DNA from: Bacteroidota bacterium
GTDB taxonomy: Bacteria > Bacteroidota > Bacteroidia > Flavobacteriales > Flavobacteriaceae
Length of the DNA stretch: 50,622 bases
NCBI GenBank assembly: GCA_003650305.1
Contig: QMOV01000007.1
Location: forward strand, 1-50,622
Reading direction: 5' to 3'
Program-made: the position numbers and the translations under genes
The notes under the pieces: generated by a model
What the model saw: only the letters and a program-made list of their open reading frames with translations
The model's database searches: none
Told to the model about the DNA's origin: nothing
Shown here: in pieces, positions 1 through 50,622 of the stretch
Position numbering within the stretch: position 1 is the first letter of the stretch
How the letters are laid out: each line of letters begins with the position of its first letter

Positions 1-1093
1 AAGTATCTTCAGGAGATCCCATTTTCATCGATTGCAAGTCTGCTTGCAAATGTGTTTTAACGTCATTCCATTTGCTTTTAGGAATATAAGCTCTTGATGC
101 AGCACTACATTTTTGTCCTTGATATTCAAACGATCCACGAGTTAAAGCTGTTGCTACTTGTTTTGCATTTGCCGATGGATGCATCCAAACAAAATCTTTG
201 CCACCAGTTTCGCCTACAATTCTTGGGTACGATATGTATTTTCCCTGATTTACATTTTTGCCAATCTGCTCCCAAAAACTATTAAAAACTCCAGTAGATC
301 CTGTAAAATGGATTCCAGAAAAATGTTTACTGTCTAACAATACTTCGGTAATCGTTGCAGAGTTTCCGGTAATCATATTAATTACTCCATCAGGCAGTCC
401 TGCTTCTTTAAATAATTCCATAATTATTTGTGCAGAATAGACTTGCGTACGAGCAGGTTTCCAAACAACCACATTGCCCATCATTGCAGGAGCTGCTGGT
501 AAATTTCCAGCGATTGATGTAAAATTAAATGGCGTTATGGCATATACAAATCCTTCTAAAGCTCGATACTCCATTCTGTTCCAAATTCCTGAAGAAGAAA
601 TAGGTTGGTTTGCATATATTTCGGTCATGAATTCCACATTAAACCTAAAGAAATCTATCAATTCACAAGCAGCATCAATTTCTGCTTGAAATACATTTTT
701 TGATTGTGCAATCATTGTGGCAGCATTCAGTCTTGCTCTATAAGGACCTACTAATAATTCAGCACATTTTAAAAATATGGCAGCACGATCTTGCCAAGGT
801 GTTGCAGCCCATTTTTTTCTTGCGTCCAATGCAGTAGTTACAGCGTCTTCTATATGTACTTTTTCTGCTAAATGATAATTACCAACAGTATGCTTATGAT
901 CGTGAGGCGGATGAATGGAAACCGTATTTCCTGTTCTTATTTCTTTACCATTAATATAAAAAGGAATGTCAACGGTTTCATTGTACATTTTTTTATAAGT
1001 CGCTAGTAACTCATTTCGTTCTGGACTGTTTGGTGCATACGATTTTACAGGTTCGTTAACTGCTTTTGGTACATTATAAAATCCTGTTGCCAT
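1..1093 (-). CDS. pruA: L-glutamate gamma-semialdehyde (1-pyrroline-5-carboxylate) dehydrogenase, 3' end outside window
   Basis: Aldehyde dehydrogenase of proline catabolism: oxidises glutamate semialdehyde to glutamate with NAD+ in the cytoplasm. I read 364 codons from the ATG at 1093 (MATGFYNVPKAVNEPVKSYA) to the window edge; family members are about 540 residues, so roughly the last third is missing. Visible motifs are the N-terminal ALDH region (NLPAAPAMMGNVVVWKPA), the FTGSTGVF nucleotide loop, the VGETGGKDF segment carrying the general-base Glu, and the catalytic Cys329 in YQGQKCSAAS. The gene is divergent from the NRDE gene starting at 1274. The PutA-like proline dehydrogenase partner is not in view. 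The stand-alone form (not fused to PutA) is the common arrangement in Bacteroidota. Confidence 0.93.
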   Translation of the reverse strand, partial: MATGFYNVPKAVNEPVKSYAPNSPERNELLATYKKMYNETVDIPFYINGKEIRTGNTVSIHPPHDHKHTVGNYHLAEKVHIEDAVTTALDARKKWAATPWQDRAAIFLKCAELLVGPYRARLNAATMIAQSKNVFQAEIDAACELIDFFRFNVEFMTEIYANQPISSSGIWNRMEYRALEGFVYAITPFNFTSIAGNLPAAPAMMGNVVVWKPARTQVYSAQIIMELFKEAGLPDGVINMITGNSATITEVLLDSKHFSGIHFTGSTGVFNSFWEQIGKNVNQGKYISYPRIVGETGGKDFVWMHPSANAKQVATALTRGSFEYQGQKCSAASRAYIPKSKWNDVKTHLQADLQSMKMGSPEDT

Positions 1094-1273
1094 GATTTAT
1101 TTTGTTTATTGATTTATTGAATTTTGAGTTCATCTTCACAAAATGTTATGTGAATAAATGATTGCAAACTTACAACTTTTTTGATGATTTTTTATTTGAA
1201 GGATTACAAAAACTACCATAAAATATTGCTTATTTTTTGTAAGTTGCCAAATAGTTTTAAGACTACTTTTTTT

Positions 1274-1999
1274 ATGTGTACAGTAACTATAATTCCGAAA
1301 GGGAATAACGATTTTATATTAACATCCAATAGAGATGAAGCTCCAAACAGAACTTCACTTGCGCCAGATATTTATACAATTAAAGGAACAAAAATGATGT
1401 TTCCTAAAGATGAACTTGCTGGAGGCACTTGGATTGGAGTGAGTGAGAAAAACAGATTAATTTGTTTGTTGAATGGAGGATTTACTTGTCATGAGCGAAA
1501 AGCGGATTATAGAATGAGTCGTGGTGTAGTTGTTAACGATTTATTAGCTTCTGAAGATGTAGTAGCTTCAATTGAAGATTATAATCTTAATGATATAGAA
1601 CCGTTTACATTGGTAATTGTTGATTGGAATGTTAGTTTGAAGCTTTTTGAATTGGTTTGGGATGGTCAACAAAAACATTTTAAAGTATTACCTCTTGAAC
1701 CTAAAATTTGGTCATCTTCTACATTGTATTCCCAAGTTATGAAAAAAGAACGTTTACAGTGGTTTGAAGATTTTAAAATTGCCAACGAATTACATTCTGC
1801 TTCTTTGTTGAATTTTCATAAAACCGCTGGAAATGGAAATGCAGATTATGGAGTTGTAATGGATCGTCATTTTGTAAAAACAACGAGCATCACTCAAGTA
1901 GAAAAAATTGAGGATGTTGTAAAAATGCGATTTAATAACCTTCAAAGTAATACTGCCTCAGTAAAAACATTTAAACTTCAGCAAACTGTAAATGAATAG
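1274..1999 (+). CDS. NRDE family protein (TANGO2-like, Ntn-hydrolase fold)
   Basis: Member of the NRDE/TANGO2 family, named for the Asn-Arg-Asp-Glu motif seen here at residues 19-22. The open frame extends upstream to 1181, but I start at the ATG at 1274 because family proteins begin Met-Cys-Thr and Cys2 would be the N-terminal nucleophile after Met removal. That gives 241 residues. Further family features are ELAGGTWIG and the LLNGG stretch. The biochemical activity is not established; a thiol N-terminal hydrolase or a haem/lipid-related role is suggested by relatives. Its stop overlaps the start of the next gene (ATGAATAG), so the two are almost certainly co-translated. Confidence 0.85.
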   Translation: MCTVTIIPKGNNDFILTSNRDEAPNRTSLAPDIYTIKGTKMMFPKDELAGGTWIGVSEKNRLICLLNGGFTCHERKADYRMSRGVVVNDLLASEDVVASIEDYNLNDIEPFTLVIVDWNVSLKLFELVWDGQQKHFKVLPLEPKIWSSSTLYSQVMKKERLQWFEDFKIANELHSASLLNFHKTAGNGNADYGVVMDRHFVKTTSITQVEKIEDVVKMRFNNLQSNTASVKTFKLQQTVNE

Positions 2000-2990
2000 C
2001 TCTGGATTTATAATAGCATTGGCATATCCTGAAACTGTTGTTAGAGTTTCAAACGAATGGTTTTCTCCGTTTTTAAGATTTATGGGTATTGGTAAAAAAC
2101 ACTATGTTAAAGCTGGTCATGCTGGTTTGGTGCTTATTGATAAAGAAACAGGAATATTAGAGTATCATGATTTTGGTCGTTATATCACAACGCAATCTAC
2201 AGGAAGAGTAAGAGGAAAAGACACAGATAACGAATTGGATTTTTTGCTTAAAGCACAGATTGAAGAAGGGAAAATTAAAAATTTAGACGAGATTCTTAAG
2301 TTTTTGGCAACTAATCCAAAATTAATTCATGGAGAAGGAAAATTAATTGCTTCAGTTTGCGATGCCATAGATTATGATAAAGCCATAGATTATATAACAA
2401 CCATGCAGCAACGTCATTTTATTCGCTATGGTGTTTTTATAAAAGGGGCAAGTAATTGTTCCCGTTTTGTAACCACAACTATAATTGCTTCTGTAACTAA
2501 TGAAAGCATAAAAAAGAAGCTTATTAAATCTACTCGATTTACGCCAAGTACTGTTGGTAATGTTGTTATCGCTAATACTGGAAATTATATTTATGAAGTT
2601 TCAGATAAAGGGGAAATATCAAAATTTACATCTTCAGTTAAAAAAGAAAATATAAGATGTTTTCTTGATAGATTAAAAGATTACGAGCCTAGTTTAATAG
2701 GGAATCAACTTCCAAAATCTGTTGATGGTGTTCATAAAAAAGCGCAATGGCTTGGAGGTGTTGGAGCAGGAGCTTGGTTTGAATTGCACAAAACAGAAAA
2801 AAAAGCAGAATTTAACTATAGAAACATTGCACCTAGTGGACATGTAAATGTGCAAGATGTGTTTGTAGTAAATGATTCAGCATTTAACTACCAAGAAGGC
2901 TTTAATTTTGTGCATTACTCAAACTGTAAGTTCTTTCATGTAGAACAAAATGATATGGTATTTAGGTTTGATAGAAAGTTTGCGAATTAA
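1992..2990 (+). CDS. Papain/NlpC-P60-like hypothetical protein, probably DUF6695 family
   Basis: 332-residue protein without signal peptide or membrane segment. I think it belongs to the family named DUF6695; this is recalled, not searched. Two blocks stand out: KAGHAGLVLID with His43, and GASNCSRFVTT with Cys156. A histidine in a strand before a cysteine at a helix start is the order seen in circularly permuted NlpC/P60-like enzymes (YiiX/LRAT type), so a thiol hydrolase or acyltransferase activity is plausible but unproven. The C-terminal ~130 residues lack recognisable motifs. It overlaps the upstream NRDE gene by 8 nt and shares its TTAA stop with the convergent apaG gene. Confidence 0.75.
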   Translation: MNSSGFIIALAYPETVVRVSNEWFSPFLRFMGIGKKHYVKAGHAGLVLIDKETGILEYHDFGRYITTQSTGRVRGKDTDNELDFLLKAQIEEGKIKNLDEILKFLATNPKLIHGEGKLIASVCDAIDYDKAIDYITTMQQRHFIRYGVFIKGASNCSRFVTTTIIASVTNESIKKKLIKSTRFTPSTVGNVVIANTGNYIYEVSDKGEISKFTSSVKKENIRCFLDRLKDYEPSLIGNQLPKSVDGVHKKAQWLGGVGAGAWFELHKTEKKAEFNYRNIAPSGHVNVQDVFVVNDSAFNYQEGFNFVHYSNCKFFHVEQNDMVFRFDRKFAN

Positions 2991-3373
2991 TTCATTGCAA
3001 AAACTGCACTTAATTTAAAGGTAGGAATGGATACTTTAAACTTTTTTGTGGTAGTAAAATTAACCATATTGTAATGTCCTTGCATAGCACCAAATGGCGA
3101 CGTTAATAAACAGCCAGAACTGTAAGTATAAGATTCTCCAGGTTTTAACACAGGTTTTTTACCAATAACACCTTCGCCATCAATCACTTCAATGTTATTA
3201 AGGGCATCAAGAATTCTCCAGTGTCTTGAATTTAATTGTACCGAATCTTTGCTTTGGTTTTCAATAGTAACTTTATATCCAAAGGCGAAATTCACTTTAT
3301 AATTTTTATAAAATGTGCCTTCAAAATTTGTTTCGACAGAAATTTTTATTCCTCTTGTTACTTGTTGAACCAT
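2987..3373 (-). CDS. apaG: ApaG domain protein
   Basis: 128-residue ApaG, an immunoglobulin-like beta-sandwich domain of unknown biochemical function linked in enterobacteria to Co2+/Mg2+ efflux and Ap4A phenotypes. The length matches the family (about 125). Diagnostic stretches are the VTIENQS strand, SRHWRILDA, GEGVIGKKPVLKPGESYTY, and SPFGAMQGHY near the end, which is the most conserved family block. It is cytoplasmic, without a signal peptide. Its stop overlaps by 4 nt that of the convergent gene ending at 2990. The T9SS plug gene lies upstream on the same strand but 107 nt away, so co-transcription is possible, not evident. Confidence 0.95.
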   Translation of the reverse strand: MVQQVTRGIKISVETNFEGTFYKNYKVNFAFGYKVTIENQSKDSVQLNSRHWRILDALNNIEVIDGEGVIGKKPVLKPGESYTYSSGCLLTSPFGAMQGHYNMVNFTTTKKFKVSIPTFKLSAVFAMN

Positions 3374-3480
3374 GCTACTAATTAATATACAAAAAGTATT
3401 GAAATGCTAAAATAGTAAAAATTAGACGCTAACTATTAATTAATAAGATATTTGACGTAAAAAACTGTTAAAAATTTCAA

Positions 3481-4728
3481 TTAATTAGAAATATTAACAG
3501 ATGAGCCTTCTCCAAATCCAATAATTTTATCGTAACGTGCTCCTAAATCTCTGTAATACACTAACACTTTATAATTGTTTTCGGTTTGGTCAAAATTTCC
3601 ACTAATTGCGCCTTCTTCTAATTTACCATTTTCATCCACAACAATATATTTATAATTGTAAAACCCTTGTTTCAATTTTAGTTTAGATTCATAATAACCA
3701 GATTTTAGATTGAAACTCATTTTAGTAGTTTCATCTATGGCATAATTATTAAAATTACCATACACATGAATACTTTTATTATTAAATAGTTCTGGATGCT
3801 GTATTGAAAAATGTATAACAGTATAATCAGCTTCAATTGCTACATTATCTGTATCTAAAGCAGTAATTAAAAAATTACCATTAATATCTGGATTGTAAGT
3901 ATAAGGCCTGTTTGCTCTTATTATATCTGTAAATAAATAGTTGTGATAGATGTCTTTTAAATCAATAAATTGCACACCAACATTGGCACCTCTTACATCT
4001 TTGTTTTCGAAGAATAAAAATTCGTTTCCTGCCCAAAAACTGGATTCTGTATCGTATTTATAAATGAGTTGGCGACCAATAGTATATAATGGCTTTAAAG
4101 TTGTAATTGTAGTATTCAAATTATTATTTTGTATAACAACAACTTTAATGGTTTGTTTAGGATTATTGAAATGCATTGAAGGTGAAGAGATGTTAAAATC
4201 TACAGATTGCTTTTGTTGTATATACTTTACATCACGAGAACGTTTAATAGCAACACCAACATTGGCAATGTCTTGATAAATCATAAATTTTCGACTAAAC
4301 ATTAATTCTTCATACTCATTATAAATATTTATCATATAATTTCCTGACATTTTTAATCGTGTTTGCTGATTTGGAATTTGTAAAGTATAATGCGAGTAAA
4401 TTTGATAAGTGTTAAAAGAATTTTCGTAGTTAACAATCCTTAAGTTATCGAATCCTTGAAGATATTCAGACTTCATTAAATTTGAAGAAGTCCAATCAAA
4501 ATTATAATGTGTTATGGTGTAATAAAAATCGGCTTCATCTCCATTTAAAACATCAAATTCTAAAAGCAAACGTTCCCTCAATTTTAAAATTGGTAATTGG
4601 CTTTGGTTAGTATTGCTTTTAAAAGTGATGGTTTTTATATATTCTGGAGGATTTACCTCTTTAACTTGACCAAAAGTTAGCGCTGTAAAACACAAGAATA
4701 TAAAGAATAGTTGATGCCTAAATTTCAT
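3481..4728 (-). CDS. Type IX secretion system plug protein (DUF5103)
   Basis: 415 residues with a clear signal peptide (hydrophobic core ending FTALTFGQ, new N-terminus near Gln21). The body is beta-rich and matches the DUF5103 family, now described as the plug subunit that blocks the periplasmic side of the SprA translocon of the T9SS in Flavobacterium johnsoniae (established knowledge). Recognisable blocks are YYTITHYNFDWTSSNLMKSE near residues 65-84, the GNYMINIYNE segment, and a C-terminal domain starting near HVYGNFNNY. Expected location is the periplasm, bound to the outer-membrane translocon. Its presence implies a working T9SS elsewhere in the genome. Confidence 0.88.
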   Translation of the reverse strand: MKFRHQLFFIFLCFTALTFGQVKEVNPPEYIKTITFKSNTNQSQLPILKLRERLLLEFDVLNGDEADFYYTITHYNFDWTSSNLMKSEYLQGFDNLRIVNYENSFNTYQIYSHYTLQIPNQQTRLKMSGNYMINIYNEYEELMFSRKFMIYQDIANVGVAIKRSRDVKYIQQKQSVDFNISSPSMHFNNPKQTIKVVVIQNNNLNTTITTLKPLYTIGRQLIYKYDTESSFWAGNEFLFFENKDVRGANVGVQFIDLKDIYHNYLFTDIIRANRPYTYNPDINGNFLITALDTDNVAIEADYTVIHFSIQHPELFNNKSIHVYGNFNNYAIDETTKMSFNLKSGYYESKLKLKQGFYNYKYIVVDENGKLEEGAISGNFDQTENNYKVLVYYRDLGARYDKIIGFGEGSSVNISN

Positions 4729-4837
4729 TTAAAAATAGTTTGTGTGTAAAGGTAAACAAATTTTATGCCTAAAAAATGTGTTTAGATAATCTGAAGAATT
4801 TAATCATTAGTATTTTTTTTGTCCATACTTCCCTTAA

Positions 4838-4853
4838 ATTCCCTAAAGGGAAT
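4838..4853. repeat. Palindrome at the 3' edge of the DUF559 gene
   Basis: ATTCCCTAAAGGGAAT forms a 7-bp stem with a 2-nt centre. It includes the TAG stop codon of the DUF559 gene. The core CCCTAAAGGGAA recurs on the other side of the same gene at 5258-5269. Confidence 0.7.
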
Positions 4854-5235
4854 CCTCGAGCAATTTATATATTATTTTACTCATTACACTATCTATATTA
4901 TCAAGAACTTCAGTATTTGTAAATCGCATTTCACTTATTCCAACACCATTTAAGTAGGTGGTTTTTTTATTGTCTTTTTCTTTTTGTTCAGCATTGTTGT
5001 GATAACCCCCATCAATTTCTATTGATAATCTTTTCTTGTGGCAATAAAAATCAAGAACAAAAAACTTGATTGGATGTTGTCGTCTAAATTTAAACCCTTC
5101 AGGTTTTGTTTTTAAAGTTTCCCATAGCAGTTTTTCTGGTTCAGTCATATCAAATCTTAATTTTGCTGCATTCCTAAAAATTTTAGGAGTAGCTCCATCA
5201 TGCATTCCAGAGATTTTAAGCCAGTCTTTTTGCAT
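4843..5235 (-). CDS. DUF559 endonuclease-like protein
   Basis: 130-residue protein of the DUF559 family, related to very-short-patch-repair and other PD-(D/E)XK nucleases. Core motifs are MTEPEKLLWETL, GFKFRRQHPI, VLDFYCHKKRLSIEIDGGYH (the D...E-x-D catalytic core) and a final strand with MRFTN. The function of this small type is not established; DNA cleavage is inferred from the fold. The gene is wedged between a PH-domain gene and the T9SS plug gene. Both edges carry the palindrome TCCCTAAAGGGA: the left copy (4838-4853) provides the last codons and the TAG stop, and the right copy is at 5258-5269. This suggests a cassette that moves between intergenic sites. Confidence 0.88.
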   Translation of the reverse strand: MQKDWLKISGMHDGATPKIFRNAAKLRFDMTEPEKLLWETLKTKPEGFKFRRQHPIKFFVLDFYCHKKRLSIEIDGGYHNNAEQKEKDNKKTTYLNGVGISEMRFTNTEVLDNIDSVMSKIIYKLLEDSL

Positions 5236-5257
5236 TATATAATTTTTAATAATGGCT

Positions 5258-5269
5258 TCCCTTTAGGGA
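5258..5269. repeat. Palindrome at the 5' edge of the DUF559 gene
   Basis: TCCCTTTAGGGA, the partner of the palindrome at 4838-4853, sits between the start of the DUF559 gene (5235) and the stop of the PH-domain gene (5278). It is followed by TTGAGGG, another feature of these G-rich intergenic repeats. Confidence 0.6.
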
Positions 5270-5277
5270 TTGAGGGT

Positions 5278-5811
5278 TCATTTATTTTTTATCTCATTTA
5301 AAATATCTCTTATTTCAATAAGCGTATTATTAATTTGCTCGTTGCTTGTTTGGGTTTGAGTACTAATAACTCTTTCATTTTGTTTTAATAATTCTCTTTG
5401 ATGTAATACTTTTTTCTTAAAATCGGAAGCGCCAATAATACCTACTAATTTCATATCACTTCCTTGTGGATTGCTATGTCCTGCGGTTTCGATTTTTAAA
5501 ATTCGTAAATCGAGATATTTTAATAAAGGATTTTCAATAAATGTTAAATCTTGAATATTTTCTAACGGAATTGTTTTTTCAACTTTAAAGAGCACCCCTT
5601 TTTTAAATTCTAAATGCTTAGTAGTTAATTCGCAAGACATGTTTTCGTAATAGCGTTTGCTTATATATTGTCCAAGACCAAGAAGCCAAACAATGAGTAT
5701 AGGAATTCCTATAACAGTAACTAATAAGAAAAATGCAATTGTAATAAAAATGTATGTTTTAATCTTCGGATTAAATTCTGCTTTTAGCATGAGTTTATTT
5801 TCTGAAATCAT
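5278..5811 (-). CDS. PH domain-containing membrane protein (bPH2/YdbS type)
   Basis: 177 residues. A hydrophobic segment at about 20-50 (IFITIAFFLLVTVIGIPILIVWLLGLGQYI) would form two short or one long membrane helix. It is followed by a bacterial PH domain with the family pattern: CELTTKHLEFKKG, then KVEKTIPLENIQDLTF, and LRILKIETAG. A polar, helical C-terminal tail (about 130-177) may form a coiled coil. bPH2 proteins are membrane-associated with no agreed function. It lies upstream of the DUF559 gene on the same strand and 205 nt from the divergent nqr operon. The start is the first ATG of the frame and fits the family. Confidence 0.85.
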   Translation of the reverse strand: MISENKLMLKAEFNPKIKTYIFITIAFFLLVTVIGIPILIVWLLGLGQYISKRYYENMSCELTTKHLEFKKGVLFKVEKTIPLENIQDLTFIENPLLKYLDLRILKIETAGHSNPQGSDMKLVGIIGASDFKKKVLHQRELLKQNERVISTQTQTSNEQINNTLIEIRDILNEIKNK

Positions 5812-5971
5812 AATTTATATAATATTTTATACACCATAAAAGTAACGATTTATTTAATGTTATAGAATGCAAATATTTGTATAGCAAAATATAATATTGA
5901 CATCAAAAAAAAACTGAATTTTACTTATTGAATTTATTTTAAATTATTATGAAAACTGTATTTTAAATTCG

Positions 5972-5979
5972 TAAATTTG
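5972..5979 (+). promoter_or_regulatory. Candidate minus-7 box for the nqr operon
   Basis: TAAATTTG matches the Bacteroidota housekeeping minus-7 consensus TAnnTTTG. It lies 37 nt upstream of the nqrA ATG, leaving a leader of about 30 nt. I see no clear minus-33 TTTG at the expected spacing, so support rests on the minus-7 box and position. Confidence 0.45.
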
Positions 5980-6016
5980 CATCGATTTTTAGATAATTAA
6001 ATTCAGTAAATATAAT

Positions 6017-7372
6017 ATGTCCAACGACATTCGTATTAAAAAAGGTCTAGACATTAAACTTAAAGGTAAAGCCGAAAAAGCAATTGAAAAAGCTATAGTA
6101 AGTAACTTCTACACCATTAGACCAGAAGATTTCCACAATGTTATTCCGAAACTTATTGCAAAAGAGGGTTCAAAATTAAAAGCAGGAGAACCTGTATTTT
6201 ATGATAAATCTAATGAAGCTGTTAAATTTGCATCTCCAGTTTCTGGAGAAATCATTGAAATAGCACGTGGTGAAAAGCGTAAAATAGTAGCGATTAAAAT
6301 TCAAGCAGATAGAGAGCAAACCTATCATGATAATTGTGAAATTGATGTTGATACTGCATCTTCTGAAGAAATAAAAAGCCAACTTTTAGCATCAGGATGT
6401 TGGCCATTTATTAAACAACGTCCTTACGATGTTATTGCTAATCCAGACATTGCGCCAAAATCTATCTTTGTTTCGGCTTATGCAAGTGAACCTTTAGCTG
6501 CAGATATGGATTATGTATTGCAAGGTAAAGAAACCGAATTACAAGCTGCAGTTACAGCTTTAGGTAAATTAACAAAAGGGACAGTACATGTTTCGGTTGA
6601 GAAGAATTCAAATTCTCCATTAGCTGGTTTATCAGGAACTACATTGCATAAAGTTTCTGGTCCACATCCTTCAGGAAACGTTGGTACACAAATTAATAAA
6701 ATCGATCCTGTTAATAAAGGCGAAGTAGTTTGGACTGTGAATCCGCAAGATCTTATTATTATTGGAGAGTTATTATTAACTGGTAAATTTAATGCAGAAC
6801 GCATTATAGCTTTAGCAGGTTCTTCAATTAAAAAGCCAAGATATTTTGTCACTAAAATAGGAAGCGAAGTAGCAACAATGATTTACGATTATGGTATTGA
6901 AAAAGAGGCTAATGTTCGTATAATTTCTGGAAATATATTAAGCGGAAAGCAAATTCATCCAGATGGTTATCTTGACTATTATAGTAATACTATTACAGTA
7001 ATTCCAGAAGGTGACGATTACGAATTCTTAGGTTGGACAACACCTATTTTCAATAAAGTATCAGTTTCAAGAGCATTAACATTTTCTTGGATGCTTCCAA
7101 AGAAAAAATTCAATTTAGACACAAACACAAATGGTGAGCGTCGCGCATTTGTAACTACTGGAACTTACGAAGAAGTGTTTCCGTTAGATATTTATCCAAT
7201 GCAAATTTTAAAATCATGCATGTATAAAGATTTAGACGAAATGGAAGCTTTAGGAATGTACGAAGTTGCACCTGAAGATTTTGCACTTACAGAATTTGTG
7301 TGTGTATCTAAACAACCACATCAGGAAATTATACGAAAAGGTTTAGACTTAATGTTAAAAGAAATTGGATAA
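6017..7372 (+). CDS. nqrA: Na+-translocating NADH:quinone reductase subunit A
   Basis: First gene of a complete nqrABCDEF operon. NqrA is the peripheral cytoplasmic subunit that contributes to the quinone-binding region of the Na+-NQR, which couples NADH oxidation and ubiquinone/menaquinone reduction to sodium export. It is 451 residues, as expected. The N-terminal barrel-sandwich (GLDIKLKGKAEKAI, KEGSKLKAGEPVFYDKSN, FASPVSGEI) resembles the RnfC-like fold, and the GPHPSGNVGTQINKIDP block is the best family signature. There are no membrane segments. A spacer with two 30-bp repeats separates it from nqrB. Confidence 0.97.
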   Translation: MSNDIRIKKGLDIKLKGKAEKAIEKAIVSNFYTIRPEDFHNVIPKLIAKEGSKLKAGEPVFYDKSNEAVKFASPVSGEIIEIARGEKRKIVAIKIQADREQTYHDNCEIDVDTASSEEIKSQLLASGCWPFIKQRPYDVIANPDIAPKSIFVSAYASEPLAADMDYVLQGKETELQAAVTALGKLTKGTVHVSVEKNSNSPLAGLSGTTLHKVSGPHPSGNVGTQINKIDPVNKGEVVWTVNPQDLIIIGELLLTGKFNAERIIALAGSSIKKPRYFVTKIGSEVATMIYDYGIEKEANVRIISGNILSGKQIHPDGYLDYYSNTITVIPEGDDYEFLGWTTPIFNKVSVSRALTFSWMLPKKKFNLDTNTNGERRAFVTTGTYEEVFPLDIYPMQILKSCMYKDLDEMEALGMYEVAPEDFALTEFVCVSKQPHQEIIRKGLDLMLKEIG

Positions 7373-7373
7373 A

Positions 7374-7440
7374 TTATTCATTGTGCGAAGAGAAATGAAA
7401 AATAGTTTTTTTATTCATTGTGCGAAGAGAAATGAAAAAT
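7374..7440. repeat. Two-copy 30-bp direct repeat between nqrA and nqrB
   Basis: Two identical 30-bp copies at 7374-7403 and 7411-7440, separated by 7 nt (AGTTTTT). Each copy contains the imperfect hairpin TTCATT...AATGAA around GTGCGAAGAG. The copies almost fill the nqrA-nqrB spacer; nqrB starts 9 nt after the second. Confidence 0.9.
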
Positions 7441-7449
7441 ATTAAATAA

Positions 7450-8676
7450 ATGGGTTTAAAAAGAATATTACATAACTTAAAAGAAAAGTATAGAGGCACC
7501 AAGATGGAGACAGCGTTTGGCGCACTCCATACCTTTTTGTATTTGCCAAACGAAACCACTCATGGTGGCACTCATATAAAAGTTGCCGATGATTTAAAAC
7601 GTACAATGAATACAGTGATTATATCACTTATTCCGTGTTTAATCTTTGGGATGTTTAATACTGGTTATCAGCATCATTTAGCATTTGGAGATATTCAAGC
7701 AGTAACTGGAGGATTTTTTAGCAGTGAATTCTGGACATTGGCTAATTTTACAGTTGGTTTCTGGAAAATACTCCCTTTAATTATTGTTTCTTATGTTGTA
7801 GGATTAGGTATAGAAGTTTTATTTGCTACAATTAAGAAACATGAAGTAGAAGAAGGATACTTGGTAACAGGAATGTTAGTGCCATTAATTGTTCCTATTG
7901 ATATTCCTCTTTGGATGCTTGCTGTAGCTGTAATATTTGGTGTTGTAATAGGTAAAGAAATATTTGGAGGTACAGGAATGAATATCTTAAATCCTGCCTT
8001 AACCATTCGCGCATTTTTATTCTTTGCTTATCCAACTTGGATGAGTGGAGATAAAGTTTGGATAGAAGGTGCAGTAAAAAGAACTCAAGACATTGCAGAA
8101 GGCGCGAACCTTGATGCCATTTCGGGTGAAACCATATTAGGAAGTCTAGCGCAAAACAATGATGTTGGGTATTCGGTAATGGATATGTTTTACGGATTTG
8201 TTCCAGGTTCAGTTGGCGAAACATCAGCATTACTCATAGTATTAGGAGGTCTGTTTTTAATCTTTACTAAAATAGGAAGCTGGAGAATCATGTTATCATC
8301 TGTGATAGGAACATTGGTAATGGGATTAATATTCAATTTTGTTGTGGATTCCGAATGGATTTCTGAAAGCAGTAAATTCTACGGTTTAATGGATACAATG
8401 TTTTGGCATCACTTACTTATTGGTGGTTTGGCATTTGGTATTGTATTTATGGCAACCGATCCTGTAACAGCATCGCAAACCAACAGAGGGAAATGGATTT
8501 ACGGATTTTTTATTGGTTTCATTTCAATAATGATTCGTGTATTTAATCCAGCGTATCCAGAAGGTGTTATGTTAGCTATTTTATTAATGAATGTGTTTGC
8601 ACCAACAATAGATCATTATGTTGTTCAAGCTAATGTGAAACAAAGACTAAAAAGACTAAAAGTTAAAAGTGCCTAA
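7450..8676 (+). CDS. nqrB: Na+-translocating NADH:quinone reductase subunit B
   Basis: Integral membrane subunit that carries a covalently bound FMN and, in Vibrio, riboflavin, and takes part in sodium translocation. It is 408 residues with about ten hydrophobic helices after a cytoplasmic N-terminus (KMETAFGALHTFLYLP). The flavinylation motif is visible as DAISGETIL, making Thr228 the predicted phosphoester site for FMN (consensus D-x-x-S/T-G-A/E-T). Other family blocks are GKEIFGGTGMNILNPALTIRAF and ATDPVTASQTNRGKWIYG. ApbE, the enzyme that installs the FMN, is encoded at 13341. The 3' end runs into a repeat-rich spacer, and the last residues (KQRLKRLKVKSA) look repeat-related. Confidence 0.97.
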   Translation: MGLKRILHNLKEKYRGTKMETAFGALHTFLYLPNETTHGGTHIKVADDLKRTMNTVIISLIPCLIFGMFNTGYQHHLAFGDIQAVTGGFFSSEFWTLANFTVGFWKILPLIIVSYVVGLGIEVLFATIKKHEVEEGYLVTGMLVPLIVPIDIPLWMLAVAVIFGVVIGKEIFGGTGMNILNPALTIRAFLFFAYPTWMSGDKVWIEGAVKRTQDIAEGANLDAISGETILGSLAQNNDVGYSVMDMFYGFVPGSVGETSALLIVLGGLFLIFTKIGSWRIMLSSVIGTLVMGLIFNFVVDSEWISESSKFYGLMDTMFWHHLLIGGLAFGIVFMATDPVTASQTNRGKWIYGFFIGFISIMIRVFNPAYPEGVMLAILLMNVFAPTIDHYVVQANVKQRLKRLKVKSA

Positions 8677-8692
8677 AATGCGCTTAATATTA

Positions 8693-8798
8693 AAAGTACT
8701 TAAAGTTATAAGTGTAACTAAAGTACTTAAAGTTAAAAATAAAAATATAATTATAAATAACTTAAGTGCACTTCAAGTACTTACAACTTTAGACACTT
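8693..8798. repeat. Direct and inverted repeats between nqrB and nqrC
   Basis: A 16-bp direct repeat AAAGTACTTAAAGTTA occurs at 8693-8708 and 8720-8735. The segment 8759-8798 contains a degenerate inverted copy (its complement reads ...AAGTACTTGAAGTGCACTTAAG...). The whole could fold into a long imperfect stem in the nqrBC mRNA. The nqrB 3' end has related CTAAAAGTTAAAAGTG text. Confidence 0.75.
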
Positions 8799-8806
8799 GA
8801 AAAAAG

Positions 8807-9556
8807 ATGGAAAAGAGAACAGATAAAAATTCATATACAATATTATTTGCCATCGGAATGGTAATAATTGTAGGTTCATTATTAGCTTTTTCTGCAGCAG
8901 GATTAAAAGAAAGAATAGATGAGAATAAGCGTATAGAAAAGCAGCTAAACATTTTGTATGCTATGGGAGTAAATGAAAACGAAGGTCGTAGCATGAGCTT
9001 TGTTTCTAAAGATATAGTTGCTGTTGAGTTTTCTAAATACATTACAAAACAATTGGTAATACAAGGAGACAATGTAACCGAAGATACTAATGCATACTTG
9101 ATTGATATTAAAAAAGAACAATCATCAGCTAAAGATAAATCTTACAAAAGACAATTGCCATTATTCATAGGAGAGAAAGATGGAAAAACATTTTACATTG
9201 TTCCAATTAGAGGAAAAGGACTTTGGGATGCTATTTGGGCATATGTAGCCATGGATACCAATATGGTTGTACAAGGTGTGTTTTTTGACCATAAAGGAGA
9301 AACAGCAGGTTTAGGATCAAATATTAACCAACGTTTCTTTATGGACGATTTTACTGGAGAACACCTATTAGATGCTTCAGGGAAATTTAAAGGCATTACA
9401 ATTTCAAAAAGTAATGCAGATCCAAAAAACATTGATAAAACAGATAATGAAGTAGATGCTATTGCAGGATCAACAATTACTGGAGATGGTGTTTCTGCAA
9501 TGCTAAAATCCGAATTGAAATTGTATCTACCTTATTTTAAAAATTTAAAAAAATAA
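8807..9556 (+). CDS. nqrC: Na+-translocating NADH:quinone reductase subunit C
   Basis: Subunit with one N-terminal membrane helix (about 9-30, YTILFAIGMVIIVGSLLAFSAAGL) and an extracytoplasmic FMN-binding domain. The covalent FMN site is in DAIAGSTITGDGVS, giving Thr223 as the predicted attachment residue (family consensus S-G-A-T, here A-G-S-T). GLWDAIWAYVAMD and GETAGLGSNI are conserved FMN_bind blocks. The length of 249 fits the family (about 250-260). It follows a 130-nt repeat-bearing spacer and is separated from nqrD by only 3 nt. Confidence 0.97.
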   Translation: MEKRTDKNSYTILFAIGMVIIVGSLLAFSAAGLKERIDENKRIEKQLNILYAMGVNENEGRSMSFVSKDIVAVEFSKYITKQLVIQGDNVTEDTNAYLIDIKKEQSSAKDKSYKRQLPLFIGEKDGKTFYIVPIRGKGLWDAIWAYVAMDTNMVVQGVFFDHKGETAGLGSNINQRFFMDDFTGEHLLDASGKFKGITISKSNADPKNIDKTDNEVDAIAGSTITGDGVSAMLKSELKLYLPYFKNLKK

Positions 9557-9559
9557 CTT

Positions 9560-10207
9560 ATGGGATTTTTATCTAAAAAAGATGTCGCATTAATCAAAGA
9601 TCCTTTATTCGACAATAATCCAATTACCATTCAAGTACTTGGTATTTGTTCGGCTCTTGCAATTACTGCAGAGTTAGAAGCATCTATTGTAATGTCAATT
9701 TCAGTTTTGTTTGTAATGGGATTTGGTAATGTTATTATTTCATTAATACGAAATATTATTCCTTCTAAAATTAGAATTATTGTGCAATTAACAGTAGTTG
9801 CTGCTTTAGTAATTATTGTCGATTTAGTACTGAAAGCTTTTGCTTACGAATTAAGTAAAACACTATCTGTTTTTGTAGGATTAATTATTACCAATTGTAT
9901 TATTATGGGACGTTTTGAAGCTTTTGCATTAGCAAACGGACCTTGGCGTTCATTCCTAGACGGAATTGGAAACGCTTTTGGATATGCCATTATTTTAATA
10001 ATTGTAGGTTTCTTTAGAGAATTATTAGGGTCTGGAACTTTGCTGGGAATTCAAGTATTAGGAGATCCAATAGAAAAAACTGGAGCTTATGCGTTTGGAT
10101 ATGAAAATAATGGATTTATGTTACTTGCACCAATGGCATTAATAGTTGTAGGAATTATTATTTGGGTACAGCGAAGTAGAAATGAAGCATTAATAGAAGA
10201 TCATTAA
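9560..10207 (+). CDS. nqrD: Na+-translocating NADH:quinone reductase subunit D
   Basis: 215-residue membrane subunit of the NqrDE/RnfAE family with about six helices. NqrD and NqrE form an inverted pair around an intramembrane 2Fe-2S cluster. The matching cysteines are seen here as Cys30 (LGICSAL) and Cys113 (TNCIIMG). GRFEAFALANGPWRSFLDGIGNAFGY and FFRELLGSGTLLG are strong family blocks. It starts 3 nt after nqrC. The 54-nt spacer to nqrE holds a repeat fragment. Confidence 0.97.
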   Translation: MGFLSKKDVALIKDPLFDNNPITIQVLGICSALAITAELEASIVMSISVLFVMGFGNVIISLIRNIIPSKIRIIVQLTVVAALVIIVDLVLKAFAYELSKTLSVFVGLIITNCIIMGRFEAFALANGPWRSFLDGIGNAFGYAIILIIVGFFRELLGSGTLLGIQVLGDPIEKTGAYAFGYENNGFMLLAPMALIVVGIIIWVQRSRNEALIEDH

Positions 10208-10216
10208 TAAAAGATA

Positions 10217-10247
10217 ATTGTCATTTTGAGCCAAGCGAAGAATCTTA
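10217..10247. repeat. Interspersed repeat fragment between nqrD and nqrE
   Basis: The text TTGTCATTTTGAGCCAAGCG followed by AAGAATCTT is of the 'GTCATT-TGAG-CGAAGAATC' type of short dispersed intergenic repeat common in Flavobacteriaceae. It fills most of the 54-nt spacer. Identification as a repeat family rests on general familiarity, since only this copy is complete in the window. Confidence 0.5.
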
Positions 10248-10261
10248 TCAAAACATAGAGT

Positions 10262-10984
10262 ATGGAATATTTAGAATTATTTTTCAAATCAATATTTATA
10301 GATAACATGGTATTTGCCACATTCTTAGGAATGTGTTCTTATCTGGCAGTATCTAAAAAAGTAGCCACAGCAGTAGGTCTTGGAGCTGCAGTAATTTTTG
10401 TTCTATTGGTTACTGTGCCTTTAAACTGGTTGTTGGATCAGTTCATTTTACAGCCTGGAGCATTATCATGGTTAGGTGAAGAGTTTGCTGATTATGACTT
10501 AAGTTTCCTGTCATTCATCTTATTTATAGCAACTATTGCAACTATGGTGCAATTGGTAGAAATAGTAGTAGAAAAATTTGCTCCTACATTATATAATTCA
10601 CTTGGTATTTTTTTACCATTAATTGCTGTAAACTGTGCCATTTTAGGAGGTTCGTTGTTTATGCAATCTCGTGAAATTCCAACACTTGGTTTAGCCACAG
10701 TTTATGGAGTAGGTTCAGGAATTGGTTTTTTCTTAGCTATTCTAACTATTGCTGCAATTCGTGAAAAAATAAGATATTCTAATGTTCCACCACCTTTAAG
10801 AGGATTAGGAATTACATTCATTATAACAGGATTAATGGCAATAGGGTTTATGAGTTTTGGTGGTATGTTAACTGGAGGCGAAGAAGAAGAAAAAACAGAT
10901 GAGAAGGCAGTAAAAGTTGATTCTAAAGACGATAAGGAAAATGACAAGAAAGAATTAGCCACCACAATAAAAGTAATCGAGTAG
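10262..10984 (+). CDS. nqrE: Na+-translocating NADH:quinone reductase subunit E
   Basis: Partner of NqrD in the membrane. Cys25 (LGMCSYLAV) and Cys125 (AVNCAILGG) are the predicted ligands of the shared intramembrane 2Fe-2S centre. About six helices occupy residues 10-200. Length is 240, against about 200 in Vibrio. The extra C-terminal ~38 residues after GGMLTGG are a highly charged Glu/Lys/Asp tail with no hydrophobic segment, perhaps a soluble contact with NqrA or NqrF. nqrF begins 1 nt after its stop, implying translational coupling. Confidence 0.96.
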   Translation: MEYLELFFKSIFIDNMVFATFLGMCSYLAVSKKVATAVGLGAAVIFVLLVTVPLNWLLDQFILQPGALSWLGEEFADYDLSFLSFILFIATIATMVQLVEIVVEKFAPTLYNSLGIFLPLIAVNCAILGGSLFMQSREIPTLGLATVYGVGSGIGFFLAILTIAAIREKIRYSNVPPPLRGLGITFIITGLMAIGFMSFGGMLTGGEEEEKTDEKAVKVDSKDDKENDKKELATTIKVIE

Positions 10985-10985
10985 C

Positions 10986-12296
10986 ATGATAATATTAGCA
11001 AGTACATTAGGGACAGTTATAGCAACAGTTGTTTCATTTTTGGTTATAACATTAGCATTAGTTGCGTTGTTATTAGTTGTAAAACAGAAATTATCACCAT
11101 CTGGTCCTGTAACTATTAAAATTAATGGAGAAAGAGAAATTGAAGTCGCTTCGGGAGATAATTTGTTAACTACATTAAGTGCTCAAAAAATATTTTTACC
11201 ATCGGCTTGTGGTGGTGGAGGAACATGTGTACAATGCGAATGCCATGTATTAAAAGGTGGAGGAGAAGCACTACCAACAGAGACTCCTCATTTTACACGT
11301 AAAGAGTTAAAAGAAGGCATACGTTTGGCTTGTCAGGTTAAAGTTAAACAAAACATGGAAATTACTATTCCTGAAGAAGTTTTTGGTATTAAGAAATGGG
11401 AAGCAACTGTAGTTCGCAACTATAATGTAGCTTCATTTATTAAAGAGTTTGTGGTAGAAATCCCAGAAGATATGGGTTATAAAGCAGGAGGATATATTCA
11501 AATTGAAATTCCTGAATGCGAAGTCAAGTTTTCAGACATTGATATTACATCACATCCAGAAGAACACGAAACTCCAGATAAATTTAAAGAAGAATGGGAT
11601 AAATTTGGATTGTGGCCTTTGGTTATGAAGAATACTGAAACAGTAGAACGTGCATACTCTATGGCTTCATATCCTGCTGAAGGAAGAGAAATTATGTTAA
11701 ATGTACGTATAGCAACACCACCTTGGGATCGCGCCATTAATAGTTGGATGGATGTAAATCCTGGAATTGCATCATCTTATATTTTTAATCAGAAACCAGG
11801 AGATAAAGTAACTATTTCTGGACCTTATGGCGAATTTTTTATTAACGACTCTGATGCCGAAATGCTTTATGTTGGTGGTGGAGCAGGAATGGCACCAATG
11901 CGTTCCCACTTGTATCATTTATTTAGAACCTTAAAGACAGGACGTAAAGTAACCTATTGGTATGGAGGACGCACAAAACGCGAGTTATTTTATTTAGATC
12001 ACTTCTATAAATTAGAAAAAGATTTTCCAAACTTTAAATTCTATTTGGTGTTATCTGAACCCTTACCAGAAGATAATTGGGTCGATAAAAAAGAGGTTAA
12101 TGATCCTGAAGGCGACGGATTTAGAGGTTTTGTGCATCAAGCGGTAATTGATGAATACTTATCTAAACATGATGCACCAGAAGATATCGAGTTATATTTC
12201 TGTGGTCCTCCATTAATGAACAAAGCTGTACAGAAAATGGGTGAAGACTTTGGTCTTCCAGATGAGAATATTAGGTTTGATGACTTTGGAGGGTAA
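10986..12296 (+). CDS. nqrF: Na+-translocating NADH:quinone reductase subunit F (NADH dehydrogenase)
   Basis: The electron-input subunit: it oxidises NADH through FAD and passes electrons to a 2Fe-2S centre. It is 436 residues. An N-terminal membrane anchor (about 1-32) is followed by a ferredoxin domain with ligands Cys75, Cys81, Cys84 and Cys116 (SACGGGGTCVQCECH ... LACQVKV). An FAD domain follows (RAYSMASYPAEG, consensus RxYSxxS), then an NAD domain (YVGGGAGMAPMRSH) and the C-terminal CGPP motif (YFCGPPLMNKAV). It is the last gene of the operon and is followed by a strong hairpin at 12346-12378. Confidence 0.97.
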   Translation: MIILASTLGTVIATVVSFLVITLALVALLLVVKQKLSPSGPVTIKINGEREIEVASGDNLLTTLSAQKIFLPSACGGGGTCVQCECHVLKGGGEALPTETPHFTRKELKEGIRLACQVKVKQNMEITIPEEVFGIKKWEATVVRNYNVASFIKEFVVEIPEDMGYKAGGYIQIEIPECEVKFSDIDITSHPEEHETPDKFKEEWDKFGLWPLVMKNTETVERAYSMASYPAEGREIMLNVRIATPPWDRAINSWMDVNPGIASSYIFNQKPGDKVTISGPYGEFFINDSDAEMLYVGGGAGMAPMRSHLYHLFRTLKTGRKVTYWYGGRTKRELFYLDHFYKLEKDFPNFKFYLVLSEPLPEDNWVDKKEVNDPEGDGFRGFVHQAVIDEYLSKHDAPEDIELYFCGPPLMNKAVQKMGEDFGLPDENIRFDDFGG

Positions 12297-12297
12297 T

Positions 12298-12322
12298 ATT
12301 CCTGTTGAAGCAGGAATCTCAT
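12298..12322. repeat. Short hairpin repeat (TTCCTG...CAGGAATCTCAT type) after nqrF
   Basis: ATTCCTG-TTGAAG-CAGGAAT, followed by CTCAT, is a 7-bp hairpin with a 6-nt loop. The same layout with the same AATCTCAT flank recurs at 27621-27660 and 29397-29422. Confidence 0.65.
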
Positions 12323-12345
12323 GATGAGAATTCTAAAACATAAAT

Positions 12346-12378
12346 AGCCCTCACAGGTTTTTAAAACCTGTGAGGGCT
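12346..12378. terminator. Bidirectional hairpin terminator after the nqr operon
   Basis: A near-perfect inverted repeat with 16-bp arms: AGCCCTCACAGGTTTT at 12346-12361 and its complement at 12363-12378. The T/A runs fall inside the stem near the loop, not after it, so it is a stable mRNA 3' end more than a textbook intrinsic terminator. It lies about 50 nt after nqrF, before the convergent DUF6090-type gene. Confidence 0.65.
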
Positions 12379-12465
12379 TATTGAATAGACAAATACCAAT
12401 ATGAAAGTGTTGGTTTTTATGTATTATACGACAAAAGAATTTAATTATTTTAAACGTTTCTTTAA

Positions 12466-13229
12466 TTAATTTTTATTTAATTCTTCATCTATTAAAAGAA
12501 TAAGTTGATTTGTAGTTTCCATAATGTTAGAATATTCTGTGATAAGTAATTCACTATTATATTTGGAGAGTACAAATCCGTTCTTAAATGTTTGATTATT
12601 CAATAATTCTTTTACTTGAGAAATATCTAGATCTTCAACATTCGAGATATTATCAGCTTGGGCATTGAAATTTTTAAATGCTTTGTTAAGATCTGCAATA
12701 GAAAAAAAAGTATCATAAAGATAACTTTCAAAATCTTGCTGCATTTCGCTCTCAATAAAGGTTACTCTTTTAAAACTAGCTTGCATATTCTGAATGTTAT
12801 CTTTTATAGCTTTGCTGGATATTAGTGATAACTTACCTGAATTCATTAATTCTTGATAAGTATTATCATTTTGTTCAAAAGGATACCAAACCATTACATT
12901 GAGACCATAACGATTAAATGCATTAACATCTAACAGTTTAGTATCTTCAAAAAATTCAAGAATACTATCTGTAGCTTTAATAGATATTTTTCTTGTCGAA
13001 ATAAATTCTTCAAGGGAGTAAGGTTCAAATTTAAGTCGGCTTTAATATTGTCTAAATAAGTAAGCTCTAATATTCTATTTTTTCGATGTTCATTCCAATT
13101 ATTAATCTGCAATGCAATGAGAATACCTATGACCAAAAGAACAATTTCACCAATAGCATATTTTAGGTATTTTCCTGTTTTACCTCTATTAAGAAGGTCT
13201 TGACGTATTTTGCGAAAGAATTTAATCAT
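12466..13229 (-). pseudogene. DUF6090-type membrane protein gene, broken by one frameshift
   Basis: The 5' part from the ATG at 13229 encodes the typical start of this Bacteroidota family (MIKFFRKIRQDLL, GKYLKYAIGEIVLLVIGILIALQINNWNEHRK: cytoplasmic N-terminus, one membrane helix). The frame diverges from the family after LDNIKADLNLN and stops at 12930. Another frame, open from 13041 to 12466, supplies the rest (EPYSLEEFISTRKISIKATD ... TYQELMNSGKLSLISS, a block typical of the family). Joining the two gives about 254 residues, the expected length. The indel must lie in the overlap 12930-13041, most likely near 13020-13041. It is either a real pseudogene or a one-base sequence error. Function of the family is unknown. 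Confidence 0.75.
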
Positions 13230-13340
13230 AGGGAATTAAAAAATAGTTAGTTAGCGATTTTAAAGTTAAACAAATTTTATTCAAATAGATTTTAGTAGTA
13301 ATTTTACGATATAAACAAAACATTTTCATAGCTTTAAAAG

Positions 13341-14324
13341 ATGAAAAGAATACTATCATTCATACTCATTGCATTATTAATTGTTTCCTGTAAACAAGAA
13401 GAAAAGAACGTTATAATTTCTGGAGCTGTGTTTGGCACATCCTTTTCAGTTCAATATTATTCTGAAAGCAATCTTAATTTCGAAACTCAATTTGATAGTT
13501 TGTTTTATGTCATTAATAAGTCGATGTCAACCTATCAAGTCAATTCAGATATTTCTAAATTGAATAGGAATGAAGCTGTACTTGTAGATAGACATTTTAT
13601 TAAAGTTTTAGATGCTTCACATGTGATTTATAAACAAACCAAAGGCGCTTTCGACCCAACTATTGGTGTTCTAGTAAATGCTTGGGATTTTGGACCAGAA
13701 GGAGAAATAGCCAATTTAGATAGCTTAAAAATTGACAGCTTAATGCAGTTTGTTGGGTTGGACAAGGTTAACCAAATTAATAGTACAATCCTTAAACCAA
13801 AAGGCACATTTATAGATTTTAATGCCATTGCTAAAGGTTATGGTGTAGATGTAATTGCAACCTTTTTAGAACATCGAAATATTGAAAATTATTTGATCGA
13901 AATAGGAGGAGAGATACGAGCAAAAGGTATAAATTTTGAAAAACAATCTGCTTGGAAAATTGGTGTTGAAAACCCAAATTTTGAAGGAGAACAATCTATA
14001 CTAAAAGCCATTACACTACATAATGAATCTATGGCAACATCAGGAATATATCGTAAATTTAAAGTAGATGAAAATGGCAATAGGTATTCTCATATAATCA
14101 ATACTAAAACTGGCTATCCTAGTAAAACCAATTTATTAAGTATATCAGTAATAGCAAAAAACTGCATGACTGCTGATGCTTATGCCACAGCTTTTAAAGC
14201 TATGGGAATTGAAAATGTTAAAACCTTTTTAAAAGAGCATCCAGAACTAAAGGCATTTTTAATTTTTGAAAATGATAAGAAAGAATTAGAAACTTTGTCA
14301 ATTAATGGGTTTCCAGAAAACTAA
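13341..14324 (+). CDS. apbE: FAD:protein FMN transferase, lipoprotein form
   Basis: ApbE transfers FMN from FAD to Thr of target proteins outside the cytoplasmic membrane. In Na+-NQR organisms it matures NqrB and NqrC. 327 residues. The N-terminus is a lipoprotein signal with lipobox IVSC and lipidated Cys17. Family blocks are GTSFSVQYY, MSTYQVNSDISKLN, GAFDPTIGVLVNAWDFGP, the IDFNAIAKGYGVD core, LIEIGGEIRAKG, and the C-terminal MTADAYATAFKAMG with the metal-binding Asp/Thr. Its position about 1 kb after nqrF, with only the broken gene between, fits a role in Nqr maturation. It converges on the methyltransferase gene 12 nt away. Confidence 0.95.
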   Translation: MKRILSFILIALLIVSCKQEEKNVIISGAVFGTSFSVQYYSESNLNFETQFDSLFYVINKSMSTYQVNSDISKLNRNEAVLVDRHFIKVLDASHVIYKQTKGAFDPTIGVLVNAWDFGPEGEIANLDSLKIDSLMQFVGLDKVNQINSTILKPKGTFIDFNAIAKGYGVDVIATFLEHRNIENYLIEIGGEIRAKGINFEKQSAWKIGVENPNFEGEQSILKAITLHNESMATSGIYRKFKVDENGNRYSHIINTKTGYPSKTNLLSISVIAKNCMTADAYATAFKAMGIENVKTFLKEHPELKAFLIFENDKKELETLSINGFPEN

Positions 14325-14336
14325 TTTTTGTCATTC

Positions 14337-15101
14337 CTATTTGGTAACCACAGGAATAATTTCACCTTTTGCTAAACAAAATCTTTTTATATCTTCTTCG
14401 GAAAGTTTAGAGGTATAATCTACTTCTTCAACTTTAAAACCTACACTACGAAGTTTATTAAAATAATCACGACCATACACACGAACATGATCGTATTGTC
14501 CAAAGATTTTTGCACGTTCTCTTTTGTTTGTAATACTATAGTCTTCAAAAGTTTTTTCACGAGACAAGTCTTGTGGAACTTGAAAAATGCCAATTCCTCT
14601 AGGTTTTAAAACACGATACAGTTCTTGCATTGCTTTAATATCATCAGGAATATGTTCCAACACATGATTGCAGAGAATTACATCGAATTCATTATCATTA
14701 AACGGAAGATTACAAATATCTGCTTTTACATCTGCTAAAGGAGAAAGTAAATCGGTAGTAGTATAATCCAGATTCTTCATATTTCTAAAACGTTTATAAA
14801 AGGCTTGTTCTGGAGCAAAGTGAAGTGCTTTTTTTTTGGCAGAAAAGAAATCTGTTTCATTTTTTAAGTATAGCCAAAGTAATCTATGTCTTTCAAGCGA
14901 GAGCGTTGAAGGAGATAGAGCATTATCTCGTTGTTTGCTATAACCATATGGCAAAAAACTTTTAAAGCTTTTACCATCAATAGGATCGGTAAAAGTATCT
15001 CCTTTTAAAAAGAAAGCTAAAAATGGACGTATGGTATAACTTAACCTGATTAGGAAAGGTCTTGGTAAAAAGTTTAATATGAATTTGAAGAGTTGTTTCA
15101 C
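14337..15101 (-). CDS. SAM-dependent methyltransferase (type 11)
   Basis: 254 residues. A basic, hydrophobic N-terminus (residues 1-35) may associate with the membrane. The methyltransferase core follows: ALHFAPEQAF in the motif I position, YTTTDLLSPLADVKADICNLPF (acidic residue of motif II), and FDVILCNHVLEHIPDDIKAM, the signature of type 11 enzymes. The substrate is not evident. It is the last gene of an apparent map-cupin-methyltransferase operon: 7 nt separates it from the cupin gene. Confidence 0.85.
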   Translation of the reverse strand: MKQLFKFILNFLPRPFLIRLSYTIRPFLAFFLKGDTFTDPIDGKSFKSFLPYGYSKQRDNALSPSTLSLERHRLLWLYLKNETDFFSAKKKALHFAPEQAFYKRFRNMKNLDYTTTDLLSPLADVKADICNLPFNDNEFDVILCNHVLEHIPDDIKAMQELYRVLKPRGIGIFQVPQDLSREKTFEDYSITNKRERAKIFGQYDHVRVYGRDYFNKLRSVGFKVEEVDYTSKLSEEDIKRFCLAKGEIIPVVTK

Positions 15102-15108
15102 AAAAAAA

Positions 15109-15426
15109 TTATTTATAATCTTCTCTTACTGGGCAAAACGTATCAGTTACAAGACAATCAGTCAAAGCAACAGCACTATGTGAAACATTTGAAGGAATTA
15201 TGGTAAACATACCAGGCTCCAGAATTTTAGTTTCACCATCAATTGTCATTTTTAACTTGCCTTCAATTATTTGTGTGGTTTGTTCATGAAAATGAGAATG
15301 CTTTGGTAAAACAGCACCTTTTTTAATTTCTATAAACCCAATAGTACTATTTTTAGTATGAAAATAACGACCTTTAATGCCTTTTACAAGAAGTCTTTCA
15401 GGAATTTCAGAAATATTTGTAGTCAT
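15109..15426 (-). CDS. Cupin domain protein
   Basis: 105-residue single-domain cupin. Motif 1 is GAVLPKHSHFHEQTTQIIEGKLKM with metal-ligand His, His, Glu; motif 2 is PGMFTIIPSNVSHSAV with the last His. Such small cupins bind Fe, Mn or Zn and may be isomerases, dioxygenases or sensors; the sequence does not say which. It sits 2 nt after the map gene stop and just before the methyltransferase gene, so it is likely co-transcribed with both. Confidence 0.88.
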   Translation of the reverse strand: MTTNISEIPERLLVKGIKGRYFHTKNSTIGFIEIKKGAVLPKHSHFHEQTTQIIEGKLKMTIDGETKILEPGMFTIIPSNVSHSAVALTDCLVTDTFCPVREDYK

Positions 15427-15428
15427 AA

Positions 15429-16247
15429 TTATAATATTAATTCATGTTGTCTAAACTCAGCTTCTTCATCACTTTCAATTCCTAAAGCGTCATAAACATA
15501 AGCAAAAGTGGAAAGTAATTCTGGTTTACCATTTACCAAAGCTACATCGTGTTCAAAATGAGCTGACGGTTTATTATCTTGTGTAGTAATAGTCCAGCCG
15601 TCTTTGTGTTGTTTAATTCTGTGAGTTCCCATATTAATCATAGGTTCAATCGCTACAACCATGCCTTCAATAAATTTCTTGCCACGACCACGTTTACCAT
15701 AATTAGGCATTTCGGGATCTTCATGCATTTTACGTCCTAAACCATGACCAACTAACTCGCGTACAACACCATAACCATATGATTCACAATATTGTTGTAT
15801 AGCATAACCAACATCACCAACACGATTGTTCAATTTGAATTCTCTAATTCCTACATAAAGTGATTCTTTTGTTACTTGTAGTAATTTTTCAGTTTCTGGA
15901 GCAATTTTACCAATAGCAAAAGTATAAGCATGATCGCCATAAAAACCATTTTTAATTGCTCCACAATCAATAGAAATAATATCTCCTTCAATTAAAGGTT
16001 CCTTATTAGGAATACCATGAACCACTTGCGAGTTTGGACTCATACATAATGTATTAGGAAAATCGTACAAGCCTAAAAACCCAGGAATAGCACCTTGTTC
16101 TCTAATAAACTCTTCAGCCATTTTATCTAACTGCAAAGTGGTAACGCCTGGTTTTACTTCTTTTGCAATTAGGCCTAAAGTTTTAGAAACCACTAAAGCA
16201 CTTTCGCGCATTAACTCTATTTCTTCTTTGGTTTTTACTATAATCAT
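15429..16247 (-). CDS. map: Type I methionine aminopeptidase
   Basis: Removes the initiator Met from nascent proteins; a two-metal peptidase of family M24A. 272 residues from the ATG at 16247, with a second in-frame ATG one codon upstream at 16250. The five metal ligands are visible in order: Asp in SIDCGAIKNGF, Asp in YGDHAYTF, His in LVGHGLGRKMHEDP, Glu in VAIEPMIN, and Glu in AHFEHDVAL. There is no N-terminal zinc-finger extension, so it is the short bacterial type. First gene of the operon with the cupin and methyltransferase; a TATCTTTG box lies just upstream. Confidence 0.96.
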   Translation of the reverse strand: MIIVKTKEEIELMRESALVVSKTLGLIAKEVKPGVTTLQLDKMAEEFIREQGAIPGFLGLYDFPNTLCMSPNSQVVHGIPNKEPLIEGDIISIDCGAIKNGFYGDHAYTFAIGKIAPETEKLLQVTKESLYVGIREFKLNNRVGDVGYAIQQYCESYGYGVVRELVGHGLGRKMHEDPEMPNYGKRGRGKKFIEGMVVAIEPMINMGTHRIKQHKDGWTITTQDNKPSAHFEHDVALVNGKPELLSTFAYVYDALGIESDEEAEFRQHELIL

Positions 16248-16263
16248 CAATAAAAAATATTGG

Positions 16264-16271
16264 CAAAGATA
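16264..16271 (-). promoter_or_regulatory. Candidate minus-7 box for map
   Basis: Complement reads TATCTTTG, an exact TAnnTTTG, 16 nt upstream of the map start. No confident minus-33 element. Confidence 0.45.
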
Positions 16272-16342
16272 ATCAAAATTAAGCTTGTGTTAATTTTTAT
16301 TGTAATATGACTTTTGATAGTTTTTTATACTTTGTTTTGTTA

Positions 16343-16350
16343 TAATTTTG
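16343..16350 (+). promoter_or_regulatory. Candidate minus-7 box for the CoA-transferase gene
   Basis: TAATTTTG matches TAnnTTTG and ends 18 nt before the ATG at 16369. TTTG sequences occur upstream at 16313-16316, but the spacing (26 nt) is longer than ideal. Confidence 0.45.
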
Positions 16351-16368
16351 TAGTCTAAAATAAAAGTC

Positions 16369-17640
16369 ATGTATAAAGCAGTAAGTGCAGAGGATGCCGT
16401 AAAAGTAATAAAATCGAATGATAGAGTTTATATTCAGGCAGCAGCAGCAGTACCACAAGTTTTAATTAATGCAATGGCTGCAAGACATGAAGAATTGAGT
16501 AATGTAGAAATTTGCCAGCTGCATACCGAAGGTGAAGCACCTTATGCGAATCCAGAATTTAAAGATAGTTTTCATATTAATTCTTTTTTTATTGGAAAAA
16601 ATGTTAGACATACTTTAAAAGCTGGTAATGGTTCTTATACTCCAGTTTTTTTAAGTGAAGTGCCTTTACTTTTTAAAAGAAATATAATTGATTTAGATGT
16701 TGTATTAATTCACGTGTCAGTACCAGACAAACATGGTTATTGTTCGTTGGGAGTATCAATCGAGGCTTCTCTGGCAGCAATAGATAATGCAACATATGTA
16801 ATAGCACAAGTGAATAAACAAATGCCTAGAACTCATGGTGATGGAATAATCCATATTTCAGAAATAGATTTGTTTGTAGAATGTGACGAGCCATTGCCTG
16901 TTCATCTCATGCCTGAACCAACCGAATTAGAAAACAAAATTGGTGATTATGTTGCGAGTTTAATAGAAGATAAAAGCACATTACAAATGGGAATTGGTAC
17001 TATTCCTAATGCAGTATTATCACGTTTAACAAATCATAAAAATTTGGGCTTGCACACAGAAATGTTTTCTGATGGAGTAATTGATTTGATTTTAAAAGAT
17101 GTTATAAACAGCAACTACAAAGGTGTAAATAAAGGTAGAGCTTTGGCAACTTTTTTAATGGGTTCGAAACGACTATACGATTATGTAGATGACAATCCTT
17201 TTGTGGAAATGCGTGAATCAGACTATGTAAATGATGTTTCTATAATAAAGCAAAATCCAAAAATGGTTTCAATTAATTCAGCAATAGAAGTTGATTTAAC
17301 AGGTCAGGTTTGTGCAGATTCAATAGGTACAAGATTATACTCTGGAGTTGGAGGACAAATGGATTTTATTCGTGGTGCGTCTTTAAGTGAAGGAGGAAAA
17401 GCTATAATTGCTTTACCATCTGTTACAAAAACAGGAATTAGTAGAATTGTACCAAGTCTAAAACCAGGAGCAGGAGTAGTTACAACGAGAGCACATGTGC
17501 ATTATATTATAACCGAATATGGTATTGCGAACTTGTATGGAAAAACCATAAAAGAACGTGTAAAAGCTTTAGTAAAGATTGCACATCCAGACCATAGAGA
17601 AACTATAGATAAAGAATATTTTAATTTAATAAAAAGTTAA
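16369..17640 (+). CDS. Acetyl-CoA hydrolase/transferase family protein (4-hydroxybutyrate CoA-transferase-like)
   Basis: Two-domain class I CoA-transferase, 423 residues, a normal length. Residues 1-200 form the N-terminal domain (NVEICQLHTEGEAPYA, VPDKHGYCSLG). The C-terminal domain carries the predicted catalytic Glu231 in LGLHTEMFSDGV, which forms the glutamyl-CoA intermediate, and the oxyanion loop SGVGGQMDFIRGA. The likely reaction moves CoA between acetate and another short acid such as 4-hydroxybutyrate, butyrate or succinate; the sequence does not fix the donor. It is monocistronic in appearance and convergent with the HAD gene, with 2 nt between the stops. Confidence 0.88.
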   Translation: MYKAVSAEDAVKVIKSNDRVYIQAAAAVPQVLINAMAARHEELSNVEICQLHTEGEAPYANPEFKDSFHINSFFIGKNVRHTLKAGNGSYTPVFLSEVPLLFKRNIIDLDVVLIHVSVPDKHGYCSLGVSIEASLAAIDNATYVIAQVNKQMPRTHGDGIIHISEIDLFVECDEPLPVHLMPEPTELENKIGDYVASLIEDKSTLQMGIGTIPNAVLSRLTNHKNLGLHTEMFSDGVIDLILKDVINSNYKGVNKGRALATFLMGSKRLYDYVDDNPFVEMRESDYVNDVSIIKQNPKMVSINSAIEVDLTGQVCADSIGTRLYSGVGGQMDFIRGASLSEGGKAIIALPSVTKTGISRIVPSLKPGAGVVTTRAHVHYIITEYGIANLYGKTIKERVKALVKIAHPDHRETIDKEYFNLIKS

Positions 17641-17642
17641 AA

Positions 17643-18053
17643 TTATTTAAAAAGACCGAAGAATCCTTTTTTCTTTTTTTGAACTTCCATATTTGGAATT
17701 TCGTTGGTAATCATTTGATAGATTTCTCCCCAACCTAAAACGCCGCCAATATTTCGGTCGTCTATAAACAAATCGGCATAGATTTTTCTACTTTTAGAAT
17801 AATCGAATTGTTCTTCTTCAAAGCTTTTGTTTACAGCATAAAACTCAATCCCATTTTTTTTGCAAAAGGCAACAGCTTCATTTAGTCTAATGCCACTTCT
17901 GTAAGTCCATAAAATTAATCTATGTCCATTTTCTTGAAGTTTTTTCAAAGTTTCAAATGCAAAAATTCGAGGCTTACCAATGTCTGGATATTCATCTTCT
18001 ACAATAGTGCCATCAAAGTCAATGGCAATAATTAATTTGTTGTGAAAATTCAT
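17643..18053 (-). CDS. HAD-superfamily hydrolase, BT0820-like
   Basis: 136-residue HAD protein. Motif I is IIAIDFDGTIVEDEYP (nucleophile Asp), followed by LILWTYRSG (motif II Thr) and the acidic motif IV LFIDDRNIGG. It has no sizeable cap domain, as in the compact BT0820-like phosphatases of Bacteroidota; the substrate is unknown. The C-terminus is lysine-rich (QKKKKGFFGLFK). It lies downstream of gpmI on the same strand with a 45-nt gap, and converges with the CoA-transferase gene. Confidence 0.85.
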   Translation of the reverse strand: MNFHNKLIIAIDFDGTIVEDEYPDIGKPRIFAFETLKKLQENGHRLILWTYRSGIRLNEAVAFCKKNGIEFYAVNKSFEEEQFDYSKSRKIYADLFIDDRNIGGVLGWGEIYQMITNEIPNMEVQKKKKGFFGLFK

Positions 18054-18098
18054 GAATTCATTTTAATGCTTATTGATGTACAATATATCTACATTTTT

Positions 18099-19619
18099 TT
18101 AATCTAACAAAGAATGTTGCGTCATTACTTTAGGTTGTTCTATTCCCATAAGTTTAAGAATTGTAGGTGCAATATCTCCTAAAATACCATTATGTATTGA
18201 TTTTAAATCTTTATCGATTAAAATAATAGGTACTGGATTTGTTGTATGTGCTGTATGTGGCGTTCCATCTGGATTTATCATAGTTTCACAGTTACCATGA
18301 TCTGCAATAAGAATAGTAGAGTAATTATTTTCAAGTGCATTAGTAATGACATCTTTTACACATTCATCGACAGTTTCACATGCTTTTATTGCTGCTTCCA
18401 TAACTCCTGTATGTCCAACCATATCGCCATTGGCAAAGTTAAGGCAAACAAAATCCACCTCACCTTTTTGAAGTTCAGGAATAAGAGCATCACGTAATTC
18501 GAAGGCACTCATTTCTGGTTTTAAATCGTAGGTTGCAACTTTAGGAGAGTTTCTTAAAATTCGAGTTTCGCCTATAAAAGGTTTTTCGCGTCCTCCTGAA
18601 AAGAAGAATGTTACATGAGGATATTTTTCGGTTTCAGCAATACGTATTTGTTTTTTATTATGTTTTTCTAAAACTTCGCCTAACGTGTTAGAAAGATTTT
18701 CTTTCTTGAAAATTATATTGATGCCTTGAAAAGCATGATCGTAATTGGTCATGGTAACATAATACAAATTGAGTTTATGCATATTTTGCTCATGATAATC
18801 TTTTTGAGTTAAAGCTTGAGTGAGTTGTCTGCCACGATCTGTTCTAAAGTTAAAAAAGACAACCACATCATCGTCATTAATAGTTGCTATAGATTGTTGA
18901 TTATTATCAACCAAAACGATTGGTTTTATAAACTCGTCTGTAATATCATTTTCATAACTTTCACGAATAGATTTTTCAGCATTTGTAGAAAAATTACCTT
19001 TACCATTTACTAAAGCATCATAAGCTAATTTAATACGTTCCCAACGATTGTCTCTGTCCATTGCATAGTAACGACCAGTAATTGTTGCCAATTTACTACT
19101 GGTGTTTTGTAAATGTTCTTCAAGTTCTGTAATAAAACCAAATCCGGATTTAGGATCGACATCACGACCATCTGTAAAGGCATGAACAAAAATATTTTGT
19201 AATCCAAAATCATTCGCAGCATCTAACAATCCGAGTAAATGGTTTATGTGCGAATGCACGCCACCATCGCTTAATAATCCTAAAAAATGAACATTCTTGT
19301 TATTGTTTTTAGCATAGTTAAAGGCATCGACTAAAACTTGCTCTTGAGCTAAAGTTTTATTTTTAATTGCCAAATTTACTTTAACCAAGTCCTGATAAAC
19401 AATTCTACCAGCACCAAGATTCATATGTCCAACCTCACTATTTCCCATCTGTCCTTCGGGTAAACCAACATGTAAACCATCTGTTCTTAAAAATGCATTT
19501 GGATATTTGTTATAGAGTGAATCTATAAAAGTTGTATTAGCATGATCTATAGCAGAGACTTTGGGGTCAGGAGATTTTCCCCAACCATCAAGTATCATTA
19601 AGATAACTTTTTTGTTCAT
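18099..19619 (-). CDS. gpmI: 2,3-bisphosphoglycerate-independent phosphoglycerate mutase
   Basis: Glycolytic enzyme interconverting 3- and 2-phosphoglycerate with two Mn2+ and a phosphoserine intermediate. 506 residues, the family length. Asp11 (ILDGWGKS) and the catalytic Ser61 (GQMGNSEVGHMNLGAGR) are visible, as are GRDVDPKSG, the ITGRYYAMDRDNRWER block, and the C-terminal metal site ILIADHGNCETMI with HTAHTTNPVP. The start follows family N-termini. A 12-bp-stem palindrome overlaps the upstream promoter region. Confidence 0.97.
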   Translation of the reverse strand: MNKKVILMILDGWGKSPDPKVSAIDHANTTFIDSLYNKYPNAFLRTDGLHVGLPEGQMGNSEVGHMNLGAGRIVYQDLVKVNLAIKNKTLAQEQVLVDAFNYAKNNNKNVHFLGLLSDGGVHSHINHLLGLLDAANDFGLQNIFVHAFTDGRDVDPKSGFGFITELEEHLQNTSSKLATITGRYYAMDRDNRWERIKLAYDALVNGKGNFSTNAEKSIRESYENDITDEFIKPIVLVDNNQQSIATINDDDVVVFFNFRTDRGRQLTQALTQKDYHEQNMHKLNLYYVTMTNYDHAFQGINIIFKKENLSNTLGEVLEKHNKKQIRIAETEKYPHVTFFFSGGREKPFIGETRILRNSPKVATYDLKPEMSAFELRDALIPELQKGEVDFVCLNFANGDMVGHTGVMEAAIKACETVDECVKDVITNALENNYSTILIADHGNCETMINPDGTPHTAHTTNPVPIILIDKDLKSIHNGILGDIAPTILKLMGIEQPKVMTQHSLLD

Positions 19620-19642
19620 TTTTAAAAAAATATTATAATTTT

Positions 19643-19650
19643 CAAAGATA
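19643..19650 (-). promoter_or_regulatory. Candidate minus-7 box for gpmI
   Basis: Complement reads TATCTTTG, a TAnnTTTG match, 23 nt upstream of the gpmI ATG. The region where the minus-33 element should be coincides with the palindrome at 19655-19682. Confidence 0.5.
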
Positions 19651-19654
19651 AAAA

Positions 19655-19682
19655 CATAATCTTGCTAAATAGCAAGATTATG
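19655..19682. promoter_or_regulatory. Perfect palindrome overlapping the gpmI minus-33 region
   Basis: CATAATCTTGCT - AAAT - AGCAAGATTATG: 12-bp perfect arms with a 4-nt loop. On the minus strand it is followed by TTTTTATCTTTG. It could be an operator, or the terminator-like hairpin of an upstream transcript, placed directly ahead of the gpmI promoter. Confidence 0.55.
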
Positions 19683-19777
19683 AATGAAAATAGAATCAAC
19701 TGTTTTAATAAAGATAATATTTATAAATAAAATCTTTTTTGGAGTAATTTGTAGATATTAATAGTAATATTTTATAG

Positions 19778-20204
19778 ATGTCATATACTTTTAAAAATAA
19801 TAGAAAAGAAAAACATAAATAGTATTATTCCATTAGTTCAAAAGCTTAACGATAACAAACAATCTGAAGCTATTTTAAAAAAACGATTTGCAGAAATGGT
19901 CACTCAAAATTACGAATGTGCAGGTATTTTTGATGGTGAAAAATTAATAGGTATTTCAGGAATGTGGTTTTGTACCCGACACTATTCAGGGAAAAGCATG
20001 GAAGTGGATCATGTTTTTATTAATGATGGTTACAGAGGAAAAGGTTTAGGAAAACAGTTTTTTAAATGGATTTACGATTATGCTATGCAAAAAGGATGTA
20101 AATCGGCAGAACTAAATACTTATGTTCAAAATTATCCTTCACACAAATTTTATTGCAATGAAGGTTTCGAAATTTTGGGATATCATTTTTTTAAGAAATT
20201 TTAA
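19778..20204 (+). pseudogene. GNAT family acetyltransferase, frame broken at an A5 run
   Basis: The 3' frame, open from upstream of 19896, encodes a clear GNAT core: GIFDGEKLIGISGMWF, MEVDHVFINDGYRGKGLGKQ (acetyl-CoA pyrophosphate loop, R/Q-x-x-G-x-G/A) and AELNTYVQNYPSHKFYCNEGF. A good N-terminus exists only if one A is removed from the five-A run at 19793-19797. The ATG at 19778 then reads MSYTFKIIEKKNINSIIP and continues into VQKLNDNKQSEAILKKRF, which looks like a normal GNAT N-terminus and gives 141 residues. As written, the frame from 19778 stops after 14 codons, and the first in-frame ATG of the downstream part is 19896 (102 residues, lacking the first strand and helix). It is a recent pseudogene or a homopolymer error. 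Substrate unknown. Confidence 0.75.
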
Positions 20205-20215
20205 TTTTAAAAGCT

Positions 20216-20923
20216 CTATTTTAAATTATTTAAAGTCGAATTGGGTTCAATTTCATAAGGTGCTTTATTATATTCAAAAATACGTGCCGAAAGCTTTCCT
20301 TTAAGCATAATATTTTTATCCTTTACCTGCAAATAACTACCTTCTCTTAAGCCAATAACAGGTTGAGTATTAAAATTATGGAATTCTTGTATTCTTGTTT
20401 CTCTTGTTTCTCCCATATGTTTACTAGTCGGATCTGGATCTAAATAATGTGGATTGATGTTAAATGGCACAAAAGCAAGCGTTTTAAAACTGGGTGGATA
20501 AACAATAGGCATATCGTTTGTAGTACATAATGTAAGACCGCAAATATTGCTTCCTGCACTTGTACCAAGATATGTTGTTCCATTATTTACTACATCTTGT
20601 AGTGGTGTAATAAGATTATTTTTATACAATTGGTTTACCAAAACAAAGGTGTTTCCACCACCAATAAATATGCCTTGAGCTTCTTTTATTGCTTGTTTAG
20701 GATTATCAAATTTATGTATTCCTTTAATAGTTTTTCCTATTTTAGTAAAGGCAATTTGTGTTTTTTTGGTATAAACATCATGAGAAATTCCACTTGGTCT
20801 GGCATAAGGTATAAATAATACGTCATTTGTGTTTTTAAAATGAAGTTTTAAATCTTCCAGAAGATATTCTAAAAATCCACTATCATAAACTGTAGATGTA
20901 CTAGCAATTATAATGTTTCTCAT
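20216..20923 (-). CDS. pepE: Dipeptidase E (alpha-aspartyl dipeptidase), family S51
   Basis: Cytoplasmic serine peptidase that cleaves N-terminal Asp dipeptides. 235 residues from the ATG at 20923 (MRNIIIASTSTVY); an ATG two codons upstream at 20929 is possible. The nucleophile Ser is in YLGTSAGSNICG, preceded by the IFIGGGNTFVL block typical of the class I glutamine-amidotransferase-like fold. The His is in FNINPHYLDPDP. Length fits the family (about 230). It converges with the GNAT gene, 11 nt between stops. Confidence 0.93.
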   Translation of the reverse strand: MRNIIIASTSTVYDSGFLEYLLEDLKLHFKNTNDVLFIPYARPSGISHDVYTKKTQIAFTKIGKTIKGIHKFDNPKQAIKEAQGIFIGGGNTFVLVNQLYKNNLITPLQDVVNNGTTYLGTSAGSNICGLTLCTTNDMPIVYPPSFKTLAFVPFNINPHYLDPDPTSKHMGETRETRIQEFHNFNTQPVIGLREGSYLQVKDKNIMLKGKLSARIFEYNKAPYEIEPNSTLNNLK

Positions 20924-21289
20924 CTTCATTTATTTGTTGTAAATTTAAGTAATACCAAATACGTGTTAAAATGATTGATAGAAAAATTGAATTGTTTTTT
21001 TCTTAATAGCGATTAAAAATCCTTTCATAGTGATAGTTACGAAATTATTTTTAATTAAAGAAGAAGGCAAAAAGAAACGATTTTTATCACTCATTTTGAT
21101 ATGTTTTTGGTATAATAGTTCCTTTTAACAAAAGTTTAGAAGCTTTTTACATTTTATTAAGACTAGTAATTCCTTTCTTTATCCTATGAAACGAGCATGT
21201 TAAAATCTTTCTTACCCAAAGGAATTATTAATAACGAACAGTCCCGATAGTTATCGGGATGACAAATAAAAAACAATAAGAATGAACAC
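20924..21289. other. 360-nt intergenic region with repeat fragments
   Basis: I find no coding frame here. It contains the text ATGAAACGAGCATG (21186-21199), which recurs inverted at 43159-43172, a run resembling GAAACGATTTTTATCACTCA, and a small palindrome at 21242-21259 close to the next gene. It appears to be a patch of degenerate dispersed repeats plus the promoter of the gene at 21290. Confidence 0.55.
21242..21259. repeat. TCCCGATA/TATCGGGA palindrome
   Basis: TCCCGATA-GT-TATCGGGA, an 8-bp hairpin followed by TGAC. The same core, TCCCGATAGCTATCGGGA, sits inside the ridA-type coding region at 27629-27646, and a degenerate copy (TCCCGATAATTATCGTGA) occurs near 24895-24912. Confidence 0.7.
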
Positions 21290-22090
21290 ATGAAAAAAAA
21301 CTACTATATATTATTTATCTTATGTTTTACGGTCTCTTTTGCGTTCTCTCAAGACATTAATCGCATAGAAGCATTTGGAAGGATTGTTGTAGATAGTGTA
21401 GATGTAGAAGGCGTTACAGTTTACAATACATCTTCTAACAAAGGAACGGTTACAGATATTGACGGAAAATTTTCTATTGAAGTTGCTCTTAACGACAGAC
21501 TGGAAATTTCTGCATTACAGTTTGAAAAGTTTGTTGTAGTAATTAATGAAGATATAATTACTTCAAAAATAATGACAATCTTTTTAGTAGAAAAAATTAA
21601 TAAACTGGACGAAGTCATCATTCTGCCTTATGGTCTAACAGGAAACCTAACAGTAGATATTGAAAGTATAAAAACATTTAATCCAGATTTAGATGCGCTT
21701 TATTTCGGAATCCAAAACATGGATGACTATGAGTTTTCAGACGATTATAAGTCTAAAGTTATAAACATGGCTATGGAAAAAGGACGCTATTATAATGGTG
21801 TAGATTTTGTTGGAGTTATTGGACTCTTATTAAAACCTATTTTTAAATTTAAGAAGAAAGATGTTTCTAATATATCAGATTCATACAAAGATTTAACTAC
21901 AAAATATTCCTTATCATATTTAGTAAAAAACCTTAATATTCCTGAAGAAAGTGTGAACGAGTTTGTGTACTTTGTTGAAGATAAAGGGTTTGAAGTTAGC
22001 CTTCTGGATGATGGAAACGAATTGCAGTTTTTAGGATTTTTGATTCATCAAAGTATAGAGTTCAAAACAATTAAGAGTGGAAAGAATTAA
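21290..22090 (+). CDS. Secreted protein with carboxypeptidase-D regulatory-like N-terminal domain
   Basis: 266 residues, signal peptide ending FAFSQ (cleavage near residue 20). Residues 25-110 form a CarboxypepD_reg-like beta-sandwich: GRIVVDSVDVEGVTVYNTSSNKGTVTDIDGKFSIEV, the same module that begins SusC/TonB receptors, closing with KINKLDEVII. No TonB plug or barrel follows. The remaining 150 residues are mixed and unrecognised, so this is a periplasmic or outer-membrane-associated protein of unknown role common in Flavobacteriaceae. Monocistronic, with tatA 74 nt downstream. Confidence 0.82.
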   Translation: MKKNYYILFILCFTVSFAFSQDINRIEAFGRIVVDSVDVEGVTVYNTSSNKGTVTDIDGKFSIEVALNDRLEISALQFEKFVVVINEDIITSKIMTIFLVEKINKLDEVIILPYGLTGNLTVDIESIKTFNPDLDALYFGIQNMDDYEFSDDYKSKVINMAMEKGRYYNGVDFVGVIGLLLKPIFKFKKKDVSNISDSYKDLTTKYSLSYLVKNLNIPEESVNEFVYFVEDKGFEVSLLDDGNELQFLGFLIHQSIEFKTIKSGKN

Positions 22091-22152
22091 TTTTCAGGAT
22101 TGCATTAAAATTATTTATTTGTATTATTTTAAAGTTTAATTAGTATTACTAC

Positions 22153-22160
22153 TATATTTG
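22153..22160 (+). promoter_or_regulatory. Candidate minus-7 box for tatA
   Basis: TATATTTG (TAnnTTTG) ends only 4 nt before the GTG start of tatA at 22165. If used, transcription would start at or next to the start codon, giving a leaderless message. Confidence 0.4.
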
Positions 22161-22164
22161 TAAA

Positions 22165-22452
22165 GTGATACAACAAGCAACATTCTTATTTATTAGTGGT
22201 GCAGAAATAACAATAATACTCTTTATAGTTGTTATGGTTTTTGGTGCAGACAAAATTCCTGAAATAGCTCGTGGTTTAGGGAAAGGTATGAAAACACTTA
22301 AAAATGCTACTAACGATATCAAGCATGAAATTTCTAAAAGTGCAGAAAAACATGGCATTGATACTGATGTTACCAAGAACATCAACGAAGAAATAAGTAA
22401 AGTAAAAGATGACTTGGAAGATTTTACAGGTTCTGTAAGGCGGAAGTTGTAA
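22165..22452 (+). CDS. tatA: Sec-independent protein translocase TatA/E family
   Basis: 95 residues with the TatA layout: short N-terminal membrane helix (GAEITIILFIVVMVFGADKIPEIA), the conserved FG and P-E-IARGLGKGM hinge/amphipathic helix, then a charged tail. It would form the pore-like oligomer for folded twin-arginine substrates. The start is the GTG at 22165, because the family begins only a few residues before the helix and no ATG is available there. tatC is not in this window. The stop is 2 nt from that of the convergent O-methyltransferase gene. Confidence 0.93.
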   Translation: MIQQATFLFISGAEITIILFIVVMVFGADKIPEIARGLGKGMKTLKNATNDIKHEISKSAEKHGIDTDVTKNINEEISKVKDDLEDFTGSVRRKL

Positions 22453-22454
22453 AA

Positions 22455-23096
22455 TTATTTTTTTCTGCTAATTGTTAATCCGTCACGTATTGGTAATAAC
22501 ACAGTTTCAATCCTTTCATCATTTTTTAACAATGTATTGTATTCTATGAGAGCTTTTGTTGAAGTGTCATCAGGTTGTAAAGTTTCAATTACTTTTCCGC
22601 TCCAAAGTACATTGTCGGAAATAATAATACCTCCAGAATTTAATTTATCAATAACACAATTAAAGTAGTTTGAATAATTTTCTTTATCAGCATCAATAAA
22701 TACAAGGTCAAAAGTAATATTCAGGTTTGGTATAATCTCTAAAGCATTTCCTAAATGCTGAAGAATTTGAGACCCAAATTTAGATTTATCAAAATATTTT
22801 CGTTGAAAATCATAGAGTTCTTCATCAATATCTATAGTGTGTAATTCTCCATCATTTTGAATACCTTCAGCTAAGCATAATGCCGAATAACCTGTGTAAG
22901 TGCCGATTTCGAGAATATTTTTTGGATTGACCAATTTAGAAATCATACTCAACACTCTACCTTGAAAATGACCACTCAACATTCGTGGTTGCAATATTTT
23001 TTGGTAGGTTTCTTTGTTAAGTTGTTGTAATAATTCTGGTTCGTCTTGGCTATGTTTTACAACATAATCGTCTATTTTTTTTGGTATAAATTGCAC
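22455..23096 (-). CDS. O-methyltransferase, CCoAMT/COMT family 3
   Basis: 213-residue SAM-dependent O-methyltransferase. Blocks visible are ILEIGTYTGYSALCLAEG (motif I), LHTIDIDEELYDFQR (acidic SAM ligand), FDLVFIDADKENYSNYF (metal-binding Asp and following region), and GGIIISDNVLWSGKV. The family methylates catechol-type hydroxyls with Mg2+. It follows ACMSD by 24 nt on the same strand, separated by a palindrome, so it may belong to the kynurenine transcript; methylation of a catabolite such as 3-hydroxyanthranilate is only a thought. Confidence 0.9.
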   Translation of the reverse strand: MQFIPKKIDDYVVKHSQDEPELLQQLNKETYQKILQPRMLSGHFQGRVLSMISKLVNPKNILEIGTYTGYSALCLAEGIQNDGELHTIDIDEELYDFQRKYFDKSKFGSQILQHLGNALEIIPNLNITFDLVFIDADKENYSNYFNCVIDKLNSGGIIISDNVLWSGKVIETLQPDDTSTKALIEYNTLLKNDERIETVLLPIRDGLTISRKK

Positions 23097-23110
23097 TATG
23101 ATGTTTGTTT

Positions 23111-23134
23111 TTCAAGGGACTTAAGTCCCTTGAA
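23111..23134. repeat. Perfect 24-bp palindrome at the ACMSD stop codon
   Basis: Each half reads TTCAAGGGACTT or its complement, with no spacer. It contains the final codons (QGT) and stop of the ACMSD gene and lies just before the O-methyltransferase gene start. It may act as an mRNA hairpin that separates expression of the two genes. Confidence 0.75.
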
Positions 23135-24206
23135 TTCGTGAAATCAGTTTTTGTTTAGCAACTTCATCATCTCCACACAACCATTGTATTACATTATCTT
23201 CCCAAATGTTATCATATTCACTTTGATTAATAATATTACGTTCCATTGCTAAGTCTAATATTTTTCCTGGATAAGAAGATTGTGCATCGCTTTCCATTTC
23301 TCCTAATGGATAAGGATCATCCAATCCCATGATTACTTGTTTAGATCCTTGATTTTCCACCAATAGCTTTAAAGAACCAGTGTCATGAACTAATGTATCG
23401 AAGAAAATATTTTTATGACCAACTGCTTTTCTGGGATGATGTTGCCCTTCAAACAAATCTGGTCTTCCATCAAACCCTTGTATGCGTCTTCCAAGATTAA
23501 TTTGCGCTAATTGTCCGCCGTGAGCAAAACAGGTTCTCATATTCGGAAACTTTTCTTGGTAACCATTTAAAGTTAAAAAATGATATGCGTCTGCACATTG
23601 TGCCAACATCCAAATAAGGTGAAATCTCCAAGAAGTGTTTTCAAGCCTTATAAATTTTTCACCATCATATGGATGAATTTCTACAGCCAAATTATATTTA
23701 CTAGCCAATTCAAAAATAGATTCGTTTTCTTTGTCAAAAATACAACGCCAAGTTCCAATAGTGTCCATATAATGTGTTGGTAAGCATAGAAGTTGCATAC
23801 CAAGTTCTTCAACACAGCGCTCAATTTCCCAAAGTGCACCTTGAACAAAACCTGGATGAACAACAAAACCACAAGTAAATTTACTTGGATTATCATGTTG
23901 CACTTTGGAATTGAAATCATTTTGAAAACGTAAGGCTTGTTTCATTTCTTCAACACGCAAACCGTTTCCATAGAGTTGAGAGAGGTTTAACACCACAGCA
24001 TGGTCTATGTTGAAACGTTCCATCCATGCTAATTTTTCATCTAAAAAGAAACTGGAATCTGTTACTGGACGTTTCCAATCTTTTTGAAGCATGAATTTGC
24101 GGTCTTTATCTACCCAAAAAATCTCTTTATCCTTCATGAATTGAGGAATTTCTTCAGGATAAGGTAATAAGTGTGAATGACCGTTTATTCGTAATTTGCG
24201 TTTCAT
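23121..24206 (-). CDS. 2-amino-3-carboxymuconate-6-semialdehyde decarboxylase
   Basis: ACMSD, an amidohydrolase-superfamily Zn enzyme that decarboxylates ACMS to 2-aminomuconate semialdehyde and so diverts the pathway from quinolinate. 361 residues. Metal ligands align by position with the Pseudomonas enzyme (His9, His11, His177, Asp294): here His10 and His12 (NGHSHLLP), His178 (VEIHPYDG) and Asp296 (GLDDPYPLGE), with the catalytic His229 (CFAHGG). It follows the dioxygenase gene by 88 nt holding two hairpin repeats. Its 3' end forms a 24-bp palindrome. The agreement of all five residues makes this assignment strong. The gene is known as acmsD or nbaD in other bacteria. Confidence 0.94.
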   Translation of the reverse strand: MKRKLRINGHSHLLPYPEEIPQFMKDKEIFWVDKDRKFMLQKDWKRPVTDSSFFLDEKLAWMERFNIDHAVVLNLSQLYGNGLRVEEMKQALRFQNDFNSKVQHDNPSKFTCGFVVHPGFVQGALWEIERCVEELGMQLLCLPTHYMDTIGTWRCIFDKENESIFELASKYNLAVEIHPYDGEKFIRLENTSWRFHLIWMLAQCADAYHFLTLNGYQEKFPNMRTCFAHGGQLAQINLGRRIQGFDGRPDLFEGQHHPRKAVGHKNIFFDTLVHDTGSLKLLVENQGSKQVIMGLDDPYPLGEMESDAQSSYPGKILDLAMERNIINQSEYDNIWEDNVIQWLCGDDEVAKQKLISRIQGT

Positions 24207-24213
24207 GTTTACT

Positions 24214-24288
24214 TTCCGCGAAAGCGGTAATCTTTTTAATAATAATTATATTTCAATTTATAAGATTCCCTCCTTCGAGGGAATGACA
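24214..24288. repeat. Pair of short hairpin repeats between ACMSD and dioxygenase genes
   Basis: Copy one at 24214-24234 is TTCCGCGAAAGCGGTAATCTT. Copy two at 24263-24288 contains ATTCCCTC-CTTC-GAGGGAAT with an 8-bp stem, followed by GACA. They lie in opposite orientation and are variants of the dispersed GATTCC-CTTCG-GGAAT hairpin. Confidence 0.65.
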
Positions 24289-24294
24289 AATGGT

Positions 24295-24819
24295 TTATAC
24301 TTTTTTAGGAGGTTTCATTACAGTACCACATTTTTTACAATTGCGTTTTTTTACACTACCATAAAACTTATCAAAAATTCCAGGCATATCAGTTTCAATA
24401 TCATTTAATTTGAATTTTTTTCTGTATAATTGATGGTTGCAACTTTCGCAATACCATTCTAAAGCATCTTTCATTTTCTTTTTTCGAGGATACTCAATCA
24501 CTAATCCAACTGTATTTTTACCACGTTGTGGCGAATGTGGCACTTTTGGTGGTAATATATAAATCTCTCCTTCATTTATTGGTACATCTTCAGGTTTACC
24601 ATTATTCATAATTTTTAAGACCATATTACCTTCCACTTGGTAGAAAAATTCAGGCGTTTCATTATAATGATAATCTTTTCTGCTGTTTGGTCCACCAACA
24701 ACCATCACGATAAAATCACCATCTTTCCAAACCACTTTGTTGCCAACAGGTGGTTTTAATAAATGACGATTTTCATCAATCCAATCTTTAAAATTTAAAG
24801 GTGAAACTAATTTGCTCAT
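24295..24819 (-). CDS. 3-hydroxyanthranilate 3,4-dioxygenase
   Basis: Ring-opening Fe(II) cupin dioxygenase producing ACMS from 3-hydroxyanthranilate. 174 residues. Ligands His51, Glu57 and His95 (KDYHYNETPEFFYQ ... PHSPQR) fall at exactly the residue numbers of the Cupriavidus metallidurans enzyme (HAO). A C-terminal rubredoxin-like Fe site is present: Cys124, Cys127 (WYCESC), Cys161, Cys164 (CKKC), as in bacterial homodimeric forms and absent from animal ones. It lies between the SDR and ACMSD genes on the same strand. Known gene names are nbaC or haaO. Confidence 0.96.
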   Translation of the reverse strand: MSKLVSPLNFKDWIDENRHLLKPPVGNKVVWKDGDFIVMVVGGPNSRKDYHYNETPEFFYQVEGNMVLKIMNNGKPEDVPINEGEIYILPPKVPHSPQRGKNTVGLVIEYPRKKKMKDALEWYCESCNHQLYRKKFKLNDIETDMPGIFDKFYGSVKKRNCKKCGTVMKPPKKV

Positions 24820-24916
24820 TGTTTTATGTTTTAGTGATATTAGTTATTCTATAAAATTAATGAATACTTTTCAATTTATAGATGTTGAATCAATCCCGAT
24901 AATTATCGTGACTGCA

Positions 24917-25699
24917 CTAAAGAGATTTTGTTCGTCCACCATCAATAGGTAGATTAATTCCGTTTATGTAGCTTGCAGCTTCACTCGCTAAAAAAACAAT
25001 TGCATTTGCCGTTTCCTCTGGTTGTGCAAATCGTTTTGCTGGTGTATAATTCTTCATGATTTTTGTCATCTCTTCAATAGAAGTACCAGCTTTTTTAGCC
25101 TTTACATTTATGATTTCATTTAAGCGTTCTGTATCTGTAAATCCTGGCAGTATATTATTTACAGTTATTCCGAATGCGCCAATTTCGAATGATAATGTTT
25201 TACTCCAATTACCTACAGCATTTCTAATCGTGTTGCTTACTCCTAGACCTTCAATAGGTTCTTTAACCGAAGTAGAAATAACGTTAATTATGCGTCCATA
25301 TTTTTGTTCTTTCATAAAGGGAACTGTAGCTTGAGCCAAGATATGATTACACTTTAAATGTTGAGTGAATGTATTTTCAAATTCCTCTAAAGTTGCTGTT
25401 AGAATGGCACCACTTCTTGGACCACCTGTATTGTTGATTAGAATATGAAATCCATGATGTTCTTTTATAAAACTGGATACTTTGTTTTTAAGATCTTCTG
25501 GATTAAAAAAATCGGCAATGATGTAATTATGATTTCTTTGAGATGGTAATTCTGAAAGCACTTGTTTTAGCTTTTCTTTATCTCTGGCTACAAGAGTTAC
25601 TTTTACACCTTCGGCTGCTAATGCCATTGCTGTTGCTTTTCCAATGCCTTGTGTGCTTCCGCATACTAGAGCATTTTTGTTGTTTAAGTTTAGATTCAT
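24917..25699 (-). CDS. SDR-family protein lacking the YxxxK motif, in the kynurenine cluster
   Basis: 260 residues from the ATG at 25699 (MNLNLNNKNALVCG), chosen because related proteins begin there; the frame continues to another ATG at 25720. The Rossmann motif is VCGSTQGIGKATA and the NNTGG block replaces the usual NNAG. In the active-site region, ISTSVKEPIEGLGVSNTIRNAVGNW, the normal Tyr-x-x-x-Lys is missing: Val and Ile occupy those places. The C-terminal GF(T)DT and SYINGINLPIDGGRTKSL are normal. This resembles an SDR subgroup annotated as BKR-like without the catalytic tetrad. Its reaction is unknown. Its place between aminomuconate-semialdehyde dehydrogenase and the dioxygenase suggests a pathway role. 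Confidence 0.82.
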   Translation of the reverse strand: MNLNLNNKNALVCGSTQGIGKATAMALAAEGVKVTLVARDKEKLKQVLSELPSQRNHNYIIADFFNPEDLKNKVSSFIKEHHGFHILINNTGGPRSGAILTATLEEFENTFTQHLKCNHILAQATVPFMKEQKYGRIINVISTSVKEPIEGLGVSNTIRNAVGNWSKTLSFEIGAFGITVNNILPGFTDTERLNEIINVKAKKAGTSIEEMTKIMKNYTPAKRFAQPEETANAIVFLASEAASYINGINLPIDGGRTKSL

Positions 25700-25784
25700 T
25701 TCTTTTGAGATAAAAGACAAGAGAACAAAGAATAAAGACTCTTGTTTATAGTCTTTTCTCTTTTCTCTTTTGTCTATGTTCTTT

Positions 25785-27227
25785 TTAGTACTTTATACAT
25801 ACATTTTTAGCTTCTGTAAAAAAGCGTAAGGCTTCAAAACCACCTTCACGTCCAACTCCTGAAGCTTTTACACCGCCAAAAGGCGTTCGTAAATCACGCA
25901 TCATCCAAGTATTTACCCAAACAATTCCAGCTTGTAATTGATTACTCATTCGCATAGTTCGTTTGAGGTTATTTGTCCACAAGGTAGCTGATAAGCCATA
26001 TTTTACTTTGTTTGCCATTTCTAAGACTTCATCTTCAGTATTGAAAGGCATAATGGTTACTATAGGACCAAATATTTCTTCTTGATTTACACGACACTCA
26101 TCAGTTGGAACTTCAATAACAGTTGGTTCTAGATAATACCCATTTTCGTAACCTTCAACAGTCACTTTGTTTCCACCACAAAGGATTGTTCCGTTTTCTT
26201 CTTTGGCAATGTCAATATACTGCATCACTTTTTTAAGATGAGGTTTAGAAACGAGAGCACCAATATTTGTATGTTCATCGGAAGGATGACCAACCTTTAA
26301 TGCTTTTACTTTTTCTACAAAATCACTTTTGAATGTTTCATAAATAGAAGCTTCTACAAAAGTGCGACTTCCACACAAACAAATTTGGCCTTGATTTGCA
26401 AACGACGAACGAACTGTAGTCTCCAACATATCGTCATAATCGCAATCAGCAAAAATGATATTTGGGTTCTTTCCACCAAGTTCCAAGGATAATTTTTTAA
26501 ACATTGGTGCTGCAACTCTTGCAATATGTGCTCCTGTTTCTGTGCCTCCTGTAAACGAGATGGCTTTAATATCTGGATGCTCAACAATGGCTTGTCCTGT
26601 TGAAGAGCCAAGACCATGAACAATATTTAAAACGCCTTTTGGTAATCCTGCTTCATTGCAAATTTCGCCTAAAAGAAAGGCTGTCATTGGTGTGACTTCG
26701 CTTGGTTTAGCAACCACACAATTTCCAGATGCAATGGCTGGAGCAATTTTCCATGAAAAGAGATAGAGTGGGAGGTTCCAAGGGGAAATACAACCAACAA
26801 CACCAATGGGTTGTCGCAGCGTAAAGTTGATGGCATTTTGACCAATACTTTCATGACTTTCACTAGCAAATTGTGTAATGGCATTTCCAAAAAAGCGAAA
26901 GTTACTTGCTGCTCTAGGAATGTCAACTGCTTTTGCTAAACTTATAGGCTTGCCATTATCTTTACTTTCGGCTTCTGCGAATCGCTGTAAATTGGCCTCA
27001 AGCAATTCTGAAATCTTAATTAAAATTCTACTACGTTCATCTAATGTGGTTTGAGACCAACTTGGAAATGCAGTTTTTGCAGCAATGTATGCTGTTTCCA
27101 CATCTTCTTTTGAAGAGTTTGGTATTTGCCCATAGACTTCGCCATTTGCAGGACAGGAGTTATCTATCCAGTTATCTTGAATGGGATTTACATATTGACC
27201 GTTTATGTAGTTTTGGATGTTAGTCAT
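25785..27227 (-). CDS. 2-aminomuconate-6-semialdehyde dehydrogenase
   Basis: NAD-dependent aldehyde dehydrogenase, 480 residues, the normal ALDH length. Asn151 (SPWNLPLY), Glu249 ([12 protein letters not shown]) and the nucleophile Cys283 ([13 protein letters not shown]) are present; QICLC followed by R matches the AMSDH/hydroxymuconic-semialdehyde dehydrogenase subgroup. It would oxidise 2-aminomuconate semialdehyde to 2-aminomuconate. Placed between the deaminase gene, which it overlaps by 8 nt, and the SDR gene, it fits the modified meta-cleavage pathway of 3-hydroxyanthranilate. Known gene names are amnC and nbaE. Confidence 0.92.
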
Positions 27228-27675
27228 TTCTTTTTTTATAAGCCATCACTTTAATTTCCACTACCAAATCTGGATGTGGTAATTGGTGAACTGCCACTGT
27301 AGTTCTTGTTGGTCCTGTTTCAGCGTTAAAATATTCGGCATAAGCTTTGTTATAACCTGCAAAATCATTCATATTAACTAAAAATGTAGTTACATCTACC
27401 ACATCACTTAACGATGCTCCTTCTTTTTCAAGATTTATAGCAATATTATCTAATACTGTGCGTGTTTGAGCTACGATATCTAAACGCTTGGTTCCCATTT
27501 CATCAATTATTTCAACACCAGCAATAGTATTGTCTGCTCGTCGCGAACTGGTTCCTGATACAAAAATGAAATCGCCAACTCGTTTGGTGTGTGGATATTC
27601 TCCTCTTGGTGTTACACTACTTCCTGCGTCCCGATAGCTATCGGGAGCAGGAATCTCATTTTTTTTATCACTCAT
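27220..27675 (-). CDS. RidA-family protein, probable 2-aminomuconate deaminase
   Basis: 151 residues from the ATG at 27675 ([19 protein letters not shown]); the frame is open to 27756, but the upstream part looks like spacer sequence. The RidA/YjgF core follows: [18 protein letters not shown], then the [29 protein letters not shown] helix-strand, [35 protein letters not shown] with the conserved Arg that binds carboxylates. Context makes it the AmnD/NbaF-type deaminase converting 2-aminomuconate to 4-oxalocrotonate. Residues about 6-19 ([14 protein letters not shown]) are encoded by a dispersed hairpin repeat, and removing them would still leave a plausible protein. It overlaps the dehydrogenase gene by 8 nt. 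Confidence 0.88.
27621..27660. repeat. Nested hairpin repeat inside the deaminase coding sequence
   Basis: Outer arms TTCCTGC and GCAGGAA enclose the perfect palindrome TCCCGATAGCTATCGGGA (27629-27646), and the right flank reads ATCTCATT. The outer arms and flank match 12298-12322 and 29397-29422; the inner palindrome matches 21242-21259. It is in frame within the 5' end of the ridA-type gene. Confidence 0.85.
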
Positions 27676-27988
27676 AATTATTTTCTGCTTTTCGACTATG
27701 CTCAAGATAAACTCCAGTGGGAATCTTATCAAATTTAACTTTATTTTTATTCTCATTCTTTTTCCATTGATGAAAAAGAAGCAAAAAATCTAGACTTACT
27801 AAACCTTGACTAAATTTTTCTTTTGAATTCTAAATCTTCCGACCTTTTCAGCTAAAGCTGAATTCAAACAAGCGGAAGCTTTTTAACGAATTCTTCAATT
27901 CAAATTTCACGTCAACTTTTAGTAGGTCATTTTTTTAATGCTTTGCATTGAATAATTATTAATTGCTCATTGTCAATTACTAATTAAA
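27676..27988. other. Intergenic region with hairpin element between kmo and the deaminase gene
   Basis: No convincing gene. It holds the stem-loop TTCTTTTTC - CATTGAT - GAAAAAGAA (27756-27780) followed by GCAAAAAATC, then text with AAATCTTCCGACC and TTTTAACGA. The same order of hairpin, CAAAAAATC and later AAATTTCTTCC...TTTTAACGA recurs at 29456-29580 on the other side of kmo, so both spacers look like degenerate copies of one element. Confidence 0.6.
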
Positions 27989-29392
27989 CTAATGATGCAT
28001 AGTTTTGGCTACTTTATCGTCATCAAGAATATCTTCCGTTTCTCGTTTTACTCTTGCTAAAATTTCTTTTAAATCACCATTTAAATCAATATCATCATCA
28101 GCAATCATATTCAATATGGCTTTGTCTTGTGCTCTTCCTTTTGTCATTGCTTCATGGTATCCAATATTTTCATTAAAGGTTACCAACGAATATTTTGATG
28201 AATACTCATCTGGAAAATTTTCTTCTAAAGCCATTTCCAATTTACGCTTTTCTTGGAATATAGGATTAGCAACATGATCTCGCATTTCAAAGAAGTTATC
28301 GATCGCTAAATCCGCAATAGCATCAGTATCTTTTTTACGTGTTTTTTCATAAGCTTTAAATACAGCTTCCCAATTGCCTTCATGTTTGTCTAAAATTTGG
28401 TCTAATTCTACTACATCTTCAAAAGAGGCATTCATGCCTTGACCATAAAATGGAACTACTGCATGTGCTGCGTCTCCCATTAACAGTGTGTTTCCTTTGT
28501 AATGCCAAGGGGAACATTTTACGGTTCCTAATGCTGATGCTGGATTATCGAAGAAATCTTCAATTAAATTTGGCATGAGTTCCAACGCATCGGGAAATTC
28601 TTTTTGGAAGAATTCTGTAACGATTTCAGGATTTGTTAGGTTACTAAAATTGTATTCACCTTCATCATGACTTAAAAATAGTGTTACTGTAAAACTCCCA
28701 TCTAAATTTGGTAAGGCAATGAGCATAAAATTACCACGAGGCCAAATGTGTAACGCATTTTTATAGGTTTTATAATCTCCAGTTTCAGTTGGAAGAATAC
28801 TTAACTCTTTATAGCCATGTGTTAAGAAATTTTGTGAAAAGCTAAACAAGAATTTCTTTTCTAAATAATAACTTTGCCTCAAAACAGAACCTGCACCATC
28901 AGTTCCTATAATAATATCGGCATCTTCAATAAATTCTGATTTAGTTTCATAATCGTAAAAATTTGCTGTTGTTTTTTCAAAATCTATAGATGTACATTTT
29001 TTGTTAAATAGGATAGTTACATTATCTAAAGCTTCGGCTTCATCCAATAATAATGCATTTAGTCCACCTCTTGAAATGGAGTTGATGTATTCATGGTCAC
29101 GGCCACTATAATTAGATAGCATTGTATTGCTTTCTTTATCGTGTAACATACGTCCATTCATAGGAATACAAAGTGGCTTAACTTTATCTTGAATTCCTAC
29201 TAATTTCATGGCTTTAATTCCACGATTTGAAAATGCAAGATTGATAGATTTTCCAGCACTTATGTCAACTTTTCGCATATCTGGACGTTTTTCAAATACA
29301 GTTACATTATAACCACGTTGTCCTAAACGTAAAGCGAGGAGAGAGCCACAAAGTCCAGCACCAACAATAAGTATGTTTTCTTTTTTATTCAT
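27989..29392 (-). CDS. kmo: Kynurenine 3-monooxygenase
   Basis: FAD- and NADPH-dependent hydroxylase forming 3-hydroxykynurenine. 467 residues, in the range of bacterial KMOs. FAD motifs are ILIVGAGLCGSLLALRLGQRG at the N-terminus, the central DADIIIGTDGAGSVLRQSYY (DG fingerprint), and GDAAHAVVPFYGQGMNASFED. KMO-specific text includes SINLAFSNRGIKAM and the MRDHVANPIFQEKRKLE segment leading into a C-terminal helix that in other KMOs binds the membrane. It lies between the deaminase gene and the broken small gene; both spacers contain related hairpin elements. Confidence 0.96.
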   Translation of the reverse strand: MNKKENILIVGAGLCGSLLALRLGQRGYNVTVFEKRPDMRKVDISAGKSINLAFSNRGIKAMKLVGIQDKVKPLCIPMNGRMLHDKESNTMLSNYSGRDHEYINSISRGGLNALLLDEAEALDNVTILFNKKCTSIDFEKTTANFYDYETKSEFIEDADIIIGTDGAGSVLRQSYYLEKKFLFSFSQNFLTHGYKELSILPTETGDYKTYKNALHIWPRGNFMLIALPNLDGSFTVTLFLSHDEGEYNFSNLTNPEIVTEFFQKEFPDALELMPNLIEDFFDNPASALGTVKCSPWHYKGNTLLMGDAAHAVVPFYGQGMNASFEDVVELDQILDKHEGNWEAVFKAYEKTRKKDTDAIADLAIDNFFEMRDHVANPIFQEKRKLEMALEENFPDEYSSKYSLVTFNENIGYHEAMTKGRAQDKAILNMIADDDIDLNGDLKEILARVKRETEDILDDDKVAKTMHH

Positions 29393-29396
29393 AATA

Positions 29397-29422
29397 TTTC
29401 CTGCGAAGGCAGGAATCTCATT
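29397..29422. repeat. Short hairpin repeat just upstream of kmo
   Basis: TTTCCTGC-GAAG-GCAGGAA followed by TCTCATT, 5 nt before the kmo ATG on the minus strand. Same family as 12298-12322 and 27621-27660. The hairpin sits where it could affect kmo translation start. Confidence 0.75.
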
Positions 29423-29455
29423 AAATTTAGTTTATTCTTTTTAATTTTTTTCTTG

Positions 29456-29491
29456 TTCATTTTGTCTTGATACAAAACGAACCAAAAAATC
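29456..29491. repeat. Hairpin element between the small gene and kmo
   Basis: Stem TTCATTTTGT / ACAAAACGAA (10 bp, one mismatch, loop CTTGAT), followed by CCAAAAAATC. Counterpart of 27756-27790. The long minus-strand frame across it (29389-29592) is composed of repeat text and is not credible as a gene. Confidence 0.6.
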
Positions 29492-29625
29492 ATGTTGAAA
29501 TAAGGAATTTTTCCTTTGGAAAACCAAAAATAAAACCTAAATTTCTTCCAAGGCTTCAGAAATTTTAACGATTTAATTTTTATATTCTGCATTTCAACAG
29601 TTTCAATGCATTGTACTGATATTGA

Positions 29626-29996
29626 TTATTTTTTCTTTTTTAAATTTTTCCCACACCAAGGACAATATTTAATTTCTATAATTGAAGTTCCACCATCATG
29701 TATTGGAATGCCATAAGTGCCATCGCTCCATTTATTTATAATAACATCAACATTATCATATTTTATTTGCCCATTACTATCTCTGCTTTCAAATAAATTA
29801 TCAGCCATTGTAAGGCAACAAAATTCTTGATGATTAAATTTTTCTTCTTCAAGTTTTTGCAATAAAACCCAGTTGGAAAAGTTTTTATTGTCATTTAAAG
29901 AGTATAACTATTATATTCATCTGACTGCCACACTTCTGCAGGAAGTGTTTTATCAGAAAATTTAATATGTAATATTTTAAATTCTTTAAATGTCAT
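29626..29996 (-). pseudogene. Small CPWCG zinc-ribbon-like gene (possibly DUF6980 type), frame broken
   Basis: The main frame starts with a TTG at 29862 and encodes 78 residues with paired Cys (EFCCLTM), YGIPIHDGGTSIIEI and a terminal CPWCGKNL. This pattern resembles the family I recall as DUF6980, a small probable Zn-binding protein; not verified. A better start exists: an ATG at 29996, overlapping the kynU stop, opens a 33-residue frame (MTFKEFKILHIKFSDKTLPA...) that stops at 29895. The other frame continues from there as NDNKNFSNWVLLQKLEEEKF. One extra base near 29895-29902 (a TTT run) would join them into about 123 residues. Function unknown; its place in the kynurenine transcript may be incidental. 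Confidence 0.6.
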
Positions 29997-31260
29997 CCAA
30001 TATCTCTTTCAATTTTTCAACCATATTGTAAACATCCTTAAACGAATTATACAGTGGCACAGGAGCACAGCGAATTACATCTGGTTCTCTCCAATCGCTT
30101 ATTACTCCAGCATTAGTTAATTTGTCATGAAAGCTTTTGTCAGCATTTTTAACTTGAATTGATAGTTGACAACCACGTTCGTTAGGATTACTTGGTGTAA
30201 TGATTTTTATGTCTTTATTATTTAATTCGTTGATTAAAAGCTCAAAATATCTAGTAAGCTTTCTTGATTTTTCATTAAGCTTTTTTATGCCAACTTTGTT
30301 AAACAAATCTAAAGATGCTTTAATAGCAGCCATAGATAAAATAGGAGGATTGCTTAATTGCCAACCTTCGGCTCCTGGGAGTACATCAAACTCATGTCGC
30401 ATATTAAAACGTGTTTGCTTGTTATGGCTCCACCAACCTGTAAATCGGTTGAGTTTTTTGTTATGAGCATGACGCTCATGTACAAAGCAACCTGCTAAAC
30501 TACCTGGTCCTGAATTTAGATATTTATAGGTGCACCAAACAGCAAAATCAGCTCCAGAATCATGTAAATTGAGCTCTACATTTCCTGCGCCATGAGCACA
30601 ATCAAACCCAACAATACAGCCATGTTTGTGTCCTAATTCTGTTATTCTTTTTAAATCAAAATATTGTCCTGTGTAATAGTTTACACCTCCAATCATTATT
30701 AAAGCAATCTCATCACCTTGAGATTCTAAAATAGCTTCTAAATCTTCATAATGTAATAATTCTTCATTTTTTCGAGGTTTCCATAGAATCAAGCCTTCCT
30801 TATCATCGTAACCATGATGACGTAATTGAGATTCTACAGCATATTTATCAGATGGAAACGCATCACTTTCAATTAGTATTTTATAACGTTTTTTTGTAGG
30901 TTGGTAAAAAGACACCATCATAAAATGAAGATTGGCTGTAAGCGTATTCATTACAACGACTTCAATTTGTTTTGCGCCAACTAATTTCGCCATACTTTCT
31001 GTTAAAAATTCATGGTAAGATAACCAAGGGTTTTTGGCATGAATATGTCCTTTTACACCAAGAATCGCCCAATCTTCAAGTTCTTGATTAATATATTCTT
31101 TTGTAGATCTTGGTTGTAAGCCAAGCGAGTTTCCTGTAAGATAGATTAATTCATTTCCATTATTATCTTTAGGAATATGGAATTGATTTCTATAGTTGGA
31201 TAATTCGTCTAAATGGTCTTGTTGTTTTGCATATTCCAGACCGAGTTGAAATTTGGACAA
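29986..31260 (-). CDS. kynU: Kynureninase
   Basis: PLP enzyme that cleaves kynurenine or 3-hydroxykynurenine to anthranilate or 3-hydroxyanthranilate plus alanine. 424 residues, as in the family. The PLP Lys is Lys246 in VWCTYKYLNSGPGSLAG; FDCAHGAGN carries the Asp that contacts the pyridine nitrogen; LTGNSLGLQP, NTLTANLH and the C-terminal VISDWREPDVIRCAPVPLYN are diagnostic. First gene of the minus-strand kynurenine cluster, with a good promoter candidate directly upstream. Confidence 0.97.
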   Translation of the reverse strand: MSKFQLGLEYAKQQDHLDELSNYRNQFHIPKDNNGNELIYLTGNSLGLQPRSTKEYINQELEDWAILGVKGHIHAKNPWLSYHEFLTESMAKLVGAKQIEVVVMNTLTANLHFMMVSFYQPTKKRYKILIESDAFPSDKYAVESQLRHHGYDDKEGLILWKPRKNEELLHYEDLEAILESQGDEIALIMIGGVNYYTGQYFDLKRITELGHKHGCIVGFDCAHGAGNVELNLHDSGADFAVWCTYKYLNSGPGSLAGCFVHERHAHNKKLNRFTGWWSHNKQTRFNMRHEFDVLPGAEGWQLSNPPILSMAAIKASLDLFNKVGIKKLNEKSRKLTRYFELLINELNNKDIKIITPSNPNERGCQLSIQVKNADKSFHDKLTNAGVISDWREPDVIRCAPVPLYNSFKDVYNMVEKLKEILDDI

Positions 31261-31285
31261 TTCTTTATAATATTTTGGTTGTACT

Positions 31286-31314
31286 CAAAAATAGGAATTT
31301 TTACACTAAAACAA
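31286..31314 (-). promoter_or_regulatory. Promoter candidate for the kynurenine cluster
   Basis: Minus-strand minus-7 box TATTTTTG (31293-31286) matches TAnnTTTG. A TTG at 31314-31312 lies 18 nt further upstream, an acceptable minus-33 element. The kynU ATG is 25 nt downstream of the box. Confidence 0.55.
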
Positions 31315-31315
31315 T

Positions 31316-31996
31316 TTATTCTAACGTTACTTTTATGTTAGTAAAATTAAGATTCCAATTGCCTTCTAGTTTTTTATGTTCTAAAGCAATTTTAATCCCA
31401 TTAAAATTTTGATAATTTTCCCATGTGTTAATTAGTGAAGGTTTTTCAGAATTACTTTTTCTATAAACCCATTCTCTAATTAAAAAATCTTTTCCATAAT
31501 AAAAATCGTATGCATCTCCTGGAGTATATCCCCCTTCATTAGCATAAGTAAGGGTTATCTTATTAAGTAAGTCTTTGCTTATAGGAGCCTCTTTTTTAAT
31601 TGGCTCACTTATGTTTGTGCCTTCATCCCAAACTAAATTAAATGGAGCTAATAGCCAATACTTATCATTTATAAATGCTTTGTCTGTATTTAAGTTTATG
31701 CTATCTAATTTAGTTCTGATATATGAAATTGTATCACTTTTTGAAACCATAGTTACCTCATTTACATTAGGTTTCCATATCCATGATCTTTCAAAATGAC
31801 TTGAATCTCGATCAACATTAAAAGTAAATTCTATTCTTGAAACTTTATTCCAATTTTTAAAACCATGTGCATTAGCAATTTTTTGAGCAACAGTTAATGG
31901 TTTATTTTCTGCTTTAGAAGTATTTTGTTCGTTATTGTCTGATTTACAAGATATAAAAGAAGAAACCAAACATATAATTAAGATAAAACGTGCCAT
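31316..31996 (-). CDS. Lipoprotein of unknown function, probably DUF6503 family
   Basis: 226 residues with a lipoprotein signal peptide: lipobox SFISC, lipidated Cys near residue 17, followed by a polar linker. The body begins VAQKIANAHGFKNWNKVSRIEFTFNVDRDSSHFERSWIW, which I recall as typical for a Bacteroidota lipoprotein family (DUF6503). The strand-rich pattern with DFYYGKDFLIREWVYRK and IKIALEHKKLEGNW resembles LolA-like lipoprotein-carrier folds. No function can be assigned. It lies 55 nt upstream of kynU on the same strand, but kynU has its own promoter candidate. Confidence 0.7.
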   Translation of the reverse strand: MARFILIICLVSSFISCKSDNNEQNTSKAENKPLTVAQKIANAHGFKNWNKVSRIEFTFNVDRDSSHFERSWIWKPNVNEVTMVSKSDTISYIRTKLDSINLNTDKAFINDKYWLLAPFNLVWDEGTNISEPIKKEAPISKDLLNKITLTYANEGGYTPGDAYDFYYGKDFLIREWVYRKSNSEKPSLINTWENYQNFNGIKIALEHKKLEGNWNLNFTNIKVTLE

Positions 31997-32008
31997 AAGT
32001 TTTTATTT

Positions 32009-32016
32009 CAAATATA
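32009..32016 (-). promoter_or_regulatory. Candidate minus-7 box for the DUF6503-type lipoprotein
   Basis: Complement reads TATATTTG (TAnnTTTG), 12 nt upstream of the ATG at 31996. No clear minus-33 element. Confidence 0.4.
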
Positions 32017-32048
32017 AGAAACTTATAGTTGTTTTAGAAGGGAGTAAT

Positions 32049-32705
32049 TTAGTGTTTGTCCATTAGTAATTGTGGAAATTTTCCTTTGAATTTGTTTAAT
32101 CTTGGAATAGATACATTTTGAATATACCTATTTTCAGGATGTAGTTTTTCATAATTTTGATGATAGTCTTCTGCAATCCAAAATTTTTGAAACGGATAAA
32201 TTTCTGCAGCAATTTTAGCATTTAGTTTTTTTGTTAGTACTTCTTTTGTTTCTAAAATAATTTGTTTTTGTTTCTCGTTTTGATAAAAAATAATGGAACG
32301 ATATTGTGAGCCTTTATCATGTCCTTGTCCATTAACTTGAGTCGGGTTTTGAGAACCAAAATAAACATCGACTAAAGTTTTAAAACTCACAATATTAGGA
32401 TTATATATTACTTCAACAGCTTCGGCATGACCTGTACGTCCTGTATTGCTTGTTTCGTAAGTTGGGTTTAAAGTATAACCACCAGAATATCCATTAATAA
32501 CTTCATCTACACCATTAACACTTTCGTAAATTGCTTCCACACACCAAAAACAACCACTTGCAAAATAAGCTTTGGCTTTTCCGTTTTGTAAAGGAACTTC
32601 ATTGGGTTTTAATTTTTGTATTGCGTCCTGCTTTTTGTTTTCTTGTGCATGGTTTTGGTAACTAAATAGAAGAATAAATGATAATGAGAAAAAGAAAGAT
32701 TTCAT
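32049..32705 (-). CDS. msrA: Peptide-methionine (S)-S-oxide reductase, exported
   Basis: Repairs the S-epimer of oxidised methionine. 218 residues including a signal peptide (MKSFFFSLSFILLFSYQNHA), so a periplasmic or surface form. The catalytic motif is ASGCFWCVEAIY with nucleophile Cys52. Other family blocks are VINGYSGGYTLNPTYE, TGHAEAVEVIYNP, the QNPTQVNGQGHDKGSQYRSIIFY segment and the EDYHQNY region. MsrB is not adjacent. Monocistronic between the lipoprotein and the coiled-coil gene. Confidence 0.96.
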   Translation of the reverse strand: MKSFFFSLSFILLFSYQNHAQENKKQDAIQKLKPNEVPLQNGKAKAYFASGCFWCVEAIYESVNGVDEVINGYSGGYTLNPTYETSNTGRTGHAEAVEVIYNPNIVSFKTLVDVYFGSQNPTQVNGQGHDKGSQYRSIIFYQNEKQKQIILETKEVLTKKLNAKIAAEIYPFQKFWIAEDYHQNYEKLHPENRYIQNVSIPRLNKFKGKFPQLLMDKH

Positions 32706-32858
32706 ATTAGAATTTTTTAAGTAGTCGATATTTTAGTTGAATCCTTAATGTATATATGCAGATTTTATTATAATTTTAATATTGCTATATTACGATTTAT
32801 ATCAAATAAAAAAACCTCTATATTTCTATAAAGGTTCGTTCTATATTTCTTATTTAAA

Positions 32859-33638
32859 TTAAAGTTTAGCAAATAGTTTTTGCATTTTTGCTTTTTGTTC
32901 GGTTGCTAGAACTTCATCAACTAAAATTCGTCCACTATGTTCATCGGTAATTATTTTTTTACGAGAAGCAATTTCTACTATCACTTGTGGTGGAATTGTA
33001 AAATAAGAACCACCTGCTGCACCTCTTTCAATCGGAACAACAGCTAATCCGTTTTTTACATTCTTTCGAATTCTTGTATAAGCAGTTACCAAACGTTCTT
33101 CGATTAATTGTTTATATTTTTCTGACTTTTTATTTAAAGTATCTTCTTCTTTTTCGGTTTCAGCAAGAATAGTATTTAATTCTGCTTTTTTGTGTTTTAA
33201 ATGATTGGTGCGTTCTTTTAAGTGATCTTTAGTGGTGCCAATAACTTCATTTTTCTGTTCAATTTGAACATGAAATTCTTTTATGTGCTTTTCTGCAAGC
33301 TGGATTTCTAATTCTTGAAATTCTACTTCTTTAGTAATTGAATTAAATTCTCTGTTATTTCTAACATTTTTTTGTTGCTTACTATATTTTTTAATTAAAG
33401 CTTTAGCCTCTTCCATAAGATTCTTTTTAACTTTAATTTGATCGTCAATATTAGCAAGACTCTCGTTTAATTTTTCAAGTCTAGTATTTAAACCTTCAAC
33501 TTCGTCTTCTAAATCACGTACTTCTAATGGAAGTTCTCCTCTTACATTTCTAATTTCGTCAATACGAGAATCTATTAATTGTAAATCGTATAGTGCTCTT
33601 AATCTTTCTTCTACACTAACTTCTTTCTTTTTAGCCAT
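32859..33638 (-). CDS. C4-zinc-ribbon-family coiled-coil protein that has lost its cysteines
   Basis: 259 residues from the ATG at 33638 (MAKKKEVSVEERLRAL); an ATG two codons upstream (33644) overlaps the preceding gene. Residues 15-190 are a long charged helical coiled coil. The C-terminal domain aligns with the C4-type zinc ribbon of this family (RGAAGGSYFTIPPQVIVEIASRKKIITDEHSGRILVDE), but the C-x-x-C pairs are replaced by Ala-Ala-Gly-Gly and by Asp-Glu-His-Ser. Loss of zinc ligands is seen in related Flavobacteriaceae as I recall. Role unknown. It follows the Nif3-like gene by 2 nt, a pairing often conserved in Bacteroidota. Confidence 0.85.
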   Translation of the reverse strand: MAKKKEVSVEERLRALYDLQLIDSRIDEIRNVRGELPLEVRDLEDEVEGLNTRLEKLNESLANIDDQIKVKKNLMEEAKALIKKYSKQQKNVRNNREFNSITKEVEFQELEIQLAEKHIKEFHVQIEQKNEVIGTTKDHLKERTNHLKHKKAELNTILAETEKEEDTLNKKSEKYKQLIEERLVTAYTRIRKNVKNGLAVVPIERGAAGGSYFTIPPQVIVEIASRKKIITDEHSGRILVDEVLATEQKAKMQKLFAKL

Positions 33639-33640
33639 AC

Positions 33641-34735
33641 TCAAAAATACTTTACAGGATTGGTATTTGTCTTTGATAAAACGACTGCAAAATTAGGCAT
33701 TTTTTTTATAAGAAATGCTACTAAAACATTTTTTGTGAATTGTTCACTTTCATAGTGTCCTATATCGACTAAAATGATATTTTTTTCGGCTTTAAAAAAA
33801 TCGTGATATTTTAGGTCTGCAGTAATAAAAACATCTGCATTATTGGCTTTTGCCTTGTTTATTGCAAAACTTCCTGAACCTCCTAGAACTGCAACTTTAT
33901 GTATAGGTTTGCCTAATAAAACCGAATGCTTTATACATTTAGCATTCATTACACCCTTTATATGGTTTAAAAATGAAGTTTCTTCCATGGGTATTTTAAA
34001 TTCGCCTATCATTCCCATTCCTATTAGCTGATTTTTATTTTCTAAAGTTGTTATTTCGTAAGCTACTTCATCGTAAGAATGTACTCTAAAAAGTGTTTTA
34101 ATTATTTTATTTTCTAAATGTTTTGCATAAGTTACCGAAATTTGAATTTCAGGTTCAAAATGCAAACTTCCTTTTTTTCCTTTAGAAGGATTTGAGTTTA
34201 AATTTCCTTTATAAGTTCCGATGCCTTCTGTATTGAAGCTGCACTCATTATAATTACCAATACTTCCTGCTCCGGCATTAAATAATGCTTCTCGCAGTTT
34301 ATCTGCTTCATCTTTTGGTGCATAAGAGGTGAGCTTTTTTATTGTTCCTGATTGTGGAATTAAAATTTTTCTATTTATAAGGCCAATTTTTTCGCATATC
34401 ATATTGTTTACGCCTTGCAATGCATTGTCTAAAGCTGTATGCATAGCAAAAATGGCAATGTCGTGCTTTATGGCTTTCATCACGACACGCTCTACATAAC
34501 TTTTACCAGTTAACTTTTTTAGACCTTTAAAAATAATAGGATGGAAGCTAACTATTAGATTACAACTGTTTTCTATAGCTTCATCAACAACGGCTTCCAG
34601 AGTATCTAAAGTAACAAGAATGCCAGTAATTTGTGTATTTTGATTACCAACAAGAAGACCTACATTATCGAAGTCTTCGGCATATGCTAAAGGCGATAAC
34701 TCTTCGAGATAATTTATAACGTCTTGAACAATCAT
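33641..34735 (-). CDS. Nif3-like dinuclear metal centre protein (YqfO/YbgI family)
   Basis: 364 residues from the ATG at 34735 (MIVQDVINYLEELSPLAYAEDFDNVGLLVG); another ATG two codons upstream (34741) is less likely because it would lie almost at the expected transcription start. Family blocks are LIVSFHPIIFKGLKK (His metal ligand), AMHTALDNALQGVNN, the inserted YqfO/CutA-like middle domain (about 130-230), and the C-terminal DVFITADLKYHDF with VDIGHYESEQF. Metal-dependent hydrolase activity is debated; GTP cyclohydrolase I type 2 annotation exists for relatives. Co-oriented with the downstream coiled-coil gene. Confidence 0.92.
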   Translation of the reverse strand: MIVQDVINYLEELSPLAYAEDFDNVGLLVGNQNTQITGILVTLDTLEAVVDEAIENSCNLIVSFHPIIFKGLKKLTGKSYVERVVMKAIKHDIAIFAMHTALDNALQGVNNMICEKIGLINRKILIPQSGTIKKLTSYAPKDEADKLREALFNAGAGSIGNYNECSFNTEGIGTYKGNLNSNPSKGKKGSLHFEPEIQISVTYAKHLENKIIKTLFRVHSYDEVAYEITTLENKNQLIGMGMIGEFKIPMEETSFLNHIKGVMNAKCIKHSVLLGKPIHKVAVLGGSGSFAINKAKANNADVFITADLKYHDFFKAEKNIILVDIGHYESEQFTKNVLVAFLIKKMPNFAVVLSKTNTNPVKYF

Positions 34736-34752
34736 GAACATTTGTTTAAGTT

Positions 34753-34760
34753 CAAATATA
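34753..34760 (-). promoter_or_regulatory. Candidate minus-7 box for the Nif3-like gene
   Basis: Complement reads TATATTTG (TAnnTTTG), 17 nt upstream of the chosen start at 34735. It helps to decide that start over 34741. Confidence 0.45.
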
Positions 34761-34766
34761 AATAAT

Positions 34767-34774
34767 TACTTTCG
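34767..34774 (+). promoter_or_regulatory. Candidate minus-7 box for lpxK
   Basis: TACTTTCG is one mismatch from TAnnTTTG and ends 5 nt before the lpxK ATG; a TTTG at 34741-34744 lies 22 nt upstream. The two divergent promoters would share 39 nt. Confidence 0.35.
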
Positions 34775-34779
34775 TAGCT

Positions 34780-35787
34780 ATGAATTTTGTTCGAAAAATA
34801 TTATTTCCGATAGTTCCTATTTACTATTTGGTTACTTGGTTGCGTAATTGGTTTTACGATACAGGCATTTTTAAATCTAAATCGTATAACTTTCCTTTAA
34901 TCTGTGTTGGGAATTTAAGTGCTGGTGGAACAGGTAAAACACCAATGATAGAGTACTTAATACAGTTATTAAGCAGTAATTATAACATTGCTACATTAAG
35001 TAGAGGATATAAGCGAAATACCAAAGGGTTTTATATTGCAGACAAGAATGCTTCGGCAGAAAAAATTGGAGACGAACCTTTTCAGATGCTACAAAAGTTT
35101 GATGATGTTATTGTAAGTGTTGATGAGAATAGGCAAAATGGAATTGCACAATTGCAACAATTACAAAATGTACCTGAAATTATTTTATTAGATGATGCTT
35201 TTCAGCACAGGAAAGTAAGTGCAGGATTAAACATACTACTTACAACTTATGCTAAACTTTATATTGATGATTTTGTTTTACCAACTGGGAATTTGCGTGA
35301 ACCAAAATCTGGAGCAAAAAGAGCTCAAATAATTGTAGTTACTAAATGTCCTATTAATTTGCATGAAAACGAAAAAAGTAAAATTATTAGACGATTAAAA
35401 CCGCTTTCTAGACAAGAGGTGTTTTTTAGCACTATTAAATATTCTGAAACTGTGTATTCATTAAAAACAAGCAAACCTCTTATTGATTTACAGACAGAAA
35501 AATTTACTTTAGTTACCGGAATTGCTAACCCAAAACCGATATTAAGTTTTTTGAATAATTGTGGATATAATTTCGAGCATTTAAACTTTAAAGATCATCA
35601 TAGCTTTACAGAAAGTGAATTAAAATTGCTAAACACCAAACCTTTTATTTTAACCACTGAAAAAGATTTTATGAGATTAAAAGATAATATCGATATAGAG
35701 CGATTATTTTATCTACCAATAGAAATTGAAATTTCTGATAAAGAAAAATTCGATAATATTATTAATGAATACTTAAGTGGTAATTAA
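34780..35787 (+). CDS. lpxK: Tetraacyldisaccharide 4'-kinase
   Basis: Phosphorylates the 4' position of the lipid A precursor, an inner-membrane-associated ATPase. 335 residues. N-terminal hydrophobic anchor (about 7-22), Walker A VGNLSAGGTGKTPMIEYL (44-61), LLDDAFQHRKV (the DDxxQH block), TGNLREP, and a C-terminal FKDHHSFTESEL with LTTEKDFMRL. All are standard for LpxK. Divergent from the Nif3-like gene. It converges with the histidine kinase gene and shares TTAA as both stop codons. Confidence 0.96.
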   Translation: MNFVRKILFPIVPIYYLVTWLRNWFYDTGIFKSKSYNFPLICVGNLSAGGTGKTPMIEYLIQLLSSNYNIATLSRGYKRNTKGFYIADKNASAEKIGDEPFQMLQKFDDVIVSVDENRQNGIAQLQQLQNVPEIILLDDAFQHRKVSAGLNILLTTYAKLYIDDFVLPTGNLREPKSGAKRAQIIVVTKCPINLHENEKSKIIRRLKPLSRQEVFFSTIKYSETVYSLKTSKPLIDLQTEKFTLVTGIANPKPILSFLNNCGYNFEHLNFKDHHSFTESELKLLNTKPFILTTEKDFMRLKDNIDIERLFYLPIEIEISDKEKFDNIINEYLSGN

Positions 35788-38012
35788 GCTGAAGCTGAAG
35801 ATTTATTATCGAATAATGCTGAGAATAATTTCTTTTCAAAATCTTCTTGTTTAAACGGTTTCGAAATAATATCATCAAAACCAGCTTCATCAAATTCTTG
35901 CATTTTATCTTCCAGTGTTACAGCAGTTAGTGCAAATATGGTAAGTTCTTTATCGAAGGCTCTAATCCTTTTTGTAGCTTCAATACCACTTATTCCTGGC
36001 ATATGAATATCCATGAGCACTATGTTGTATGTGTTTTCCTTAACCAAATCTACAGCATCTTCACCATTATCTACAACTTCACAGTTAAGTTTCATTTTAG
36101 ATAAGATTTTTTTAGTTATCATTTGGTTAATCTTGTTGTCTTCTACAATTAAAATATTTATTTTACTTAAATCTATATCGTTTACATTTTTAAATAGGTC
36201 TTTCTTCTCTACCTTAACAACTTCTTTAGATTCTTTTAAAGGTAATTCAATACTAAAAGTTGTGCCTTGTCCTAACTCACTTTTTAAATACACTTTACCT
36301 CTAAGTATATCTACTAAGCCTTTTACGATTGATAATCCTAAACCTGTTCCACCATATTTACGATTAATTTGAATAGAACCTTGAGAAAAACTCTCGAACA
36401 TATTCTCCTGCTTTTCTTTTGTAATCCCAATCCCATTATCTTCAACTTCTAATCGTATTTTAAATAGACTTTGATTTTGAGTTACTTTAAGGATTCTAAC
36501 CCAAATATCGCCATCTTTGGTAAACTTTATTGAGTTACCAATTAAATTAATTAATATTTGAGATATTTTTAATTGGTCTCCATGAAATATTTCAGGAAGC
36601 GATTTATCGTATTCAATATGAATAGCAATATTATTGTCTAAAGCAGAATTATTTAAAGCTGCTGCAACATTTTCTACTTTATGTCTTAAATTAAAAATTT
36701 CGGGATCCAGTTCTACCTTATTTGCTTCAATTTTATTGATTTGAAGTATGTCATTAATAAAGGTTAATAAATAATCTCCTGAAAATTTAAGCGATTTTAA
36801 ATGCTGTATCTGGTCTGGTTTAGGGTCTTCTTCTAAAAGCATTTTTGTTAAGCCAGTTACTGCATAAAGCGGTGTTCTTAACTCGTGCGTTACAGTAGAT
36901 AAGAAATTTGATTTGGCTGTTGCAGCAATTTCGGCTCTTTCTTTTTCTGTTAGAAGTTCTCTATTTTTTTTGAACAACATATTATTAGTTTTAAGTCTAA
37001 TATTGTTGTTTTTATATAATGATAAAGTTAATAATGAAAGTATAGTAATAAGTCCAATACTTAATATTGTTGTTAACTTACTTAAGCTAGTTGCTTCTTC
37101 TTTTTCGTTTAATTCATCAGCTTGTAGTTTTATTACTGCATCTTTATCTGCTATAATAAACTGTGCTCTTTTTTCGGGTGATAATTCTTCGCTTCTGCTT
37201 TTTAATATCGAATCATTAAGTCCTATATATAATCTTAAGTTTTTACTCGCCAGCTCATAGTTTTTTAATTCGGAATATATATTACTTAACAGAAAATAGC
37301 TTTCGTTTAAAATCTCTAAATCACCATTGTTTTTAGCAATTATTGAACCTTCTTCAGCTTGAGATAATGCAGTATTATATTTTTTTTGTTTACAAGCAAT
37401 AACGCCACTTTTTATAAGTGCAGCACTTAATAAAGAAGATAAGTTATGTTTTTTCGATAATATTATTGTTTTTTCTACAAGCGAATTGGCTTCGTTTAGA
37501 TTATCTAATCCAATGTGTGCTTTGGCTTCACTTAAGGTCACTTCGGTAATTAGGTCATTAATATTCTCTTCTTCAAAAATTGTTTTTGCAGATTTAAAGT
37601 ATTCCAAAGCATTTTTATAATCTTTTTGTCCTAAATGGATAAGACCAAATGTATATCTAGATATTGATAAATTTAATTTGTCATCAATACTATTTTGTAT
37701 AGCAATAGCTTTAGTAATAGACGATTTAGCGTTTTTGAATTCTTCAACATTATATTGGAGCTTTGCAATTTTAGAAAGTATTATGCCTTGTCCTTTTTTA
37801 TCATCAATATTATTTGAAATAACAAGTGCTTGTTTAAGCGTTTTTATTGCACTATAAAAATTTCCTTTTTGTATTTCTTTGTCTGCATTATCTACAACAA
37901 CTTCAACTTTGTTTTTTTCCAAAGTAATATCATCCTCTATTTTATTTTGAGAGTAACTTTGTGAAGCAATTAAGACTAAAAAAACAAATATGCAATATTT
38001 GATTGGGGACAT
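35784..38012 (-). CDS. TPR-containing hybrid sensor histidine kinase/response regulator
   Basis: 742 residues. Signal peptide (1-21, ending SQSYSQ), tetratricopeptide repeats about 40-265 in the periplasm, one membrane helix about 312-334, a short coiled linker, HisKA with phospho-acceptor His376 (STVTHELRTPL), HATPase with N493 (LINLIGNSIKFT), DNGIGI (525-530) and GTGLGL (555-560), then a receiver domain about 617-735 with Asp668 (VLMDIHMPG) and Lys718. A periplasmic TPR sensor suggests peptide or protein-protein sensing; the signal is unknown. There is no separate regulator nearby, so phosphotransfer probably ends at the fused receiver or an external HPt protein. The TAnnTTTG box upstream suggests its own transcript. 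Confidence 0.93.
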   Translation of the reverse strand: MSPIKYCIFVFLVLIASQSYSQNKIEDDITLEKNKVEVVVDNADKEIQKGNFYSAIKTLKQALVISNNIDDKKGQGIILSKIAKLQYNVEEFKNAKSSITKAIAIQNSIDDKLNLSISRYTFGLIHLGQKDYKNALEYFKSAKTIFEEENINDLITEVTLSEAKAHIGLDNLNEANSLVEKTIILSKKHNLSSLLSAALIKSGVIACKQKKYNTALSQAEEGSIIAKNNGDLEILNESYFLLSNIYSELKNYELASKNLRLYIGLNDSILKSRSEELSPEKRAQFIIADKDAVIKLQADELNEKEEATSLSKLTTILSIGLITILSLLTLSLYKNNNIRLKTNNMLFKKNRELLTEKERAEIAATAKSNFLSTVTHELRTPLYAVTGLTKMLLEEDPKPDQIQHLKSLKFSGDYLLTFINDILQINKIEANKVELDPEIFNLRHKVENVAAALNNSALDNNIAIHIEYDKSLPEIFHGDQLKISQILINLIGNSIKFTKDGDIWVRILKVTQNQSLFKIRLEVEDNGIGITKEKQENMFESFSQGSIQINRKYGGTGLGLSIVKGLVDILRGKVYLKSELGQGTTFSIELPLKESKEVVKVEKKDLFKNVNDIDLSKINILIVEDNKINQMITKKILSKMKLNCEVVDNGEDAVDLVKENTYNIVLMDIHMPGISGIEATKRIRAFDKELTIFALTAVTLEDKMQEFDEAGFDDIISKPFKQEDFEKKLFSALFDNKSSASA

Positions 38013-38031
38013 TTTAGGTTAACTTTATCGA

Positions 38032-38039
38032 CAAATATA
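38032..38039 (-). promoter_or_regulatory. Candidate minus-7 box for the histidine kinase
   Basis: Complement reads TATATTTG (TAnnTTTG), 19 nt upstream of the ATG at 38012, in the 56-nt spacer after the GAPDH gene. Confidence 0.45.
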
Positions 38040-38068
38040 ACTATTTATTCGATAAAATGCACATTTTT

Positions 38069-39091
38069 TTAATTTTTTTGTATTTTGTCGATAATATGTG
38101 TAATTGATAAGTTATCGACTAAATCAATAATTCTGCTCGAATATCCTGTTTCATTATCGTACCAACCAATAATTTTTACCATGTTGCCAATAACAGAAGT
38201 CATAAGTGAATCGAAAATACAAGAATGAGAGTTTCCAACAATGTCAATGGATACTATTGGGTCTTCAGTATATTCTAAAATCCCTTTATATTTAGTTTCA
38301 GAGGCTAATTTAAAAGCATGATTAACTTCTTCTACAGAAACATTTTTAATAACATTAAAAGTTATATCAGTTAGCGAACCATTAACTACAGGAACTCTAA
38401 TGCCACAACCACCAATAACATTGGATAATTCTGGAAATATTTTTGTTAATGCTTTTGCAGCTCCAGTTGTAGTAGGAACTATAGATTGTCCTGCTGCTCT
38501 TGCACGACGTAAATCACGATGAGGTTGGTCGTGTAAACTTTGATCGGTTGTATAAGAATGTATTGTAGTAATATAAGCTTGTTCTATACCACAAAGATTT
38601 TGTATAACATCTATCATTGGCGCAGCATTGTTTGTTGTACATGATGCGTTTGATACAATTAAGTCATTATTGTCTAAAATATGATTGTTAACTCCTAATA
38701 CTAATGTTTTAATTGATTTGTCTAGTGGTGGAACAGAAAGAATTACACATGATGCTCCATTAGTAATATGATGTTGTAATTCTTCTCTAGTTTTAAATCG
38801 ACCTGTAGCCTCAATTACAAAGTCCACATTGAAAGGTTTCCAGTTAATTGAAGCAATATTGCTTTCATTTAGAAGTGCAATAGTTGTACTATTTACTTTA
38901 ATATGGTTTGAATCATAGCTAATATCACATTTAAAAACACCATGTATACTATCATATTTTAGCAAATGACTTAAAGTTTTGGCATCTGCCAAATCGTTAA
39001 TTGCTACAACTTGAATGTTATTGTGGTCTTGAAGTAACCTAAAAACACGTCTGCCAATTCTTCCAAAACCATTTATAGCGACATTAATCAT
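38069..39091 (-). CDS. gap: Type I glyceraldehyde-3-phosphate dehydrogenase
   Basis: 340 residues. NAD domain INGFGRIGRRVFR with Asp33 (AINDLAD) predicting NAD over NADP preference. Catalytic Cys151 in SNASCTTNNAAP, the S-loop HSYTTDQSLHDQPHRDLRRARAAGQSIVPTTTGAAKA, and C-terminal WYDNETGYSSRIIDLV are present. It is a complete enzyme for the oxidative or reverse glycolytic step. It lies 2 nt after the lipA stop and is probably co-transcribed with it; Flavobacteriaceae commonly hold more than one gap gene, so this may not be the main glycolytic copy. Confidence 0.95.
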   Translation of the reverse strand: MINVAINGFGRIGRRVFRLLQDHNNIQVVAINDLADAKTLSHLLKYDSIHGVFKCDISYDSNHIKVNSTTIALLNESNIASINWKPFNVDFVIEATGRFKTREELQHHITNGASCVILSVPPLDKSIKTLVLGVNNHILDNNDLIVSNASCTTNNAAPMIDVIQNLCGIEQAYITTIHSYTTDQSLHDQPHRDLRRARAAGQSIVPTTTGAAKALTKIFPELSNVIGGCGIRVPVVNGSLTDITFNVIKNVSVEEVNHAFKLASETKYKGILEYTEDPIVSIDIVGNSHSCIFDSLMTSVIGNMVKIIGWYDNETGYSSRIIDLVDNLSITHIIDKIQKN

Positions 39092-39093
39092 AA

Positions 39094-39972
39094 CTAATTA
39101 ATATGTTTTTGAGCTTTATAAGAAGACCTTACAAGTGCACTGCTTTCTACATGACGGAAACCTAATTCTAAACCTATTGCTTCGTATTCTTTAAATTGAT
39201 CTGGTGTAATAAATTGTTCTACAGGAAGGTGCTTCTTGCTTGGCTGCAAGTATTGACCAATTGTAACAACATCTACATCAACATTTTTAAGGTCATGTAA
39301 AGTTTCTATAACTTCTTCACGAGTTTCACCCAAACCCAACATAATACCACTTTTAGTACGCCTTTGTCCTTGATCTTTTAAATATTTTAGGACTCCAAGG
39401 CTTCTATAGTATTTTGCTTGAATTCTCACTTCTCTAGTTAAACGCCTAACGGTTTCAATATTGTGTGAGATTACTTCTGGAGTAACTTTAAGAATTCTGT
39501 TTAAATGTTGCTCAATACCTTGAAAATCTGGAATAAGTGTTTCCATAGTAGTTTCAGGATTCATTCTACGAACAGCTTTAACAGTTTCTTCCCACAAAAT
39601 ACTTCCCATGTCTTTCAAATCATCACGATCTACACTTGTTAATACAGCGTGTTTTATTTTCATGAGTTTTATAGAACGTGCAACTTTTTCTGGCTCGTCC
39701 CAATCTATAGCTTCTGGTCTTCCAGTTTTTACACCACAAAACCCACAGGATCTTGTGCATATGTTACCAAGAATCATAAATGTGGCAGTACCTTCTCCCC
39801 AACATTCTCCCATATTTGGGCAACTTCCAGAGACACAAATAGTATTTAAACTGTATTTATCAACTAAACCACGTAGTTCGGTGTATTTCTTTCCTGTAGG
39901 AAGTTTTACACGTAGCCATTTTGGTTTAGGTTGACGTTTGGTTAACACGCTCGAAGTAGTATTAGAATCCAT
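39094..39972 (-). CDS. lipA: Lipoyl synthase
   Basis: Radical SAM enzyme that inserts two sulfurs into octanoyl groups on lipoyl domains. 292 residues, normal length. Auxiliary cluster ligands are Cys46, Cys51 and Cys57 ([16 protein letters not shown]); the radical SAM cluster is Cys72, Cys76 and Cys79 (CTRSCGFCG). The C-terminal RSSYKA contains the Ser that binds the auxiliary cluster. [22 protein letters not shown] is another signature. First gene of the lipA-gap pair; a minus-7 box is present upstream. Confidence 0.97.
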
Positions 39973-39989
39973 TTTTCAATTTCAGTTGA

Positions 39990-39997
39990 CAAAGATA
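39990..39997 (-). promoter_or_regulatory. Candidate minus-7 box for lipA-gap
   Basis: Complement reads TATCTTTG (TAnnTTTG), 17 nt upstream of the lipA ATG. It is the third TATCTTTG box in the window, after map and gpmI. Confidence 0.45.
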
Positions 39998-40007
39998 CAA
40001 AGTATTC

Positions 40008-41222
40008 TTATAAAGTAGTGAGGTACCAAACACTAAATCCAATTAAAAACAGTATTCCAGACCAGCTTAAAATGTGAAGGCTTAAGTTTGGTCTCCAAGC
40101 TTTTGGTGTATGTTTACTACTAATTAATTTGTAATTTATTATGGCATAGAAAGGTGCTGTTAAAAATGATAAAATAGTTGCGATTTTTACAAGTAATCCC
40201 ATTTCTGAAGCAAAAGCAAAAAAGATAATTATAGTACCAATAACTATAGTAAGTATCCAAAACAGATAACCATTTTTAAAATTGTTATTAAATAGTAATT
40301 GTGTGGTTTTATGCATTGCTCTTGGAGATGCATCTAAAATGGTTAATGTTGTACTAAACATTGTAGTAAATGCAGCAATACCAATAATTATATAAGCCCA
40401 ATCGCCTAAACTTATAGTGTAGATTTCCAAAAGTTGATTTGAAAAAATTCCAGCTTCATTGCTAAAGGTTTCTCCACTATTAAACATAATTAAGTAACCT
40501 AAAAAAACAAAACCAATACCTAAAACAATTGTGCTTAAATATCCAACATTGAAATCGAAAATTGCAGATTTGGTATTAAAATTTTTCTCGTTCTTTCTTT
40601 TTTCTATAGTCCAAAGGGAATGAAAAACAGAAACATCTAATGGTGCTGGCATCCAGCCCATAAAAGCAATTAAAAATGCAATTTCAAAACTATTATCTGG
40701 AAGAATCTGTTTAAAAGAAATAGGTTGTGTATTATTAAATAATGCAGCACAAACTGCAACAAGTGTACTAATTGTTAAAACAATAATAATTATCTTCATT
40801 AATTTATCTAACAATTTGTATTTACCTATAATTAATAAGCACAAACAAATTATAAGTATGATAATAGTCCAGATTTCAATACTTACAAAGTCTCCAAATA
40901 AAGAAGATGCTAAACCTGCAGTAACTATGGTAACTGCTGTTTGAATGGTAAACATAGTTGCAAGAGACAATACGAAATATGTAATTAAAACACCTTTTCC
41001 TAATTTTTTGTAGCCATCTAATAAACTTTCACCTGTAGCTGAAGCGTATCGTGGACCATATTGAAAAAAAGGATATTTAAATAAATTTACCAATAACAAA
41101 GCCCAAAGCAATCCTAATCCAAAATCTGCTCCTGCTCTTGTAGATTGAACAAGATGTGATACACCAATTGCTGCACCAGCAAATAATAAACCTGGACCAA
41201 GTATTTTAAGATTAAACTTCAT
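40008..41222 (-). CDS. Nramp (SLC11)-related membrane transporter lacking the DPGN motif
   Basis: 404 residues with about eleven hydrophobic helices, LeuT-like as in Nramp metal transporters. The N-terminal helix keeps GPGLLFAG, but where canonical Nramp has D-P-G-N it reads AAIGVSHLVQSTRAGADFG. Helix 6 has GWMPAPLDV, where Mn2+/Fe2+ Nramps have M-P-H-N. Loss of the Asp and Asn metal ligands argues against ordinary Mn/Fe uptake; Mg2+-type NRMT or non-metal substrates are alternatives. Its start overlaps the ECF sigma gene stop by one base (TAATG), so sigma, transporter and glycosyltransferase genes form one operon. Confidence 0.82.
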   Translation of the reverse strand: MKFNLKILGPGLLFAGAAIGVSHLVQSTRAGADFGLGLLWALLLVNLFKYPFFQYGPRYASATGESLLDGYKKLGKGVLITYFVLSLATMFTIQTAVTIVTAGLASSLFGDFVSIEIWTIIILIICLCLLIIGKYKLLDKLMKIIIIVLTISTLVAVCAALFNNTQPISFKQILPDNSFEIAFLIAFMGWMPAPLDVSVFHSLWTIEKRKNEKNFNTKSAIFDFNVGYLSTIVLGIGFVFLGYLIMFNSGETFSNEAGIFSNQLLEIYTISLGDWAYIIIGIAAFTTMFSTTLTILDASPRAMHKTTQLLFNNNFKNGYLFWILTIVIGTIIIFFAFASEMGLLVKIATILSFLTAPFYAIINYKLISSKHTPKAWRPNLSLHILSWSGILFLIGFSVWYLTTL

Positions 41223-41770
41223 TATTTTTTCTGAATAATTTCAGCAAGCAATTTTTTTGCACGAAGTAATTTAACTTTCACATTACTCATAGGCTCATTT
41301 AATTTTTCTGAAATTTCTAAATAACTTAACTCTTGAAAGTATCTTAGGTTTATGACTTCCTGATAACGTGGTTTTAGTTTTTTTATATCTAGTAGTAATT
41401 TAGCTAGATTCTGTTCAGTAATAATTTTATCTTCAGGAGTTGGTGTTTCATCAATTATATCATAAAAATGTTCATTTTTTCCTTCGGTTTCTTCATGAGA
41501 TATTGAAATTTTCTTTTTACGAAGAAAATCAACATGAATATTTTTAGAAATAGTAAAAAGCCAAGTTTTAAACTTATAGTTTTCGTCGAAAGTGTCTATT
41601 TTATCGAACGCTCTAGAAAATGTTTGAATAGTAATATCTTCAGCATCATTTTCGTTTTCGGTACGTTTTAATTGAAAACCATAAACGTCATTCCAAAAGG
41701 TATCTAACAAAAAGTTAAATGCTATTTGATTGTTTTCTTTGGCTTTTTTAATGGCTTGTTTTATTTCCAA
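41222..41770 (-). CDS. RNA polymerase ECF-type sigma factor
   Basis: 182 residues. Region 2 (FNFLLDTFWNDVYGFQLKRTENENDAEDITIQTFSRAFDKIDTF ... FKTWLFTISKNIHVDFLRKKK) and region 4 (LKPRYQEVINLRYFQELSYLEISEKLNEPMSNVKVKLLRAKKLL, helix-turn-helix) are both clear, joined by an acidic linker. No anti-sigma gene adjoins it; instead it sits between the glycosyltransferase (10-nt overlap) and the Nramp-like transporter (1-nt overlap). The translational coupling of a sigma factor with these two membrane proteins is seen in related Flavobacteriaceae as I recall. Confidence 0.93.
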   Translation of the reverse strand: MEIKQAIKKAKENNQIAFNFLLDTFWNDVYGFQLKRTENENDAEDITIQTFSRAFDKIDTFDENYKFKTWLFTISKNIHVDFLRKKKISISHEETEGKNEHFYDIIDETPTPEDKIITEQNLAKLLLDIKKLKPRYQEVINLRYFQELSYLEISEKLNEPMSNVKVKLLRAKKLLAEIIQKK

Positions 41771-42873
41771 TTACTGGGTTTTGTTGTAAGATTTGAGATA
41801 AAGATAAAGAATTGTGAGAAAATTAAAAATAAATCGAATATTGGCAGTAAAACTATTGTATCGAGTTCTTTTAGTTTTTTTGCAGAAAAACCAACACTAA
41901 TGTATTGTAATATAATCCTTAAAAGAATTAATGCGATTACAATTTCCCATCTAAATTGAAATGATAAAAGAATGATACTTAAAACCCAAAATAGGAGTTG
42001 AGATATGTAAAATAACCCTAACATGAATTTGTGCTTTAACTCATAATATTTTGAAGTTGAAACATGTCGTTTTTTTTGTTTGAGCCAATCTTTAAATGAG
42101 GTTTCAGGTAAAGATTCGGTAAGACTATTTTTTGCAAAGCAGATACTTGTGTTTTTAGAATTAGCCACTTGGTTAATAAATAAATCATCATCGCCAGAGC
42201 GTATATTCATATGGCTCATAAATCCATTAGCCTTAAAGAACACATCTTTTCTATAGGCTAAATTACGTCCAACAGCCATATATGGTATTCCTAATTTTGC
42301 ATAAGAGAAATACTGAATTGCAGTAAGTAAAGTTTCATAACGAATTAAAGTGTTTAAAAAAGAATACTTTCTCTTTTTATAACTTCCATAACCAATTACA
42401 ATAGATTTTGTGTTGCTGAAATGACTACTCATTGTTGCAATCCAATGTTTTGAAATGGGCTTACAGTCGGCATCTGTAAGGAGTAAATAATCATGTGTAG
42501 CAGCTTTTATGCCTAATGTTAAAGCATATTTTTTGTTTCCCCAAAATGCTTCAATGTTTTCTACATTTACAATTTTTATGTTGTTGTGTGTTTTTGCAAA
42601 AGTTTCAATTATATCTAAAGTATTGTCATGTGAAGCATCGTTAATTAATACGATTTCAAAATTTGGATAATCTTGTTCTAATATATGTGGAAGAAATTGC
42701 TGCAAATTTTTGGCTTCATTTTTAGCACATATAATTACAGAAACAGCAATATTTTTTTGTGTAGGTATTTTAGATTTTGCAAAAGCAAATCCTGAAAAAA
42801 TAAAACCATAATAGATAAGCTGAACAATTGTAATTATAATGAATGTGTAAAATAAGATATCTAACACAATCAT
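41761..42873 (-). CDS. Glycosyltransferase family 2, membrane-bound
   Basis: 370 residues. N-terminal membrane helix (about 5-28), GT2 catalytic domain (VSVIICAKNEAKNLQQFLPHIL, FEIVLINDASHDNTLDI, LLLTDADCKPISKHW with the DxD metal site, SGDDDLFINQV, and KQKKRHVSTSKYY in the place of the QxxRW motif), then three C-terminal helices. The arrangement resembles processive or polyprenyl-phosphate glycosyltransferases of the inner membrane. Acceptor unknown. It is the first gene of the operon with the ECF sigma factor, which it overlaps by 10 nt. Confidence 0.9.
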   Translation of the reverse strand: MIVLDILFYTFIIITIVQLIYYGFIFSGFAFAKSKIPTQKNIAVSVIICAKNEAKNLQQFLPHILEQDYPNFEIVLINDASHDNTLDIIETFAKTHNNIKIVNVENIEAFWGNKKYALTLGIKAATHDYLLLTDADCKPISKHWIATMSSHFSNTKSIVIGYGSYKKRKYSFLNTLIRYETLLTAIQYFSYAKLGIPYMAVGRNLAYRKDVFFKANGFMSHMNIRSGDDDLFINQVANSKNTSICFAKNSLTESLPETSFKDWLKQKKRHVSTSKYYELKHKFMLGLFYISQLLFWVLSIILLSFQFRWEIVIALILLRIILQYISVGFSAKKLKELDTIVLLPIFDLFLIFSQFFIFISNLTTKPSNWK

Positions 42874-42876
42874 TGT

Positions 42877-43083
42877 TTATGAAGTATGTTGAGGTTCGTC
42901 GCAATCTTTAAATTGATCTGGAGTTTTTCCACAAAAACCACAAGATTCACCATTTTTGTTAAGCATTGGATTTTGACTTGCACATGTACCAGCAAATTTT
43001 CCGTCTTTTTTTGCCCAAATTTTTATTGCAATTCCTGCTATTGCTAAACCTAAAAGGAGTAATGTAATTAAGAGAAGTTTCAT
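42877..43083 (-). CDS. Small membrane-anchored cysteine-rich protein
   Basis: 68 residues: one N-terminal hydrophobic helix (LLLITLLLLGLAIAGIAIKIW) followed by a short soluble tail with Cys in AGTCASQNPML, ESCGFCGK and FKDCDEP. Four to five Cys, including a C-G-F-C pair, suggest metal binding or a redox pair, but the family has no known function. Conserved in Flavobacteriaceae as 'membrane or secreted protein' as I recall. The stop is 3 nt from the glycosyltransferase start, so it probably heads the same transcript. Confidence 0.8.
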   Translation of the reverse strand: MKLLLITLLLLGLAIAGIAIKIWAKKDGKFAGTCASQNPMLNKNGESCGFCGKTPDQFKDCDEPQHTS

Positions 43084-43158
43084 GTGTTACTGTTTATTAT
43101 TTTTTAAATGTAACATGTCACTCGCCAATAATAATTTCAAAAGAAAGAAATTTTTATC

Positions 43159-43172
43159 ATGCTCGTTTCATT
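43159..43172 (-). repeat. Copy of the ATGAAACGAGCATG repeat text
   Basis: The complement reads ATGAAACGAGCATG and continues ATAAAAATTTCTTTC; the plus-strand copy at 21186-21199 continues TTAAAATCTTTCTTA. It lies in a 161-nt gene-free spacer before the anti-sigma gene. Confidence 0.5.
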
Positions 43173-43244
43173 GCAAAAAAGATTTTTACAAAGATAAAGT
43201 TTTTATGTAATAATTAGGTGAAAAGATGGAGCTTACTTTTCTAG

Positions 43245-44036
43245 CTAATTTTCATGATTAAGTAATATTTGCGCAACAGCATTTTCTAATGAAGCATTGT
43301 CATTACCACCTTTAGGCTCAATAGTAATACTTAAACTTAAAGCATTCTCTATATAAGGTACAGATTTTAATTTGCGATCGTTAACATCTAATATGCCTAG
43401 ATTTACCATTTTGTCTTGCAATTTAGCCCACATTTGGTAACATTGTTCTTCAGAAAGTTCTGGTAATGATACTACATCTATTAAGGAGGATTTATCAATA
43501 GGATTGATATATGCTACTGTTTTTAAATCTTTAGCTCTTTCATTTCCACGAAGTATGTACTTTTGGGTTTCTGGATTGTTTAATTTCATTAGCTGTCTCA
43601 TTACTTTATCGAGCTTATCATTATTATTTTCGATGTCACTTCTTAAATCAAAAACTTCGTCTGCAATAGTGTTATTTTCATCTAAAAGACTCTTATTTTG
43701 ATTATAAAACATATAAGAACTTCCAGCAAAAATAAGAGCTGTTATACTCGCTGCAATACTATACCAAAAAGGGATTTTGTGTCGCGTATGTAGCTGAACA
43801 ACAGCTTGACTATCTATAGCTTTTACAATGGCATCTAAAGTGTGAGAAGGAGGATTAATGGCATTAGACCTTGCAGCTAACTCTAATTGTACTTGTAAAA
43901 TTTCGTATTCTTCTTTTATATCTTGGTATTTAGCAATATAAGCTTCTACTTTATTGGTTTCGCTAACTGTTGTCGCACCAATTAAGTATTTATCTAATAA
44001 ACCGGACTCTAAAAAATCGTGTACTTCTTTTTCCAT
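43245..44036 (-). CDS. Anti-sigma factor (RskA-type)
   Basis: 263 residues. A cytoplasmic N-terminal zinc-free anti-sigma domain (about 1-85, FLESGLLDKYLIGATTVSETNKVEAYI), a membrane helix at about 90-112 (FWYSIAASITALIFAGSSYMFY), a coiled-coil stretch, and a periplasmic RskA-like C-terminal domain (VVSLPELSEEQCYQMWAKLQDKMVNLGILD). It sequesters the ECF sigma factor whose gene ends 11 nt upstream. The signal for release is unknown. Confidence 0.9.
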   Translation of the reverse strand: MEKEVHDFLESGLLDKYLIGATTVSETNKVEAYIAKYQDIKEEYEILQVQLELAARSNAINPPSHTLDAIVKAIDSQAVVQLHTRHKIPFWYSIAASITALIFAGSSYMFYNQNKSLLDENNTIADEVFDLRSDIENNNDKLDKVMRQLMKLNNPETQKYILRGNERAKDLKTVAYINPIDKSSLIDVVSLPELSEEQCYQMWAKLQDKMVNLGILDVNDRKLKSVPYIENALSLSITIEPKGGNDNASLENAVAQILLNHEN

Positions 44037-44047
44037 GATTTTACATT

Positions 44048-44578
44048 TTAAGGATTATAGATCTTTTTTAGTTCTCTTAATCCAATTTTTAACCTAGATT
44101 TAATTGTACCTAAAGGAATACTTAATTCTTCGCTGGCTTCTTGTTGCGTCATGCCTTCAAAAAACAAAGCCTTTAATACAATTTGATATTTAGATTCTAA
44201 ACTAGCAACATGTTTTTTTAAATCTATTGTGTCTTGATTTAAACCAGATGTTGATAATTTATATACGTTAGAGTCGGCTATTTGGATTTTTTTGTTAAAC
44301 TTAATGTTATGGCTTCTTAATTTATCAATAGCAGTATTTCTGGCAATTCTATATAGCCATGTAAATAATTTAGCTTTGTTAGAGTCGTATTTTTTTGCGT
44401 TTTTCCAAATCTTAATAAAACTTTCTTGTAAAGCATCTTGAGCTAATGCATGATCTTTTGTAATCTTTTGTATTACACCTAGGAGTGAACCAGAATAATT
44501 CTCATAAATTAATGAAATTGCTCTTTTATCGCCTTCTTTTAAAAGACTTACTATATGTTGCTCTAATTTTGAAACCAA
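44048..44578 (-). CDS. ECF sigma factor paired with the RskA-type anti-sigma factor
   Basis: 176 residues, SigK/RpoE-like. Region 2: ISLIYENYSGSLLGVIQKITKDHALAQDALQESFIKIWKNA, KAKLFTWLYRIARNTAIDKLRS; region 4: LESKYQIVLKALFFEGMTQQEASEELSIPLGTIKSRLKIGLRELKK. Co-transcribed with the anti-sigma gene 11 nt downstream. Sigma/anti-sigma pairs of this type often respond to envelope or oxidative stress and autoregulate. murB lies 29 nt upstream on the same strand. Confidence 0.94.
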   Translation of the reverse strand: MVSKLEQHIVSLLKEGDKRAISLIYENYSGSLLGVIQKITKDHALAQDALQESFIKIWKNAKKYDSNKAKLFTWLYRIARNTAIDKLRSHNIKFNKKIQIADSNVYKLSTSGLNQDTIDLKKHVASLESKYQIVLKALFFEGMTQQEASEELSIPLGTIKSRLKIGLRELKKIYNP

Positions 44579-44607
44579 ATTATTTTTTCATTAAATAACG
44601 AACAAGT

Positions 44608-45627
44608 TTAAATAATATTTACTTCAACTTCCAAATTAATATCAAAAATTCGTTTAACTGTAGATTGAATAAGTTGCGCTAATTTAAAAATATCTTCACC
44701 TTTCGCATCATCATAATTAACTAATACCAAAGCTTGTTTTTTGTGTACACCATAATTTCCAAAACGTTTTCCTTTAAAACCAAGATGTTCTATAAGCCAA
44801 CCTGCAGGAATTTTTATTTCGTTTTCTGAAACTGTATAACTAGGTATTTCAGGAAAATTGTTTTTTAGTATATCGAAATGAGATTTTGAAATGATAGGAT
44901 TTTTAAAAAAACTTCCGCTATTACCAATAACTTTAGGATTAGGTAATTTTGATTCTCTTATAGCAATTACAACTTTAGAAACATCTTGAATAGTAGGATT
45001 TTTAATATTCAATTTGTTTAGCTCTTCTGAAATTGCACCATAAGAAGTCTTTAATTTGTGGTTTTTAGAAGTAAGATTTAATGTAACATTTAATATAATA
45101 TATTCACCTTTTATATCTTGCTTGAAAACTGAATTGCGATAATCGAAATTACAATCTTCTTTAGTAAGGGTTTTTATTTTAAGGGAGTTTATGTGTAAAG
45201 CTTCACATTCTACAAAAACATCTTTTAATTCAACACCATAAGCACCTATATTTTGAATTGGAGCTGCACCAACATTACCGGGAATAAGCGATAAATTCTC
45301 AATACCACCAAAGTCATGTTTTAAAGACCACAACACAAAATCATGCCAATTTTCTCCAGCTGCAATCTTAACATTTACAGTATTTTCAGTTTTGGAAACA
45401 ATTTCAATGTTTTTTAAGTCTAAATGAATAACTAATGCTTCAATATCTTTTGTAAGTAACATATTGCTTCCTCCACCAAGAATAAATTTTTCTGGATACT
45501 CTTTGAGTTTTAATACAGATTTTAACCCTTCAACACTATTTACTGAAACAAAATATTTTGCATTAACTTCTATACCAAAAGTATTGAAAGGTTTAAGAGA
45601 TATGTTTTCTAAGACAGTATTAGGCAT
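44608..45627 (-). CDS. murB: UDP-N-acetylenolpyruvoylglucosamine reductase
   Basis: FAD enzyme of peptidoglycan synthesis reducing UDP-GlcNAc-enolpyruvate to UDP-MurNAc. 339 residues, type I length. FAD-binding text is KFILGGGSNMLL and LSLIPGNVGAAPIQNIGAYGVEL; the catalytic Ser is in VIGNSGSFFKNP; DYRNSVFK (Tyr of type I enzymes) and the C-terminal Glu region LEVEVNII are present. It overlaps the aminotransferase gene by 8 nt. Confidence 0.96.
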   Translation of the reverse strand: MPNTVLENISLKPFNTFGIEVNAKYFVSVNSVEGLKSVLKLKEYPEKFILGGGSNMLLTKDIEALVIHLDLKNIEIVSKTENTVNVKIAAGENWHDFVLWSLKHDFGGIENLSLIPGNVGAAPIQNIGAYGVELKDVFVECEALHINSLKIKTLTKEDCNFDYRNSVFKQDIKGEYIILNVTLNLTSKNHKLKTSYGAISEELNKLNIKNPTIQDVSKVVIAIRESKLPNPKVIGNSGSFFKNPIISKSHFDILKNNFPEIPSYTVSENEIKIPAGWLIEHLGFKGKRFGNYGVHKKQALVLVNYDDAKGEDIFKLAQLIQSTVKRIFDINLEVEVNII

Positions 45628-46810
45628 TATATTGTTTAAGGGCTTCTCTTATAATATTAACGGAAGCTATTAAATCTTCTTTTTTAAGTACATAAGCTAT
45701 TCTAACTTGGTTTAAACCCAAACCTTTAGTTGAATAAAATCCTGCAGCAGGAGCGACCATTATGGTTTCTCCGTTGAGATTAAAATCTTCTAAAAGCCAT
45801 TGTGCAAAATCATCAGCATTATTTACTGGCAATTCTACAATGCAATAAAATGCGCCTTTAGGTTTAGCAACTTTAACGCCTTCAATTTTTTGTAATTCTT
45901 CAATTAGTGTATTACGTCTTGAAACATATTCGTTAATAACGTCATCAAAATAGCTTTGAGGTGTTTCTAAAGCAGCTTCACTAGCAATTTGAGCGTAAGT
46001 TGGAGGCGATAATCGTGCTTGAGCAAATTTTAAGGCAGTATCAATTACTGCTTTATTTTTTGAAACAATGCAACCAATTCTCGCACCACACATACTGTAT
46101 CGTTTAGAAACCGAATCTATCATAATAGCATATTCTTCTAATCCCTCTTCTTGCATAACAGAATAATGCTCACTTCCATCGTAAGCAAATTCGCGATATA
46201 CTTCGTCGGCAATAAAGAATAAATCGTGTTTCTTTACAATTTGTGCTAATTTTTTAATTTCTTCTTTACTATAAAGGTATCCAGTTGGATTTCCAGGATT
46301 ACAAATAAGAATGGCTTTTGTTTTTGGAGTGATAAGTTTTTCGAATTCTTCAATAGGTGGTAAAGCAAAATTATCTTCAATTTTAGAAATAACAGGAACT
46401 ACATTTATACCTGAAGCAATAGAAAACCCATTATAATTAGCATAAAAGGGTTCTGGAATAATGACTTCATCTCCAGTATCCATAATACTTCCAAAAGTAA
46501 AGAGTAAAGCTTCACTGCCTCCTGTTGTTACAATTATATCGTTGGCATTAACAGCTATCTCATTTTTGGCATAATACTTTGCAATCTTGGTTCTGTATTC
46601 TTCCGATCCTTCAGATCGACTATATGCTACGACTTCCAGAGTATTGTTCTTTACAGCCTCAAGAGCAACTTGAGGCGTTTTAATATCTGGTTGTCCAATA
46701 TTTAAATGAAACACTTTAATGCCTCTTTTTTTTGCGTCTTCGGCAAATGGCACCAATTTTCGTATTGGTGATTGAGGCATTGATTTTCCTTTATTAGAAA
46801 TACTTGGCAT
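45620..46810 (-). CDS. Pyridoxal-phosphate aminotransferase, class I (aspartate aminotransferase-like)
   Basis: 396 residues, fold type I subgroup I-gamma. VFHLNIGQPDIKTPQ at the N-terminus, ILICNPGNPTGYLYS (Asn for substrate carboxylate and PLP), FFIADEVYREFAYDG (Asp and Tyr), the PLP Lys in DSVSKRYSMCGARIGC, and a terminal Arg in NQVRIAYVL. Broad-specificity transamination of aspartate or aromatic amino acids is likely, so a link to the kynurenine cluster cannot be excluded. It overlaps murB by 8 nt and is divergent from the retropepsin-PDZ gene. Confidence 0.92.
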   Translation of the reverse strand: MPSISNKGKSMPQSPIRKLVPFAEDAKKRGIKVFHLNIGQPDIKTPQVALEAVKNNTLEVVAYSRSEGSEEYRTKIAKYYAKNEIAVNANDIIVTTGGSEALLFTFGSIMDTGDEVIIPEPFYANYNGFSIASGINVVPVISKIEDNFALPPIEEFEKLITPKTKAILICNPGNPTGYLYSKEEIKKLAQIVKKHDLFFIADEVYREFAYDGSEHYSVMQEEGLEEYAIMIDSVSKRYSMCGARIGCIVSKNKAVIDTALKFAQARLSPPTYAQIASEAALETPQSYFDDVINEYVSRRNTLIEELQKIEGVKVAKPKGAFYCIVELPVNNADDFAQWLLEDFNLNGETIMVAPAAGFYSTKGLGLNQVRIAYVLKKEDLIASVNIIREALKQYNA

Positions 46811-46931
46811 TTAGTAATTATTTATGAAATACAAAGTTGCAAAATTTATCTTAAAGTTTATTTAAAATATAGCCCTTTATAAATAATTAGCAAAAAAGAT
46901 TTGTAAATTGTGTAGAGCCTAGTTTTAGAAA

Positions 46932-48263
46932 ATGATTTGTAAGTTGAAAAGGTATTTAATTTTTATTTTTTGTAGTGTGATATGCTTTCAAAGTTTAGCA
47001 CAGGGAAATTTTGTGTTGCGAAAAGGTGATAAGGATAGAATTAGTTTTAAGCTTATTCATAATCTTATTGTTATTCCAGTACAAATAAATGGAGCAGAGC
47101 TATCATTTTTGTTAGATACTGGAATAAGTAAACCTATAATTTTTAATTTTTTTAATCTATCAGAAGATCTTCAAATTAATCAAACTGAACGTATTTTCTT
47201 AAGAGGTTTAGGAGAGGGAGATCCTGTTGAAGCCCTTAAATCTAGAAACAATGTTTTTAAAATTGGAGAAGCAATTAATGTTAATCAGGATTTATATGCA
47301 ATCTTTGATCCATCACTAAATTTTGCACCACGACTTGGTGTTCCTATTCATGGAATAATTGGGTATGACCTTTTAAAGGATTTTGTTGTTGAAATTAACT
47401 ATACTAATAACTATATAAAACTTCACGATCCAGAAAGTTATAAGGCAAAACAATGTAATAAATGTAAATCGCTTAATATAGAGTTTCATAATAAAAAGCC
47501 ATACATAATTGGTTCAGTAAGCATAAATGGTGAAAATAAACAAGTAAAATTGTTAATTGATTCTGGCGGAAGTGATGCATTATGGTTATTTGAAGATGAA
47601 GAAATAATTATTCCAAATAAATATTTTGAAGATTTTTTAGGAAGAGGTTTAAGCGGAAGCGTTTATGGTAAACGTTCTAAACTTGATAAATTTTCTTTAG
47701 CAGGTTTCGAATTAAAAAAAATTAATGTAGCTTTTCCAGATTCTTCATCCATATCACATGCCAAAAAAATTAAAGACCGAAATGGAAGCCTGTCTGGTGG
47801 AATTTTAAAACGGTTTAATATAATTTTAGATTATCCAAATAATAAAATAACTTTAAGAAAGAACAGTAATTTTAGCCACCCATTTTACAATAATAAAAGC
47901 GGGATTACTCTAGAGCACAATGGAGTTCGAATAATTAGAGAAGTTGATAGAAGTTCTGGCATAACAAGATTCAATAGTGAATCTGAATCTGTCGGAAGTG
48001 TTAATGTGTTTGCAAGTTCTTACAAATATTCATTAGCATCAGCTTTTACTATCGTAGAATTACGAGAGAACTCTCCAGCAAAAAAAGCTGGATTGCAACT
48101 TGGAGATGTAATTTTGGTGGTTAATAATAAAGAAGTACATTTATATTCTTTACAAGAAGTAATCCAAATGTTCTATGGAGAAAACGGTAAGCGTATAAGT
48201 TTATTAATTGATAGAAGAGGAGTTCAATTAAAAATTAATTTTAGACTAGAAAATTTATTGTAA
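46932..48263 (+). CDS. Exported retropepsin-like aspartic protease with C-terminal PDZ domain
   Basis: 443 residues. Signal peptide ends FQSLAQ (cleavage near 24). Two retropepsin-like halves follow: AELSFLLDTGISKPIIF with Asp62 in D-T-G, and VKLLIDSGGSDALWLF with Asp210 in D-S-G. This gives a single-chain pseudodimer with GIIGYDLLKDFVVEINY as the hydrophobic motif after the first. A PDZ domain occupies about 370-443 (VELRENSPAKKAGLQLGDVILVVNN). Role unknown; periplasmic proteolysis or peptide processing is inferred. It is followed immediately by a strong terminator. Confidence 0.9.
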   Translation: MICKLKRYLIFIFCSVICFQSLAQGNFVLRKGDKDRISFKLIHNLIVIPVQINGAELSFLLDTGISKPIIFNFFNLSEDLQINQTERIFLRGLGEGDPVEALKSRNNVFKIGEAINVNQDLYAIFDPSLNFAPRLGVPIHGIIGYDLLKDFVVEINYTNNYIKLHDPESYKAKQCNKCKSLNIEFHNKKPYIIGSVSINGENKQVKLLIDSGGSDALWLFEDEEIIIPNKYFEDFLGRGLSGSVYGKRSKLDKFSLAGFELKKINVAFPDSSSISHAKKIKDRNGSLSGGILKRFNIILDYPNNKITLRKNSNFSHPFYNNKSGITLEHNGVRIIREVDRSSGITRFNSESESVGSVNVFASSYKYSLASAFTIVELRENSPAKKAGLQLGDVILVVNNKEVHLYSLQEVIQMFYGENGKRISLLIDRRGVQLKINFRLENLL

Positions 48264-48265
48264 TC

Positions 48266-48296
48266 AAAAATCCCATCAAATTTTGATGGGATTTTT
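48266..48296. terminator. Intrinsic terminator, bidirectional
   Basis: Perfect 15-bp stem AAAAATCCCATCAAA / TTTGATGGGATTTTT around a single T (effective loop 3-5 nt), with A and T tails on the two sides. It begins 3 nt after the retropepsin-PDZ stop and also lies downstream of the convergent DUF1573 gene, so it can serve both. Confidence 0.85.
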
Positions 48297-48316
48297 ATAA
48301 TAAGTTAAAAGTAATA

Positions 48317-48748
48317 TTAGTTATTTTCAACTACACTTTTATTTTTTTTATCTAAAACGCTTGTCTTACCCGAATCTACAACCAAGCCTTTAATCTTTAA
48401 GGCTATAGTAGGTGAGTCAGCAGCATTAGAGGTTACCGTTATGGTCTTTCTAATAGGCATTACCCTTTTTGTGTCATACTTTACTTCAATTTTTCCAGTT
48501 TTTCCGGGCAAAATAGGCTCTTTTGGCCAACTAGGAATTGTACAACCACAGCTAGATTTAACTTTGGTAATAATGAGTGGGGCTTCTCCAGTATTAGTGA
48601 ACTCAAAAACCCTTACTCCATCTGCACCTTTTTCAATAGTACCATAGTCTATAACATCAGTTTTAAACTTAATTTTTGCTACTTTTTCTTGCGCATTTAC
48701 TGAAAAACTGATTAAACTAATGCACAAAATTGCTATTAAATGTTTCAT
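48317..48748 (-). CDS. DUF1573 domain protein, exported
   Basis: 143 residues from the ATG at 48748 (an ATG one codon upstream is equally possible). Signal peptide ends FSVNAQ. One DUF1573 domain (Ig-like): YGTIEKGADGVRVFEFTNTGEAPLIITKVKSSCGCTIPSWPKEPILPGKTGKIEVKYDT, with the conserved SSCGCT pair, which may form a disulfide. A Ser/Lys-rich tail follows. Periplasmic, function unknown, abundant in Bacteroidota. Convergent with the retropepsin gene across the shared terminator. Confidence 0.92.
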   Translation of the reverse strand: MKHLIAILCISLISFSVNAQEKVAKIKFKTDVIDYGTIEKGADGVRVFEFTNTGEAPLIITKVKSSCGCTIPSWPKEPILPGKTGKIEVKYDTKRVMPIRKTITVTSNAADSPTIALKIKGLVVDSGKTSVLDKKNKSVVENN

Positions 48749-48883
48749 CACTTTAATTTTAAATTCAAGGTAAACATACTTACTTTTTGTTCATTGTGCA
48801 AAAATATTAGATGTAATGCAATAACTTAAACACATTAAAACTATAATTTTCACATTATAATTTTACAGAAAAGGAAATATAAG

Positions 48884-48891
48884 TACTTTTG
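48884..48891 (+). promoter_or_regulatory. Candidate minus-7 box for valS
   Basis: TACTTTTG matches TAnnTTTG and ends 30 nt before the ATG at 48922, leaving a leader of about 24 nt. Confidence 0.5.
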
Positions 48892-48921
48892 CACATTAAT
48901 GCTCAAAAACTATTCCAAAGT

Positions 48922-50622
48922 ATGTCTATTCCATCGCAGTATGATGCAAATAATGTAGAAAGCAAATGGTATAATTACTGGATGAACAATAATTTTTTTC
49001 ATTCAGAACCAGACGAAAGAGAGCCTTATACTATTGTTATTCCTCCACCAAACGTTACAGGAGTCTTGCATATGGGACACATGCTTAACAATACCATTCA
49101 AGACGTGTTAATTCGTCGCGCGCGATTAAAAGGATTTAATGCCTGTTGGGTTCCTGGAACAGACCATGCTTCTATAGCTACTGAAGCTAAAGTGGTTGAT
49201 AAGTTAAAAGAGCAAGGGATTGATAAAAAAGAACTCACAAGAGAGGAGTTTTTAGCTCATGCATGGGAATGGACGCATGAATATGGAGGTGTCATTTTGG
49301 AACAATTAAAGAAGTTAGGTTGCTCTTGCGATTGGGATCGTACAAAGTTTACAATGGATGATGATATGAGCGAAGCCGTAATTAAAGTTTTTGTGGATTT
49401 ATTCAATAAAGGACTGATTTATCGTGGTTACCGAATGGTAAATTGGGATCCAGAAGCAAAAACCACATTGTCTGATGAAGAAGTTAATCATATTGAGCGT
49501 ACTGATAAATTGTACTATATAAAATATCAAATTGAAGGCGAGAATGGCTTTGTAACTATTGCAACTACGCGTCCAGAAACCATTTTAGGGGATACTGCTG
49601 TTTGTGTAAATCCTAATGACGAACGTTTTATTGATTTAAAAGGAAAGAAAGTTATCGTGCCAATTTGTAATAGAGTAGTGCCTATTATAGAAGATGATTA
49701 TGTTGACATTGAGTTTGGTACTGGATGCTTAAAAATTACACCTGCTCACGATGTAAACGATAAGGAAATAGGTGACAGACACAATCTTGAAGTTATAGAT
49801 ATTCTTAACGATGATGCAAGTTTAAATAGTTTTGGATTACACCACGAAGGTAAGGATAGAGAAGTAGCCAGAACAGATATTGCCAAAGAACTCAAAGAAC
49901 TTGGCATTCTTATTAAGGTCGAGGATTATTTTCACAAAGTGGGTGTTAGCGAACGCACATATGCTGTTATTGAGCCAAGACTTAGTGACCAGTGGTTCTT
50001 AAAAATGAAAGATTTAGCCAACCCAGCAATACAATCGGTTTTAGTAGATAAAGATATTAAATTATTCCCCAAAAAGTTTGAAAACACCTATCGTCATTGG
50101 ATGGAAAATATTCGTGATTGGAATATTTCTCGTCAGTTACTTTGGGGACAACAAATTCCAGCGTATTTCTATGGTGAAGGAAAAAACGATTTTGTGGTAG
50201 CAGAAACTATTGAGGAAGCATTAAATCTCGCACAAGAAAAGTCAAACAACAAACAACTAACAACTAACGATTTAACTCAAGAATCAGATGTAGTAGATAC
50301 TTGGTTTTCGTCTTGGTTATGGCCAATGAGCGTGTTTGATGGTATTTTAAATCCAGAAAACGAGGATATAAAGTATTATTATCCTACCAACGATTTGGTT
50401 ACAGGACCAGATATTTTATTCTTTTGGGTAGCACGTATGATTATTGCTGGATATGAGTATAAGGGTGAAAAACCGTTTAAAAATGTGTATTTAACAGGAT
50501 TGGTTCGCGATAAACAACGTCGTAAAATGAGTAAATCGCTTGGTAATTCGCCTGATGCCTTAAAACTGATTAAAGAATTTGGTGCAGATGGTGTTCGTGT
50601 GGGTTTATTATTGAGTTCTGCC
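48922..50622 (+). CDS. valS: Valyl-tRNA synthetase, 3' end outside window
   Basis: Class Ia synthetase charging tRNA-Val; 567 codons are visible of about 875. Start [20 protein letters not shown]. The HIGH motif is HMGH (50-53, [15 protein letters not shown]), [12 protein letters not shown] follows, the editing (CP1) domain holds [13 protein letters not shown] and the TPAHD motif, [16 protein letters not shown] is in place, and the KMSKS loop is at 535-539 ([11 protein letters not shown]). No frame interruption. A TAnnTTTG box is upstream. Confidence 0.97.

Follow-up and report, generated by a model that had tools for sequence, protein, structure and literature searches.

REP-like palindromes are common, and to our knowledge HUH transposases are the only partner enzymes known for them. 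One large class, the CGTC-tagged repeats, is described in an excerpt of Di Nocera 2013 (PMC3733652) as one whose members "apparently lack a dedicated transposase"; the same excerpt lists RPE-4 and RPE-6 of R. conorii as intragenic. Among nucleases, EDxHD is listed among the homing endonuclease families and exemplified by I-Bth0305I (PMC3943268, in the portion available), and YcjD of E. coli served in 2005 as an already recognised PD-(D/E)XK protein close to Vsr (PMC1189080, likewise in excerpt). In the open-access literature, to which the search was confined, no paper linking DUF559 or Vsr-like nucleases with palindromic repeats was found. The locus described here and its relatives are best read as such a link, that is, as a nuclease–palindrome module comparable to the RAYT–REP modules and formed by a DUF559 gene and its palindromes.

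The window, by which the whole analysed stretch of 50,622 nucleotides is meant, carries on its minus strand a gene of 130 aa (4843–5235) that belongs to DUF559 (PF04480; E 1.3e-29, 102.7 bits against a Pfam gathering score of 20.6) and resembles the Vsr/EDxHD nucleases. The gene adjoins a T9SS plug gene (3481–4728, minus strand) and a bPH_2 (PH-domain) gene of 177 aa (5278–5811, minus strand). An earlier annotation made from the letters of the DNA, hereafter the sequence-only reading, had placed a palindrome at the 3′ edge of the nuclease gene, where it supplies the stop codon, and a matching one just upstream of the start, and both descriptions hold. The 3′ end element of the cassette (4831–4853) comprises the palindrome ATTCCCTAAAGGGAAT (4838–4853), which contains the minus-strand stop codon TAG (4843–4845), and the half-arm copy CCCT (4831–4834). 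The 5′ end element (5258–5276) comprises the palindrome TCCCTTTAGGGA (5258–5269), 22 nt upstream of the ATG (5233–5235), and the half-arm copy AGGG (5273–5276), and it stops 1 nt short of the stop codon of the PH gene. Such a half-arm copy, called a foot in the following, lies on the outer side of each palindrome; read inward, the two ends are CCCTTAAATTCCCTAAAGGGAATCC and CCCTCAATCCCTAAAGGGAAGCC. Imperfect terminal inverted repeats are present in the window cassette, and the same is seen in the leuS cassette described below. The genome-wide search for the flanking palindrome that had been proposed as a check returned only two exact copies of TCCCTTTAGGGA in the 2.84-Mb genome, both flanking the DUF559 gene, and no occurrence of the reversed 12-mer used as a control. 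Under a first-order Markov model of the window, 0.17 copies of the 12-mer would be expected per 2.84 Mb and 3e-5 within 500 nt.

The protein is related to a homing endonuclease. A profile built from nine sequences matched 3hrl with an E value of 8e-31 and 3r3p, the catalytic domain of I-Bth0305I, with an E value of 1e-6. The predicted structure, a model of modest confidence obtained from a two-row alignment with a mean pLDDT of 68.5, scored Z 14.5 against 3hrl, 11.9 against I-Bth0305I and 10.8 against Vsr, and profile and modelled fold together point to membership of the Vsr/EDxHD fold. Five residues (D62, E73, D75, H79 and D88) are invariant in the nine aligned sequences and are putative catalytic positions. 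The sequence-only description of the nuclease as Vsr-like, and its comparison of the cassette with homing endonucleases, find support in this similarity in sequence and predicted fold to I-Bth0305I.

Hairpins accompany DUF559 genes far beyond the window. A match to the window protein was found in 55 of the 149 genomes sampled from the family; the loci fetched are a part of these matches, the remainder being mostly long frames or weak. The flank statistics cover 56 free-standing genes with frames of 90–259 aa. Frames of at least 260 aa were left out, as were L012 (both copies, with a short flank or a run of N), L040 (the same genes as L012), L049 (a run of N), L078 (a contig end) and L051 and L069 (broken frames). 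With a stem of at least 6 and at least 5 GC, thresholds of the author's choice among three settings scored, hairpins occupy 75 of the 112 flanks and stand on both sides of 28 of the 56 genes, as compared with controls in which plug-gene loci gave a hairpin in 1 of 594 tiles and in 0 of 58 flanks of the plug gene, and more distant tiles of the DUF559 loci in 15 of 281. Footed hairpins were counted in 39 of the 112 flanks (24 of the 56 genes); shuffled sequences gave 7 in 1120, the plug-locus tiles 0 in 594 and the far tiles 7 in 281. Outside the family, a phylum-wide sample of other Bacteroidota gave a hairpin in 25 of 38 flanks of 19 DUF559 genes. In plasmid-collection records from other phyla, foot-hairpins were present in 11 of 32 flanks; shuffling produced them in 29 of 640 cases, and 3 of 32 stretches further out had one. 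The signal there is weaker, and 8 of the 16 loci are blank by that test.

The foot is a copy of half an arm, such as ACACCCCTAAA or CCCTCAAT; as a rule it bears no GTAG or CGTC tag, and a few feet contain CGTC (L032). Among the 15 genes with a footed hairpin on both sides, 7 pairs point in–in, 2 out–out and 6 are mixed, and on this ground it was not upheld that the two ends are, in general, strictly inverted. By eye, the in-frame cassettes treated below have the foot outward wherever one of their ends shows an element. Rfam returned no match in ten loci. Several arrangements were encountered in passing. At L118 (2781–3530), in a Bacteroidales genome, the 3′ elements lengthen the N-terminus of the next reading frame (HTPSYRRGPGGGHTPSSRRGPGGG). 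At L011, L012 and L013, from three genera, inspection by eye shows that the DUF559 cassette comes after a truncated DUF6090-like frame, interrupted in all three at one position (..GILIA), and that a more complete DUF6090-like start lies downstream. In Sphingomonas parapaucimobilis (L211, L212 and L213), DUF559 genes lie inside operon-like gene rows, where their neighbours are transhydrogenase genes in one case, GatB/YqeY and dnaG in another, and sufB and sufC in the third.

The kind of palindrome follows the clade of the nuclease. CCCTAAAGGG or CCCTTTAGGG is found within 250 nt of 11 of the 12 genes of the window clade, which was defined by protein score after the flanks had been seen, and of 0 of 46 others, with 1 hit in 229 tiles; the remaining member, L016, does not have the palindrome core of its clade. 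Across 58 genes (1627 pairs), protein identity correlates with the number of GC-rich 8-mers common to the flanks (rho 0.31), a value that none of 2000 permutations reached. Where two proteins are at least 60% identical, their loci have 18.9 such 8-mers in common near the gene and 2.3 at 400–650 nt. The neighbours differ, an adjoining ORF being common to 6 of 76 same-clade locus pairs. At the level of whole genomes, GTCCCCTNNAGGGGAC occurs in 14 of 55 DUF559-positive and 2 of 94 DUF559-negative genomes (Fisher 1.6e-5), and G122, one of the two negative genomes, showed a weak DUF559 match in another search. CCCTTTAGGG followed by GGG gave 113 matches in the nine genomes that hold the window clade and 44 in the other 140, the reversed control giving 44 over all.

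Some kinds of palindrome are also dispersed. GTCCCC palindromes number 94 in total (forward counts added). In G048, G042, G087, G128 and G141, all or most of the copies lie at the DUF559 gene; G137, G081 and G073 have 25, 24 and 12 copies, mostly away from DUF559 among the places listed. ACACCCCTAARGTCCCCTCRAGGGGAC is common to most of the dispersed GTCCCC copies read, across genera. Dispersal is thus a feature of this sister type in other genomes; the window palindrome, with its two copies, is not dispersed in its own genome. In G137 (C1, 218600–219500; L127), four GTCCCC elements stand in a tandem-like array with a spacing of 141–142 nt, on a stretch with no DUF559 match.

The site occupied in the window has empty counterparts. 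In 20 of the 22 loci examined, the window's own among them, the plug gene lies directly beside the counterpart of a 451-aa gene (6017–7372, plus strand), which we take to be nqrA; in the window genome, the DUF559 and PH-domain genes sit between these two conserved neighbours. Comparison of this locus with relatives had been suggested as a search for an empty site, and an empty allele was indeed found, although the PH gene is missing there too, so that a site empty of the cassette alone was not obtained. No strong match to the bPH_2 gene was found in any of the 39 other relatives searched. The PH gene is an accessory gene inserted at the same site as DUF559, and it follows that the insertion measures about 1.1 kb and that its edges are not the palindromes. 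The nuclease gene had been said to separate two unrelated genes; plug and PH genes do flank it, but the latter is itself part of the inserted DNA. The insertion at this site is larger than the DUF559 cassette and, because its content varies between genomes (DUF559 and PH here, other genes in the sister genome G004), the plug site is an insertion hot spot.

Upstream of the plug gene, G004 has a TCCCTAAAGGGA sequence together with a DUF6090 gene and a degenerate HUH transposase, and the 6017 gene is not in view. The transposase is a decayed TnpA of the IS200-like kind and bears CCTTTAGG-like ends of its own, the DUF6090 gene adjoins AATCCCTAAAGGGAT (L082, 93–1426), and a DUF559 gene is absent from the fetched stretch of this site. 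HUH transposase genes at other loci (L164, L172, L173 and L154) have long hairpins of a common kind, AGACCTCACAGGTTTTTAAAACCTGTGAGGTCT and variants. In G003, of the same genus, a 62% identical DUF559 gene lies between different genes and also ends in a CCCTTTAGGG palindrome with a foot.

Filled and empty sites bounded by the elements themselves are seen elsewhere. Between pyrG and yidC, G001 and G004 carry DUF559 between a left and a right element; in G000 the left element is, in addition, present twice, G002 of the same genus has a solo element only, and the seven loci printed from other genera (L180–L186) have neither cassette nor element. Within leuS, G000 and G003 contain an in-frame cassette of about 420 nt running from TCCTATCCCCAACCCTTTCC..GGAAAGGGA to TCCTTCCC..GGGAAGGATTTAGGATGGGA, and the region measures 507 nt in these two genomes as compared with 87 nt in G001, G002 and G010, so that filled and empty alleles exist at one site in close relatives, as with homing endonucleases. 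In the LeuRS alignment the insert is present in 3 of 19 sequences (G000, G003 and G006), that of G006 having lost the nuclease motif. The sequence-only reading is thus supported in part: its compact mobile cassette agrees with cassettes that have palindromes of their own at unrelated loci in different genera and with empty alleles in sister species, and at the window's own site the insertion is of the larger kind described above.

Further in-frame cassettes, with elements at the edges in most, were found in LeuRS of other genera, in RecG and MetH, and at the start of HemD. DUF559 lies in frame within, or fused to, LeuRS at L002, L010, L019, L025, L027 and L031, RecG at L020, L021, L023 and L026, MetH at L029 and L033, and HemD at L022 and L024, and L036 groups with the MetH pair. 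These assignments rest on Pfam for L002, L019, L021, L022, L024, L027, L029 and L033 and on a LeuRS motif or tree position for the others. The automatic hairpin scan gave nothing at L029, L033 and L036, where the elements were seen by eye. In several cases the footed palindromes are translated at the edges of the insert, and at L019 the right-hand element recurs within the frame of leuS. The leuS, recG and metH cassettes hold DUF559 alone between their elements. The LeuRS, RecG and MetH frames read straight through and Pfam detected no intein domain in them; an intron or intein is not required of free-standing homing endonucleases. These cassettes form one clade (98/89; six tree rows for leuS and three for metH), so that a few old insertions followed by losses fit as well as ongoing movement does. 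No new insertion was seen in the genomes compared, and by eye no target-site duplication was recognised at the leuS, plug or pyrG sites.

In E. coli, the DUF559 gene ycjD lies between sapF and fabI. A 64-nt foot-hairpin repeat between ycjD and fabI, presumably the Box C repeat, is present in 5375 of 5426 genomes at a median of 18 places each, and a place covering at least 80% of the sapF–ycjD query in 3361 of the 5426; the repeat thus persists without the gene at that site. In the two strains without ycjD that were read, an efflux operon takes its place, an arrangement already published according to the part of the source at hand (PMC12817139). As the operon fills the site in both, E. coli was rejected as a clean empty-site case.

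Several other explanations of these hairpins have to be weighed. That two short similar sequences came to lie near one gene by chance is scarcely credible: 12-mers are short, and the window holds 7 matches with up to two mismatches where 2.55 are expected, but the expectation of 3e-5 within 500 nt and the restriction of exact copies to two in the genome speak against it, and the family-wide pattern already refutes it. Terminators typically take the form of a GC-rich hairpin at the end of a gene, and in 5 of 58 genes the 3′ hairpin overlaps the stop codon, so that ordinary transcription terminators or operator sites, kept for regulation only, might be supposed. However, only 4 of 111 hairpins are followed by the T-tract of an intrinsic terminator, and for this reason the terminator reading was rejected; moreover, the hairpins stand on both sides of the gene, inside the leuS and recG frames and dispersed far from the gene, and the control genes do not have them (none of the 58 plug-gene flanks). 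A regulatory role as the sole explanation is accordingly very improbable.

The palindromes could instead be the REPs of HUH (RAYT/IS200-type) transposases, with the DUF559 genes as passengers between them. RAYT subclass 2.6 of the Bacteroidetes is described, in an excerpt (PMC6006769), as having "atypical secondary structures" on its flanks, further copies of which occur in the genome; a Y1_Tnp match is present in 13 of the 16 genomes tested, and a degenerate TnpA occupies the same plug site in G004. Yet the other three genomes (G058, G077 and G123) have DUF559 and no Y1_Tnp match, several Y1_Tnp loci have other hairpins of their own, and none of the 30 inspected Y1_Tnp loci, of which 23 belong to genomes with the GTCCCC palindrome, carries it. 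A RAYT-driven REP was rejected because of this absence from 30 HUH loci, and since the kind of palindrome tracks the DUF559 clade, the passenger reading appears distinctly improbable. The palindromes might also be old, dispersed hot spots of insertion or recombination that DUF559, PH and DUF6090 genes enter passively, the nuclease having another job such as Vsr-like repair or defence. The PH gene that came along at the plug site would fit, as would G004, where DUF6090 next to AATCCCTAAAGGGAT fills that site and DUF559 is absent from the fetched stretch, and the DUF559 cassettes that by eye lie repeatedly against DUF6090-like genes (L011–L013). The clade-specific match of nuclease and palindrome argues against passive entry, as do the return of CCCTTTAGGG followed by GGG to the level of the reversed control in genomes without the window clade and the leuS, recG and metH cassettes, which carry only DUF559 between their elements. 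Passive hot spots are therefore unlikely.

We consider it reasonably probable that a DUF559 gene and two footed palindromes constitute one mobile module, spread by nuclease-dependent repair. In such a module, the nuclease would recognise its own footed hairpin, whether in duplex, cruciform or single-stranded DNA, and would cut copies of it or the DNA close by. If the break were then repaired from a template bearing the cassette or the repeat, the cassette or the short repeat would spread. The process would be homing-like, except that the recognition site would form the ends of the element itself and could disperse on its own, in the manner of REPs with their RAYT transposases. Cutting or movement of the palindrome by the nuclease is an inference. 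The DUF559–hairpin pattern looks like an overlooked kind of mobile DNA. A wider proposal, towards which we lean slightly less than away, is that DUF559 nucleases are the moving enzymes of a large unnamed class of bacterial mobile elements, acting on a cognate footed palindrome, spreading both the cassette and solo palindromes, and having colonised intergenic regions, operons and essential genes (leuS, recG, metH and hemD) in several phyla. Were it true, it would explain orphan palindromic repeats, for instance those next to ycjD in E. coli. A widespread family of "function unknown", related to a homing endonuclease and associated with clade-matched palindromes, offers a testable partner for orphan repeats, and DUF559, E. 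coli YcjD included, gains a testable substrate. In addition, nuclease cassettes are found in frame inside essential enzymes without a splicing domain.

Among known systems, the RAYT–REP modules (REPtrons) are similar in that the gene of a small DNA-processing enzyme lies between short footed palindromes, which also occur solo and co-vary with the enzyme. Here, however, the enzyme is a nuclease of the Vsr/PD-(D/E)XK type and not a HUH tyrosine transposase; the foot repeats the arm of its own hairpin, often in a CACCCC-like form, whereas that of RAYT–REP is GTAG; and DUF559 cassettes occur in frame in housekeeping genes. With the EDxHD homing endonucleases, represented by I-Bth0305I, the catalytic fold and sequence are shared, as are filled and empty alleles at fixed sites such as leuS. 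In contrast to I-Bth0305I, DUF559 comes without an intron or intein, corresponds with its 130 aa approximately to the catalytic domain alone, and has palindromic ends, some kinds of which disperse by themselves.

The stem of the CGTC-tagged REPs is ATTCCCGC, which was found at 0 of the 16 DUF559 loci in plasmid-collection records; GCGGGAAT is present at 3 of these 16, outside the printed flank elements. The CGTC-tagged REPs resemble the DUF559 palindromes as short palindromic repeats of Proteobacteria and Bacteroidetes without a known enzyme, as far as the excerpt goes (PMC3733652), and some DUF559 feet contain CGTC (ACCCCGTC, L032). The DUF559 stems, however, are C-rich/G-rich with half-arm feet, and the DUF559 palindromes look like a different kind; identity with the CGTC-tagged REPs is not claimed, because the ATTCCCGC stem is missing at the 16 loci. 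E. coli ycjD is likewise a DUF559 gene with a foot-hairpin repeat alongside, but differs from the window system in that repeat and gene are linked by position only and the repeat occurs in nearly all E. coli genomes, while ycjD is gone from the site in the strains read that have an efflux operon there. Finally, the rickettsial palindromic elements are also palindromic repeats inserted within protein genes, whereas the in-frame insert described here is a complete nuclease domain between two palindromes.
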